This document shows, piece after piece, positions 1 through 64,000 of a stretch of 64,000 nt of DNA. A model generated the notes under the pieces. The model was not told the DNA's origin and made no database searches. It was given only the letters and a program-made list of their open reading frames with translations. A program made the translations under genes and the position numbers. The stretch's first letter is position 1; every line of letters begins with the position of its first letter. Location of the stretch: NCBI GenBank assembly GCA_963693305.1, contig OY855916.1:11228001-11292000 (forward strand), written 5' to 3'. This DNA comes from Meandrina meandrites. Lineage: Eukaryota > Cnidaria > Anthozoa > Scleractinia > Meandrinidae.

Positions 1-1020
1 ATTTAATTTTCCTTCAAATCTCTGAAGTCGCTTCGATGAAATAGCCAAAGGATCTATTTCAATTGCCTAAACCCATAAGAAATACTTGCAGAACTGCAAA
101 TAAATTAATGACCGTCGCTTCCGCCGATATAAAAACTTGCAAAAAACACACAATGTTATTTGTAGCGACTAGTGAAAGTGAAACCTGCAACATCAGCGCA
201 TTCCATCGCTGACGTAATACCTTTTCTTAATGTGTTCAATGTTAGTTCGAGTCCAACGCTTCGATAAAACCAAAAGAAAATATACTTTATACATAATAAA
301 GAAAACAATATCCGTAACATTTTCCGTACATTAATGTTTTAACAGCTTTTGGTGAATTAGCATCACAGTTTGCGTGATTAAAAGTCACGATCACGATTTG
401 TCCGAGTGGAGGTTTGGGTCTGGTCACCGACAAAAAAAGACGACGAAAAATAAATCCCGTGCAGAGCAAGAACCGCGCTCGGCCCATGGCCGCGCGGTTA
501 ACAAAGCGTTTCTAACACAGTCACGTGACAGAGACAACACGTCAACGGGCCGCGTGATCTGCTTCAAAAGAGGCGTAGCTAGAATAGTTTACGCTATCAC
601 GTGGCTGGAGAGTAATGCGACAGTCACGTGATAGAGCTTACTTTATCGCAGTCATATATTCCAATATTAATGACTGTCAGTCACGACCGGCAGATAAATG
701 TCAGTTTCATTGTCCGGGATAAGGTGATTCGAATTTATTTGCTGTAAAACAACCTTGTTCCCAGGGCTTTTCCCTTGCTGTAAAAGCAGCTTAAAAGTCT
801 CACTGCTTACCTTCAACTGATTATGGAAAAGTACCCTTTGTGTGTAGCATAAATCTGAACCGCCTTGTTTTAGTGAACAACATGTCCCCTATCGCCGAGG
901 TCTTGACCAGTGAACCCACTTATTCGGTCCTTATTTACTTACTTTTCTTTTCTAGAACCACCGTTAGTGCTTAACCCGCGCCAGGGTAGGCTAGTTTAGC
1001 CAAGCGGAGCCAAGTTCCAG
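1..1020 (+). promoter_or_regulatory. Upstream region and putative 5' leader exon of the TNFR-like gene
   Basis: No coding region is supported in the first kilobase. Several CACGTG/TCACGTGA-type E-box sequences lie at about 520-635. A good splice donor (CCAG|GTGAGC) follows position 1020, and a polypyrimidine-AG acceptor lies at 1210-1211, 35 bases before the receptor ATG. I infer a non-coding first exon ending at 1020 and an intron 1021-1211. The transcription start cannot be fixed from sequence. Confidence 0.4.
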
Positions 1021-1245
1021 GTGAGCAGCTTTATATGCAAATTTTCCTTCCTTGATGTCGCTTTAAACGAAACGTTTATGCACAGAATTCGTCCTTGTTT
1101 GCGCAAAATTTTGAATTGTGTCTTGCATTTGCATATTAGATATATAGGAAGCAAAAAGAAATTCTAAACCATTCACAGTTTCTAAATAACTGATTGATAT
1201 TTTCATTACAGTTCTGTTACCGTGGCTGAAAGCTATCACGTGATC

Positions 1246-1708
1246 ATGCTGAACGTGGTTCTTTCTCTGGTATTGAGCGTTTTATCAATATTTTCAAGTA
1301 AGGAATATTATTTTGATGACTTATAAAATAATAAGTTCCTGTCTGAGTTTAATTAACAGGGACCTTCTATGTTATATCGCCAACTGCAAAATCTTGTTTC
1401 AAAATAACAATTTACTAAGCAACAAATCTCTCGAAGGAAATCAAAAACAGGATTATAGGAATTCTTGACCTTTGCGATACCTAACAATCATAGCTGAATA
1501 GAAGAACTTCATGGACTTAATTTAGTGGCAGAGAAGTGTGTGAACTTTTACGAATAGATTTTAAATAAGATTTAGAGTTTTCTTGTATAGGTTTTCCTTC
1601 TTATATTTTAAATAAGTTACGTCATTGTAAATTGAATATTTTTAGATACACGGTTAAGTGATAGAGGCTGTACCATAAATTGATCCTCGAAGAAACTAGT
1701 TAAGTTTA

Positions 1709-1740
<32 letters not shown>

Positions 1741-3555
1741 ATGTTTCGACTGCAGTTCAAATATGTAATATTCTTTTCTCATATACATTATCACAAATAT
1801 GATACTTGGTGTTTCTTTTTACCAGATGTTGGCGCCCAGACCGCCCCATGTAATGTTAACAGCATTACAATTAAAGACCCACTGACTGGATCAGTCCAGT
1901 GCCAGGACTGTCGTAAGTGCCCTGCTGCTCATGGGCTTTCCGTGAAATGCGGAGACGTCATATCCTTAAATACGCCCTTAGTATGTAAGCCATGTGTACT
2001 GGGTGAGACATATTCCTCAGCATACGAAGCTGGTGCGTGTAAAGATTGCGAAAACTGCGGCCAGTATCGCGAGACCAAGAAAGCCTGTACACTGACCTCC
2101 AATGCAGAGTGCGGGAAGTGTAAGCTTGGGGCTTACGAAGAATTCATGCTGGGGATGTGCAAGCCATGCTCCCCATGCTGTAATGACGGAAAAGATATAG
2201 TTGTTCCCGATTGCCAAGTACCTGGAATACCAAAAAATATGCAATGCAGCTTTGCACGATCGTTAAAGTGCAGCACAGTGGTGGCTGAAGCTAGCGTCAG
2301 CACGGTGGCCTCAACTCTCAGAACAAGTAGATCAACATTTTCATCGATGATAGCCTCGAACGCAACAAGCACAGTGGTAACCTCGCACACAAGTGAGCTA
2401 CTAGCTAAACTACCTTATGGTGCATCACCACCTCAGAACGTTATTGTCGGTTCCGTTATTGGAGGCGTGTTTGTTGTCGTCATCCTTCCCTTAGTCGCCA
2501 TCCGCTGTTTTATAGTCAAGCGCAGGAGAGTCCGTAAGAAGGCAAGTGACGGGGAAATTGTCGAGAATGGGATGGGTAAAAGGCCCGATCATGTACAGGG
2601 CGACGATCAGGCTAATGATGAGCCACGCCCATCTGAGGATCTCTCGGAGAAGACCTCAGCACCCGTTCAGGAAAGCCAGCACCGTGACGACAGTCAATAC
2701 CAAACAGGGAATGAAACAAATAATCTTAATTCAGCTGAAGATCTCTCAGAGAAGATACCTGTTCAGGAGGAAAGTAGTGCCGAAAGTCAAGAACAAACAG
2801 GGACTAAGGAAACTGGACCACCAGGTCGCTCTGGTAACACCGGTAAGCCCAGGTGTTATCATGACTGATTTTTGAACAGAACAAATTACAAACTTGAAAC
2901 TTATATGATGCAAGTTACGAACTAATACAAAAGGAACACTAATTGATAATACTAATTGCACGATAAATGCGTTCGCAATCTTTCTTGTAAAGAAAACATC
3001 CCCAAACCAAAAACCAAATTTATTAAAAGTAAGAAGCATTATTATAACTCCGTGGAGTTAACAGCTAGATTTTCCCTGAGTTTATTTTGTTAAGGGACGG
3101 ACCATTATTTTTCTGGAGGGGCGGTATGAAAAATATTGAAGAAAAATGTTTGCAAGGCCTAAAAAGACAAAATAAATTGCTTGCAAACACGATATGTCCA
3201 AAAAAAATTAGTTCGCATTTGCACAGGTGCATTTGCACAGGTGCATAAATTAAAAAAAAAGTTTGAGGAGGAAAATATTCCAACCCCCATCCGCTCCCCC
3301 CTCCAGGAAAATAAGGGTCCGTCCCTAAGCTTAGAAGCTTAATTATATCAAATTTTACAATTACTCGTTTTGTCAACTTATTTAAACATATTTTTTCTTT
3401 TTGCTATAGATTTCAAACTTCCCAGCATCATTCCAAAGCCGCGCCCTGATCAAGGACCAACCTCTGAACTCCACAGTCATCCCAAGGTTACTGTCACAGT
3501 ACAACTACAGGCTGCCGTGGATGTGACTTCCAGTGATGAGCCCGTGATGGTCTGA
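1246..3555 (+). CDS. TNF-receptor-superfamily-like transmembrane receptor (3 coding exons)
   Basis: Coding exons 1246-1297, 1826-2842 and 3410-3555 join with matching phase 1 junctions (A|AT and G|AT) and give 404 codons. Exon 1 encodes a hydrophobic signal peptide starting MLNVVLSLVLSV. Residues ~26-166 are rich in CxxC pairs with TNFR cysteine-rich-domain spacing. A Ser/Thr-rich stalk follows, then one membrane span (~222-248) and a basic stop-transfer KRRR. The cytoplasmic tail repeats EDLSEK...PVQE twice; PVQE fits the TRAF-binding pattern [PSAT]x[QE]E. I see no death domain. By family knowledge it should be a type I plasma-membrane receptor for a TNF ligand, signalling through TRAFs rather than by direct apoptosis. 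Reading through the second intron would instead end at 2868, a possible isoform. The ligand and exact orthologue are unknown. Confidence 0.85.
1708..1741 (+). repeat. (ATC)n microsatellite
   Basis: About ten uninterrupted ATC/TCA trinucleotides lie in intron sequence just upstream of receptor exon 2. They end at the ATG that opens the unspliced frame, so that ATG is intronic and not the receptor start. Confidence 0.95.
3094..3325. mobile_element. MITE, PIF/Harbinger-like, 232 bp
   Basis: Terminal inverted repeats begin GGGACGGACC and continue about 28 bp with few mismatches. The element is flanked on both sides by TAA, a 3-bp target duplication of the TWA type used by PIF/Harbinger. It sits inside intron 2 of the receptor gene. 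A 13-bp internal duplication (TGCACAGGTGCAT) is present. It has the same length and terminal sequence as the element at 6960-7191. No coding capacity. Confidence 0.85.
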
Positions 3556-3779
3556 CAGTAGTTGTCTATTATAATAGGCGGATTATATTTTCAGATGAAC
3601 TAGGGACAAAAAAATTAAATTGTGGTCATTATTAAGTGTACGTACTCTTATAATTATTTTGCAATTATTATATTGTAAAACACTTTTAAGAGATTTTGCA
3701 CTTAGCTTTTGTAGAAAAAGTTGCAGTTAGATTCTAGCTTGTAGACCCAAGCTGTGTTTTTCTTGAAAGTGTTTTGATT

Positions 3780-3785
3780 AATAAA
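3780..3785 (+). terminator. Polyadenylation signal of the receptor gene
   Basis: AATAAA, 225 bases after the TGA stop at 3553-3555. It is the first canonical signal downstream on this strand. Confidence 0.55.
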
Positions 3786-4214
3786 ACTGTGATAAAATGT
3801 GTTATGACAGCCATAATTCCGCTTGCAGAACGACATTATATAGTCATTCGGGTATCACCTCGTCACTGTCGTATTATCCAATTAGGAAATAACTGGATGA
3901 TACAAAATCCCGAGGAATGTCAAAATGGACAAGGCTGTAGGACGAGCCCACTTTAGCAGACCGAATTCTTTAATTTCCCGCAGATAAATTGAATCACAAT
4001 GATACTGCAACTTGCGAACTGGAAATACCGATTAAGCTCCCTTCTCTGTTATGCCCTCTTCTAATATGCCCCTAACCTCGCCCCACCCCGAAATAGAGGA
4101 CGGCAACAAAATCGATAGAACTCGTGAGTCAGTGACAAATGCAATGGGGTATGGAACACGAATGCGCTTTAATTTATAAGCAATAAGTTCGTCAACAGTA
4201 ATTAGGCGGAGTTA

Positions 4215-4579
4215 GGCGCGTTTCAGACGCCGTACTTCACATGAGCCGAATCGAATTAGCTAAATTAAGTTCATGTAAAGTACGGTGTCTGAATCAATTC
4301 GGAACGGCCGATTGAATTCGGATCGATTCAGCCGCTCTTCCCGCCTGGCTCAGCCGGGAATAACGCCTGTGGACCGGCTTTGATTCAAACGCCGATCTTC
4401 ACATGGGCCGATTCAAATGCATAAATTATTAAAATTTATTTTCGAGCAGAATTCGTCATTTTCCCCTATTGAATTAACTTCGGCTGAATCAATTTGGCCG
4501 ATCCAAATAATTTAGGTCGGTCCAAAATCTTAGTTCGTTTCGGCTCATGTGAAGTACGGTATGGCGTCTGAACTGGGCC
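4215..4579. mobile_element. MITE, PIF/Harbinger-like, 365 bp
   Basis: Inverted repeats of about 36 bp contain TTCAGACGCC and ACTTCACATGAGCCGAA. The right arm has a 5-base insertion relative to the left. Both ends are flanked by TTA (4212-4214 and 4580-4582), a TWA duplication. Internal inverted and direct copies of the TTCACATG-type motif make the whole element strongly self-complementary. Non-coding. Confidence 0.85.
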
Positions 4580-4582
4580 TTA

Positions 4583-6956
4583 AATACGGAAACAAGCTTC
4601 CGCTATTTAGACGAGCCCATTTTCTGCGAAACGGCTTTATTCAATGTTTGCCCCCTGGCAGACAACGTGGCTAATTTGCATAATTAGTGAAAACCATCGT
4701 AGCGGCTATTTATAAACAAAATTGGCATAATTAGTTTCTGTTGTATTTCTCATGATCTTTTACCTTTAGCGATAATTTAGCGAAGTTTTGTAGCCTCCAA
4801 CTTAGCCTGTAAAAGCATTCAGTTTTTTCGGCTCTTCTTTTACATGTAACGAGCCGAAATCGGAAGACAAAAGAACGTCGATCTTCGTAAAATCAGTGCA
4901 CAAGCTTGCGTAATCGCACCCCTCATGACACATGCTTATTCAGCACATTAATTAAGTTGAACCGCCGCAAGACTCAAGTGAAAACAGTCGGCACCTGTCT
5001 GCAACAAGGCTTCCTCTTATTGTGAATTGAGGTTCAGTAAGGTAGGAGTAATTCTGTTAAAAAATAATCGGTCATCGACGTCGCAATTTTCTCTATTTAG
5101 GCGGCTTCGTAAAGCCGGCCGTTAACAATAACACTGCATGTGACGTAGTGATCGATCGCCCGTGTTTAGTCTATATCGGATTTATCGACCGGGTTTTGCT
5201 TCCACGTGTTTTTAATTCGATGGCTCCATCATTTATCGGCCATTTTCATTTTCCGCCATTGTCATTTTTTCTGAGCAGGAAAGTTTCAGTACGGCCAGGC
5301 AGGAGAACCTAAAGTTCAAAGTTGTTCTTTGCTTTCAATTCAGATAATATAAGGAAGAATAAGTAGTATGAAACAGAGAGAAGAGGGCTGCGCAGGCAAT
5401 GACCCTGTCATTTTGATTCGATCTTAGACCATCTTACGTCGAGAGCCACAATTTCTCTTATTTTTCTTGCCTCTTACTAATCAGTTGCAATTGAAAAACC
5501 TTTTAGAATTTATTGGGGATATCAATCACAAGTGTTTGGTGTCTAGATCTTGTACCATCTGAAAACCGTAAATATGTGTTACATGTACAGTTCATCGAAC
5601 TGTCATTAGCATCGAACGTTTGGCTAGTGCATGCTTTTATTGTTTTAATGGATAGTTTTGCCGTTTAGAGAGGGAAGAATTTGATACGGTTTAGTTAAAC
5701 ATATAATTGTTTTCAACACAGGAAATTATATTCTTAAAATATTACACACGTCATTCGCTGAATAAAATGATGTTTTTTATTAACCATTTTGTAAAATATA
5801 TTTCTTGACTATGCCATCAAATCGTGTAACATCTGTTTCTAAATGCAAATAAAACTTTACTAAATGTCATGCAGATGAAATATAAAGGTAAATTGTATCG
5901 CATTGCTGTAAAGTCAGAATTCTCGGCTAATCAGCCGTGTGATAGTACTGTGCAAAATAGAGCATAAAAAAGAAAAGAAAATACCTTCCTTCACTGGTTT
6001 TAGACCACGTTTACACGATCTTACACTACTTCACGAAATTTTCCCGGATTCGTGACGAATTCGAAATGTTTTAGTACCGGATTCGCTTTGCCGTTTACAA
6101 ACATGTGAATCCGAAACAAAAACGTCCCGCTTTAGTCGTATTTCGTGTCCAAATACTGTGAACGTTGAATCCGCGATGTTTTGTTGTCTTATTAACAGGT
6201 ATTTCATTGAATCCGGATATTTATCCTCCTGCGATCTTGTACGCCTTTTTACGTAGTGTTTTTAGCTTGCTTGCAATTCTCTCAACGTGCTTGAATAAAA
6301 TGCACTGATTATAATAACATTCCCTGACACCTGTGGAGCTTGGTAATGGTCTAGCGTTCCATCTGCAAGATATACTCCAACAGTCCGTGATAGAAGCAGA
6401 AAGCGTGATAGGCCCCGGAAGTGTGTGTTAGTTTGGTTTGGCCCGAGCTAGTTACCATTGATTCTATAACTTGGATGGGTTCCGTTTGATTCGTTTCCAG
6501 TCTTCCTCTTGCTGTTGAGCTCTACTACTTTGTTCATTGTTCATTAGAAGGTATTACGTAAAAGATTTTGTTATTGATTACAGTGATGATTTGATAAGCG
6601 GACATTTGTTACTGATAGTCCGACTGGCACAAAAATGTTGGGAAGATAAACAATTTACAATTTCAGTCTCCTTTTCTATCTTCGACTTCAGGACAACATT
6701 GCTGAACAAGAGTTCAAACGTGAAAGCACGGCCAGATCTCAATCTTTTTTTTTTGTTATTAATAAGCGTACTTGAGGCACCCTTTCAGACATTTAGCTCA
6801 GTACAACCATTGCATTGTGGACTGAATTTTACAGAGGAGACGAACGAGAAACAGATGGCTGTCGCGTGCCCAATTCCACTCAGTTGCGTGATGCCTCGAC
6901 GTATGACCCGCGTATCAACTCGATGCCTTGATTTTATCATTCCGGTCCCTAAGATT
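4583..6956. other. Intergenic, no gene supported
   Basis: AT-rich spacer. The only longer open frame, 6537-6974, lacks recognisable domains or splice context. A phrase near 6002 (AGACCACGTTTACACGATC) looks like one end of another repeat family, but I cannot find its partner. Nothing else is called. Confidence 0.5.
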
Positions 6957-6959
6957 TTA

Positions 6960-7191
6960 GCGACCGACCATTAGAAATAACCGAACGGGAGGGGGGTGGG
7001 TGACTTTTTCCCAAAAAAAAAAAATTCCTGGAAGGGAAACTTAAAAAATCCTGCAAGCGGTTGTGCCAAAAAAAGTATTCGTGCAATGGAGCAGAAATTT
7101 CCTGCAGATGAGTACAACTTATACAAAATATCCTGCACCGAAAATCCCCCTCCCCCCCCCCCCCCCCCGGTTATTTCTAATGGTCCGTCCC
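6960..7191. mobile_element. MITE, PIF/Harbinger-like, 232 bp, second copy
   Basis: Termini GCGACCGACCATTAGAAATA and its inverse ending TAATGGTCCGTCCC, each flanked by TTA. Same family and identical length as 3094-3325. Its right half holds an uninterrupted poly-C run before the TIR and its left half a G-rich run, so the copy can fold on itself. Confidence 0.85.
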
Positions 7192-7364
7192 TTATGAAAC
7201 AGTGAGAAGAAAACGAATTTGTGGTCAGGAAGTCAATTGTTTTTCACTCAGGAAGGTAGGGATTATCTATCACATGAACTAAACAAGCTTGATTATTGGC
7301 GTGACTCTGGCAGTTTGACTTGTATTACATTGTTTTTTTTACCGCCGCGAGTGTATTCCTGCAG

Positions 7365-8207
7365 AAGAGTGTCGAGTTCATTACTGACTCTGTGGGCGAT
7401 TCCATCGCGTTACCATTCAAAGGCATACAAATGGCAAGAGTGGGACAGCAGCCTCGGGGAAGAAAAGATAACCGTATGTATTTGCAAGAGATTTCTGTTG
7501 AACAGCAGATAGGGAGGTCAACTGAGAGCATTCCTCGTCTATTTGGTAACTTGTTCGAGAAGTGCTCTTCTGTTGACCAAAACGCAGGAAATTTTCGGAG
7601 AACCAGGTCTTTTACCCTGCCAAGAGTCTTAAAGAAAGAAAAGGACATGCCAAGTGTCGTCAGGATTGTGTTTGGAGCAAAAACGCGTCACAAGCAGAAT
7701 AACCCAAAATGCGACAGCTTACTAACAAACAACAGCCAGGACAAAGGATTGAACCAGAATGCCAACTGCACCAAGTTTATTAGTAAACAAAACTCCACGA
7801 GGGCTAATGATTTATCAGTAAGGCAACACAACTTCATTATTCCCAAAATATGCATTCAAACGCCCGAAGAGGTAAACAAAGAATCACACTTTACATATCC
7901 AATCACAATACGGCTACAGCAGGACTCGACACAAGATTTGATCCATGACCAGCCCAATAGCAAGGAATGGCTCGATAATCCAAAACAGCCTGCAACCGTG
8001 CCCTGTGAAACGGCGACTCCAGATAAGATCGAAAGCAGAATAGCTGCAGCTGCACGCAGGAAAAGAAGTTTCTCGTGGAGCGATGTTTATAGTAGTGAGG
8101 TTTTAAAGATTAGCACTGCAGAGGTATTAAAGGGCAGCAGTTCGTGGTGTGCCTTTCTAGACTCAGCCGCAGCACGAGAAACTGACCTGTGTTCAACCGA
8201 CTTGTAA
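7365..8207 (+). CDS. Unrecognised Ser/Arg-rich protein with C-terminal PDZ ligand (paralogue 1)
   Basis: The open frame runs from a candidate splice acceptor (TTCCTGCAG ending 7364) to TAA at 8205-8207. The first in-frame ATG is 7431 (258 codons), so the true start may be there or in an upstream exon. No enzymatic or membrane domain is visible, and the composition is low-complexity polar. Two basic-SF motifs occur (RRTRSFTL near the N-terminal third, RRKRSFSW near the end), consistent with basophilic-kinase or 14-3-3-type sites. The last nine residues are ETDLCSTDL; -T-D-L is a class I PDZ-binding ending. The same nine residues but one close the opposite-strand gene at 13583, so the two are paralogues and convergent. 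Probable intracellular scaffold or adaptor; this is inference. Confidence 0.6.
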   Translation, partial: KSVEFITDSVGDSIALPFKGIQMARVGQQPRGRKDNRMYLQEISVEQQIGRSTESIPRLFGNLFEKCSSVDQNAGNFRRTRSFTLPRVLKKEKDMPSVVRIVFGAKTRHKQNNPKCDSLLTNNSQDKGLNQNANCTKFISKQNSTRANDLSVRQHNFIIPKICIQTPEEVNKESHFTYPITIRLQQDSTQDLIHDQPNSKEWLDNPKQPATVPCETATPDKIESRIAAAARRKRSFSWSDVYSSEVLKISTAEVLKGSSSWCAFLDSAAARETDLCSTDL

Positions 8208-8286
8208 AACGACAGCGAGGTCAGTAACAGCTAGTCAAACTTTTTGGAAGTCATATAGATCACAGTTATGAATGGGATAAATAACA

Positions 8287-8292
8287 AATAAA
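8287..8292 (+). terminator. Polyadenylation signal
   Basis: AATAAA about 80 bases after the stop codon of the 7365-8207 gene. This supports the gene being real and its 3' end being complete. Confidence 0.65.
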
Positions 8293-9870
8293 GTAATTGC
8301 TGATATTTAACTACTTTCATTCGATAATCACGTAGAGAGGCTGTTTAGTGGTGGCATCAATGCATCAATCAACATTTCCTGTGAACGATAAACTGATTAT
8401 TCTGGCTTGTCATAATTGTTTACTTAACCACGGCACAAAGTAGACAAACAAACTTAATATTGTATTTATTCGAATTTTGCTTCTTTTCTAACAACTTCAA
8501 TAGTTAATTTAATTAGAAACGATGGAATGGCTTAATTGATGTTAAAGTTGACACAAAGGGTACGCACGCGGGTTTTTTTTACGCAAGACAAACATCTGAT
8601 GACAGAAGATAGGAAAGTTCATCCCTTCTTTACTTGGGCTTTATGTCTTTCACAAAGAAAGGTCCGAACGCGAAAAACATTTCACTGACCTTGCACGAAG
8701 AAGACTGAAACAACCGATCCCATATGATCTACATTGTAGAAGAGGCTTGTTTAAACGTATAACCAAGTCCTGCGGAATTTAATATTACATGTGGGGCTGC
8801 GCACATAATCACGCCTGATTAACAGATGGACTTAGATCAAATGACTGATTCCTACAAAAAAAAAAGATCTGTTCAGTATCGATCGCTAGCGTTCCAATTC
8901 CAAACACAAGTGCAATTCCTCATAACAATTAACCAATTAACCAAGTTACTCCTTAGGTCAACATCTATTTTCTATTACTGCCTGTCATTTAAAACTCATA
9001 AAGCCAGGCGACATATTTGGAATACCAAAAGAAATAAGCCAATCATTTTAACTGAACGTTACTACAAAGAAACGCCTCGTATTTACATTTTAACAATTTC
9101 TTTCGCAGGGAATCGGTAGGAATAAAACTATCATAAAATAAAATTGAAAATGGAGGAAGAGTGTTTTTCGAATATAAACAGTCACTTATATCTGAAGACT
9201 GGTGCCAAACATTCCAACCCAAAAATGTCGCTCGCTTGTTTTGATCATCAAAATTTAAATTCTCTATGCTCCGCCATCATTACGTCAACAGCTCGTGCTA
9301 GTTCTGCGTTTCTATCGAGTTTTTTACAATAACTTAGTGACTTTTTGCGCGCCGATTGGCTAATTTTTATCATCAATAAGAGTACAGACGCCAAGGACCT
9401 TGAAAACTTCGCCAAACTATTTACAGTTCAGCGCTGTTTGATTCTCGAAATCAAGCGACAAATTGGGTTGAATCCAAACGGGACTACTTTAAAGAGAAAA
9501 TCAGCGAACTTGTTTCAAAGGGGAGTTTAATTCAGATTGGATACAACTGCAAAGGGAAAAACGTCAAAGTTTAATGTGGAACTCTCGATGAATGGAATCT
9601 GTTTAGTTTTGCCGTGTTCAAGTTACAACTAGCGGACTGAACCTGGTAATAATTCAGCGAGTTTTCAAGAATTTCCGAATGGAATAAAGATTAGTTATAG
9701 AAATTTTGCCTCTGCATTCTGTTTATGAGTTATTTTATGTAGTTTGAAGATTATGACGCTGTACATCTCGGGCCTCGTTTTCGCTCAAAGAATTTCAAGT
9801 TTCGCTCGCACGTTTATTGAAAGAAAGTCTGCGTTTAATCGTTCAGTGGCTCTTCGCTATTGTAAAAACA
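8293..9870. other. Intergenic, no gene supported
   Basis: AT-rich spacer between the convergent paralogues. Short open frames at 8826-9530 have no codon bias, splice context or recognisable motif. Confidence 0.45.
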
Positions 9871-9871
9871 A

Positions 9872-10017
9872 ATTGACGTCAGTTTTTCATGCGTCTGTCC
9901 TGTTATTGATCATGAATTTCGTCATAACAATGTCAAAGTAGTCTGTGGATCCACGAGGTGTAACGTTATGATGACATGATAAATAACAGGACAGATGTTT
10001 GAAAAACTGACGTCAAG
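9872..10017. repeat. Long imperfect palindrome (foldback), arms ~55-65 bp
   Basis: The left arm begins TTGACGTCAGTTTTTCA and includes CTGTCCTGTTATT. Its reverse complement (AATAACAGGACAG ... TGAAAAACTGACGTCAA order) lies 30-140 bases downstream. The centre includes GTGGATCCAC. Probably a foldback-type MITE; no target duplication found. Confidence 0.75.
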
Positions 10018-10090
10018 TACGGCTTTTAGCGCGCGCTTTCTTACAGGATGTTTCCTAAAATGGATTGGCCGATTCATTTTCAGATGATTT

Positions 10091-10112
10091 CTTATTATTA
10101 TTATTATTATTA
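10091..10112 (+). repeat. (TTA)n microsatellite
   Basis: Seven perfect TTA units followed by a degenerate TATC tract. Confidence 0.9.
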
Positions 10113-10277
10113 TCTATTATCATTACAACACACAAGGTGTTTAGGTTTATAATTAGAAGGGACACAATACCACATGGTAATACGAACCAGACATAACGAC
10201 CTGGAGACCACAACAAGTCCAATATTCTTTAAATGAACATTGCAGGTTTCTATACCCCCTTAGGTAGCCGCGGCGGT

Positions 10278-10298
10278 GGGGGGGGGGGGGGGGGGGGG
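10278..10298 (+). repeat. Poly-G tract
   Basis: A run of 21 G preceded by GGCGGT. Similar G or C homopolymers of 13-22 bases recur at ~7151, 15821, 55620, 57583, 58236 and 58761; in at least three cases they are internal to or next to inverted-repeat elements. Confidence 0.9.
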
Positions 10299-10757
10299 TA
10301 TGGGGTAAGAGTTTGCGAACTGGGTGTACAATGTACAAGGGTGAAATGGTTTTCGCATGATCACATTCTATAGAGTATTAGTAGAATTCTACCAGTACAC
10401 TAATGCAAATGCTGCAATGTGATTGGCTGAGCTATTGCACACTATCAGCCATTAGTGTACAGTTGCCGAAGGTCGTCCACAAAATGCGACGTTTTTATCG
10501 TTTTTCCGAAGTTTTGGAAAGAAGTTTAAATGTAAATGGATAATAAAATTCCCGAGAAGACTAAAAGAAGGACATTAGCGGTTTCTTGACTTTAAAAGCT
10601 TGAAATTATTGAAAAACGGGTGCACGCGCGTAAACAACTGCAAATTTACCAAGGACAATTCAATGCGTGCGATTTTGTTAAAACGTTAAGTTCGATAATG
10701 CGTAGGAAAATAATTAGAAACCATTATTTGCGTTTATTTCAGTTAGAATTCTACTAA

Positions 10758-10864
10758 AACAATTAGATTATTCGCTCTCAATTTCTATGAGGTGATAGTT
10801 GATTCGGCCTGCGGCCTCATCAACTATCACCTCATAGAAATCTCGAGTTCATAATCTAATTGTT
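10758..10864. repeat. Hairpin element with ~48-bp arms
   Basis: The left arm runs AACAATTAGATTA ... TTTCTATGAGGTGATAGTTGA and the right arm is its near-perfect inverse. The loop is CTGCGG-rich. It may belong to a larger element starting near 10370, because AGTAGAATTCTAC there is echoed by AGAATTCTACT at 10745. Confidence 0.8.
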
Positions 10865-11669
10865 AAATAGTATTCATTTCTGTTTGATTTCTTATTCATG
10901 AATATCTTTCACCAGAAAAAAAGTACTAGGTAGGGTTATTTCTAACCATTTCAACAAAAATGCTCAAAGCTTACCTGGACCAGCTGTTCATAGTTTTAGA
11001 TGAACAGTATGATAACAGTATTCAGTGTCAACTTAGTTTTAGAAACGCCAAAGGGAGTTGCAAGTTAGATTGTCGTTTACAACTTGGAGCCTTGATAGGA
11101 TGACAGGCACGGAAGAAAAATGGTATTTAAAAAATGGTATTTAAAATACCCCGTTCCACACGACAGCACATACGTCAATTAAAGCACATACGTGTAGTGC
11201 TGGCTGCAATTGTCACTCAGGTCTTGACTACTTCCTGGCTTGAACGTTTTCTACAGGAAACGTATTAGAGTTAAAATTAAATAGAGGTTTTCAGTAATGA
11301 CAATTTTCTGTCAGAGTCCTGCTCTCTTTCGAGCAGAAGAGATGACCTGACGGTCATCAAACTATTAACTGGTAATTAGCTGGAACATCTTGAAACATTT
11401 AGACTTCAAGCTCTCAGTTTATAAGCAGTCCGCCTCGATCCTGCCCAATTGTGGCAATTCTTGTTCCCTCTTTAATTACTTACTTTACTTCTTCACGATT
11501 CTTTGATTTCAAACGCAAAATTCATAAGGCGCTATAAAAATATGTCGTGACATTTTCTTGTCCTCAGACAACGGCCAAACGTTTGACTATGATAATGTTC
11601 TTTTTATTAAAAGTTCAAGTTCAAATGAGACCTTAAACTACTGAAAAATTGTAAAAATTAAACGCCAGA

Positions 11670-11702
11670 ATCTGAGCTTTCGCCGATCCACGGCATCATC
11701 AG
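11670..11702 (-). ncRNA. Hammerhead-ribozyme-like core (Penelope-type signature)
   Basis: On the minus strand: CTGATGA, one unpaired T, a 4-bp stem GCCG/CGGC with a TGGAT loop, then GAAAGC. This has the order of the hammerhead core (CUGANGA, stem II, GAAA). The unpaired base before stem II departs from the consensus, so catalytic activity is doubtful. Related arrangements occur at 16379-16408, 17559-17592 and 30533-30562. Hammerhead motifs are known in Penelope-like retroelements. Most likely a retroelement remnant. Confidence 0.4.
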
Positions 11703-13582
11703 GGATGAAGCTACTGAAGGACAACATACGAAGTTCTTTCTATTGTTGTTGAATTTTTTGGTTGGATATTATAATCGAAACATGAGAAGTTTTTAATGCT
11801 TGACATTCCTGCATTAACTGGAATGACTTTGTAAGGTTATTTAATAGTAAGTAAACAAAAATGTATTATCTCATTCCTAAAATTGTTACTTGTACTATCA
11901 GGTATTCCGTTAATTTAAGTGGCCATTACAATCGTTTTGTTGACATATATGATTTAACTACATCTAGTTGTTTATAGCATACGTGCCTCATTACAGGATG
12001 ATTTGTATCGACTGTTATGGGGCAACCGTGCACGATGAGTGAAAATTTCAGCCAACTGAAAAAGTAGATAGCTTGTACGTGCAGACATGCAACCTCTGAT
12101 ATCTAAGAAAGGATGTGAATGCCGTTTTGAAGACGTCAATTGTGGAAAGACTTGAGAAGGACGCGTTAAAGGATTACTCAAGTAAACGTAATTTGTTCCG
12201 AGTCTATTAACCCTTTTAAAGATTATAATTAATCCCAGAAGTCATTTTATACTTTTTTCTGTCACCGTTTTCAAATGATGAAGACAAATGAAAATCAACT
12301 AGACTAAAATCTTAAATTCTAGATAATGTATGGGAAACCATATGAAGAATCTCGTTGTTGATCTTTCAACTAAAATTGCCCATAATGTTGCGATTCACGA
12401 AAATGGTCAACATTTAATGTTTCATGTTAAGAGCAGTGTATTGTAGTTACTGGTGTGTATGCAGGTGTCGAGAATCAAGACAATCATCAAAGTACTACCC
12501 TGTAAGAGAAAGAGAGATGTTGTCTTGATGATGGTACGAAGTTCTCATTACTAATGATAACAGAATTGTGCTGTAATCAATGGGAAGAATTGATATCTTG
12601 AGCAAGAAGTGAACCGGAGAAAGACCTAGTCAGTAGTTTGGACTGATTGACGTTTCCCGAGTAACTAATTGAAAATCGTGCAACGTTACCAATGAACCCT
12701 AGTTTGCTTTATATATTTAACTACATTGTTGACTTTTTCATTTTTTTTTTTTTACCTTTTCTTTTTGTTCATAAAAAATTGCAACATTTTTAATCAGTTT
12801 CAAATCACGAAATGCTTTCTTTCAACTTCACTGAGTGTTTGAATATGTAAATATTACAAATTTAGATCATGATAACGTTCAGGAAACCAGGGGTGGTTAA
12901 TTGATTAATTTGACTCAAACCGTTGTTAAGTAACATAACAAATGTTTTATTTTTGTGGTAGTTAAATCATCTTTGTAAACTTTGTTCAAAAGTAAGGGAA
13001 ACTCCAGCCACGTCAGGATAACATTTGTCGGCATAGATAAGCAGCAGATCTTGCGATAAGAAACCAATCCGATAGACATACATTTTATACAATTTGACTA
13101 TTTCAAAACAGGTCAACACCTTGGCCGACCCGCTCATGCAGTCACTCAGTGGTGCTTGTGCAATGTAAAAATTACCTGTTAAGTCAAGGCAGATATAGCG
13201 GTCGTGACGTCCTGAAAGAAACGAACAATCTGCATTTTTTGTGCATCATTTAAAACCAAAACGGATTACAACTTCTTGACCCTTTTATTGTTAATTAATT
13301 CGGCTCTTTTTAGAGCTTTAACTAATCAAGGATTTCGCCATGCAAACATCCGGATCTAAACATTAGTGAGTCGCATCAAATATTATGAATTTTTTAAGAT
13401 ATCTTTCTGGTAGAAGGTCAAGTTTTTCACCAGGAACTACATCAAAACTTGCAAGACTAGAATGTAAGACATATTCCGGCGGCCATTTCCGCACGGGTCA
13501 AGTGCTGAGGCATCCTGCGCCTTCTTAATATTCATTAAGTAAGAACGTATACTTCTTATTTTTAAGTACTGTACGTTAGTGT
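11703..13582. other. Intergenic, no gene supported
   Basis: AT-rich spacer. The open frame at 11972-12181 (-) shows no recognisable feature. No repeat with a clear partner in this window is seen. Confidence 0.45.
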
Positions 13583-14628
13583 TCAAAGCTCGGTTGAACA
13601 CAAATCAGTTTCGATCATGCCTTCTTCGAGCCTAAACCCTTTCAAGGCCATATAACTTAAGCGTGTCCCAGACGATCCATTTGTACACTCGTCGCCGTTC
13701 GAAGCAGTCACAAATATTTGCGGCGAACGTTTTGCAATGTTATTTCTGTGCGTTTCGTTCATATCAGGTGCCGTGAAAGTTTGCATTTGCAACGTTCTTG
13801 GATTGGAATTATCCACATCGGACTGCTGGCTCTTCTCAACTGTGCCACTAAATGAATTGCTCCTACGAATGGGCCTCCTTTGATATTCAATCGCAACAGA
13901 TTTACAGCCATCGCTCCCACTCGTTTCTTTGTGAGCTTGCTTTGCTCCTCTCCAATTCAGCAAACCACTAAAAGACTTGCTTCGTTTCGGTCGCCTTGGT
14001 TGTCTCGGTTTTGTTGTTTTGTCGACGTGCTCTGCAACTTGACTTTTGGTTGCAACACGATATGTCATTGAAGATATCTCCGGATCCTTTCCCTCGCCCT
14101 TTCCGTTCTTCTCAGTCCTGATCCCATCGACACGATTTTCCTTTACACTTTCTTTGATGCTATTTTCAGAGCCATTCCTACGTAGTGTTTCCTGTTTAAG
14201 ATTAAGGTCCTGGTTTGGACGTGAATATTTCGCTAGATCGGAGCGACTCTTACGAGAAAGAACTGGTCGAAGGGCAGCTTTGATCGAACTTCGACGCTCT
14301 TTGAATTCCACGTCTTCGTCCAATTCATTCCTCGAATGCCGCCTTTGTTTAGCTGGTTGCGCGTTTTCACACGATCCTGAAGCTCCATCGTTTTCAAAAC
14401 TATCATCTGAGAACGTTTTCTCCGCCTGACCGTCCATAGCTTCTTTGGCTGCTAATTCATCCGTGGAGCAGAACACATCGCTCTCGCTGCCAGACGGAGA
14501 TCTGTTACGCATCCGAAGTCCAAGTTTGGATATTTCTTGCCCAAGTCGACGCACTGCAGATGTCATAACTGAGCGGTCCTCTTGTTTCATTCTCCAGAAT
14601 CCATCCAAATAGACAGCCAGATGCAATG
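13583..14628 (-). CDS. Unrecognised Ser/Arg-rich protein with C-terminal PDZ ligand (paralogue 2)
   Basis: Minus-strand frame from a good acceptor (TTGCCTTAATTTAG, exon from 14628, phase 1) to the stop at 13583. The first in-frame ATG is at 14590 (335 codons). The protein is polar, rich in Ser, Arg, Lys and Asn, without membrane or catalytic domains. Two basic-SFSG motifs occur (KRSKSFSG and RRSNSFSG, ~50 residues apart). Residues ~48-58 read ESDVFCSTDEL, an internal echo of the C-terminus ETDLCSTEL. The ending is a class I PDZ ligand. Shared tail and SFS motifs tie it to the convergent gene at 7365-8207; the rest has diverged beyond visual alignment. Likely a scaffold or adaptor regulated by phosphorylation (inference). 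It may have an upstream exon beyond 14629. Confidence 0.6.
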
Positions 14629-16344
14629 CTAAATTAAGGCAACTAAACCAGTGACCTTGAATAACAGCCTTAAGTATATCGGTTCCTGTTTATATTGTAC
14701 ACTATTGTGTCCTCAACTGTTGATAGATCACTTAACCAACACACTGCAAGTTATACGAACATTAATTCGAACACCGCTCCACCGTCGGCCCTTCTTTCCA
14801 TTTCCGTTTGTTGGTGTTTAACTCGTTGGTTTTGCGAAGATATTTATCTGCCAAAGAATTGCCTACCTATTTTTGGCGCAAAGCCTTTGAGTGTTTTTCA
14901 ATTGAAGACCAGACAAATGAAACAATGACCGCGGATAACAGATTTTCCTTGTGTGCATGGATATTCAATCAGCAGACCACGAGCTGTGTATTGTATTTCG
15001 TGACGCATGATCATTCAACATACGCCTGGTATCAGTTTACAATACTTAGAGTTCAAGTGTCTTGAGTCGTCTGTCGCGTGACCTCCAGCCAGACGGTACA
15101 ATCAGAACACTGCTGGGCGATAAAAATAGCCACTAACTCTAATAAAAATTGAATAAACGACTATTTTACGGATAAGATATCGGCAAATATTAAAACCGCA
15201 AACTATAAGTCACGCACGTTAAGGATTTAACGAACTGTGACGCCACTTTTGATGTGTCAAAAACGTAATCGTTTTAGAACTTTCTTGAAGCATATTGATC
15301 GTAATTTCGAAATACCGTATTTATGTCGTGAGTGCGTTAGGTGTGAGAATGGCATTTTCGCGTTAGCTGCTTATGATCTGTCATGCGCAACGACGCTGTT
15401 CTGCCTCTGACTCGACTGCCGACCATATTATTAATATTCAAATGTTATACGCATCACCATCCATCTAATATATTTTTTGTCACAGTCTAGAGCTTCAAAA
15501 AAGGTAAAAGAAGGTCAGGTCGTAAAACAAAGTCACATTCACTGATGCTAACAGACGAATCGCAGCGGGAGTTTGATTGGAAACAAGATCAGGTGTTGAA
15601 CGTATTTATTCAAGCTGTTTACCTCGTCCTCCGGGTGCGTTACCTTTCAAGGGAAAAGCGCTCTGGAGACGAGGTTGATAGCTGTTGAAGCTGCTGGTTT
15701 GCACGTAGGTTTTCACAGCAGCATAGTACTTGCAATCCGCTAAAGGTACTCCATTCATTTTTAAGCGTGGACCTACAAACCTCTTCCCCTTTTCAGAAAG
15801 CCACCTTCCACCCCAACACCCCCCTCCCCCCCCCCCCCCCCTCCTTCCCCACTAATCTTTATCTACAGCAGCCTTCGTGCAACTTCCGGGTCTCGTGATA
15901 TTTATTCGTTGACTTGTCGTCAGATGATTTACGTTTGGTGCATGTTGTTAGGTAGCTAGACACAGAGAAATGCCAGTTAAATGGAACCACTTTAGATATA
16001 ATTATCAAATTAAAGAAGAATTTCGTGTGGGTTCCTTGCTTAACCGCAAATAGAAGACTCGAGAAAAGTGTTAATCTTCCTGTTTATCCAAATGTTTTTG
16101 AAAGGTTTTCGTTTTGTTTAGCGGTACGGTACGAAACCAGTCACAGGAAGTTTCTGAACTGTCAACTAAGCAGTCCACAGCGCCGGCACAATGTAGGAAT
16201 TAAATGCAATCTCGTTCCCTTGGACGCGGGCTCTAGGAACGAGATTCAATTGAATGCCATATTTTATCATTTTGGAGCTGGAGCCAGCCTGTGTCCTTAT
16301 TGAAATTTATTCAACTGACAAAGGACACTTTTAATAGGCCAATA
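14629..16344. other. Intergenic / possible upstream exon region of paralogue 2
   Basis: No coding region is convincing; frames at 14695-15065 and 16025-16303 lack motifs. A C-rich homopolymer lies at ~15814-15842. A small hairpin (ATCTCGTTCCC ... GGAACGAGAT) lies at ~16209-16246. Confidence 0.4.
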
Positions 16345-16371
16345 CAGGAGCCCATTGGTGATGGGCTCCTG
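16345..16371. repeat. Perfect 11-bp stem hairpin
   Basis: CAGGAGCCCAT, a 5-base loop, then ATGGGCTCCTG. It adjoins a degenerate hammerhead-like segment on the minus strand (16379-16408: CTGAAAA, a GAC...GTC stem, GAAA). The two together look like the end of a Penelope/SINE-type remnant. Confidence 0.6.
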
Positions 16372-16949
16372 GCCAATATTTCGACTTGTACAACTACGTC
16401 TTTTTCAGTTCTAGTGCTATAATAAAAGATAATACGGTTTTAAAATTCAAAATTGCAGCGTAAATACATAAAACATTAGGTCATTATCAGCTACAGTTCC
16501 TACTCACTTGAACATGTTGAACTAACTCACAAAATCATGATTTTCAGTCGCATTCCGCTCGAATTACAGCCATCCAAAAACAGCCCGCCGAAAAGGAAGA
16601 GAGCCTCATTTTATATAGAGAGGCACAACTTTATCTCCTGATCGTTTAAACCAACGGAACGGACACTTACACAGTTTTTTTAAATTATTAGTTCGTTTAT
16701 GTATTATAGTGGAGTTCCCCCGCGCGCGTTTTTGATAGGGTTGGTAAACCCATCAAGCCGAGAAAATTTGCATGTCACGTGCGTCCATCCGTACGTACGC
16801 ATGGGTTTGGCCTGGGGATGAGTTTGCCTTTGTCATCGATTTGTAGTTTTTGTTCTGCAAAAAGTCCGGTAATAACATTTTCGATTCGTTGAGAGTTAAT
16901 TTACTTGTCATAGAAATTTGTAAGAACACTTAATTACCGCATGCAGAAC

Positions 16950-17345
16950 TTTTTAATCCTGTTAAAAAATGATCGAGACATTTCATTTCAACTTAAACGA
17001 AGCGATTGTATGAAAAGGCGGCAAAATCGTTGCACGTTGTTCACTTTCTAGGCTGAATGAAAAGCGAGAAGAAAGATAAGATAAGATAGATCTTCGTAAA
17101 TATTTCTCGCTTTATTTACCCTTTAAAAGAATGATTTAGTAGAACCTCTTAACGGATATATCGGACTACAAGTCAAAAACAGCGAGAGTTGAAGCACTGA
17201 CTGTCTACGGTTCCTGCGGCTAATTATGAGCTGACAATGAGCTGAACTTAAAGTTGAGCTCAGAGCCGGTCAAGTTCACTAAGGGATGGATGAAAGAGAT
17301 TGATCTTCGCTGATAATTCATATGTATATGTCGGTGAAGTTGGAG
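16950..17345 (+). repeat. Dispersed repeat, ~400 bp, inverted copy at 61650-62110
   Basis: Phrases such as CGAAGCGATTGTATGAAAAG, GATATATCGGACTACAAGT, CAGCGAGAGTTGAAG and ATATGTCGGTG recur in reverse order and complement at 61650-62110. A weaker relative (AAACGAATTGATAGTATGAGG) lies at ~23158. Non-coding; a SINE-like or MITE-like family whose ends I cannot define. Confidence 0.7.
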
Positions 17346-17558
17346 TAAGCTTACAACGAAACTGGCGTTAATCCTAGCTCTGAAATATTAATTACTTTCA
17401 CAGGTGGATTACAGCTTTCTGCAGATTACAAACACTTTTTGTTAAACGCTAATTACAGTTATAACTCTACGGCCAGTAAAAAAACAACGGGTATCAGTCA
17501 CGGTTAATGAACTGGAAAATTAACCTGCTACTTCAAAAACCAAAACAATAACAACAGC

Positions 17559-17592
17559 CTGAAGAAGATCAGTGAAACTGATCGAAACGTCG
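17559..17592 (+). ncRNA. Hammerhead-like core (Penelope-type signature)
   Basis: CTGAAGA, one unpaired A, a perfect 7-bp stem (GATCAGT/ACTGATC, loop GAA), then GAAACGTC. It keeps the CUGANGA and GAAA boxes with one extra base before stem II. Probably the 3' relic of a Penelope-like element; no reverse transcriptase is found nearby. Confidence 0.4.
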
Positions 17593-17754
17593 ATTTTAAA
17601 TATTCTTAACCTCGGAAAAGATCCCGGAAAACAGTGATAATTTTAATAATTTCTTCGTTGCATTTTCTATATTTTTATCAGCGAAAGCCAACGAATAGAA
17701 TTAACCAAATAATCCATTTTTCTCTCCTCACACTGTTTTTAAAAAACTTAATGT

Positions 17755-19900
17755 TTATTAAATAAAGAGAAAAATAGAATGACAACGAAAATTTTCTATT
17801 TCATGTTATAAGTAAAAATATGCTTTAATGAATGCTTTAATGAATAAAGGTGATGTAAATTTGACGACCAATTCTTTTGGAAATGCAGCTGGTTCATTAT
17901 TAATGAAAAAAGAGAGGTACTTAGGAGGTCCAACTTACTAGTGCGATTTTACCAACAATGAATGTAATAATGATGGAAATTAGTTTATCCACTGGTTAGG
18001 TGTTTATTCCAAAAGCTGGCTTCCATATCCTGAAACCAAAAAAAAAAAAGAAAAAAAAAGAAAACAGAATCAAGAAGTGTCAAATGGTTGACATTTTTTC
18101 TCGGTAGCAGTGACATTTTACTGGTACCAGTTTTTAAGAGCTAATAAAGAATAAAAGAGAACAATGTAAACCAATGAACTGTTAAAGCTAGGACGTTCCT
18201 AGCTCACTTAGGTTAGAATTGTAAATGAGCTCTCGGTTTTAAACTCCCTGAAAGAAATCTCAACTCCACATCAACGTAAAATTTGGATCGAGGACACTTC
18301 TAAGGTTAGTATGAAAGAACATAGTAGATAGTAAAGTTCTTTTGATTCCTTGTTTCCGTTTCAGTAGTTTTGTTATGCTTTGTTGTTTTTGTCTCTATAT
18401 CTTTCTGTCCTGATGGTGTAGATATCATACTTGCAAAAATCCTCCACTGATCCGTTGTTACTAGCTCTGATCACCACAAAAAGTCAGTGCCTCTTTAACT
18501 TTAAAAAAAAATTATTGTTCATTAAAACAAGAGAAAAATAGAATGACAACGACAATTTTCTATTTCATGTTATATTTTAAAAATATGCTTTAATGAAAAA
18601 TGGGGAAATTGGGAGTGCATTGATGACAAGGCTATCTGACAATTGCACATGAAGCAAGAAACCGTCCCCCTAAAAGATACTGACGCCTTCCAACTCCATC
18701 CCTTTAAGTACTCTTTTTTTTTTTGTTAGAAATGATATTCCTATCATCTTAAGCTCAAAAGTACATTTGAAAGACTGCAATGAATAATGAAACTCGCGTC
18801 TAAATTGAAAAGGAAAAATCACAACACCTCAATCTCAATCTACCCATGCACTTGTTTCATTCCTAAAAATCTTACATTCTTAGCAGCTCGCCTTGAAAAT
18901 TTGTCGTGCTCGTTGAAACAAGAAAGTTTTAAAGCTAATTAACTCGCGTATATTTTTTTTAAAACAGTGTCTTCTTCAATAACACAATCATCAAATAACT
19001 TAAGCAATTGTTCAATCAGTGATTAAATTATACTACAAAGAAAAATAATACACTCGTCTTGGGAAGACTGACTTCCTTTTATAATTTTAGTTTTGAGTTC
19101 TATTTTTCGCTTAAGGTGATGTAAATTTGACGACCAATTCTTTTGGAAATGCAGCTGGTTCATTATTAATGAAAAAAGATAGGTACTTAGGAGATCCAAC
19201 TTAAGGAAAGTGGAATTTTTTTTTGTACTAGTGCGATTTTGTCAACAATGAATGTAATAATGATGGAATGTAGCTTATCCACTGGTTAGGTGTTTATTCC
19301 AAAAACTGGCTTCCATATCCTGAAACCAAAAAAAAAAGAAAAGAAAACAGAAACAAGAAGTGTCAAATGGTTGACATTTTTTTCGGTAGCAGTGACATTT
19401 TACTGGTACCAGTTTTTAAGAGCTAATAAGGAATAAAACAGAACAACGTGAACCAATGAACTGTTAAAGCTGGCACCTCCTAGCTCACTTAGATTAGCAT
19501 TGTAAATTAACCATCGGTTTTAAACTCTCTGAAAGAAATCTAAACTTCACATCCGAACGCAAAATTTGGATCGAGGACACTTCTAATAGTCGATGATCAT
19601 TACTGATGTTGGTATATAAGAACAATTTAGATAGTTCAGTGCTTTTGATTCTTTGTTTCTGTTTTAGTATTTTTGTTTTGTTTTGTTATTTTTGTCTTTA
19701 TCTTTCTGTGCTGCTGGTGTAGATATTATACTTGCAAAAATTCTCCACTGATCCATTGTAACTACCGTTGATCACCACAAAAAGTCAATGCCTCTTTAAC
19801 TTTTTTGAAAAACCTTATTGTTTCAAATTAAAACAAGAGAGGAATAGAGTGACAACGACAATTTTCATATTATATGCAAAAAATGCTTTAATAAAAAATA
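17755..19900 (+). repeat. Tandem segmental duplication, ~0.75 kb units
   Basis: Block order is a-b-g-a-spacer-b-g-a. Block a (AGAATGACAACGA ... ATGCTTTAATGAA) lies at 17755, 18515 and 19815. Block b (GGTGATGTAAATTTGACGAC) begins at 17849 and 19117. Block g (CTTGCAAAAATCCTCCACTGA) lies near 18430 and, as a variant, near 19730. The offset between b copies is about 1.27 kb including a 0.5 kb spacer. A diverged copy of the b end lies at ~25540-25790, and part of the spacer (CTCGCCTTGAAAAT) recurs at ~22308. No coding frame is conserved between copies, so I see it as duplicated non-coding DNA. Confidence 0.8.
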
Positions 19901-20355
19901 GGAAAACTTAAGAGTACATTAACGACGAGGCTATGTGACAATCACTTGTGAAGCAAGCATTAACCTTTCCTTTCTAATAAGACATACCGTGGTAGTACTT
20001 TTGGTCACGCATTCAACAGCTTGCGTGATTTTGTGTCTTTGTCACGAGTGCAAAATCATTTGTCCAAACTCATCTCTACATATATTGCAAAGCTCGTAGA
20101 ATGGCTATTGTTCTTGTGACATTTAGTTACAGTTCAAGAAGACGTATAGATCTGTAATAACGCTTATTATTATTCAGAGAAGCCCAGCAAGAAGCTTTTT
20201 CATTGGTTGCTTTGAACGTGCGGCAATACTCATTAACTTGAATGGCGGCAAATTGAAAAACGGCTTTAGTGCGCTATTGCTACTCCCTTTGTTTCAGTTG
20301 CCACAACCCGCTTTTGTTTCTCCTTTCGTTTGAATAACTTGGCCTCGTTTGTTTC

Positions 20356-20438
20356 CATTCTCGTCCCCATAGCCCTTTTCGCTTCTCATTGCCGGCAGGG
20401 CCTTGGCACGAGAAACGAAGGGCTCTGGGGACACAGGA
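20356..20438. mobile_element. Short MITE, CATTCTCGTCCCCA family, degenerate
   Basis: The left end CATTCTCGTCCCCATAGCCC and right end GGGCTCTGGGGACACAGGAT are imperfect inverted repeats of the same family as 55039-55123. No intact target duplication, so an older copy. Confidence 0.6.
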
Positions 20439-21855
20439 TTTCCAGTCCAAGATTCTAGGACTTCCGGTCTTCATGTATGCAGCCGTGATGTTTCTTAAGA
20501 CTCTGTGGGACAGTCATGGCGGTTTTTACTTCCGCTCAAGATTTCTTTGTTTTAAGAGCGCTTGACTCTAATTTTCGAGAAATCGCCGTCAAAAGCGAAA
20601 ATTCGAATTTTTTCATATTCAGTCAAAAGAAACCCTTTGGTGAACTATTTACGAAAATTACAATAAAACTTTCCAAAGAGTTTTCGTTTTTGAGAAATTC
20701 GGCAAAATGTGAAATGCCGTGTTCGCGTCACAGTCGCCACTAAATTTTGCCGAAAATTGGTGCGTATTCCAATCACTCGGAAGGAAAGACCGTTTAACGT
20801 ATCGAAATTATCTTTGGCAGGCATTTGGGGTATCCAAAATACAACACGGAAATGTAAAAACATTGCAAGAACAGGCATTTTAATTGGCCGTTTGGAAAGC
20901 CTGAAGATTCCTATTTTGAGCACTTTGACAAACACTAGAAAATGAGGAAACTTTGAAGTCAAAAATCGTGCCCTGGTACATCGAAATTCGAAGTAAAAAG
21001 TATATCAGCTTAAAGTAGCGTTATCGTAGTGTAACATATAAAAAATCCACCTTGGGCAATTTAAAAGCCACCCGATGAGAGAAGTAAACGCATATCGAAT
21101 TTTCATGCACTTCCAACAAAATTGTAACAGTCACGCAATCACATAGTTAACGTATTTCAAATAGATACATTGAATGTGCTTGATTTTTGTTAAAGTTGGG
21201 CACAGTTTGAGTTCCAATATAAAACCTGACATTCTAATGAGTTTTGTATTGCTCTGTATCCATATGAAAATGAATTTTAGAGGAATTGACAATTGATCCC
21301 AACCGCAAAAAGTTTCGTGTCATGTTTACCGCTCGCGCTAGTGTAAACAACATGAAAGGAATGGAATAATTCTAAGCGAAATGTCTTCCCCATATTCGAA
21401 GCTTATTATTTTTTAGCCTGGTGCTGCTGTTTCATTAACTTACTAATTATTTAACACAGGCAAAAATTAGCTTCAGTTCTATATCAATTCTGAAAGGTTT
21501 TGCGAACACCTCTGTGTCAACAACAGGTATTTTGTAAATATGAGCGTGTAACCCTCCGATATGGTCGACAAATTAAGAGTAATTAAGAACATTAAAGAGT
21601 GAAGTAACAATATTCAACTTTATTACCTTTTTTAAGCTTTCGGATACACACCACTGACAAAAAACTGTAGGAACAGAAAGGAAGAAACGCTGAGCGCACT
21701 GCTTACTGATTTAAATTCAATTACCGTACATTGCATGATAAAATTAAAACTGTCACTGTTGTTTTCCTGTTTAACTATCAACTAAATTCCACTCGTGGTA
21801 AGCTAAAGACACTGCATTACGCATTACACTAGCTTGCACTACCTACCACAAAATA

Positions 21856-21917
21856 ACAAACAAAGATTTCAACCTGTTTGAACAAACATCTGCAAACAGG
21901 TTGAAATCTTTGTTTGT
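21856..21917. repeat. Perfect 24-bp inverted repeat, 14-base loop
   Basis: Left arm 21856-21879 and right arm 21894-21917 are exact complements; the arm core is AGATTTCAACCTGTTT. The arms are intact, so it is recent or maintained. Confidence 0.9.
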
Positions 21918-22104
21918 AACAAGATCAACGGAGTCGAAAAGCCAACATATAAAGTCGGGTTGTCGAAGAGCTCTGAAAAGAGCTCCCGATCGCTGACGTT
22001 TTCCATGAATATATACATTGCGCGATATGACCGGCTGTTCGGATAAGTCACCTGCTATACTCTACTTCCTTTTAAAATTCGCGGCAATTTTGAATAATTT
22101 TACA

Positions 22105-22148
22105 TCTGACTGGTTTTTATGAATGGTCTGACTGGTTTTTATGAATGG
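22105..22148 (+). repeat. 22-bp tandem duplication
   Basis: Two adjacent perfect copies of a 22-bp unit whose core is CTGACTGGTTTTTATGAATG. Confidence 0.9.
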
Positions 22149-22987
22149 TCTATTATTTAGTCTTGGCAACGATTGTTATTCAATCGAAGGCTTAAAACGA
22201 TAGCTCGCTCGCTCAAGACCTCATGCATTATAAATCTAGCCGATCTACTATTGAATGACGTTTTTTAATTCACTTCAACTAAAACAACCTGTATTGCTAA
22301 CAAACTCGCCTTGAAAATGAGTCATGGTTAAATAAGAAACGTTTAAAGATACTTGACTTAACTCGCGTATTTTTGAAACACAGTGACAGCTTTCAGTCTA
22401 TGATTTTAGTCTCTTCCTTTTTTAGCTCGTTATTGTGATTTTAATTTGAAGACGAATTCTGTGGGACAAGACGGGTCCAATTAAAAAAGAACACCTATGG
22501 TAAGTAACATATTTGCCGGCTCTTTTGCCCCCTTAATTAAGGTGGCTCTTTATAGTTTAAACATGCCCATTTTCAACATTCAATCACAGCTACACCAGTA
22601 ATGTTAAGGAAAAAAACGTTAAGTGCAGGTTTGCAAGGCCTTAGCCAATAAACAAATTAAGGTGGCTTCGACATCAAAATTTGTTACCATGGCAACGTTA
22701 AAAACGCCCAAACAGACCCTATTTTCAACCTTTTGATGCTTATAACTTCAAAACGGGTCGGTGAAAGTTTTTGAATTTTATAGATTTATGTCTTACAAAC
22801 ATAATAAACATGTGCGCCAAATTTGAAAAACCTCTGTACCTAGGTTTCAGAGATATATCATTTTTACAAAAATTTAAAGTAGCTCTGAAACCTATGTAGA
22901 GATTAAATCTCTACGAAGTTGTTAAAACGTTTTTCTTGCCTATTTAACAAAAATACATCAAAAACAAAAAATTCTCACCGTGTAGTT

Positions 22988-23116
22988 TATTTAACAATTA
23001 TTCCATGAGCCCGCGTTGGATACGAGGTGGTAAATAGCCAACGAGGCGCGAAGCACCGAGTTGGCTATAAACACTCGTATCCAACAAGGGCGAATGGAAT
23101 AATTGTTTTATTAAAT
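22988..23116. mobile_element. Hairpin MITE (family A), ~130 bp
   Basis: Outer arms TTTAACAATTATTCCA / TGGAATAATTGTTTTATTAAA and inner arms GTTGGATACGAG / CTCGTATCCAAC and TAGCCAACGAGGCG / GAGTTGGCTA fold into one long stem. The same layout and words (TAGCCAACGAGGCG) occur at 47056-47172. Confidence 0.75.
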
Positions 23117-23963
23117 TCTTCTTTAGTATAAATCAACTGGACATTTCATTTTGATGTAAACGAATTGATAGTATGAGGAGGCGGGAAAATTCACTTTTTG
23201 AGTTGAATGAAACACGCGAGGAAAGCGAGCGAGAGAGTTTTCTTCTGAAGATTTTCCTCGGAAAATCTCCTCGCAAATCGTCTTTTCATTCTGGAAAATT
23301 GTGACAACACTTAAGGTTTACGGGAAGATCCAAAGCAATAGCTTTTCTGGAAATTATACGCCTTGTGCAAGACGAGCTAAGCAAGTGTTTACATATTGTA
23401 CTTGTTTACGGCTCCACGGCTGTCATCAAGACTACTACATTATGCTGAAACGAAATTGCACTCAGATTGAAGTATAAAAGGACAAGATCAAGATTGAAAG
23501 GTAACAAACTTAACTGAAGTGCTGAGCCACGTTTACGCCTAACACTGAATGAAATTGTGTCAGTTTTCTGGTCTTCCCGTAAATTATTTTCTGCTTTTCT
23601 TCTTCGTTTAGTCGCTCTTGTTGTACATTTACAAGTATTTTTAATTAAACATTTCGCATGAATCCTTTCAGTTTTACGTAGTTTAGTCAACTATGGCATT
23701 TTGTGGTATTTGTGTGGTTTTAGGGAAGGCACTGTCGATTATTTCTTGTATAAGCTTATAAACCTCGCCAAATTTGCCATTTTTCTGATGGAACTTTCGC
23801 TTCCCGCAGGAAAATGTTTAAACTGAGCGGCACTTGCCGCACTCGTTTCCCATATAAGGTAAAACGCAGGTATAATGGCTGATAACCGAGATCTAGTGAA
23901 CCAATCAGAAAGCTAGAATTGCATTATCCGAGGTTGAGAATTTAATAAAAGTTATTAGCCTCA
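23117..23963. other. Intergenic, no gene supported
   Basis: The minus-strand frame at 23406-23690 has no recognisable domain. A distant relative of the 16950-17345 repeat starts near 23150. Confidence 0.4.
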
Positions 23964-25279
23964 GGGCCTGTTTACAAGCAGGTAGGGTAACCCTAGTGCT
24001 AGGGTTACCCTAGCAAGAGGGTTAGAAGATAGCCCGGGTTTATAAGCAAAAATTCGCAGGTAGGGTAACCCTACTACCCGGGTCAACTTACACCGGTTAC
24101 GCTTCAGTTAACCTTGTAAATATAGCATGTAACGGGTAATAATGTAAGCGCCAAAACTGATTTTCGTTTTACTTACGCAGTTTATCAGTTCCAGTAAAAT
24201 CTTATTTCAATTTCCAAGCTCATTAACGTCCCAAGCACTAATTGTTTTGTAGTTGTAACGCGTTTGACGGAGAAACTATAAATAATTATGTTATGCAATG
24301 AATTCACATATGCAGCGCCAAACATTTTACCAAAAATTTTGTCGTAAGAAGCTGTTATTTCAGGATCTGGAAGGATATTTTCGGGATCCGGGATTTGAAC
24401 AAAATACAGTGCGGGATCCGGGAAAACGCAAAATATATTGACGGGATTCGGGAATTGACTGCTGCTCGGGAAGCGGGATTGAGCAGAATTTGGGCATGGG
24501 ACGCGGGAATTCTTGCCTGATTGTTGGGAATTCGGGAAATTTTCACTACTTAGATAAACCATGACGCAGTCGAGGGTGTTCCTGTAAACTTTTTATCAAG
24601 GACAGTGCGTACGTGTACAGGAAGACCCATCACGCTTTCATATCGGGCTCTTTCATGGTCTTTCATCGTACTGAGGTATGAAGAGCTAACTCCATGTTGC
24701 AGTAGACTCACAACACGCGTAAAACAAAATAACAACTAAAGGGGCAAATCTACATCTTAAATTCATAAGCTTATGCAAAAATTAGTCCTTTTTTAAATGA
24801 ATTTCTGAGAAAAGAAAAACGGGATTCGGGAAAGCGATGACAGAAAGTTCGGGATGCGGGATTCGCGTGAAAAAGGAGCGGGAATGCGGGATCAGGAACC
24901 CCCCCTTCCAGACCCTGTTATTTGATAATAATTCCGTTCCAGTAGAAAAAAATACGACAAATTGTGAATGAACACCATGTTCCTTGGTCAAAATTCACTG
25001 TTTTTGTCGGTAGTTTTAAAGATATTTAGCTCCTTGGAGCCAAATAAAGTTGTCCCGGGTAGGCGAGTTATCCCTAGCAGAGCGTTAACAAGGCGCTAGG
25101 GTTACCCTGGCGCTAGGGTAACCCTAGCGCTCAGCTAGGGTTACCCTAGTGCTAGGGTAACCCTAGCTGCTTTGTAAACACGTCGAAGAAAAAAAGAAGA
25201 AATGTGGGAGCGCTAGGGTAACCCTCCTGCTAGGGTAACCCTAGCACTAGGGTTACCCTACCTGCTTGTAAACAGGCCC
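23964..25279. mobile_element. Non-autonomous PIF/Harbinger-like element, ~1.3 kb, with AGGGTTACCCT arrays
   Basis: About 50 bp at each end are exact inverted repeats starting GGGCCTGTTTACAAGCAGG and continuing through CTAGGGTTACCCTAG units. Flanks are TCA (left) and TTA (right), compatible with one mutated TWA duplication. Near each end, palindromic GGGTAACCC words are repeated; the right side (25085-25270) has at least six. The middle contains a second repeat with many GGGATTCGGG-like words (24360-24545 and 24820-24895). No transposase is seen. Confidence 0.75.
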
Positions 25280-25282
25280 TTA

Positions 25283-27457
25283 AATGGTCCAAAATAGCCT
25301 ATTCTCTACCTGTTTTGGCGTCGACATGACAACGAATCTTGACGTCATTTAGATGGTTTGAAATAAAAGTTTTTCAACCACACTATCTGACAAGTTGTTA
25401 TTGAATTCAAAAGATGGGAGGGCTAAACAATATGGAGCCACCTTAAAATCAGCAGACGCGAACTAGTAATAAAAGGTTCTTAAAGGATGTATGAGTGGAG
25501 GCAAAAGGTTTAAAGAAAATAAAGAAAAGGAAAAATGGGTAAACAAAAACAGTGACATTTTACTAGGAACCCGTAAGGAATATACGCGAATGATTTGGCT
25601 TGCTGATCTACTTAATCGAAGAAAATTTTTAGGTTAGAAGGAGAAGAAAGTTAGAATTGCAAACTAAGGATCGGTAACTTCCAGAAGAAAACCCACCATT
25701 CATATCAACGCATAACTCGAACCGAGGACACTTTATTCAACGATGCCAACATTAGTAGAGAAGAACAAAATCGAAGATCTTTTTAAAATTCTAGTTTAAA
25801 AGTCCAAATTGTGTTATACTTAGAATATTTTGGCTGTACTTAATTATATTTGCTTCCATGGCGTCCTAAAGTGAGTGTATTGCTCTAACAGTACTTGAAC
25901 ATAAAACAGTTAGTTCTATGTATATAACTTAAAGTCTTGATGCTGGAATGATTCTAAATAAGAGCAAATCTCACGGAATTGTAAAAAAATTAATAACAAT
26001 GCATCATTTTCCTGTTTTTCACTAGAGTGAAAGGTTGTTGACATTCCTTTGACAAACACGTGACGAATCTGGGCGATGCAACTTTGTGATTTTTGGTAGT
26101 ATATTTCTACTTCCTATTCGGTCTGCATTTTACCCCTGGTCTGTACTCTGCAGTCTGCATCAGTTATCCTCAATCTCAATTTACATCCTCCCTCCCCCGC
26201 ACCCCGCCAACCCCACCGGTCTGCAATATGCTGTCCACAGGACAAACTCTTAGATTAGCTTAGTTTGAACCAGTAAAAATTTGCACGAGCTTTCGGTTGA
26301 GTACCTTTATTTTGCTCTTCGATATATCTCATCTTCTGTTACAATATTATTAGGTAGCTAGGATTGTTTATACCTGCTGGACGGGTTGCTATTCCTTTAC
26401 AGGCTTTCCCTTAGCAGGTATATTGTCAGTGCCCATTCATACACGTCACTTGGGTAAGCGAATTGTTTTGTGTTTCCCGTTTTTCAAACCACAGCACTAA
26501 TTATCCCGAAATCTACGAAATAATCCTTAATTTTTCCAACACCTCGAGACAATATCAAAAAGCCAAGTTAACATTTTTAAACGCCCCTAAATATTTTTTA
26601 GACGAAGTCAGCATTTAAAATAATAGTGTACTTCATATTGCAATCAAAACGAAATTAACAATAAAACAACACGAAAAACCTACGAATCCAAGATGGTGGA
26701 TCCAAGACGGGGGCTGTTTGGCGTGATTGCCACGTAATATGACCACTTCATCCTGCTTTACGTATATCCAGATAGTGATTTTTCGGCGTGCTATGTATTA
26801 TTTACAATTCATTGTCATAGCTAAAATATTTTAGAAGTTACGGGGGAGGGGGCGAAATTCTCCCTCAAAGTGAAAACATAAAGCCCGGTACGAATGAGGT
26901 TGAATTCCTATTTATCTATTATAAATGCGTAAAATGACTGACCAAGCGCGAACATTTGAATGGGTATTCACTGCACCTCCATCAAGATGGACATAGACTA
27001 GGAATGAAATAAACAAAATCCTTTTTCTCGGAAGGAAAATAGCAGCCAAAACGTACCCACAAAGCGGTGTTGTTTTCTCTTCTTATGTTATTTTGGTCCG
27101 CCTTTTTTAGGAGAACCATTACTGTAAGTTGTTGCTGACCATCACATCGGATGTCATTTCTCGGGATAGCGGTAAATGCAAATAATGCCACTCTAGTTCC
27201 GGTTTTCGCCGCCTTAAAATCTCTGTTTGTCGCGAGATGACTTTCGGAGACGGTTTGACACGATCCGTAACGGGTGGAGTCCATCAGTCGACATTACCAC
27301 CCACCGTGTTGGCGTGAAAGTTAATTTTGCTTTCAGAGATCGTCACTAATGTCGACGACCTATTAAAGGTTGGGTATATTTGACATTCCTCCCTTTCTCT
27401 GCCCACTTTGTTGACGACTGGTACTTTTGTTTTTATTCTTTGTAGATTAAGCCAGCG
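25283..27457. other. Intergenic with diverged duplicated block
   Basis: 25540-25790 resembles the end of block b of the 17.8-19.9 kb duplication (AGTGACATTTTACT, CGAGGACACTT). The frame at 26982-27284 (-) has no recognisable feature. The sequence just before 27458 ends in a splice-acceptor-like TTTTTATTCTTTGTAG (27447). Confidence 0.5.
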
Positions 27458-28647
27458 ATGGCGCTTACCTTTCAGACCCTCTTTGTTGCTTTGGGTCTCG
27501 TTGCATGCAGTGATGCTGCTGGTATCGGGAGTGTATTTGAGCTTTCAAGAATTAGCAAAAACTTCGGGATGATGAAAGTGACTACCAGAGGCCTGGGAGG
27601 GTCTGCCGAGATAGCTGGTTACTCCTTTGGTTTTGTTGGAGCATATTGGCGCTCAAACACAGCAAGAGAGCTAACAAGAATCACGTAGTGAGGACAGAGC
27701 ACGATGGAATCGAGATGACCCTGGATCAACTTCCCTCGAAAATCAGTGACGCACCCATCATTGATGCAGATGGAAATACAGAATACTTTTTTGACCCTAC
27801 TGTGGATCGAAACCAACGCAACTGTCTGAAAGTAAATGTTGGCATTTATCCACCTCACCCTCGTCGAAGAAAGTTTGTTTTTAAGACAATGAACGCTACA
27901 GATTCCAAGGGCGCGCTGATCTTGTCTACCGACTTAATAAACAAGTGCATGCAGAAGGAAAAAGTGTCCGTTTTACTTCTTCGCAGCTTTGACCTTGATC
28001 AACCTTTCTGGAATCTGAAGTTCTTTGTACCAAGAGACAAAATGTACCCACAATGTCCCGGACGAGACTTCGAGCTCCCCATCGAGAAGAATTTTGTTAG
28101 AGTTATGGAACAACAGAATGATGGAAACGATCGCTTGGTGGCCGACCTTTATCGCGACAAACGTATTCAAGTCGATGTGAGCGCAGAGTTAGCGAAGCTA
28201 GACAACCGGCAGAGCTATTATTTTGACAAAACATTCGAAGGACAGCTCGGTGTTTCTCAGGATGTGTTGCTGAAGCCTCCTGCAGCTGAGGATCCGCCAT
28301 CGACCTTAAAATACCAATTTGACATCAAGGGTGGTCAACAGTGGGATCCGGACGCGTTAATTTTCACCGAGGAACTGAGGAATTGGCTAAAGGATAAAGG
28401 ACGCAAGATCTTGTTGAAAAAGAAACCTAAAGGGGCCTGGAAACTGGAAATTATCAAAGACGACGGGTCAGCTACACATTCTTTGAGTCTGAAGAACATC
28501 GAACGCATCGATTATGAACCAAGGGATGGGTCCCTTAGGCAGCCTATTGTCCTCGACTTAGCCACAGAGACTAAGAAAAGAATTGACTTGGAAACCACCA
28601 CTGTTCATGAGCTGCTTATATCACAGAATGATTATTGCGCGGATTGA
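27458..28647 (+). pseudogene. Internally deleted, frameshifted paralogue of the 48.9-51.8 kb gene
   Basis: Starts ATG 27458 after an acceptor-like AG. The first frame (76 codons) opens with a signal peptide (MALTFQTLFVALGLVACS) and reaches AYWRSNT, a sequence also near the N-terminus of the large minus-strand protein. Homology then jumps directly to that protein's C-terminal third (NHVVRTE onward), losing about 610 residues including the hydrophobic stretch and RTX-like repeats. The join is out of frame: the first frame meets TAG at 27686-27688, while the homologous C-terminal frame runs 27646-28647 without its own early ATG. I see no intron that fixes it. Either a deletion pseudogene or a gene for a short secreted peptide. 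Confidence 0.75.
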
Positions 28648-28884
28648 AAATTGAAATATGACGTTATAGAACCCAACATGGAACATTTAAAACTGTTGGA
28701 CGGAATATCAGTTTCTGGCCTGCTTTGATTCGATAAAAAGTGACGTATAAACTAACAATTTCTGTTAGTGTTAGACATGCAACTGAACTCTATATTGACG
28801 ATCAAAAGTCTTTGTTCACTAAGGTTTTTGTTCGATAGTTGATGACGACGGACCCAGTGCTCGCACAGCACTTTGTAATAGCAA

Positions 28885-29650
28885 CAGAAGTATGTTACCA
28901 AAAGATTCGCATGCGTTTCACAGAAAGTCTAAATTGTTTTGATTGTAACACCCGGCGGATACTCTGGATATATTTGGTTAGGGTTGTGCCGCTGGGACTT
29001 TGATACCCTTAACCTATACCAGAGCATATTTAGCTGCATTTTGCGACCCCAATATACACAAGATGCGAATAATTCCTACTCTATCTCAGATTTGCTAGTC
29101 TCCAGAAACTTTATTTCTTTGCATTCGCAGTCAGTTGCTTTCATGGTTAATGAAACCCTATATTCTAGACAAAAATTCTTGATTTTTAGACCCTATCCCA
29201 GACTGAACTAGTACCCTTTACAGCGGCACATACCTATATACCTTATGTATGAGAGCACCCTGCCGCATTGCCCTAACATAATGCAATTTCAAAAAGAGTC
29301 TTTACATTCATATTAACCTACATTATTAATCATTATTTATTATATATGAAATCAAATTAAAGAAATATGTTACCAAAGGATTGGCATGTATTTCAAAGAA
29401 AGTAGAGATTGTTTTACAGCTATTAAAAAATAGCTTCTTGATTGTACCATTATGCAATTCCATTTAAAGAGTCATTAAATTAATATCAACTTACATTATT
29501 AACCATTGTTTATTATATATTAAATTAAATTAAAGAAATATGCTACTAAAGGATTCGCATGCATTTCGCATAAAATAGAAATTGTGCTGCAGGTAGGATG
29601 AAATTGCTTCTTGATTATAACATTTTACGAATCCCATTAAGAGGCGTTAA
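28885..29650 (+). repeat. AT-rich tandem repeat, ~180-bp period, 2-3 copies
   Basis: Phrases ATATGTTACCAAAGGATT...GCATG, CTTCTTGATTGTA and ACATTATTAA.CATT recur near 29365/29555, 29435/29610 and 29320/29495. A partial first copy starts at ~28890. Non-coding. Confidence 0.75.
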
Positions 29651-30146
29651 ATTATATTCAAAACACGGAAGGTTGCCTGTTTTGTTTAATAATGATGATG
29701 GTACACTTTCGTTGGTAGCGTACAGCTCTCGAAAATAGCTATAATAGATTACTAACTAAAACATCAACAACAAAAAATGTATTTTTACCTCAATAAATGC
29801 ATGGCTAAATGTTTAAGTAGCTTCGGCTTGCCATTTTAACGGTCACCTTGCCTTAGAGAGGTTCAGAAAGGACCCTGACAGATGACAGATAGTCCTGACT
29901 ACGGGCAGAGCCCCTTACCCATAAGAATCGGTTATGTAACATCAGAACCCCATGCCCTGTAGCTAAAAGTCAACCCCATTTAACTCCATTTCATATATTA
30001 ATATTCAGCAAAACTAAAACACGTACAGGACATGTCATTTCAAATTGAACCAAATTTAACATTTTTACTCAATGAGGTATTTAATCTACATAAAAACGTT
30101 CTACATGAAAGAGGTTAAAAGATATCATAATCGCTTTTTTAAGTAA

Positions 30147-30290
30147 TATATCAAACACGAGAGAGCGTTTTTCATCACATTTCCAAACACAGAGAAGAGA
30201 GTTGAAAATATGACGCGCAGCGGAGTATTTTCGACGAACTTTGAGGTGTTTGGAAATGTGATGATACACTCTCTCGAGTGTTTGATATAA
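30147..30290. repeat. Hairpin element with ~44-bp arms
   Basis: TATATCAAACACGAG and CACATTTCCAAACAC in the left arm are mirrored by GTGTTTGGAAATGTG and CTCGAGTGTTTGATATA in the right arm. Non-coding, of the type scattered through this window. Confidence 0.8.
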
Positions 30291-30519
30291 CTTCTCAATC
30301 GAAACTAAAACTACGGAGAAAATGGAGCAATAAAATCATAAAAATCTATGCTAATTAAGATCAGATTTCCAAACTGCCTTCACGGTTCTCATTTCCTTTG
30401 TTTTAACTAGATGAATTATTAATGAGTTTGAGAAGAGATTGTAAAAAAGTGTCAATAATAAGAGCTTCACTTGTTGCCATTGGCTTGGTTAAGAAAAACT
30501 AAAAACTTTTTGATGTAAT

Positions 30520-30701
30520 ATATTCTAAGACGTTTCGACTCAAAAACTCGAGTCTTCATCCGTTGAAAAATGACGTGTGATTGCAAAACATGCATCATTG
30601 AAGTCCGACAATCATGCAGATATGCTACAGGTGTGAAGATACAGCAAATCAACCAAGTGAGGCGTAAATATTGGGAAGTTCTATGTGGTCGCTCTTGCGT
30701 T
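30520..30701 (-). mobile_element. Penelope-like remnant, 3' part (interrupted by the 5.1 kb element)
   Basis: Read on the minus strand it continues the GIY-YIG endonuclease tail that stops at 35833 on the other side of the 5.1 kb element. It ends with a hammerhead-like segment (30533-30562: CGGATGA, unpaired A, GACTC/GAGTC stem, GAAACGTC). The first box has U4 changed to G. The coding part contains stops, so it is a dead copy. Confidence 0.6.
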
Positions 30702-31189
30702 AGTAGTATAAGAAGGGTGATTCAACGCCATGTGGTGGTGGTGGAGGTGACGTCACAATAGCCGGAAGGGTCGGGAGGTATGACGTCACAATACCCCTGG
30801 GGTTGACATCATCAAAAATGATGACATCATCATCTAAAAATAGTATACGCCCCCACAATTACCGGTTTGGGTGGTGGAATCTCGTCATAGTTCTAAAAAT
30901 AGAAAAATGGAAACGAGAAATTCGAGATTTCCTTTATTGTGAAATTGTTAACTTATTTTTTTTTCAGTGATTTTAACATAGATAAGAAAAAAAATCTCTC
31001 AAATGACACGCGCGCGCTTTCATCTCGCGAGCCCACGCACTATCTCCACGCGTGATTCCACACGTGCTTCCAGAGAGAAACACACAAGCGGATAGGTGCC
31101 CCTATTGCCCCTATTGCCCGTTATGCCCTATAAATTTAGCGAAGGAAACAGATTTCATCAGTTTTTTATCCAACTTTTGTATCGTAAAC

Positions 31190-31363
31190 ATGAAGAGACT
31201 TCACTGCAGACATTGTCCAATACCTACTTGCGGTTCAAAATTTTTAGTTCGACTCGCGAATCATTTAAGTCAAGTTCATGGCTTATCAGAGATAGAACGA
31301 AAATATTGGCTCCAATCGATAACATGTGTTTATTGCACTTTGATTATGGATAATAAAGTTTAG
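31190..31363 (+). CDS. Small zinc-finger protein (left TIR copy), 57 aa
   Basis: The first ATG in good context (AAACATGA) is 31190. An open upstream extension to 31052 exists but only from a GTG. The protein begins MKRLHCRHC and contains C-x4-C-x10-H-x4-H, the same C-x10-H-x4-H spacing as the N-terminal finger of the ATPase in this element. A second Cys pair (CVYC) lies near the end. The AATAAA polyadenylation signal overlaps the last codons (AAT AAA GTT TAG), a compact virus-like arrangement. A possible DNA-binding regulator or TIR-binding factor; this is inference. Confidence 0.55.
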   Translation: MKRLHCRHCPIPTCGSKFLVRLANHLSQVHGLSEIERKYWLQSITCVYCTLIMDNKV

Positions 31364-31459
31364 TTCTGTAATTATGCAAGCTTTTTGTCGCATACATTTT
31401 CTACTGCAGACATAATTGTTTTCTAAACAATGGTATAGGCTCGATGTGTTCTAGTGAAC

Positions 31460-31660
31460 TCAATTATAAACAAAAGGATGACCAATCGAACTAATCCTTT
31501 CACAAACGAAAGATAAAACAATAGCGTGTATGCGCTTCAGTGGCCGAGTTTTAAGCACGAATTGCCGCGTAAGTAACATTAATACTAAACACACACATAG
31601 TATATCAAGCAAAACCTTTATTTTTGGACTTTGAAATGCAATTTTGGATTCCGGCTGCAT
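31460..31660 (-). other. Open frame in left TIR, 66 codons, doubtful
   Basis: ATG-started frame with one hydrophobic stretch (LLDILCVCLVLMLL) and mirrored at 34873-35073. It lies in the internally duplicated part of the TIR, and the homologous duplicate does not keep the frame open, so I think it is probably not a gene. Confidence 0.25.
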
Positions 31661-31916
31661 ACTATTAAGTGTCTAGTCGCTTCTTTTCACGACAATTAAA
31701 CAATAGACCTACCATCGAAACGAATTATTATTCACAAACGAAAACTATATATGCGCTTCATTGACCCTGAACGTAAACATTGCAAGTGCGAAGCGAATTG
31801 CCGCGAATAATAAACACACACAGATTATAACTCAAGCAAAAATTTTTATTTCATCAAAAACACAATTGCAACCTTACAAGACAAAAGTCAGCAGTTTCAT
31901 ATAGCGAAAAACACGT

Positions 31917-32192
31917 TTAACTGTTCCCAACTTTATTTTCTTTCTCGCTGGCTCTAGTTTCTTCAAGAAATGATTTCACACTTGGTTCGTCTTCACATAT
32001 GTAAATCCACCGTGTTCTACCATTAGAATAATGTCTTATTTTGACGGGCCAATAATTGTCGTATCCATACATGACTGTAGGAATATAGAGATTATAGGGA
32101 TTCCGTGCACTTGTATACATTTCAGCGACGCCAAAACCTTCTGGCAGATGTTTGCAATAGGGTGCTCCTTGTAAAAGATTTTGCAAAGCCGG
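31917..32192 (-). CDS. In-frame downstream extension of the ATPase (91 codons after a TGA)
   Basis: This frame is continuous with the packaging ATPase: it starts directly after the ATPase TGA (32193-32195) and has no ATG before the MYTSARNP region (~codon 25). It is rich in Tyr/Trp (MYGYDNYW, RWIYICEDE) and ends in the TIR with NKV...stop, where AAT AAA GTT again overlaps a polyadenylation signal (TTTATT on the plus strand, 31932-31937). It may be a C-terminal domain reached by TGA readthrough, a separate small protein, or an ORF split by a recent nonsense mutation. It does not resemble a domain I know. Confidence 0.45.
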   Translation of the reverse strand, partial: PALQNLLQGAPYCKHLPEGFGVAEMYTSARNPYNLYIPTVMYGYDNYWPVKIRHYSNGRTRWIYICEDEPSVKSFLEETRASEKENKVGNS

Positions 32193-33293
32193 TCAAGCGA
32201 TTTCGGACCAAACGAGATCAAACGGTTTCGGCTTCGAAGGTTGACCTGGACATTTTGTTGTTGTACTTGAGGTGACTGCCTTGGTATTCTTTACAGGATT
32301 AATCGTTTCTACTGTTTCCTCTGGTTTCAAGGATTTGTTGATACTTGGGTAAACTCGACAACAGCCAAAGATATCGCTCAACACCTGTTTGTTCCCTGCC
32401 GTGTCCGGTTTATTATCGACAAAGATGTATCCGTACGGTCTCTCCGTTTCCTGATAATAAGCTGTCATGAATCGTTGGCGATTCTTATCAAACATACGTT
32501 CAGCAACCATGCCGATTTGTTTTCGATCGCTAGGACTTCGGAAAAGAGCCACGTACTGTGCGTTCCGACTGATATCTGTGTTGAATTTTCCTTTCGGGAA
32601 CATATTTTGAAGTATCAGTATCACACTCGCGTTTCGATGTCGACCTTGAGTAAACAGCCGGGAAACGATCGGGCTTTCGATTGCCTGCGCCATAAGATCA
32701 TCAAAAATGATAACGTTGTTGCATTTTGGGTCAATTTCTCGTAGATCGTCTTGAAAGTTGGGAAGCCCACGATAAAAGTGAATATCCTTTCCAATCGCAG
32801 ATTTCATACCCTGGTATCGTTCTTGCCACTGGCTATAGTACCATAAAATGCGCTGCGGTTTCTTTGCCTCGTAGAAAATACGATTCTTTGTTAGAATCTG
32901 TTCTACGAAAGCTGTTTTCCCTGATTGACTTGGTCCAACCACAAGAAGTAAAAATTTATGGCGAAACATAAAATCTGGATAAGGCTCGGTTTCCAAGGAA
33001 ACGCCATGGGAAAGCTTCACCCTCTTGCCAGTAGAGGCGATTTTTGCGTTTTCCTTTACTGGATGTGCTCTTTTTCTTGGTTCAATTGTTTCTTTTGGGA
33101 AATTAGAAGAACAGCGAGGTAACACGCTGGTAGAAATATACTCTTTCTTTGATTCCCAAGAAATTCTGGCCTCTTTTAAGAGTTGTGTTCTCCTTAGCCC
33201 GATTGTATTATGGGCAATTTCAAGATGAGAACTCAAGTTGGACACACCTGGCTTCTCGCACAACGGGCAAATTCGGGGAAACCTTCTCGGCAT
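32193..33293 (-). CDS. P-loop genome-packaging-type ATPase (A32/FtsK-HerA-like) with N-terminal zinc finger
   Basis: ATG 33293 (G at -3) opens 366 codons. Residues 9-28 form a C-x2-C-x10-H-x4-H finger. A basic linker follows, then the ATPase: Walker A GPSQSGKT (120-127), Walker B VIIFDD (194-199), the TQGRHRNASV segment (215-223) and the sensor-type QN (229-230) followed by RNAQYVALFRSP. This order is typical of the DNA-packaging ATPases of Polintons, adintoviruses, adenovirus IVa2 and pox A32. It would pump element DNA into capsids supplied in trans, or the fold may have been re-used for transposition. The gene converges on the left TIR. The same frame stays open for 91 codons after the stop. 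Confidence 0.75.
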   Translation of the reverse strand: MPRRFPRICPLCEKPGVSNLSSHLEIAHNTIGLRRTQLLKEARISWESKKEYISTSVLPRCSSNFPKETIEPRKRAHPVKENAKIASTGKRVKLSHGVSLETEPYPDFMFRHKFLLLVVGPSQSGKTAFVEQILTKNRIFYEAKKPQRILWYYSQWQERYQGMKSAIGKDIHFYRGLPNFQDDLREIDPKCNNVIIFDDLMAQAIESPIVSRLFTQGRHRNASVILILQNMFPKGKFNTDISRNAQYVALFRSPSDRKQIGMVAERMFDKNRQRFMTAYYQETERPYGYIFVDNKPDTAGNKQVLSDIFGCCRVYPSINKSLKPEETVETINPVKNTKAVTSSTTTKCPGQPSKPKPFDLVWSEIA

Positions 33294-33382
33294 GACGGCT
33301 TGTGTCAAATGATGATGAGCTTAACAGAATCATTTAGTATATAGTTATGTACAATGGTGGGGAGTACATAGGAGAATTCAGG

Positions 33383-33684
33383 GGTACAGTAGGGGTACAG
33401 GAGGGGTACAGGAAGGGTACAGTAGGGGTACAGGAAGGGTACAGGAGGGGTACAGGAAGGGTACAGGAGGGGTACAGGAAAGGTACAGGAGGGGTACAGG
33501 AGGGGTACAGGAGGGGTACAAGAAGGGTACAGGAGGGGTACAGGAAGGGTACAGGAAGGGTAAAGTAGGGGTACAGGAGGGGTACAGTAGGGGTACAGGA
33601 AGGGTACAGGAGGGGTACAGGAAGGGTGCAGGAAGGGTACAGGAAGGGTACAGGAGGGGTACAGTAGGGGTTAGGGTTAGGGTG
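33383..33684 (+). repeat. Minisatellite, 10-11-bp unit, with telomere-like end
   Basis: Around 28 imperfect copies of a GGGGTACAGGA-type unit alternate AGG and AGT variants. They end with GGGGTTAGGGTTAGGG at 33667-33684, which is the animal telomere repeat. It lies between the divergently transcribed ATPase and acidic-protein genes, so in the intergenic promoter region. Open frames here on both strands are repeat artefacts. Confidence 0.9.
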
Positions 33685-33805
33685 CAATGAGAGTTCATAG
33701 AGTTCCGTTGTGCTCTGCAGCCGCGCCTCCATCGATAGCTACAAAAGAAGTGCACTGCTGCTTGTATTTCAGTCTGTTCATAGAGCTCGAGAAGTTCGGA
33801 TCACA

Positions 33806-34318
33806 ATGTTCAGCAATTATAATCATTTCGTTCAAAAAGGATATGGAAATTTTGAAGATGATGACGACGACATTGAAAGCTCACAAGAAAGCGAAAGTGA
33901 ACAGTCATCTCAAAGCTCTACACCTAGCGAAGAAATGGAATCATCCCAAGAGGAAGAGGAGCATATAGACCCTTGGTCACGCATTCAAGATGAAGCAAGT
34001 GATCGCCATGAAGCCCAGCTCGAAGCTCTAATAAAGGAGTATGAACAAAATGGAGATTCGTCTGAAGTGGCCCGCATTAAGGCTGAGAACGCTTTGCTCC
34101 CTGTATATAGAAAGGAGTTGAGAATAGTATTCTTGGAGTATTTAAAATGGATGCATGCGATGAAAAAGGATTCTACGTTCCGTAAAGTGATGCAAACAAG
34201 ACAGGATCTCAAAGACTCGGAAGGATATGATTGGCTGGAATCGACGGAACTTGCTGTCGATAAGCGGAAATTCCTACTCAATCGATTGTTTGTCAAACAA
34301 CCCGTTCCCGAAAACTAA
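33806..34318 (+). CDS. Acidic coiled-coil-like protein of the 5.1 kb element, 170 aa
   Basis: First ATG at 33806 (the open frame starts earlier, at a GTG). Residues ~15-55 are a Ser/Glu/Asp-rich acidic tract. Residues ~60-170 look helical and charged, with LEALIKEYEQ and RKELRIVFLEYLKWMHAM heptad-like patterns. AATAAA follows at 34374, 56 bases after the stop. I do not recognise the family. Position opposite the ATPase suggests a virion-associated, scaffold or accessory protein; this is only inference. Confidence 0.6.
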   Translation: MFSNYNHFVQKGYGNFEDDDDDIESSQESESEQSSQSSTPSEEMESSQEEEEHIDPWSRIQDEASDRHEAQLEALIKEYEQNGDSSEVARIKAENALLPVYRKELRIVFLEYLKWMHAMKKDSTFRKVMQTRQDLKDSEGYDWLESTELAVDKRKFLLNRLFVKQPVPEN

Positions 34319-34373
34319 GCGAACCCTGTCTGTGCACTGTTCTTCTAACACATTTAATCGTGGCTTTGTTGTC

Positions 34374-34379
34374 AATAAA
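34374..34379 (+). terminator. Polyadenylation signal of the acidic-protein gene
   Basis: AATAAA in the unique region just inside the right TIR. Confidence 0.7.
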
Positions 34380-34560
34380 CCTATTTGAAAAGAGATCAGC
34401 TGTTGATGTCTTTCTCTACCATAAAATTTTACTAGAAACATGACTGTATAACAACACTAGTGTAGCACTTTTCTTCCATTACTCATGTCCAGACCAGAGT
34501 TGTAATAACTCTAAGGTTAGAGCGAGTAAGTTTGAATTTATTATATGGTTGGAATATTTA
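34380..34560. other. Unique non-coding stretch inside the element
   Basis: No ORF or repeat found between the acidic gene and the right TIR. Confidence 0.4.
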
Positions 34561-35832
34561 CATTTCTTGAAGAAACTAGAGCCAGCGAGAAAGAAAATAA
34601 AGTTGGGAACAGTTAAACGTGTTTTTCGCTATATGAAACTGCTGACTTTTGTCTTGTAAGGTTGCAATTGTGTTTTTGATGAAATAAAAATTTTTGCTTG
34701 AGTTATAATCTGTGTGTGTTTATTATTCGCGGCAATTCGCTTCGCACTTGCAATGTTTACGTTCAGGGTCAATGAAGCGCATATATAGTTTTCGTTTGTG
34801 AATAATAATTCGTTTCGATGGTAGGTCTATTGTTTAATTGTCGTGAAAAGAAGCGACTAGACACTTAATAGTATGCAGCCGGAATCCAAAATTGCATTTC
34901 AAAGTCCAAAAATAAAGGTTTTGCTTGATATACTATGTGTGTGTTTAGTATTAATGTTACTTACGCGGCAATTCGTGCTTAAAACTCGGCCACTGAAGCG
35001 CATACACGCTATTGTTTTATCTTTCGTTTGTGAAAGGATTAGTTCGATTGGTCATCCTTTTGTTTATAATTGAGTTCACTAGAACACATCGAGCCTATAC
35101 CATTGTTTAGAAAACAATTATGTCTGCAGTAGAAAATGTATGCGACAAAAAGCTTGCATAATTACAGAACTAAACTTTATTATCCATAATCAAAGTGCAA
35201 TAAACACATGTTATCGATTGGAGCCAATATTTTCGTTCTATCTCTGATAAGCCATGAACTTGACTTAAATGATTCGCGAGTCGAACTAAAAATTTTGAAC
35301 CGCAAGTAGGTATTGGACAATGTCTGCAGTGAAGTCTCTTCATGTTTACGATACAAAAGTTGGATAAAAAACTGATGAAATCTGTTTCCTTCGCTAAATT
35401 TATAGGGCATAACGGGCAATAGGGGCAATAGGGGCACCTATCCGCTTGTGTGTTTCTCTCTGGAAGCACGTGTGGAATCACGCGTGGAGATAGTGCGTGG
35501 GCTCGCGAGATGAAAGCGCGCGCGTGTCATTTGAGAGATTTTTTTTTCTTATCTATGTTAAAATCACTGAAAAAAAAATAAGTTAACAATTTCACGATAA
35601 AGGAAATCTCGAATTTCTCGTTTCCATTTTTCTATTTTTAGAACTATGACGAGATTCCACCACCCAAACCGGTAATTGTGGGGGCGTATACTATTTTTAG
35701 ATGATAATGTCATCATTTTTGATGATGTCAACCCCAGGGGTATTGTGACGTCATACCTCCCGACCCTTCCGGCTATTGTGACGTCACCTCCACCACCACC
35801 ACATGGCGTTGAATCACCCTTCTTATACTACT
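34561..35832 (-). repeat. Right terminal inverted repeat (1272 bp)
   Basis: Mirror of 30702-31972, carrying the second copy of the zinc-finger gene. The near identity argues for recent insertion or for gene conversion between the arms. Confidence 0.95.
35170..35343 (-). CDS. Small zinc-finger protein (right TIR copy), 57 aa
   Basis: Same amino-acid sequence as the left TIR copy, reading inwards from the right end. Two copies per element follow from the long TIRs. The upstream 280 bases (rich in CACC and GACGTCA words) would be its promoter region. Confidence 0.55.
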   Translation of the reverse strand: MKRLHCRHCPIPTCGSKFLVRLANHLSQVHGLSEIERKYWLQSITCVYCTLIMDNKV

Positions 35833-36060
35833 TGCGTTCCTGTCTCTGAGGCAGTACCACGCTTCTAAGAACAGTCTTTTTATGGTACTTTTTAGCTTTG
35901 TTGACGATCTCTATGTTTTTTAAATTCATGTTATGATCATGTTGGTACGCATGCTGCGCGATCTTTGAATTGCTATTAAAGGTTCGAGCTCCTCGTTCTT
36001 ATGGGAAATCGCAGTTTTTGCGATGTATCTTGCATATGACATCTCTGGTTAAGTTGTTTC
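35833..36060 (-). mobile_element. Penelope-like remnant, GIY-YIG endonuclease part
   Basis: On the minus strand it encodes fragments of the Penelope C-terminal endonuclease (LTRDVICKIHRKNCDF, later KNIEIVNKAKKYHKK) with stops and frameshifts. It ends at AACGCA, the target duplication of the 5.1 kb element, and resumes at 30701. The host element was already dead or has decayed since. Confidence 0.7.
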
Positions 36061-36430
36061 GTATATTACATCCCTGGTTTCATTACCATATACAAGATAC
36101 ACTGCAAAACCTGTGATTTCGTCTATTATGGACAAACCGGAAGGCTGTCAGTACGAGAGTTACCGAGCACAAACGAGCATTCGAACCTTTGATCGCAATT
36201 CAAAGGTCGCGCAGCGTGTGTACTAAAAAGATCATAACACGGACTTAAAGAAAACATCGACATCGTCAACAAAGCTAGAAATTACCATAAAAGACTGTTC
36301 TTAGAAGCGTTATACTGCCTCAGAGACCCGAACGCAGGGAACGACCACGTAGAAATTCCCATTTCCCTTCTACCTCGCTACGGTCGTGCGAACTCTGAAG
36401 CATTAACACACGCTACAAAAATATAAAGGC
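36061..36430 (+). mobile_element. Penelope-like remnant, second copy in opposite orientation
   Basis: The plus strand reads YKIHCKTCDFVYYGQTGRL, a GIY-YIG core motif, then decayed coding sequence ending with CLRDPNAGNDHVEIPIS. Head-to-head with the minus copy at 35833-36060, forming an inverted dimer with the centre near 36060. Confidence 0.75.
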
Positions 36431-37588
36431 ATGCAGTGTGCGAACACTTACCCGACGGTATTTTAATGACATTCTCAATGCAAATTACGATCAATTATTG
36501 TGTGGCTGCGATAGTACGCGCGCTCTGATTGATTAATTAGCTGTCCACGGGCATGACAGATTTTCCCGCCACGGTCCGGTTTTAGTTTACAAAACCTAGT
36601 GGACTTAGTGACTTTCGCTGAAAGAAAATTCGTTAAAAAAAAAACAAACAAACAAACAAAAGCAAAAACAAGAAATTGAACAAAACACGAAATTCTTCTT
36701 TAACTATGAGTTCTAATTTTTTTTTTTTTATGAATTTTAATATCTTGACGAAATTGTTGCGGAAAATGGGCGTTAACAAAACCAAGATCAGCCGGACCGG
36801 ATCGGATCGGACCGGATTAACAAAACCTGGATCGGATTGCGTCTGATAAACGAAACCCGGACCAGATCCGAAAAAAAAAATGGGATCGACATGAACTCCC
36901 GCCAAAGTAGTCACGTGACATCTCATAATCAAAGTGTTAGCATAAAAATACAACTGCCAATTTTTGCGGCTCAGTGAAGCACTCAAAGTTAAAAATGGTT
37001 CTTTTTCGTATAAGATATTCTACAGACGTCCCAAGCTCACGATACGAAAGGAATAGTTGTTTGATGAATAGCAAAATCACCTTAAATACATATATTTATG
37101 CCGTAAAGAACAATAATTTGATAGTAATTTGGGTAGCGCCATTAATCTGCAGAACTAACAACAGTCAAGTCAGTCGGTTTCGATACTTCTATTGTTTGTC
37201 GGTCTGTTTGAGGTCTGTTTGTCGGTTTTGTTTACATCGTGAATAAGTTGTTTGTAAAGTGCCGGTAGTTGACATCTGCTGAGAGGCGTCTGTTCTAAGT
37301 TGGTGAAGCAGCTTTCCAGAGTAAGTCGATGAAAGTAGTTTGTACTGTAGGTTAAGCATTTAGCAGAGTCCCAGTCGACTCTGTGATTAGTATGTCGGTG
37401 ATGTTCAGAAATGTAATTGTTTATATCGCCATTTCAAGTCGTTCATTTGTGTTTAATCTTGGGAAAAACATTGACTTATGTAAACGATTCATTCTTAGAG
37501 GAACCGTGTTTGTTAAACTATGGTAACCAAATAGTCCTGGGAAATAAAGAAACATTGTATTTGTGTGAACTTTTGTTTTCTTTTTCAG
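36431..37588. other. Intergenic, no gene supported
   Basis: 36635-36660 is an A/AAAC-rich low-complexity run. 36780-36880 repeats GGATCGGATCGGACCGG and CCGGACCAGATCCG words, part of a dispersed repeat. Frames at 36633-37246 show no domain. Confidence 0.45.
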
Positions 37589-37688
37589 GATAATCGGTAC
37601 TCTTCACAACTACGATAATTTCCAGGAGTCGTTCAAGTGTCAACCAGGATCTGGCATGAACCCGGCTAAACAGTGTTCCTTGAGGTGA
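37589..37688 (+). pseudogene. Orphan terminal exon of an M13 (neprilysin/ECE-type) metallopeptidase
   Basis: A strong acceptor (TTTTCTTTTTCAG, AG at 37587-37588) is followed by 32 codons: IIGTLHNYDNFQESFKCQPG, then SGMNPAKQCS and a TGA at 37686-37688. This matches the C-terminal signature of M13 peptidases (IGxLxNxxxFxxxFxCxxGxxMNPxxxCxxW), with the usual final Trp region replaced by LR. No HExxH exon or other M13 exon was found upstream on this strand in the window. It could be the last exon of a gene broken by repeat insertion, a translocated exon, or one end of a gene with very long introns. Confidence 0.65.
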
Positions 37689-37850
37689 ATAGAGCCTTCT
37701 ATAGCTAGTCTTTCACTTTTTAAACATTCTCAACTGAACTTAATGATATTTTATAAAATCATCGGGAAATTGCGCGCGCTGTGATTGGCCTGTTCGAGTT
37801 CACTATAGCGCCATTAAGCACGCTGCTTACGTCACGCGCGTGCTTTATTT

Positions 37851-37983
37851 AGCTCTTATTAACCGAGCGGGAGGTCTGTATGGGAGAATCTTGACCGAGT
37901 ACAGACCGAACGCAGTGAGGTCTGTACTCACGACCGAGGTCAAGATTCTCCCATACAGACCGACCTAGCTCGGTTAATAAGAT
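37851..37983. repeat. Hairpin element with ~55-bp arms
   Basis: The left arm CTTATTAACCGAG ... GGTCTGTATGGGAGAATCTTGAC is mirrored by GTCAAGATTCTCCCATACAGACC ... CTCGGTTAATAAG. It abuts the recombinase pseudogene region at its 3' side. Confidence 0.85.
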
Positions 37984-38031
37984 GTTTATTATATGGCCAA
38001 ACAAGAACACAAGATGACAAAATTAATTCAC

Positions 38032-38037
38032 TTTATT
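38032..38037 (-). terminator. Candidate polyadenylation signal of the recombinase pseudogene
   Basis: TTTATT on the plus strand (AATAAA on minus), about 235 bases past the minus-strand stop. Confidence 0.4.
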
Positions 38038-38270
38038 TCCTTCCCTGCGCGGGCTCAAGCATTCAACTGGCTTACATTTCAACTTTTCTAGTCTCCAGTC
38101 CAAACGGGACAAAAATTTATTTTCAATGCTCAGCACTGCATGTGCAAACTTCGTGAATGAATTTCGTGAATCAATTTGGATCAATGGAAAAGCGTATGGA
38201 TTAACAAAAATTCGCAAAAAGTGATCAAAACCTGTGGTGAATATCAACTTAAGCCGACAGTTAGCCTCAA

Positions 38271-39623
38271 TCAGTCTTCATTCAGCCTTGCGATCTTCGA
38301 TTGATCTCCGCAGAAAACGTTGATGTTGAATGAGCAGCTTTCAAACTTATCAATATGCGCCCCAGCAAAAATTGCCTGAGGCTGAATTCGCTGGACTGTC
38401 AAAACATTTTGCTGAGTGGACATGGAAGCACTGACTTGTTTTCCTTCGGGCTGAGCGGATGAACTTGGGCCACGATTTAGCACAGCAGACATTTCTCGCT
38501 TGCGCTTCAGAGATGCTGAATGGTAGCTGTCAAGGCTTTTCAAATTTTTGTGACCGCTGAGTTGTGCTACGAAATTGGGCTGAACTTCTGCTTCCAAAAG
38601 TCTTCCAACACTGGTCTTCCTAACGGAGTGGTGGAAACCTTCTTCTTGTTTTTATCACCGAGTTTGGCTGCATCGAAGGCGTCTTTTAGGAACTTGCCAA
38701 TTTCGTTTTTTCCGAGTGGCCTATCCAGATACCACACTTTCTCTTCTGGTTTTCGGCGGTAATTTATTGCGAGATAAAACGGAGCGTCTGGTTCCAGCAT
38801 GGCTTCGGAACGGTGGCTTCGAAAAGCATTGTAAAATTCAACTGGGCATCTTGACTTGTCACTGCTTGAGTACGATTTCGGTTCAAATGCCTTTTGATGT
38901 CCACCATCTTGCCCGGTGCGTGTTTTGCTCCCTCTCTCAGACTTCCAGACGAGAAACTCAGAATCCGTTTCTGGATCTCTTGCCAAGCCTACATCTCCCC
39001 AACACAGCTTCCTGCTTTCATCACTAGCCCTCCAGCCAAAATGTAGGGAAAGAAACCACCACAAAGCTCTTTGCAAGGGTTTAGGATCTTGAACACCGAA
39101 CTGGCCCGTTGCAAACAAATTATCTTCGTCGGCTTCAGTGAGTTCTCTTGCTGCATTTGGACAGTTTCCTTTTCCATTATGAACCAAGTTCTTCCGTTTG
39201 CCTGCAAGCACCTCTCTGCATGGACTTGGCGAATTCATTATCCTTGAGAATATTAAGCATACTTCTTTTTTCATGCAAGTGTCGTTGAAAACTTCGCTGG
39301 AAACCGCTCAATGTAGCCGGCTCGTACTCGCTACCATCTTGTTTACGAACGGAGATGAAGAATTTTGACAGCAGGAGGTCCAGCTCACTAGCAGGTATGT
39401 TTTCTATCTGTCTTGCCTCTTTCATAGACACGCAAAATTTTCTCCAGGCGTTCAGGTCACTTCTTGTTTTATACTCTGTGTTTTTTGACTTCTGATCCTT
39501 CAAAAACTTTTCAATCATGATCTCGTCCTCGTCTATTTTGACCGCCTCTGCCGTGCTACAATTTGCTCGAGGTTGTTCATTCTCTTTAAATTCTGTCTCG
39601 GTAAAACCTTCTGGCTCTTCCAT
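38271..39623 (-). pseudogene. Crypton-type tyrosine recombinase (KIAA1958/DUF3504-like), two frameshifts
   Basis: ATG 39623 opens a 148-codon frame with the N-terminal SAM-like segment (LNAWRKFC, GFQRSFQRHLHEK). At ~39200 homology moves to another frame, which encodes the catalytic-domain start (ALWWFLSLHFGWRASDESRK, WGDVGL; the first Arg is in the conserved place). At ~38620-38640 a second shift is needed to reach HSVRKT and then SGHKNLKSLDSYHSAS, which carry the His-x-x-Arg and the nucleophile-region Tyr. All catalytic blocks are therefore present but in three frames, so this copy is dead. Cryptons cut and rejoin DNA without TIRs. A domesticated host relative is less likely given the breaks. 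Confidence 0.8.
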
Positions 39624-40240
39624 TTAGTTTTTGAGACTGAAAAAGGCCACTTTTACGTATTGTTTGGTTCGTAACTTTTCGTAGTGAATGTAACAGCAAC
39701 ACCGGTCTAGATGCTGGTCTAGATGGGAAAATCTAGACCGCGGTCAATATCGATTTTAGCCAATCAAATTCGCGAATTTGGTAGTTCCCAGTCTTTGTGA
39801 GACACGGTCATATAATAAGGAGTTATAATGCACGCGCGCAATTTTTTTAACATTTTACAAAACAAATAAAGAACTTGTCCTAGTGCATTGTTGAGTTATT
39901 TAAGCACTTAGGAATTTTTAAAAACACTCGAGAAGTAGGAGAAGCACTCGCCTACGCCTCGTGCTTCTCTAGGTAGTTCTCTCGTGTTCTTAAAAATTCC
40001 CGCGTGCTTTTTTTTTTAATAAACTTTTTTTTTTGTAATAAAGACACACAGAAGTTGCTTACAGTAATACACACGAAAAACTACTTACAACAGTTAATTA
40101 CGATTCTTACTGGTCGAGTGTCTGCACTGTTTACAATACTTACTTCGCTTAATTAGACTAATTTACCATATCGAGGAAAAGAATAATAATAAAAAGATAT
40201 ATTAACATTTCTTTAGTTGATTTCTGTACACAAAAGTTTT
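39624..40240. other. Non-coding, hairpin repeats
   Basis: 39702-39760 has three TCTAGA-centred words (GGTCTAGATG, ATCTAGACC). 39902-40010 is a separate hairpin element. No gene. Confidence 0.5.
39902..40010. repeat. Hairpin element with ~45-bp arms
   Basis: AAGCAC...GGAATTTTTAAAAACACTCGAGAA pairs with the downstream TTCTCTCGTGTTCTTAAAAATTCC...GTGCTT. The inner part GAAGCACTCGCCTACG is itself nearly palindromic with GCCTCGTGCTTC. Confidence 0.75.
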
Positions 40241-43200
40241 TAAAGAATGATAAATTTATTGGAGGAGGCATTCTTTCGTATCTTTTAAGGTTTGTTATTT
40301 TCTATTTTGTATTTGAGTAAGATTTTATTTAGTACGAAATCCCTAATGATGATTGGTGTATCGTGTAGTTTACAGTTATATATGTAGTATCGCATGAATA
40401 GCATTGTATAATTAAATTTCTCTGCTAACTCTGTATTGTGTGAACACTTAGTGAGGCCAAAGAGTTTTTCTTCGATAGATGGATTGAGATGTGAATTATT
40501 TGTTACATTAAACCATTTGACAACCTCAGTTTCGAAGGAATTAACGAAATGGCAATGTTGGAATGAATGGTCAATGGAATCTTTTTCACCACAGTATAGG
40601 CAGTCGTCATCCGGTTTGATACCAGAGCGAAATAGCTCCTTTTTAGTAACCACAATACGGTGGTTTCTTTACATAGATTTTTGAGGGAGGCGAATGCTTT
40701 TTTCCAGGAGTCTTCATTCATGGACAAACTTACATTCCATCTTCTAAGGCCGGTCTGTTCAACTGTGTGGGTCTTCACATTTAATAGTTTGGAGAAGTCG
40801 CAAGTTTTGGCCTTATTTAAATCTAGTTGTGTGGATTTATCTAATTGGATGATACCGTTCTCAGCGGAATATGACTCTTTCTTAACTGGATCACTGGTTT
40901 TTGCTTTGTTTAATAAATTCTTCGGGATAGTACTTATGACCAGATAGTATTGGAGAAAGTTCAATCTACACGCGTATCTCGCTTTGAATTCCGGATATGA
41001 CAAGATATGGCCAGTGTCGTCGAGAGGGTCTTGAATAGATATGATGCCCTTATCAAGCCATTCTCTAAAAAAAAAACGGTTTTGCCTTCCACAAGTATCT
41101 CCTTGTTATTGAATAGAATTAAATCCTGCGTTTGATCAAAACTGTAGAGGCTCTTCAATTCGTTAAAATATGAGAGAATACTTTGGAAAAACGAGGGCAA
41201 AAAATTAAGGTGCGTTGGATCGTAGTTACATTTTAATAAGAAATTAAGACCTCCTAATTTGCGTAAATAATAATCTGGAACTGCCGTCTTTTGGAGTCTT
41301 GGAATCCATGCTAGCTTAAGAGCCTTAAGCATGATCTCTATATCTATCATGCGTAATCCGCCTTTGTCTATGCGCCTATGTCCTGATATAGTCCTGATCT
41401 TTTAATTTTGTCTCTTTTGTTTTTCCAGAGAAAGTTAAATAGTTTCGTTTTCACTAAACGTGCGAAACCTTCAGGTATGTCGAGAATCGAGGATGAATAA
41501 ATTATCAGTGACAGACCAAGCGATTTTATTATCAACACTCTACCAAACAATGTAAGATCTCTCGCTCTCCGCATATCAAGATTTGTCTGTAACTTTCCCA
41601 ATTTGAGATTGAAATTCCGGTCGTCATTTCTTTTTACCTAGGAGACATATGTACCTAAAATTCTAACCGGAGTACGAGGCCATTTTAGCTGTAAAGGATT
41701 AAGTTTGTTTTTTCCCACTTTTCAAGCCAGATCCCTTTGCACTTTTTTTATATTTAGCTTTAAACCAGCGAGTATTCCAAAGTCTCCAACTGTTCTTAAT
41801 GCATTTTCAGCCGAGATCGTGTCCGCACAAAGCAGGTTAGTATCATCGTGCGAATTGACTCAGTTTAATTTCATTTCCAAATATTTTGATGCCTTCTATA
41901 GTTGGGTCTTGTCGGATCTTATTCGACAATAGTTCTGCTGATAAAACAAATTAGAATGGCCGGATAGTGGGTATCCTTGTCGTACACCTCTGGAAGGAGT
42001 AAACCAGTTCGTAATGAATCCATTATTTATTGCTGTACTCTCAATATTTGTGTAGAAAGTTCTTATCCACCTTTTGATGCTAGATCCGAAGTTAAAGGTG
42101 TCTAAAGTCTTCATCATAAATGACCATTCAAGCGAATCGAAAGCTTTCTGGAAATCCAGCGAAATTAAGATACCGGGTATATTTTGCGACTTTGTGTGTT
42201 CCATGATGTCAATGATTAATCTGATATTTTGGCCTATATATCTACCCTTAATGAAGCCTGATTGATCAGTGTTCACCAGATTTGGAAGCAACGGTTCTAT
42301 TCGTTTGGCAATGACCTTAGCTGCTACCTTACAGTCTACGTTGAGTAGTGTTATTGGACGCCAGTTTGATAATTCTAGTAGCAAGCCATCCTCCTTTGGA
42401 ATTAAGGTGATGACTCCTCTACGTTGAGAAATGGTTAGTTCATTTGCATCATATGCAGCATTGAAGCTGGCGACCATGTCCTCTCCCAATAGTTCGATAA
42501 AAAACTTACGGTGAATCCATCTTCCACTGGAGTTTTATTCGCCTGGAAGATATCTAATACAGTCTTAAATTAAACTTAGAGTTATTGGTCCTTCGATACT
42601 ATCTCTCTCCTCATTCGTGAGTTTAGGTATTTCCACAGTTCAATGAAGTCATTAATATCATTGTCATGTGTGTTGTTTACAGAAGTATATAATTTTTTAT
42701 AATAATTTTCAATAGCTTCTAGAATCAGGTCTTTATTGTATGTTGTCGAGTCATCATCCAATCGGAGTTCCGTAATGGTTTTTTTATTGTGATTCTTTTT
42801 TTCAAGGTTGAAGAAGTATTTAGTAGGACGTTCTCCATTTTCGACCCATCTACATTAGATCTGAATATAGCCGCTCTACCTTTCTCGTCGTAGATAGATT
42901 GTAACTCCGTTTTAAGCTTTTCGTACTCTTTCAAGACATGGTTCATATTTGGAGAGTTAAAATTGTCGCAAATAAAGCTGTCTAGTTGCTCTAATCGTTC
43001 CTTGATTTGCAGTTTCCTTGTGTTTGTCATTTTAGCTTTGCTTTTACTAAACGAAATTGTTGCCGCCCTCATTTCCATTTTCAACATCTCCCAGAGAAAA
43101 CGCTTGTCTTCTAAATCGGAATAAAAAGCACGTGTACGCGAATAAGTTTCACGGATTTTTAATTACGTAATCGGGATCATTAAGTAGGGTGTTATTAAAT

Positions 43201-43500
43201 TTCCATAGACCTTGACCTCTGGAGATTTCGCTTGTCCACGACAATAATAAACAAATGGCTTGGTGATCTGGAGCTATAGAAGGGTGTATTTCACTTTTCT
43301 TTACGTAACGAGTCAGGTTTTTTGCAACTCAGAAAAAGTCTATTCTGGATTTTACTTATACAGCTTTCGATTCATAAGAGTATTTTTGCAACCTTGGGTG
43401 TCGCAATCTTTGAATATCAACTAGGTCAAAAGCGTCCATAGTCGCTAAGATTAAATTTCTGTAGGTTGTCGGCTTCCATATGGCGCCACCAGTTTTGTCT
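40240..43500 (-). mobile_element. Degenerate non-LTR retrotransposon (Tx1/L1-like LINE), near full length
   Basis: Minus-strand fragments in several frames, in 5'-3' order: EN-linker (43087-42725), RT start (42489-41896: LSNWRPITLLNVD, DQSGFIKGRYIGQNIR, SLDFQKAFDSLEW, GVRQGYPLS), thumb (41601-41368), connection (41350-40503) and a C-terminal CCHC-like zinc knuckle (40653-40285: CLYCGEKDSIDHSFQHC). The motif order and wording fit the L1/Tx1 clade. The RT catalytic F/YADD is changed to HDD at ~41850 and stops and frameshifts are frequent. Upstream of 43100, EN-like stretches are badly decayed. An inactive copy. A second fragment of the same family lies at 59568-60240. Confidence 0.85.
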
Positions 43501-43817
43501 GATTTTCAATAGTTATGAAGTAGCTATGTCATTAAGAGAAGCCACACGAGAGAAGAGGGTCAGAAGAGGCAAGCAGGTCAGTACACCATCTACCATTGGA
43601 TCACAGATTCCACCACTAGCTCGAAGGTTCCGATAAAGAGGTTTAACTCTGTCACACATTAAGACTATCAACTTCACAGAAAAGGCATTGAAGCATTTCA
43701 GGAGACAGAGTGGGAAGCTATTTGTTGTTACATTGGGTAGTAAATGTGAGGTGACCTACAAAGATGTCTGTTATCACAGAGCAACCAAGGAGAAGTTGTA
43801 TTGGAACGCATTTTTAA

Positions 43818-44137
43818 ATGTCGATGAAAAAAAAAATACAGCAATATGCATTTGATTCGCCTTCTTCATTGACTGCTGTAAGTCGTACTCTGAGCCCATC
43901 GGAACAACACGACCAAGTCGATCAACAGCCCGAGGCGGATAATCATATGGTATTTGACGACGATTATCTAACAAACTTCGCAAGCGAGTTAAGTGCTTCC
44001 TGTAAGGATTTGAGGGTCGCGCACCTAAACATTCGCAGTCTTCGCAACAAGGTTGATGAATTACGAGTGCTTCAAAACGTCTGCAAATTGACATTCTAGG
44101 TATAACAGAAACACACTTAGACTGCACTATCCCTGAC
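43818..44137 (+). mobile_element. Endonuclease start of a second, unrelated LINE (CR1/RTE-like)
   Basis: The frame opens MSMKKKIQQY and reaches LRVAHLNIRSLRNKVDEL, the usual first motif (xxNIRSL) of APE-type LINE endonucleases. ITETHLD follows after a frame change at ~44096. Truncated there by the duplicated segment at 44138. Confidence 0.7.
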
Positions 44138-44378
44138 CATGATCTCAACATAGATCGAAATGTACAGGTGGTGGAAATTTGCTTTATTACGCTCAAGACC
44201 TGGATAAAAAGAACTTGAGGCTATCTGGATTCAGATTCTGGATGAAGATGTTAGAGGTGAGAGAAATCAGGTTAGGCTGGGCCCAACAGTAACACCATCT
44301 GACGAAACCATGAAGGCTATTGAGAAATAAACTTGCATGTGTTCCATGCCAAGTACATCCACAGTCAGGGAGAAAGAT
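44138..44378 (+). repeat. 241-bp direct repeat, copy 1
   Basis: Matches 45387-45628 with about three differences. It begins CATGATCTCAACATAGATCG and ends GTCAGGGAGAAAGAT. Its left side continues the LINE endonuclease frame. Confidence 0.95.
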
Positions 44379-45386
44379 AGTTTGTAATTCACAAGAACAG
44401 AATATCGTAAGCCAAAGATCCTTATGAATCACATTGGTTGAATAGTGCGTAGCGTAAAATCGAACCCAGCAAGAATTCTCGACTACAACATAACAGCGTT
44501 TATTGATAGAGATTGATAGAAATCAAAGTTCCATGCAAGGTTCGTGCCAGAGGTGAAAGTAGATAGAAACCACGTGTTCGAGCTAACTCTGGTCTTATGC
44601 CGTGTGCCGTATACCGTATGCCGGTTCGAACTGAAATACAATAACGAAAATAGAAGCTAACGTGACTAATACGTCTAGATACAAGATATTAAACGATGTA
44701 TTGAAGAAATTATAGCTAACATTCGCAATAACGTCCGATCACGGAGACGAAATATAATCTGTGCATATATTAATCTTAGAGAAAGCTAGCAAACGATAAC
44801 TCCGATAAGGCTATATACGATGACTAATTGTAGACAGTAGTTTATAACGAATAAACACTATATTAAGATATGAACATAACCTAGCGAGATAACGTAACAA
44901 TGTTTCGAGCATAATACTAGCTAACCAACTCGGTAGCGGTGATAGAAACTATTTGATAGTCGGTAAAAACGAAACTTATCCTAAAACGACCAACAAAGAA
45001 AACTAAGATTAACTCCTAAAAAACAAGAAATAGATTACTCACTTTGGTTTGCACACGCACTGAATTAGACTTAATAGAATAGATAACCACGAGTGTAGAG
45101 AGAAATCTATGGCCCAATGCCGAGTAGATGTTGACGCAGTGAAGTCTACACTAGAACTGAACTACTAAGTTGAAAACGCTAAAACTTATGACTAGCGAAA
45201 CGTGCTCGACAAACCTAGAAAAACATTACGCATTTCCCGTGCGGGTGTTAAAGGAAAGGGTAGGAAACCACTATAGCTAAAACTAAACCTTATCTATGAA
45301 AGTGATTATCTTTAAAGAAGTACCGAAACACGAACTAAATGATAGCGCAAAAAACAAACGAGAAAACATCACGTTTCAAACCAACA
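44379..45386. mobile_element. ~1.0 kb insert between the direct repeats
   Basis: A-rich sequence with abundant ACGA, CTAA and TAACG words, visibly different in composition from its neighbours, with no ORF above 60 codons. The words CCGTGTGCCGTATACCGTATGCCGG form a short palindromic run near 44598. I recognise no element type; it may be part of a duplicated or inserted repeat. Confidence 0.45.
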
Positions 45387-45628
45387 CATGATCTCAACAT
45401 AGATCGAAATGTACAGGTGGTGGAAATTTGCTTTATTACGCTCAAGACCTGGATAACAAAGAACTTGAGGCTATCTGAATTCAGATTCTGGATGAAGATG
45501 TTAGAGGTGAGAGAAATCAGGTTAGGCTGGGCCCAACAGTAACACCATCTGACGAAACCATGAAGGCTATTGAGAAATAAACTTGCATGTGTTCCATGCC
45601 AAGTACAACCACAGTCAGGGAGAAAGAT
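45387..45628 (+). repeat. 242-bp direct repeat, copy 2
   Basis: See copy 1. Its right side continues into the QWCLF fragment at 45629. Confidence 0.95.
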
Positions 45629-46000
45629 CTTCAGTGGTGCTTATTTTTTAAGAAACAAGCCAAATCAGGAAGATTGCCACCAACCCAAGGTGCCCTTCAC
45701 AAAGCTCTTTTATATGCCCACCAACAAGCTATTATGTGGAACAACGATGTTGTCGCAAACCCCGACATACTATGGGATAATGGCTGGCTGAGAATAGTGA
45801 CAACAGACGGCTTCTAGTGATGTCAAAGCTACCGCTAGCATCAGAAGCCATCATACATCTAGTTAAATGTGGACGGATGAAGCAATGCGCAAGCAGTCGG
45901 TACCTGTGTTGCAGAAATCGACTGCTGGGCACTCTCCCTGCCCTGATGGACAGTTTAATAGGTGTTAGACAACTGATGAATGTCGAGGAATAAGATAAGA
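45629..46000 (+). pseudogene. Cys-rich C-terminal fragment of a dispersed repeat-type protein
   Basis: The first frame reads QWCLFFKKQAKSGRLPP ... AHQQAIMWNND; after a frameshift at ~45815, EAIIHLVKCG followed by a CxxxxxC-rich part. This order (AHYQAxxWxxD, then APEAIIHLVKCGC and a cysteine-rich tail) is a recurrent repeat-associated protein end in invertebrate genomes; I recall it as CXC/tesmin-like but am not certain. Broken by the frameshift and by loss of cysteines. Confidence 0.5.
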
Positions 46001-47055
46001 TTAGAGTTAAAGAAAATGAACAGTTGAACCTTGAAAGTTTTCTCACATATGTTTGTATGCTTATATGTTTCTATATATGAAGTTTTATGTTATTTTGTAA
46101 GTTAGAACTGTCAGCTATATGATACCATAAGGAAATATTTTGAAAGTTTCTAGGTGACCCGTCAACATCATATTGTGCGAGCTCAGTCTGATTTTGTGTC
46201 TTTCTATCGTCTTGTGCTTTTACTTCTAGCCTCCTCCCAGCTTTAATGCAAATGTTTTCCTTGTGTTTTTCAATTTATAAGAATTGGAATGTTCTTTTTT
46301 TCTTTCCAAAAACTGTTTGTTTTAGCGGGAAAGTATACGAACTGCGTTAAAATCAAAGTTTGCTTTACGCACACAAATGGTTTTCCCGCGTCAATAAAAC
46401 GTGATTTGATTGGTTTAGATTCATCTGGTGATAATCCGTGCACCAATCAGCTGCAGGGTCGTTAATGCATTAACAACCTGCTGGACGTCATTTGCGGCCC
46501 ACGAAGCGCGTGTTTTGAAGAGGGCGGTATATTGGCCGCGTATATTGATAATAATGTAGGTTTTTTATAGTAGGTTAAATTTCTTTTTTGTTTTACAAAT
46601 GTGAAATTTAATGAAATTATATATTTAGAATGATTTTTTTTTTGTATTCCAAATACTTAGCTATAAAATGGAGTCTAGCAGGACAAAAAGGTCAGAATGA
46701 GCTTGGCTTATAACGGAGGAATCTACAATGTTTGGGACTATTTTGAAGAAGGGGAAGACCATCTTTCTGGCAAGTTAGTGGAACCCTTGATCCTGATCGG
46801 GAAGATCCCTAACGGCCAATAGGATTTCTGACCAGCAGAAGGCTGTTAAATCCTTGTAAGGGCAGTGTCGTACTATTTTTGTGAGCTGTGTGCTATCCAC
46901 AATTATTAAAAACTAGCTATGGTATATTGCGAATCCTCAATTTTAATTGATTGACGTGTAATGGTGTATGAGTCATATACCATTGATTACTAATATGACT
47001 TGTTAGGTGTGCGTGTCTAATTTTAGCCGATTTTGAGGTATTTCTTTGGGCGTTT
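46001..47055. other. Intergenic, no gene supported
   Basis: Contains CCAATCA-type words (46388-46450) arranged around an imperfect palindrome, common in hairpin repeats here. No ORF or element boundary identified. Confidence 0.4.
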
Positions 47056-47172
47056 TTAATAAAACAATTATTCCAATCACGCTTGTTGGATATGAGTTCG
47101 TCATAGCCAACGAGGCGTGTAGCGCCTCGTTGGCTATCTGTCATTTCATATTCAACGCGCGCTCGTGGAATA
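47056..47172. mobile_element. Hairpin MITE (family A), second copy
   Basis: AAACAATTATTCCA, TGTTGGATATGAG and TAGCCAACGAGGCG in the left half are mirrored on the right (GCCTCGTTGGCTA, TTCAACGCG, TGGAATA). Same family as 22988-23116. Confidence 0.75.
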
Positions 47173-47743
47173 CAGTATGTGGCTCTTGGTCCGCGAGATA
47201 AAGTTATAATCTTGAATATCTCACATGAATCACAACTTCACAATCTCACATTTTCCCTGAAGATAGTTTTCATTTTCCTCGTGAAAACTGTCTAGTGGCG
47301 AATTACCAGATAATAACATATTTTGCTTGCAATTAGAAAAAAGGTGGCCGTGCTCGTAGGCCCTTGGTCCGCAAATCGTATAAGCAGCACGAGAATCCCG
47401 ATAATTTTCGTAAGATAATGAAAATTTAGCAATATTTTCTTTGTGCCTTTTTATTAACCTTGAAGAATTCAAACTACAATTCAAAGTCCCTTTTTATTTT
47501 TTTTTCTTTAATAAAAATGGTATATAGTTTTGAGGCATCGGAGGTGTTTGTAAAACAGATATAAAGACGTCCTGGAAACATATGGAAAATATGTCGTTTT
47601 TCCGCTTTACGAAATGCAAGGTCAGAGGTCGTGGACCAGGGGCCACCAAGCGAAAATTGTTGATACTTTTCAAAAGCCAATAAAAGTAAAATATAAAACT
47701 CTACAGGAAATCTGTTTACAAAAAGGATTTTCTGTTAACTTGT

Positions 47744-48159
47744 CAGGGACCGCGGAGGGGGAGGAGATGGTAGGGCTATAGCCCTACCACTTTTTTGCTT
47801 GGGTTGATTTTTTTAGGGCTCCAGATGCCAGGGATAATGTATGAATTTTACAACTTGAAGTAACAAAAGGCTTCTACTTTTGCATATGCGCGGTTCACGA
47901 TGTCAAAGACTCGGCACAGTTGCGCGGAATGGAAACTTTGACAACTTCAAAAAGTAGGTAGCAAGCTTAAGCAGTTTCATTTAACATATTTACTGCATTG
48001 GAAGGTATACTAAGTGGGGACGGCTTTGTTACATTTATTGGGGTTGTAAATGATGGCGCGCAAATGCATGATAAGTGGCAGAACAGTGACCCCAAATGCT
48101 AGTTTGTCTTGGACAGATTTTTTAGCCCTACCACTTTAGAATGGTCTGCGCGGTCCCTG
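47744..48159. mobile_element. Non-autonomous DNA transposon, 416 bp, CAGGGACCGCG termini
   Basis: An 11-bp perfect TIR (CAGGGACCGCG / CGCGGTCCCTG) and longer imperfect arms with TGGTAGGGCT / AGCCCTACCA. CTTGT lies on both outer sides (47739-47743 and 48160-48164), so the duplication is at least 5 bp. The CAGGG end suggests hAT-like, but hAT usually leaves 8 bp, so the class is uncertain. Confidence 0.75.
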
Positions 48160-48916
48160 CTTGTTCTGCAAAAAAATACGCCTTCTCGTTGCGTTTTATC
48201 TATGTGCTGGCTTGTAATCTACAGAGCCGAGAAATTGGAAACTACAAGAAAGACAAATTTACTTACTTGCTTCAAAACAAACTTGAATTCCTTGCGCCTT
48301 CAGCAAGAGCAGAAAAGACGAAACTTTGTCACATAAAAAAGACTAACTAAACAATAAATCATTTGATACATTCGCTTCTTTTCGTATTTATTTAGTGGGG
48401 AAATTTTCCATCATTTTCGAAAACGTTGCGGACCAGGGGCCACATACCTTAGTTGTTAAATATAACATGTATATCATCATCAGCCTCAAACGTTACAGTT
48501 TGTCTTTTCTGTTCTGAAGAACATTTTATGACTTTTGAAACGATTTTGATCAGTATAGCAATCACAGACCATGCCTGATTAACTAGGTGCAAAACAATTT
48601 TGGCTTTCTGTGAAATGTTTGCGAATCCTTGGCAACATAGTTCTTTTACTATTACTAAGATCCTTTTGCTTGAATAATTTATTGGGTTGGTATTAGGTCC
48701 GCTTTTCACAGACTTTGGACCTGTTCACAGCACTTTCGAACAAAACCGCACGAAGACTGGCAACCTTAATTTATGGAGTAGAATGTATATCTGACACTAA
48801 CTAACAGAAAGTATTTGTTAACATATTACTATTTTATCAATCAAAGTAGACCATAAATTGATCGTTTTTCTTGGAGTTGTGAAATGTTATATTTCGAGTT
48901 TCCGTTATTTTCAATT
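48160..48916. other. 3' flank of the 48.9-51.8 kb gene
   Basis: No gene. TTTATT at 48678-48683 is AATAAA on the minus strand, the nearest candidate polyadenylation signal of the large minus-strand gene, ~235 bases after its stop. Confidence 0.45.
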
Positions 48917-51812
48917 TCAGTCCATGCAATCATCTGTCTTTGGTGTAAGCATTTCATAAACAGTGAAGGTTTCCAGGTCGATTCTTTTCTTCGTCTCCGT
49001 GGCTAAGTCGAAGACAATAGGCTGCCTGAGAGACCCATCCCTTGGTTCGTAATCGATGCGTTCGATGTTCTTTAGGCTCAAAGAATGTGTAGTTGTGCCA
49101 TCGTCTTTGGTGATTTCCAGTTTCCAGGCCCCTTCGATTCCGTTTTTCAACACAATCCTACGTCGGTTAGGTTTCAACCAGTTTCTTAGTTCGTCAGTGA
49201 AAATCAATGCGTCTGGATCCCAGTGCTGACCACCCTTGATGTCAAATTGGTATTTCAAGGTCGATGCCGGATTCATAGTAACAGGCGGCTTCAGCAACAC
49301 TTCCTGGGAAACTCCGAGCTGTCCTTCGAATATTTTGTCAAAGTGGTAGCTCTGCCGTTTGTTTAGCTTTGCCAGCTCTGTATTCACATCAATTTGAATA
49401 CGTTTGTCACGATAAAGGTCGGCCAGCAAGCGAACTTTTCCATCATTGCGTTGTTCCAAAACTCTTGCAAATTGCTTATCGATAGGGAGCTGGATATTAT
49501 TTCCGAGACATTCTGGATGATTTTGGTCTCGGGGTACAAAGAACTTCAGATTCCAGGTAGGACGTTCAGGGTCAAAGCTGCGAAGAAGTACAACGGAAAC
49601 ATTTGCCTTCTGCATGCATCTGTCTATAAAGTCGGTGGACAAGATCAGCGCGCCCTTGGAATCTGTAGCATCGATGGTTTTGAAAACGAACTTGTTTTGG
49701 TGAGGCTGAGGTGGATAAACGCCCACATTCACTTTCAGACAGCTTTGGTTTCGTTCCACAGTAGGGTCAAGAAAGTACTGTGTTTTTCCACTTGAATCAA
49801 TAATGGCTGCGTCACTGGTTTTCACTGGAAGTTGATCCAGGGTCATTTCGATTCCGTCCTGCTCTGTTCTCACCACGTGATTACCGTTACTTTTTTGGCT
49901 AAAAACAATGTGTGCGCGGAAGTGATCTGCGCATCCCTGCCCATTATCTTCGTAAATGTACATTGTACGTTCCTGTTTCGAAAACTTAAGACATCTGTTT
50001 GTTATTCGACGGTTGTTGCGGCTTTCGAGGATGATTTTGCCGGGTGTTTTAGATTGATCATCAATGGTGGTACGCGAGAATATGATAGGATGTAGGTACA
50101 TCTTATATATGTTGTGTCCCTTTGTTTGCCGAATAAAAAACATTCCACCCAACATGATTTCTACTATGTCGTTGTAAGGCGTACCCACGAACATCTTAAT
50201 CCCTTGAACGAAACCCCAGTAAACGCTCACTGGCGTTCCTCCATCATTAGCAACTCTATAGTACAAATTCCCATAAAAAATCTCGTACTCGACACCAAGA
50301 ATTTTTTGTTCGCGCTTTTGTACTTTTGGCATTCCTTCGAAAGAAAGGACGTCGTTATTTCTCCGAATTACCTTGTGCATCCCATAAGCTGAATAGATTG
50401 CAATAAATGCCTTTGCGTTCGGGTTTCCTGGTTGCTGAAAACCCGGCATTATTCTTGGTTTTCCTATCAAGCCATTTATTTCAATTACGTCATCTCCACC
50501 GCCAGTTTTAACATTAACGGTTGCAAGCGCCCACCTTGGCGAAATGTCGTACATATCGTCAATGACTACATTGTCTGATTTCTCATCTCTCTCGCTCTTG
50601 TAAGTTATAATGTCCAGTCCTTTAAGTTCCACACCAGGTTTTCCAGCCACCAAATTAGTGTTTGCTGTAACTGTAGCACCCTTAAATTGATCTGTTACTT
50701 TTTTACCATAGAAATCGTAACCAATGTCGACAAGTCCTTGAGGATTCCAAAACAGATTACTTGGATATTTAGATTTATCCAAATGTCTTTTAGGTCCAAC
50801 AACTAAATAACCATTTTCTTCTTTTGGTGGATTCTCCAATTTGAACTCAACCCTTTGGCTTAACGACGTCCATCTGCCTTGGATGTTTTCCACCAAAAGG
50901 CCTTGGTTAAGCTGATAAACCCATGAGAATTCAAAGTGGTCTCGTTGTGGAACAAGGTTGGGAAGATCCTTAATGTTTCGCTCCAACATCTTTTTTGATC
51001 TGTCTGTGAGGTCTTTAATCATCCTTACATCTTGTTCGATTTGTCTGTATGGATTCAAGGCTGTAAAGATTTCAACCATGATTGATGCCAGTCCAAGGAT
51101 AGCGCCAATCAGTGCTCCTACTGGTCCAGCAACCGCTGCCAACGTAGAACCTGTGGTAGCAAGTGCAGCGACAACAAATCCGGTAACCCCAGCAAGACCT
51201 GATGCAAGGGAAAGTGAACTTGAAGCGATTGCGGCTGGGTCTTTGTTCTTTATCGCCTCTGCAAGCTGCCACGCACTGACACCCACGGTTGCTGCATCAA
51301 ACAATGGTCCTGCAATTACATCGGCCCATTTGACGACCTTCACTGCTGTCTTGAGTCCCCTCAGATCCGTCACTAGATCTGTGTACATCTGGCTGTTTTG
51401 AAAAATTTTAGCGACATCCGTTTGGAATGCATTGCCAATACTCTTCTTCTTTTGTAAGAGCTTTCCCTTGAGAAAATCTGATTTTGCAGCTCTAGTGGTG
51501 CCGTCAAGGACTTCTGACTTCATAACATTGCGGTAATCACTGTACGCCTGTAAAGTGTTCCGAGACAGTTGTTTATTCTTGACTATCTTATCAACTAGCT
51601 TGTGTACCACTGGGTAAGCGACTCCCTGACCGAGATCCCACACTGTTAAAGTGGCAATAGCGAGTTGAATGGTCTCCATGGCTTCTTGGATCTCTCCCTG
51701 TGACATCTGAGCATATGCAGCCAGTGTGTTAGAGCGCCAGTAAGCGGAAAGAGAGGAAATTGGCCCCCATTTCGTGGCCAATTTAGCCCAATTTATATCC
51801 AAAACAAAAGTA
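48917..51812 (-). CDS. Large RTX-motif, membrane-insertion-like protein (~960 aa), main exon
   Basis: An uninterrupted minus-strand frame of ~961 codons ends at 48917. The 5' edge is probably a splice acceptor (CATTTAAAG, exon from 51812). No ATG before codon 33, so the signal-peptide exon lies upstream and was not found; the truncated copy at 27458 has one. Residues ~1-150 are helical. ~160-249 is a long Gly/Ala-rich hydrophobic stretch (ATTGSTLAAVAGPVGALIGA) resembling membrane-inserting hairpins of pore-forming proteins. TGGGDDVIEI (~433-442) and GTPYNDIVEI (~540-549) resemble RTX calcium-binding nonapeptides. The C-terminal ~320 residues are a conserved domain shared with the 27.5 kb copy. 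Possibly a secreted toxin- or defence-type protein; I do not know the family, and the role is inference. Confidence 0.7.
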
Positions 51813-53529
51813 CTTTAAATGACTAAATTAGCATCATCACGTCTAAAACGACATTCTGCGTAAGGGCTGTTTTGGGCTATAAGTATTTAAAATAGACCTA
51901 TTGCAAGGACTAAAATGGTTATTGGCATGCATAAAAATGGCCCCATTTCAGTCAATACACAAAACTGCCTTCATGTAAATTAAAAACCACAACAGGCAGT
52001 AATGACAGTATATTATACACAGGAGACACACATTTTGTGAACACGTAAAAATATTTTATTCTCCTATTAAGCTTAAAGCAGAAACACAAAATTCCTGGCA
52101 AATTCACCGTATGCCATACATGTCTTAATAAAAACTGCAATTTTATAAGTATACTGAATCACACATTTCTCTGATTTGGAATATACTGCATAACAAAAAA
52201 AAAACCTTCTCCAACGGCTGCATAAATATTGTCTGATTTTAGCCAACTCTGCCTACAGCCTCATCGGCTAAGTATCCGGCGATATTACGCATAATTTCGC
52301 AGGATAATTGTTAACTAGCTGTAGTGCAACAATGTGTTGAGGAATAAGGGCATTGCTGGTGTGCAGTTAATTTTTGGAAAAAGGCAAGCTAGCAAAAAAC
52401 AAAATGAGGTGCAATCATGAAGGCATATTACTGTTGATGCCATGGCATGCATAGCTAATAAAGCCCATACATGTATACATCTACATACAGCGGATTCAGG
52501 TTGAGCGTTTAACGGTCTCAGTTGTCGCATTCGTTGTCACGGTTGAATTGATTGCATTGCAAGGCAAAATGACAGACGTTGCTGGGCGGGAATGTCAACC
52601 TTCTGCCTGGGAAAACTACAACATGCTTTTTCCTGACAGAACATCGTCATTCCTCCTCTAGAGCAGCATCTGTCATTTTGCCTCGCAACGCAGTCAATTC
52701 AACCGTAATAATGAATGCGACAACTGAGGCTGTTAAGCCTCAACCTGAATCTGCTGTAAATCACACACAAAACAACACTAATCACCAAAAGGATCAGAAT
52801 GAAATTATTGCAGCAAACTTTCCAATTGAACTGGAAATTAAAAAAAGCCTACAGGTAAAAATTCAGGGCTTCAACAGGATTTGAAACTGTGACTTCTGCA
52901 ATTTACATTTGAACTATTTCATATACTTCACATCAGAATAAAAATTGTTGCCAAAAAGCTGTTATTGAGAACCTGTAGAAGTAGTTATAAATCAATTTGT
53001 GAACAATTTATTTATTTTAATAAACATTGTATAACAAAATTAGTTTTATTTTGTGCAAAATTAAACAGTTAGCTAAAGAAAAAATTAATAAAAATAAAAA
53101 ACCACCAGACAGAAAATGTTGCATGCAGATTGATATAAAGTGTAGGAAACAAAATATTGGTTTCTACTTACTGGGTACATTTGACCATCCAACTCTTTCA
53201 TCTGAAAATAACATACAAGCAATTACATCATTTTGAATGCCATTACCAAGTATTTCAATGTACAAAATTAATTAAAGAAAAAATACATGTAAAGTTAGAC
53301 AGAGAGAGTACAGTAATTATCACAAAAACAGGTTTTTGTCTAAGGCTATTTGACTATGTCCAGTAAATGCCATATTGAATGCATTTTTTTATATTTACAC
53401 ACATGTGCAAAGATTTTTTTTTTATTAAACACTTTGCTCTGTAAATTAAGCTGCACTGCATATTGATCAATTGATGCTGTAACAGTCATTTGCAAAATAC
53501 ATGTGCAGTTGTATATGTGGCTGTTACAC
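51813..53529. other. Upstream of the large gene; no gene supported
   Basis: AT-rich. I looked for the missing signal-peptide exon on the minus strand and found none. The main structure is the hairpin at 52486-52758. Confidence 0.45.
52486..52758. mobile_element. Inverted-repeat element with ~100-bp arms
   Basis: Left arm TACAGCGGATTCAGGTTGAG ... CAAGGCAAAATGACAGA is mirrored by TCTGTCATTTTGCCTCGCAA ... CTCAACCTGAATCTGCTGTA. A ~70-bp spacer carries CTTCTGCCTGGG. The open frame 52579-52884 reads through one arm and is not evidence of a gene. Confidence 0.85.
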
Positions 53530-54340
53530 AAAGCTACTGTGCAGTGTTAGTGCTGTTTAGTGAGATTTATCAATGCCTAACAGGACAGGATACCTCAGCT
53601 TAAAGCCTCACTCCAACCTGGCATATACCTAAATCCCACCATACATTTAAAGCAGTACTGCACTAAAGGTAAAAAGCTTAGAATATATTTTTATGTACAT
53701 GTATTAAGGGCACCTCATAGCTACTGTGCAGTGTGGTGCAGTTCAGTGAGATTTATCAATGCCTAACAGGACAGGATACCTCAGCTTAAAGCCTCACTCC
53801 AACCTGGCATATACCTAAATCCCACCATACATTTAAAGCAGTACTGCACCTGAGGTAAAATGCTAAGAATATATTTTTATGTACATGTATTAAGGGCACC
53901 TCATAGCTACTTTGCAGTGTGATGCAGTTCAGTGAGATTTATCAATGCCTAACAGGACAGGATACCTCAGCTTAAAGCCTCACTCCAACCTGGCATATAC
54001 CTAAATCCCACAATACATTTAAAGCAGTACTGCACCTGAGGTAAAAAGCTAAGAATATATTTTTATGTCCATGTATTAAGGGCATGTCATAGCTACTGTG
54101 CAGTGTAATGCAGTTCAGTGAGATTTATCAATGCCTAACAGGACAGGATACCAAAGCTTAAAGCCTCACTCCAACCTGGCATATACCTAAATCACACCAT
54201 ACATTTTAAGCAGTACTGCGCAAAAGAGAAAGGGATCAGAATATATTATTGCACTGAACAGTATAACTTTCCTCGCATAAACCAAGCATAGCAACCTGGC
54301 ATACTGTATACCTTCATCACACCATAAAGCAGCACTGCAC
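53530..54340 (+). repeat. Satellite-like tandem repeat, ~185-bp unit, 4 full copies plus decayed end
   Basis: The word AACAGGACAGGATACC lies at about 53580, 53765, 53951 and 54137 (spacing 185, 186, 186). Units share GCAGTACTGCAC, TTAAAGCCTCACTCCAACC and TATTTTTATGTACATGTATT. The third and fourth units differ by a few substitutions. A fifth (54240-54340) is decayed. Two GTACTGCAC-type words per unit could form a hairpin. Confidence 0.9.
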
Positions 54341-55029
54341 CAGCCGAAATATATAAATTTAAACTAAATATTATTAACGATAAGCTGTATACATGTATAT
54401 AATTGCAATGTAATAGCAGATAAACCAGACATAAACATGTGGATCATAAGATGTGCCTTTGCCTAATGATATTACTACTGTACAATAAGCTAGCCCTGAG
54501 AATTTATTATTTACACAGGGCACATGATCAGTAAAACTGTTTTCCCTTAGAAGTATAGCCTGGTACCAATTTATACATGTACATACAGTTCCTTGCCAGT
54601 ACGAGAGGCATGTAGTTAAGAGCAGAAAATATTGTTACAGTGAAACGAAATACATGTCTAAACTTATAAAGCTAAATTAAGGATTTCATTTAAGCCAAGC
54701 ATTGATAAACGTTTTTCAAAACTAGCATGTTGGAAAAATCTTCCTTTGGCAGCTGCTGCCTACCTTGAAAGGCAATCCAGGAATCAAGATGCAAATGGAC
54801 ATGAGCTTACCTTTGTCAACAATGCTTGAAGCATCCGATGTATAAAGGCTTCATGTAGCTGTTTGAACTTTCAAATGCGCCTTGTGAGATGAAAAACATC
54901 GAGTAAAAATCACTCCAATGATGAAGGGCGACCTTCGAAACCGTTGCAAACCGTTTTACGAATCGAGCGCCAAAAGTACCGAAGGGGACGCCGGGAATAA
55001 CTTACACTGCGCATGTTCCATTTTTTCCC
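54341..55029. other. Intergenic, no gene supported
   Basis: AT-rich sequence following the satellite, with many ACATGTA words. No ORF with a recognisable domain. Confidence 0.45.
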
Positions 55030-55038
55030 AGAGTAACT

Positions 55039-55123
55039 CATTCTCGTCCCCAGAGCCCCCGTTTCTTTTGGTCACGTGGTCGTAACGGCACAAATAAAAC
55101 GAGTAGCTCTGGGGACGAGAATG
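55039..55123. mobile_element. MITE, 85 bp, MULE-like (9-bp target duplication)
   Basis: TIRs CATTCTCGTCCCCAGAGC / GCTCTGGGGACGAGAATG are perfect over 18 bp. The element is flanked by AGAGTAACT at 55030-55038 and 55124-55132. The short length and a 9-bp duplication suggest a Mutator-type family. The degenerate 20356-20438 copy belongs to it. Confidence 0.9.
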
Positions 55124-55379
55124 AGAGTAACTCGGTCAGAGCAAACAGGCACGCAACGCGCACAAACATAAAATAATCACATTCATTGGAAAACAGAAAA
55201 TTCATGCTAAGGGAAAACATTTCTTCGTAAAATTATATTTTAATAGATGGGGGTAGATTAAAAAATAAGCCCATCACATTACAAGTCGAGAGAAACTTCA
55301 GTACGCAGTAATATCAATGTTTGACGAAAGAATTACAAATTTTAAAGGGCCGGCGTTGACGGTCTCAGTTTTACGGCGG

Positions 55380-56100
55380 ATATCTTCAAAAACGATACAA
55401 TCAATGCTGTCGAACCAGCCGAGGTATATATAAACCTCTCTTGTTAGTGGCAGCTCGTCTAGGCCTATGACCAATTACCGGCTCTATTAATAAGAGCCGA
55501 AACTGCTCTAAATCAGAGCCATCTTAGCTTAATGGAAATAACTCTAGAAATAGGAGTCAAGATAACTCTAATAAATGGGGCAGGGGCGGATCTAGGGGAA
55601 AGATGCAGGTGGTGCACCCCCCCCCCCCCCCTCCCCCACCCTGAGATGACCTAGCGCCTTTCTAATACAACTGGTATTCTGCATAGAAAAGAAAAAAAAA
55701 CTATGTGCACCCCCTCCTTAGAAAAATCCTGGAAACGCCCCTTGTGGGATCTGTGGGTCCATTTTGTTTTGTAACAAAATGGGCTACCTTTTCGACGTCA
55801 AATAGTTCCTCCAATAGGAGCTGATACGGCCCTAAAATAGGCCCAAAAAGACTTGAACGAAATTGGCTCTATCAAATTGAGTCAAAATGACTCTAGTGAT
55901 AGGGGCCGATCTGCACCAAGGAGCTGAATTATTGTCCAATGTGGGCTAAATTGGTTTTTAGTGGGGCTAAAATGGTTTTAACTGGGGTCGATTTAGACCA
56001 ATTTAACAAAATGGCCTCACGAAGAGTCAAATCAGCTCCAGGGGCCATAGAGCTGAATCGGCACTTTGGGGCTGAAACAGATCTTTTGAATTTAGCTTGC
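55380..56100 (+). repeat. Low-order repeat with TCTAATAAGAGCC / GGGGCTAAA words
   Basis: Frequent degenerate words (GAGCC, GACTCTA, GGGGCTAAA, ATTGGTCTTAGTGG-like) at 12-25-base spacing on both strands. It looks like a decayed tandem repeat and is split by an inserted element at ~55575-55746. Confidence 0.5.
55575..55746. mobile_element. Short DNA-transposon-like insertion with poly-C run
   Basis: Ends CAGGGGCGGATCTAGG and its imperfect inverse CCTGGAAACGCCCCTT. A run of 17 C at ~55615-55632 lies inside. No exact duplication: GGGGC (left) versus GTGGG (right). Interrupts the surrounding repeat. Confidence 0.5.
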
Positions 56101-56749
56101 TGAAATGTTTAAACTTTCAAACTGGGCCCGTAAAGAACCCTTTATTACTTCATTTATAATTAACTGCCAGTGCTTGCAAAACAATTTATCTCCATTTTTT
56201 ATATCACACACTACAATCATAGGCTGAAATTGGTCTTCCTAAGACAAACGTATTTTTTCCTTTGAGATATGATCAAATTAGTTGACTGAAGAATGGTTAA
56301 AGTCGTTTAGGGATCGAATTACTGCAAAAGACGTCGTCTTAAAATACGCGAGTAAAGTTACGTACCTTAAAATTTGTTGTTACGCTTTTGAAGTTGATTA
56401 ATCTATGGCGATGGGCGAGTTGTTTTGGTAGGTAAGTTTTTTCTAAGTGAACTAAACAAACAGATTATCAGATTGGCGAGTAACATGTTATGATATTTTG
56501 TTCACCTTAAGGCGTAAGTTTTATTATTCATATCCGCCCGGGTTTAAACAATGTTTGTTAAGTAAAGGCAAAGGCAACAGCATTTGGAAAAAAAGACGGA
56601 GTGCATAAAAATAAGGGTAAACAGTCACTGTTACGTAAGGGTAAATGTTTCTCAGTTTATAAGCGATACACTATAAGCTTTAAAGAAACAAAAGCCTACC
56701 TTTTTACAAAGCTTTCCCCTTCTCCTCGGACGTTTGTTTAAATGGTTTT

Positions 56750-58080
56750 GTGGTTGAATTGATGAGAAGCTATCGCCGTTCTCAACGAGAATACCCCCTG
56801 TGAGGGTTTATCTGGTAAAACTTTGTTTTTTCATTCGCTTCATTGGCGAAGTAGCCTAACCCTTCTGGTAGGGTCAGCCTGATTCGTTTCTTTCATGGTT
56901 TTTTTCTTCTTCAGTAACTTAAAAAGAAAATTTTTACTTTTTCATAATTGGCAGGAAAAAAATCGTCACTATTTACAAAAGGGTAAACGTTTCTTTTCTT
57001 AGTTCACAAGTGATGAACTATAAGCTCTAAAATTGAAGTCAAAGTCTACTTTTACCTTGTCAGTTACTTTTATCTTTTGTCTTGTTAGTTTAGAAGTGAT
57101 GAACCAAAGACTTTTAACTTAAAGTAAAAGGCTACCCTTTTCAGAACTTTCATCGTCTTCTTGTACGTTGCTGTGAATGGTTTTGTGTTTGAATTCACGA
57201 GAAGCTATCGCTGTTCTTAACGGCAGGGGGTCCTATTTAGAGACTACCTGTCTTTAAGAGTTATCTGGTTCCTTTTTGTTTTTCCATTAGCTTCACATGC
57301 TAAGTCAGGTAACCCTTCTTGCGTGATTCTTTTCTTTCACGTTTTTTCCTTCCTCAGTAACTTTAAGAGAAAATTTGTGCCTTTTCTCTAATTGACAGGA
57401 AAAAACCGCCACTATTTACAAAAGTGAAAACGTTTCTAAGTTTACAAGTGATGAAATATAAGCTTTAAACTTCAAGTAAAAGTCTATTTTTTACGGAGGT
57501 TTTGCCTTCTTCTTGTACGTTCTGTAAATAGATTTGAGATTTTACTGGTGAAAAGCTATCGCTACTCTTAACGGCAAGGGTGGGGGGGGGGGGGTTAGAT
57601 ACTGCCCCCCCCCCCCTCTTCTTTGAGAATTTATCTTGTTCCACTTTGTTTTCCCATTCGCTTTATTTTCGAAGGAGGGTAACCCTTCTTTTACGATCGG
57701 CCTGTTCCCTTGCTTCCATGTTTTTTTCTTCCTCGGTAACTTTAAAAAAAGAGTTTTATTTCTCCTCTAATTGATAGGCACATGGAAAAAACCGTCACTA
57801 TTACATAATGGCAAACGTTTGTTAGTTTATAAGTGGGCCCTTTAAACTTTTAAGAGCTTTTATATTTCTCCTTGTACGTTTGTGTGAATAGCTTTGTGGT
57901 TGAATTCATGAGAAGCTATCGCTGTTCTTAACGATAGTGGTTTTTTCGAGGGTTATCTGGTTCCACTTTTTTTTCATTCGCTTTGCATGCTAAGTTGGGT
58001 AACCCTTCTGGTAGGGTCAGCCTGTTTGCTTGCTTTCATGGTTTTTCCTTCCTCAGTAACTTTAAAGGAAACGTTTTATC
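56750..58080 (+). repeat. Diverged tandem array, ~360-430-bp unit, 4 copies
   Basis: The phrase AGAAGCTATCGC.GTTCT.AACG lies at ~56766, 57198, 57551 and 57910. Each unit also holds TTATCTGGTTCCACTTTGTTTT, CCATTCGCTTTATT and GGTAACCCTTCTGGTAGGGTC words followed by TTTCATGGTTTTT and CCTCAGTAACTTTAAA. No conserved frame. A poly-G and poly-C pair (57582-57620) sits in the third unit. Confidence 0.8.
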
Positions 58081-58235
58081 TTTTGTCTAATTGATAGATA
58101 CTTCACAAATGTCTGTCAAATAGACACAACTTCAGTAAAAGGAAGAAAATTCTTTGTGATTTCGGGTGCTTACAAAAAATCCGGAAATTTCGATTGATTT
58201 TCGGAAAATCCGTTTGGAATTTCAGGACTGCATCC

Positions 58236-58778
58236 GGGGGGGGGGGGGGGGGGGGTACTTAAAAAAGTTTTATACGGGGAGGCTCCGCCCCGAGGTCCAA
58301 CCCCTTACCCTTTTATATACCATTTTTTTCAAAAAGGCACCCCTTTCGTATACCTTTTATTGGAAAAAGGCACCCCTTTCATATACCTTCTTAAGAAGAC
58401 TGTTTTCCTTTTTCTAAACGCCTGGAATGAACTTTATTCCGACTGAATGTAATTCGAACCTAACTACTGTAGTTTAATTTGTAACCACTCTCACTGGCCC
58501 GCCTTATGAATAAATCGTTAAAACAGGAAGTCTTCTTGTCATTTTTTTCACGTAGCGCGTAATAAATTAAAATGAAACAGTCATAAGTTGCGTCTGCTTG
58601 ATCTGTTTTAATTCAAGGCCCTTTTTAAAACCCGAACGAAGATTTTCCTACCCTTTCATATACCTAAACTTGTGAAATCCCTACCCTTTTATATACCTGA
58701 AGACTGAAAAAGGTACCCCTTTCGGGCGGAGCCTCCCCGTATAGGCCATTATAGGGAGTACCCCCCCCCCCCCCCCGG
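58236..58778. mobile_element. MULE-like MITE, ~543 bp, poly-G/poly-C termini
   Basis: Starts with a G run and ends with a C run. Imperfect inner inverted repeats include GTACT and ATACGGGGAGGCTCCGCCC. Both flanks carry GGACTGCATCC (58225-58235 and 58779-58789), a 9-11-bp duplication. The interior has repeats of AAAGGCACCCCTTTC..ATACC spaced ~45 bases. Non-coding. Confidence 0.85.
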
Positions 58779-58789
58779 GGACTGCATCC

Positions 58790-59402
58790 AGTGGTACTCC
58801 TCTTTCTCCGTTCCAAACGAAACGTCGGAAATTTCCTTACCATTTGCACAAATTCATCTTAAGCGCTCTTTTTAAACCAAATGAGAGGAACGAAACACCT
58901 TGAAGAATAAATGGTAAGCGAAATCTTATCCGGTTGGCCGGTAAGTTCAGAAAATCGCTTACCATCATCCAACGGTCACACCAACCAGGTTTTCTTGCAA
59001 GTGAACCACTTATTTCGCCTGAAAGCGGGTTAGTAAGGTACGTTTGACTGATGCCAAAGTTGTCATGACAACTAATTTTGTCGTAATACAAATCTAATTC
59101 TGTTCATAGATCAATGTACTGCAGGTTTACATTGAGCGGTGTCCATCCGAATCATCGAGCTGTCACATAAGCTAAAGGTAACTATAAAAGAGACTTTTCA
59201 TTTAAATTATGATAATTAACTGATATTTTCCAGTTTATAATTAAGAGGTACTTTTTAATAATTCGTGAATGTAGATGCCCTTGATATTTATTTTGCTTGA
59301 ATGTATGCATTGGCGCATAGAGAGGGTGGTGTAATGAAATTTTCTTCATTTTCATGGCAGCTAGAATTAATGCCGAACAAGAGTTCCTCGGTGGTAGCCT
59401 CT
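58790..59402. other. Intergenic, no gene supported
   Basis: No domain or repeat partner was recognised. The frame at 58837-59091 (-) is open but has no features. Confidence 0.4.
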
Positions 59403-59567
59403 ATTTTCCAATTGCCCATAATACACTTTGTTTGCCCCCAAAACTTTTGCATAAACTATTGTTTTGGGAATATGCAGTCTTCCCAGGAGAATTTGAAACA
59501 ATAGTTAACGCAAAATTTTTGGGGCAAACAACGTGTATTATGGGCAGTTGGGAAATAGACAAGGGTA
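59403..59567. mobile_element. Hairpin MITE, ~165 bp, inserted in a LINE fragment
   Basis: Left CTATTTTCCAATTGCCCATA and right TATGGGCAGTTGGGAAATAG are near-perfect inverse over ~50 bp, including TTGTTTGCCCC.AAAA. The centre contains GAATATGCAGTCTTCCCAGGA. It interrupts the minus-strand LINE coding sequence, which resumes at 59568. Confidence 0.8.
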
Positions 59568-60240
59568 GATCTGACAAAGGTAAGCTTCGTTAAACCAACG
59601 TACAACTTTTTGTGCAAAGGACCCAGTGAACGGAAATTCGATGAAAGTGTGTTCGATAGAATCTTTATCCTCACAATACAGGCCTTCGTCATCAGTTTTG
59701 ATACCATATCTGAATAGTTCTTTCTTTGTTACAACAACTCCATGAATTAGTTTAAATTGAAACTCTTTTAGCTTAGCCTTCACAAACGCTTTTTAGTGTC
59801 TTGAAAATCTTACTCCATGAATCCTTATTTATGGATTGGTTCTCATTCCAGCGTTTAGGGCCAGTTTGATCATGAGTGTAGGTTTTAGTGCGAGCAGTTC
59901 GTAGAAATCTCTTGACCTTGCCATGCCAAAAGTAATTTGTGCTGATTCGTACATAGTAAAGATTTCATTATTGCTGGTGAAGAATGATTTGTTAAAGGTA
60001 TCACACTGTTTGGCAATGGACAGGAGTTGCTTCGGAATAGCGTTGATTACTTGATAATAATAATTTATTGTAGAAAGTTGACAAGTTGCCAGATACGATT
60101 CCCCTTTTTGAACCATTCACTTAAAAAGATCTGTTTCCCACCAACGAGTATTTTTTTATTATTGAATAATATGTGACTGGTAATAAGCATAAAAATTGTT
60201 TAGTTCGTTATAATTTAAAAAAAAAATCTTCTGGATAAAT
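59568..60240 (-). mobile_element. LINE fragment, same Tx1/L1-like family as 40240-43500
   Basis: On the minus strand, NYYYQVINAIPKQLLS (60116-59829 frame) precedes FQFKLIHGVVVTKKELFRYG and LYCEDKDSIEHTF, matching the C-terminal zinc-knuckle region of the large LINE. Frames are broken and the RT part is absent: a 5'-truncated, decayed copy. Confidence 0.8.
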
Positions 60241-60312
60241 ATCCGGTAGGTTATTAACAAGAAGGTAGGCTCCTACCTACCTATTCGTTTACGAATATTT
60301 ACATCACGCGTA

Positions 60313-61292
60313 CAGTGTCGCCCAAATTCCGGACACTTTTGCAAAAACCGTAGTACTTACCTCAAAACAGCACTTTACCCACAATGTAGCTTTTTCACTG
60401 CCAGAAAGTAAGTCGTCAAGAAGTTTCATCGCCTGAACCTGTTTGGTTTCTTCGTAATTGCGGAAAGAGTTTGTCAGCTTGGGTGCCCAATTCCGGACCA
60501 GTTGCCCTAATATCAGACGACGGTTCACTCCCTTTTTCTTGGGAATATTCTTCTCGATCATAGCAAGATATATCTCATAAGAATTAAATGAACAAATATT
60601 CATTAAAAAATACTTTTTTCCCGAAATTTAAAGTATTTTCTTTTGATTTAAGCGAAGATCATCAGTGTATTGATACGCCGGCTATTAGCGCTTGGTGAAA
60701 TTTACAACTTTCAGGCCTGTGATCTTCCCGTCTCAGAACATTTATGCTTTAGTCGCTGGAAACGACGAAAGCCAAGAAACATCAGTACCAAGACAGGTAT
60801 TGAGAAAACAGCTGTTTTTCAACAACTATTCCATTAAATTGCTTTTTATTAAAAATACAAGTTTGCTATCGTTTGGTGTCCGAAATTAGGCACACGTCAC
60901 CAAAAATGCAACTTTAATCTTTGTTGTCTTGCTCCGAGATATGAAACTCCAAATTAAAAATTCTTTTATGCCGAAAAACCTGATCCTAACTTTCCTTACG
61001 TCAAAGAAAATATATAGCTATCGCATATTTTGCGAGAACAGACCGCTTATAAATTGTAAACACGTAATTCGACGCGAGAAGAAACAAATTTCACACACCT
61101 CGACAAAAACTTGAATCTTTTCTGTGTAAACGGAACGCAGCTCAGCCACGAAAAGAACAAATGAAAACAGACTTAATCAACAAGTCTTCGGAAGGCATCG
61201 TTCAGATTTGTTTTATTTTTACTACGAAACACAGTATCGTAGAGTCGAAGTGTCCGGAAATAGGGGTGTCCGTGAAATAGGGCAACACACTG
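60313..61292. mobile_element. Tc1-mariner/pogo-like element, 980 bp, TA-flanked
   Basis: Ends CAGTGTCGCCC and the inverse GGGCAACACACTG (imperfect), followed inward by CCGGACAC / GTGTCCG. Both sides carry the TA of the target. No DDE transposase is recognisable, so it is non-autonomous. It carries the ORF at 60361-60603, which is unusual for so short an element. Confidence 0.7.
60361..60603 (-). CDS. Putative coding exon within the TA-flanked element, 81 codons
   Basis: ATG 60603 opens 81 codons ending at a strong donor (GAG|GTAAGT, 60355-60361). Without splicing the frame reads into the TIR to 60304. The content is Lys-rich N-terminal, then ATLWVKCC. No family recognised. A captured exon, a decayed transposase first exon or chance are possible. 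Confidence 0.35.
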
Positions 61293-61649
61293 TACGAGAT
61301 TTCAACACGCTCAAAAATAAAAATTGCAAGCGAGTAAAATAGAGCAGTTTGTTAATGCAAAAGTGAACGTCATATCTATCTCCTCTAACTAAAACAAAAT
61401 TCGAAACGAAATATTAGCTAGTCTTAGAGTGACTAAGGAGTTTAAAAGCAGTATTAATGGAACTTACAATTTACGGGAAGATCTGAAAGCCGACTTGTTC
61501 ATAAATGAAGTATAAACAGATTTTCACTCTACATTTACGTTGTTTCCTCATATTAATATTTGGAGAAGGCTTGTAAATTTGTCAGGGCAAAGCTTTGAAA
61601 CGAGCCCAATAACATCTCAAACGAACACGTCCGTTTCGCTGTAAGTTTA
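61293..61649. other. Intergenic, no gene supported
   Basis: Non-coding; the phrase TTTACGGGAAGATC at ~61475 also occurs near 23317, probably a repeat fragment. Confidence 0.4.
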
Positions 61650-62110
61650 CTCCAGCACCACCGACATATACATAGTATGAATTATACGGGAAGATCACTT
61701 TTTTCCCTTCAGTGTAGCTTTTACCAGTCATTTATCCATCACTTCATTGAACGTGACAAGCTCTGAGCTCGCTTTTAGTTCAGCTCAATTAATTTTCCAG
61801 TCTTAGTCTGCCGCAGAAACCGCAGACAGTACTTCAACTCTCGCTGTCTTTTACTTGTAGTCCGATATATCATGTTCAGGTCGGCAATTATTTCGGATCT
61901 TACCGTTAAGAAATTACCCTAAATCATTTGACACAAGTTTCCATGCTGTAGATGAGTAAATAGAAAAATAGAGCGAGAAATATTCACGAGGATATATCTT
62001 CTCCAACACGCTTTCTTCGCGTCTTTCATTCAGCTTAAATATTGAACAACGTGTCAACGATTGTGCCACCTTTTCATACAATCGCTTGGTTTAGACGAAA
62101 TGAAATGTCC
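61650..62110 (-). repeat. Inverted copy of the 16950-17345 dispersed repeat
   Basis: ACCGACATATACATA, CTTCAACTCTCGCTGTC, ACTTGTAGTCCGATATATC and CTTTTCATACAATCGCTTGG are complements of the 17 kb copy in reverse order. Diverged and with indels. Confidence 0.75.
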
Positions 62111-63828
62111 ATATTCAATTCAACATGAAAAAAGCTTGCCTTGTCCCACAAATTTCTACCACATGTAAATCGCAATGAAGCATGGACGTCCAATATCAAA
62201 CATGTTGGTGTAAGATGCCCAGATCGACCAATTTCTGGAGTATGTCCGCCATGTTGCGCGAATTCGTTCGCACGCACGCACGCGCCCGCGAGCCATGCCG
62301 CTAGCCATGATGACCATGAAAACGCATGAAAATGCATGGTTTTCCTATTTCTGTGCACACATGACTCTCCCATTTTATGTTTATCACTGGGGTCGGATAA
62401 TGAGTTACTTGTGTCAGAAATACAAAAAAAAAGTGCGGGTCACCGACTTTGTTTCAGAAATAAAGACTGTAGAAAACTACCCTGATTTTGCGCGCGTAAT
62501 TTAGCATGGTTTACAGGGTTTGTAGTTTAAAATATCGATAATGAGTAAACGTAGTGGTCGGCTCGGTAAATATCCGCCACTAGCCGCCTCCCCTTTGGTG
62601 GATAGTTGTTAACTATACTTATTTCTGAGTTGTGTGGTTCCCGCTGCGTTCAAAAGTTTTACGATTATTTATGACTGTTAGTGTTTCTAGAAATTGTGAT
62701 CAAGACTGAGAGATATATCAGGTGCGGCTTACATTCGCTTTACGTGTACTGAAACCTTGCAGTTGAACTAATCTCAACCTCCAAGTCTAACACTGTGAAC
62801 AGTTTTCTAGTTGCATAGGATATTTGATTGTTTTTTGTTTTGTTTTGTTTTGTTTTGCTTTGTTTTTTTTTACCAGAGAAGGGGGTTCATTTCAAATTAT
62901 GAATCAACCATAAAAAGTAAATGTGGTGGGCAGATAATCTGATAACTCTAAAACCATTGATACAGTTTCCTGAAAATACTTTTTTTCTGGTAGCGATGGG
63001 CTTAATTGAGTTAAAAAGTTTAGGTTCTAAAGGGGAATAAAGTAGCTTTTTGTTATTGGTTGCTAGGACGTCGAAAGGTAATGTTTTTCTTTCCGATTAT
63101 CGATTTTAATAGTGGCACTGCAAATCCCAGCTGATGGCACGACACTAAGCATGACCGGGCACGAATAGGCACGCACTAAAATAACTCTTGCGTTTATTTC
63201 AGGTGTGCATCTTCTGACGGTCTGTATGCTAAGACAACAGCAACAACAGCAAAGCAAGCCTAGAGAGTTAGAGTTTAAGCGAAAAAGTTGTCGACCTAAT
63301 GGACCCAGAAGGCATTACTGACCGTACCAAATCTGGGAGTTGTTGTGACTGTAGCCAGCCCAGTCTGCGCGCGGTCAAGATTCGCGCCATTTTCGGTCAC
63401 GTGACCAGTTTGTTTAACCAGCGTGGTCTTATAGTTTTGACTCAAGTTTATCGAAGGATTTATCGCTCGTTTAGCGTGTTTTCCGTCCCTTTCGCGGTCC
63501 CAGCTGGACAAGGTTAGCTGTGTTCTTTCACTTGTATCTTAGGTTTAGCTAGTTTCGTAATATTTTGTATTTCGGACTTTATTTCGTTGTATGTTATGTC
63601 GCTCGCTCGTGTATTCGCTTCGGTTGTTTAGTATTGTTATTATTTATTTTATTTTAGTTTTACGGTTCCTGTTAGTTACCAGTAAAGACTTCCAGACAGA
63701 TCAGCTATAACTACTTTGGTTCGTTTAACCTATGTCGGTAGTTACAGTAAAACTTGCTTGCACGAACTGAACTTCGAAGAATTCTTGAGTAGAATTTGGA
63801 AAATCAGGACGCGGATAGGGACTGTTGG
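62111..63828. other. Upstream region of the right-edge gene
   Basis: No gene called. 62560-62605 carries the words TATCCGCCACTAGCCGCC / GGTGGATAGTTGTTAAC seen as part of dispersed repeats. 62827-62870 is a (TTTTG)n run. GGTCACGTGACC, a palindromic E-box, lies at ~63393 and may belong to the promoter. GACAAGGTTAGCTG (63508) could be a splice donor of a leader exon. Confidence 0.4.
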
Positions 63829-64000
63829 ATGAGTTTCGGATCGCTAGGTCAGATGGAATCGTTGGATACCCCTGGCCCCAGCTTAGTAATTGAAGATAAT
63901 ACAAATTCAGCATCGTTTATGCCGAAAAATAGTGAAGATGAGCTTGAAGAAGCCAAAGAAGATGTACCAGATCACATTGAAGACCCTGATGGGCTTGAAG
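63829..64000 (+). CDS. N-terminus of an unrecognised acidic protein (partial, runs off window)
   Basis: ATG 63829 is the first Met after an in-frame TAG (63790-63792). 57 codons are open to the window edge. The start reads MSFGSLGQMESLDTPGPSLV, then the sequence becomes rich in Glu and Asp (NSEDELEEAKED). No domain can be named from this part. The acidic lead suggests a nuclear or cytosolic protein, which is inference. Confidence 0.5.
   Translation, partial: MSFGSLGQMESLDTPGPSLVIEDNTNSASFMPKNSEDELEEAKEDVPDHIEDPDGLE

What the first reader, a model, noticed from the sequence alone, without database searches (positions are those of the whole stretch)
30702..35832. Compact 5.1 kb packaging-ATPase element with Polinton-type ends
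Seen directly: AG...CT termini, ~1271-bp near-identical TIRs, 6-bp duplication TGCGTT, and one ORF with Walker A GPSQSGKT and Walker B VIIFDD in the packaging-ATPase arrangement. Polintons are normally 15-20 kb with integrase, polymerase B, protease and capsid genes; here these are missing and only about 2.6 kb of unique sequence remains. This would be a minimal, perhaps satellite-like, relative that keeps the packaging motor and borrows integrase and capsid. I know of no named family with this set, but I cannot search.
Basis: partly seen in the sequence, partly recalled or inferred. Interest (0 to 1): 0.9.

Follow-up and report, generated by a model that had tools for sequence, protein, structure and literature searches.

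The report
Coral mini-Polinton keeping its packaging motor
A 5.1-kb mobile element, very likely from a coral genome, has the exact ends of the virus-like Polinton/Maverick elements but only three kinds of gene, a relative of viral DNA-packaging motors, an acidic protein and a predicted zinc finger, so it is likely a satellite that would borrow copying, integration and capsids from full-size Polintons.

Summary
Window 30702-35832 is a 5,131-bp element with 1,271/1,272-bp inverted repeats (two mismatches, one indel), (AGT)2//(ACT)2 ends and a TGCGTT duplication. A related host repeat arm about 0.5 kb away reads across the same point with one TGCGTT: an in-window picture of the empty site. The ATPase matches Pox_A32 and, by profile, ATPases of a lineage with a protein-primed-type polymerase beside it; it forms its own long-stemmed clade. 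It has 640 database relatives; the few organisms named are all anthozoans. Motor and tail are shuffled between relatives, so the family is mosaic. No polymerase, integrase, protease or capsid was detected. Best reading: a Polinton-ended, helper-dependent element family of corals and anemones, likely a packaging satellite. Whether full-size Polintons share its repeats could not be tested: the genome search did not complete (20 attempts). Helper use and packaging are inference. This copy's ATPase is truncated; intact relatives exist.

The parts
30696..30701 (.). left target-site duplication TGCGTT
30702..31972 (+). left terminal inverted repeat, 1,271 bp, starts (AGT)2
31190..31363 (+). 57-aa C2H2-like (predicted zinc-finger) ORF inside the left TIR, homologous to the N-terminal domain of the ATPase family
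   Evidence: BLASTP 59% over 37 aa to P0070/P0079, E 1e-13; domain profile E 7.9e-13 for the frame; no Pfam zinc-finger match
32193..33293 (-). zinc-finger-like domain + packaging-type ATPase ORF, ATG at 33293, ends at an in-frame stop 32193-32195
   Evidence: Pfam Pox_A32 E 1.4e-6; 98% identical relative P0001 that is not interrupted
31917..32192 (-). same-frame remainder of the ATPase gene (C-terminal tail); its last 56 bp lie inside the left TIR
   Evidence: hmmsearch with family profile E 5.5e-21
33380..33671 (+). 11-bp G-rich minisatellite, 26.5 copies, followed by two TTAGGG units (33671-33682), between the two divergent genes
33806..34318 (+). ORF2: 170-aa protein with acidic, Ser-rich N-terminus and predicted helices; no known family
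   Evidence: 457 relatives; no credible Pfam hit; low-confidence helical model of relative P0121
34561..35832 (-). right terminal inverted repeat, 1,272 bp, ends (ACT)2
35170..35343 (-). second copy of the 57-aa zinc-finger-like ORF, in the right TIR, identical translation
35833..35838 (.). right target-site duplication TGCGTT
36172..36361 (-). opposite arm of the host repeat into which the element inserted; an unoccupied paralogue of the insertion site

Best explanation
The element at 30702-35832 has Polinton/Maverick ends and encodes a relative of viral DNA-packaging ATPases, an acidic protein and predicted terminal-repeat zinc fingers, with no polymerase, integrase, protease or capsid gene detected, and it is likely a satellite that would be copied and integrated in trans by full-size Polintons and would use its own ATPase to load itself into their capsids. 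Shown: the ends, the 6-bp duplication and the empty-site paralogue, so it entered as a discrete unit; the ATPase homology; one C2H2-like domain fused to the ATPase and present as a stand-alone ORF in each TIR; hundreds of related ATPases and ORF2 proteins in public sequence data. Inferred: (1) a Polinton integrase acts on its ends, because ends and duplication length match the published Maverick pattern exactly; (2) a Polinton protein-primed polymerase copies it, because the TIRs are 99.8% alike and a short repeat at the tip suits that mechanism (recalled); (3) the zinc fingers bind the element's own ends and so give the motor preference for the short genome, comparable to phage satellites that redirect a helper's packaging (recalled); (4) ORF2 is an accessory of replication or packaging. 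This copy's ATPase is cut by an in-frame stop, so this copy, if mobile, would depend on sister copies too.
Against: No helper element, shared TIR, transcript or particle was seen. The genome search did not complete (20 attempts), so a larger element with the same TIR is not excluded. The ATPase of this copy is truncated. No Pfam zinc-finger model matched the ATPase N-terminus or the TIR ORF; 'zinc finger' rests on the Cys/His spacing and the homology between the two. 25 of 94 listed ATPases with more than 60 residues before Walker A lack that spacing by my simple pattern. The contig-length coincidences do not show adjacency. Coral-type ATPases sit on a very long stem (2.39 changes per site), so a changed function is possible. 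The ATPase model is low-confidence (pLDDT 64.9, pTM 0.43) and no Foldseek match reached E 0.001.
Confidence: 0.45

Rival explanations
1. It is an internal-deletion derivative of an ordinary anthozoan Polinton: full-size copies with the same TIR carry this ATPase, ORF2 and zinc-finger-like ORF together with polymerase, integrase and capsid, and the short form is passive baggage.
For: Ends, TSD, TIR length and the ATPase are all Polinton-type. The genome search that would separate this from the best explanation was unreachable (and 19 repeats). A coral Polinton with a protein-primed polymerase is on record (Stylophora, PMC11071308, passage).
Against: No remnant of another core gene was found by Pfam in the element's ORFs of 60 aa or more. 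The ATPase family is a separate long-stemmed clade with an N-terminal C2H2-like domain, which 0 of the 72 L001-type ATPases with a recognisable Walker A show. The stand-alone TIR domain matched to the ATPase looks like a coherent set rather than a remnant. All three are compatible with deletion from an unusual Polinton.
Confidence: 0.32
2. It is a non-autonomous Polinton-ended transposon whose ATPase no longer packages DNA but serves copying or integration (for instance loading proteins at the ends); no capsid stage exists.
For: Long stem of the ATPase clade; fused C2H2-like domain and novel C-terminal tail; no capsid gene detected.
Against: Walker A, Walker B and the LFTxGxxHRNxxxxxLxQN stretch shared with L001-type ATPases are kept.
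Confidence: 0.15
3. It is a dying family of genomic fossils, with neither motor nor helper active today.
For: In-frame stop in this copy; P0002, a 95% identical relative, ends at the corresponding residue.
Against: TIRs 99.8% alike point to a likely recent insertion; uninterrupted 98% identical relative P0001 with 16 member sequences.
Confidence: 0.08

Closest known systems
Polintons / Mavericks (Polintoviricetes)
   Same: (AGT)2//(ACT)2 ends, 6-bp TSD, TIR length within the 46-1,447 bp range given for vertebrate Mavericks, packaging-type ATPase
   Different: 5.1 kb instead of 12.7-24.6 kb; no polymerase, integrase, protease or capsid detected; ATPase carries a C2H2-like N-terminal domain; each TIR carries an ORF of that domain
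Adintoviruses and the L001-type groundwater element
   Same: homologous ATPase (37% over 189 aa)
   Different: L001 encodes a family B polymerase beside a 246-aa ATPase without the C2H2-like domain; coral-type ATPases form a separate clade
Polinton-like viruses and virophages
   Same: packaging ATPase; integrase-less PLVs proposed to use Polinton integrases in trans
   Different: they encode their own major and minor capsid proteins (PMC4642659 abstract passage)
Phage-inducible chromosomal islands and other packaging-redirecting phage satellites (recalled, from no call)
   Same: small size, borrowed capsids, own packaging specificity, as an analogy of working
   Different: unrelated genes and hosts; no helper shown here

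Membership tests
Polinton/Maverick | 6-bp target-site duplication | tested here: met
   TGCGTT both sides, single copy at the unoccupied paralogue
Polinton/Maverick | terminal motif (AGT)2//(ACT)2 or (AG)3//(CT)3 | tested here: met
   AGTAGT...ACTACT against PMC8097293 section 7
Polinton/Maverick | terminal inverted repeats of tens to about 1,400 bp | tested here: met
   1,271/1,272 bp; range
Polinton/Maverick | packaging ATPase | tested here: met
   Pox_A32 above cut-off, profile match; interrupted in this copy
[quoted passage not shown]
   no Pfam match in the element's ORFs of 60 aa or more; L001's polymerase alone is 1,224 aa, the whole unique part here 2,588 bp
Polinton/Maverick | retrovirus-type integrase | tested here: not met
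   same scans
Polinton/Maverick | major and minor capsid proteins, Ulp1/adenain protease | tested here: not met
   same scans; a very diverged minor protein cannot be excluded for ORF2, whose fold is unresolved
Polinton/Maverick | size 12.7-24.6 kb (intact vertebrate elements) | tested here: not met
   5,131 bp
Polinton satellite | depends on a helper that shares its ends | not tested
   genome search unreachable (and 19 repeats)
Polinton satellite | packaged into helper particles | not testable with these tools
   needs particle DNA
Adintovirus | polymerase plus reciprocally recognisable hexon (definition in PMC11071296, passage) | tested here: not met
   no polymerase or capsid ORF detected
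Viral packaging ATPases (A32/FtsK-HerA) | Walker A and B, sequence match to packaging ATPases | tested here: met
Viral packaging ATPases (A32/FtsK-HerA) | fold of solved packaging ATPases | tested here: inconclusive
C2H2 zinc fingers | match to a zinc-finger family model | tested here: inconclusive
   Cys/His spacing present in both the TIR ORF and the ATPase N-terminus, homologous to each other, but no Pfam zinc-finger model matched

The most novel reading that the evidence does not exclude
Corals and anemones carry a large, old family of animal packaging satellites: 5-kb Polinton parasites that dropped everything but the motor, and made the motor selfish by fusing it to a zinc finger that also sits, as a separate gene, in their terminal repeats, so that helper capsids are filled with the satellite's short genome instead of the Polinton's.
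Probability: 0.33. Interest if true: 0.92.

Novelty: new variant of a known kind. Interest (0 to 1): 0.66.

Why it matters
Polintons have capsid genes, but, as the abstract of PMC8097293 says of Mavericks, their particles have not been observed (listing). An element without detectable polymerase, integrase or capsid, from a family whose packaging-type motor keeps its Walker motifs, would be indirect evidence that Polinton packaging happens in living animals, and would make it testable: look for 5-kb linear DNA in particles from corals. It would also be a packaging-redirecting satellite of an animal DNA virus lineage, comparable to phage satellites, with a candidate specificity module (zinc finger plus terminal repeat). 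If instead full-size copies share the repeat, the result is still a large ATPase clade of anthozoan Polintons for which my searches found no description.

Tried and rejected
Host domestication of the ATPase: rejected for this locus because the gene lies inside a TIR/TSD-bounded unit. ORF2 as a known protein: no credible Pfam match (best single-member value 0.0012, to unrelated families scattered over the 22 members), PHROGs or viral-fold match (none at E 0.001). Whole-model Foldseek of the ATPase against PDB: no match at E 0.001, best rows unrelated P-loop proteins; the VIA second look lists packaging NTPase B204 but tied with SRP GTPases. PDB by sequence profile: best E 0.16. Zinc finger by Pfam: no match. 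Relatives of ATPase or ORF2 in IMG/VR: none in 4 scans; the 22-base TIR tip: none; L001-type ATPase: one weak hit, L002, in a 267-kb contig, none with A3. Phage records: none. GTDB genomes: one, L001. Other copies of the element in the window: none. Rfam: none at gathering cut-offs. A2 profile hit at window 7296-7409 (E 0.005) judged chance. Literature: 10 searches, of which I saw the listings (titles and abstract beginnings) and passages of six papers and one section in full; none showed an ATPase-only or non-autonomous Polinton. Two of the searches were swamped by coral papers and tell little. Six spelled-out phrases for non-autonomous or miniature Polintons returned 0 papers. Most subscription journals are outside that library, and Repbase was not searched, so absence from print is not shown.
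Full report
WHAT IS THERE. The element is real and its limits are exact: 30702-35832, 5,131 bp, TIRs of 1,271 and 1,272 bp with two mismatches and one indel, 2,588 bp between them. It starts AGTAGT and ends ACTACT and is flanked by TGCGTT. The flanks belong to a host inverted repeat whose other arm (36172-36361, minus strand) is 85% identical to the two flanks joined, over 155 bp, with a single TGCGTT at the junction. This is an unoccupied paralogue inside the window, independent of any database, and shows that the unit entered at that point and duplicated six bases.

GENES. Two genes run outward from a central minisatellite (33380-33671, 26.5 copies of 11 bp, then two TTAGGG units). Leftward is the ATPase (ATG 33293). 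Its frame is interrupted at 32193-32195; the same frame continues to 31917, and that remainder matches the family profile on its own (E 5.5e-21). The last 56 bp lie inside the TIR. Intact relatives exist: P0001 is 98% identical, 458 aa, and continues past this point. Rightward is ORF2 (33806-34318), 170 aa, with an acidic serine-rich first third; the model of its relative P0121 is helical in the remainder (mean pLDDT 58.6). No Pfam, PHROGs or viral-fold match is credible. Each TIR holds an inward 57-aa ORF with C2H2-like spacing. It is homologous to the N-terminal domain of the ATPases: 59% identity over 37 aa to P0070 and P0079 (E 1e-13), matches to 87 of 120 listed ATPases (75 of them over 30 or more residues) and to 0 of 120 listed ORF2 proteins at E 0.01, and a profile from 75 of the 120 ATPases finds both TIR frames at E 7.9e-13. 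The element thus carries three copies of one module, one of them fused to the motor. That it is a zinc finger is my reading of the spacing: no Pfam zinc-finger model matched.

FAMILY. The ATPase search gave 640 proteins at E 0.001 or better of 1,495 candidates, and ORF2 457 of 504; 120 of each were listed and studied. An organism is named for only a few: 3 of 120 ATPases (Porites lobata, Exaiptasia diaphana, Actinostola) and 6 of 120 ORF2 proteins (Porites lobata three times, Porites evermanni, Oculina patagonica twice), all anthozoans. That the window's host is an anthozoan, probably a stony coral, is inferred from this. Clusters at 90% identity hold up to 174 (ATPase) and 785 (ORF2) member sequences; 25 of 120 and 16 of 120 clusters have 20 or more; redundancy between assemblies may inflate this. 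Three ATPase/ORF2 pairs have the same longest-contig length, two of them under 0.5 Mb, which fits a common element but does not show adjacency. Walker A is intact in 110 and Walker B in 111 of 120; of 94 with more than 60 residues before Walker A, 69 have a C2H2-like motif by a simple pattern and 25 do not.

MOSAICISM. P0005 and P0010 differ in the motor (151/200 residues shared) but share the tail (89/92); the longest contigs of their clusters are 200 kb and 959 kb, so this is unlikely to be an assembly artefact. P0003 and P0005 are almost identical in N-terminal domain, linker and motor (40/40, 67/68, 202/205) but differ in the tail (43/92); here P0003's longest contig is only 1.8 kb, so this case is weaker. 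The tail gene segment abuts and enters the TIR in the window element. I infer that ends and tail may be exchanged together as a specificity module; this was not tested.

HOW IT LIKELY WORKS. Shown: discrete insertion with Maverick ends. PMC8097293 section 7 (that section read in full) gives (AGT)2//(ACT)2 as the commonest vertebrate Maverick end motif, element sizes of 12,723-24,620 bp and TIRs of 46-1,447 bp; passages give the 6-bp TSD. Inferred: integrase and polymerase in trans from resident Polintons. Such use of Polinton integrases was proposed for integrase-less PLVs (PMC4642659, passages). Inferred further: packaging into Polinton capsids with a motor made specific by its added domain. 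The strongest argument for a packaging role is that an element without other detectable Polinton core genes belongs to a family that keeps Walker motifs. The strongest counter-argument is that I could not look for full-size elements with the same TIR.

MEMBERSHIP. It meets the Polinton tests of ends, TSD, TIR and ATPase and fails those of polymerase, integrase, capsid, protease and size. I therefore do not file it as a Polinton but as a Polinton-ended, non-autonomous relative, and 'satellite' as a likely but untested way of working. A coral Polinton with a protein-primed polymerase is on record (Stylophora, PMC11071308, passages), so a helper is plausible in such hosts.

LIMITS. The genome search was unreachable in all 20 attempts, so copy number, TIR sharing, empty alleles and dN/dS in the host are open. 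The literature library excludes most subscription journals and Repbase was not searched; ten searches found no such element, which is not proof of novelty.

Three ORFs of 60 aa or more that overlap the element had not been scanned; they have no match above a Pfam cut-off (one, lying mostly in the flank, has a chance-level hit). The hit counts were recomputed and stand.

Noticed in passing
L001:1-7071: A 7.1-kb contig binned into a bacterial MAG encodes a family B (protein-primed-type) polymerase, a packaging-type ATPase and further unassigned ORFs: evidently a Polinton/adintovirus-like element in a bacterial bin; its ATPase has 363 relatives at E 0.001, the 120 listed all without an organism name.
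   Followed up: partly
window 35833-36361: Host inverted repeat (matching stretches of 167 and 192 bp at 84-85%) into which the element inserted.
   Followed up: partly
window 33380-33682: G-rich 11-bp minisatellite ending in two telomere-like TTAGGG units between the two divergent genes of the element.
   Followed up: no
window 38567-39307: DUF3504 ORF (Pfam E 3.5e-20), the domain of Crypton-type tyrosine recombinases (function recalled).
   Followed up: no
window 41896-42534: ORF that reads like a LINE-type reverse transcriptase (by eye).
   Followed up: no
window 27556-28647 and 48917-51814: Two ORFs sharing a similar C-terminal region by eye, the longer 965 aa with no Pfam match: perhaps a duplicated host gene of unknown kind.
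   Followed up: no
P0002: A 95% identical relative of the ATPase, in a cluster of 6 sequences, ends at the residue where the window ORF is interrupted, so the short form may itself be a multi-copy lineage.
   Followed up: no
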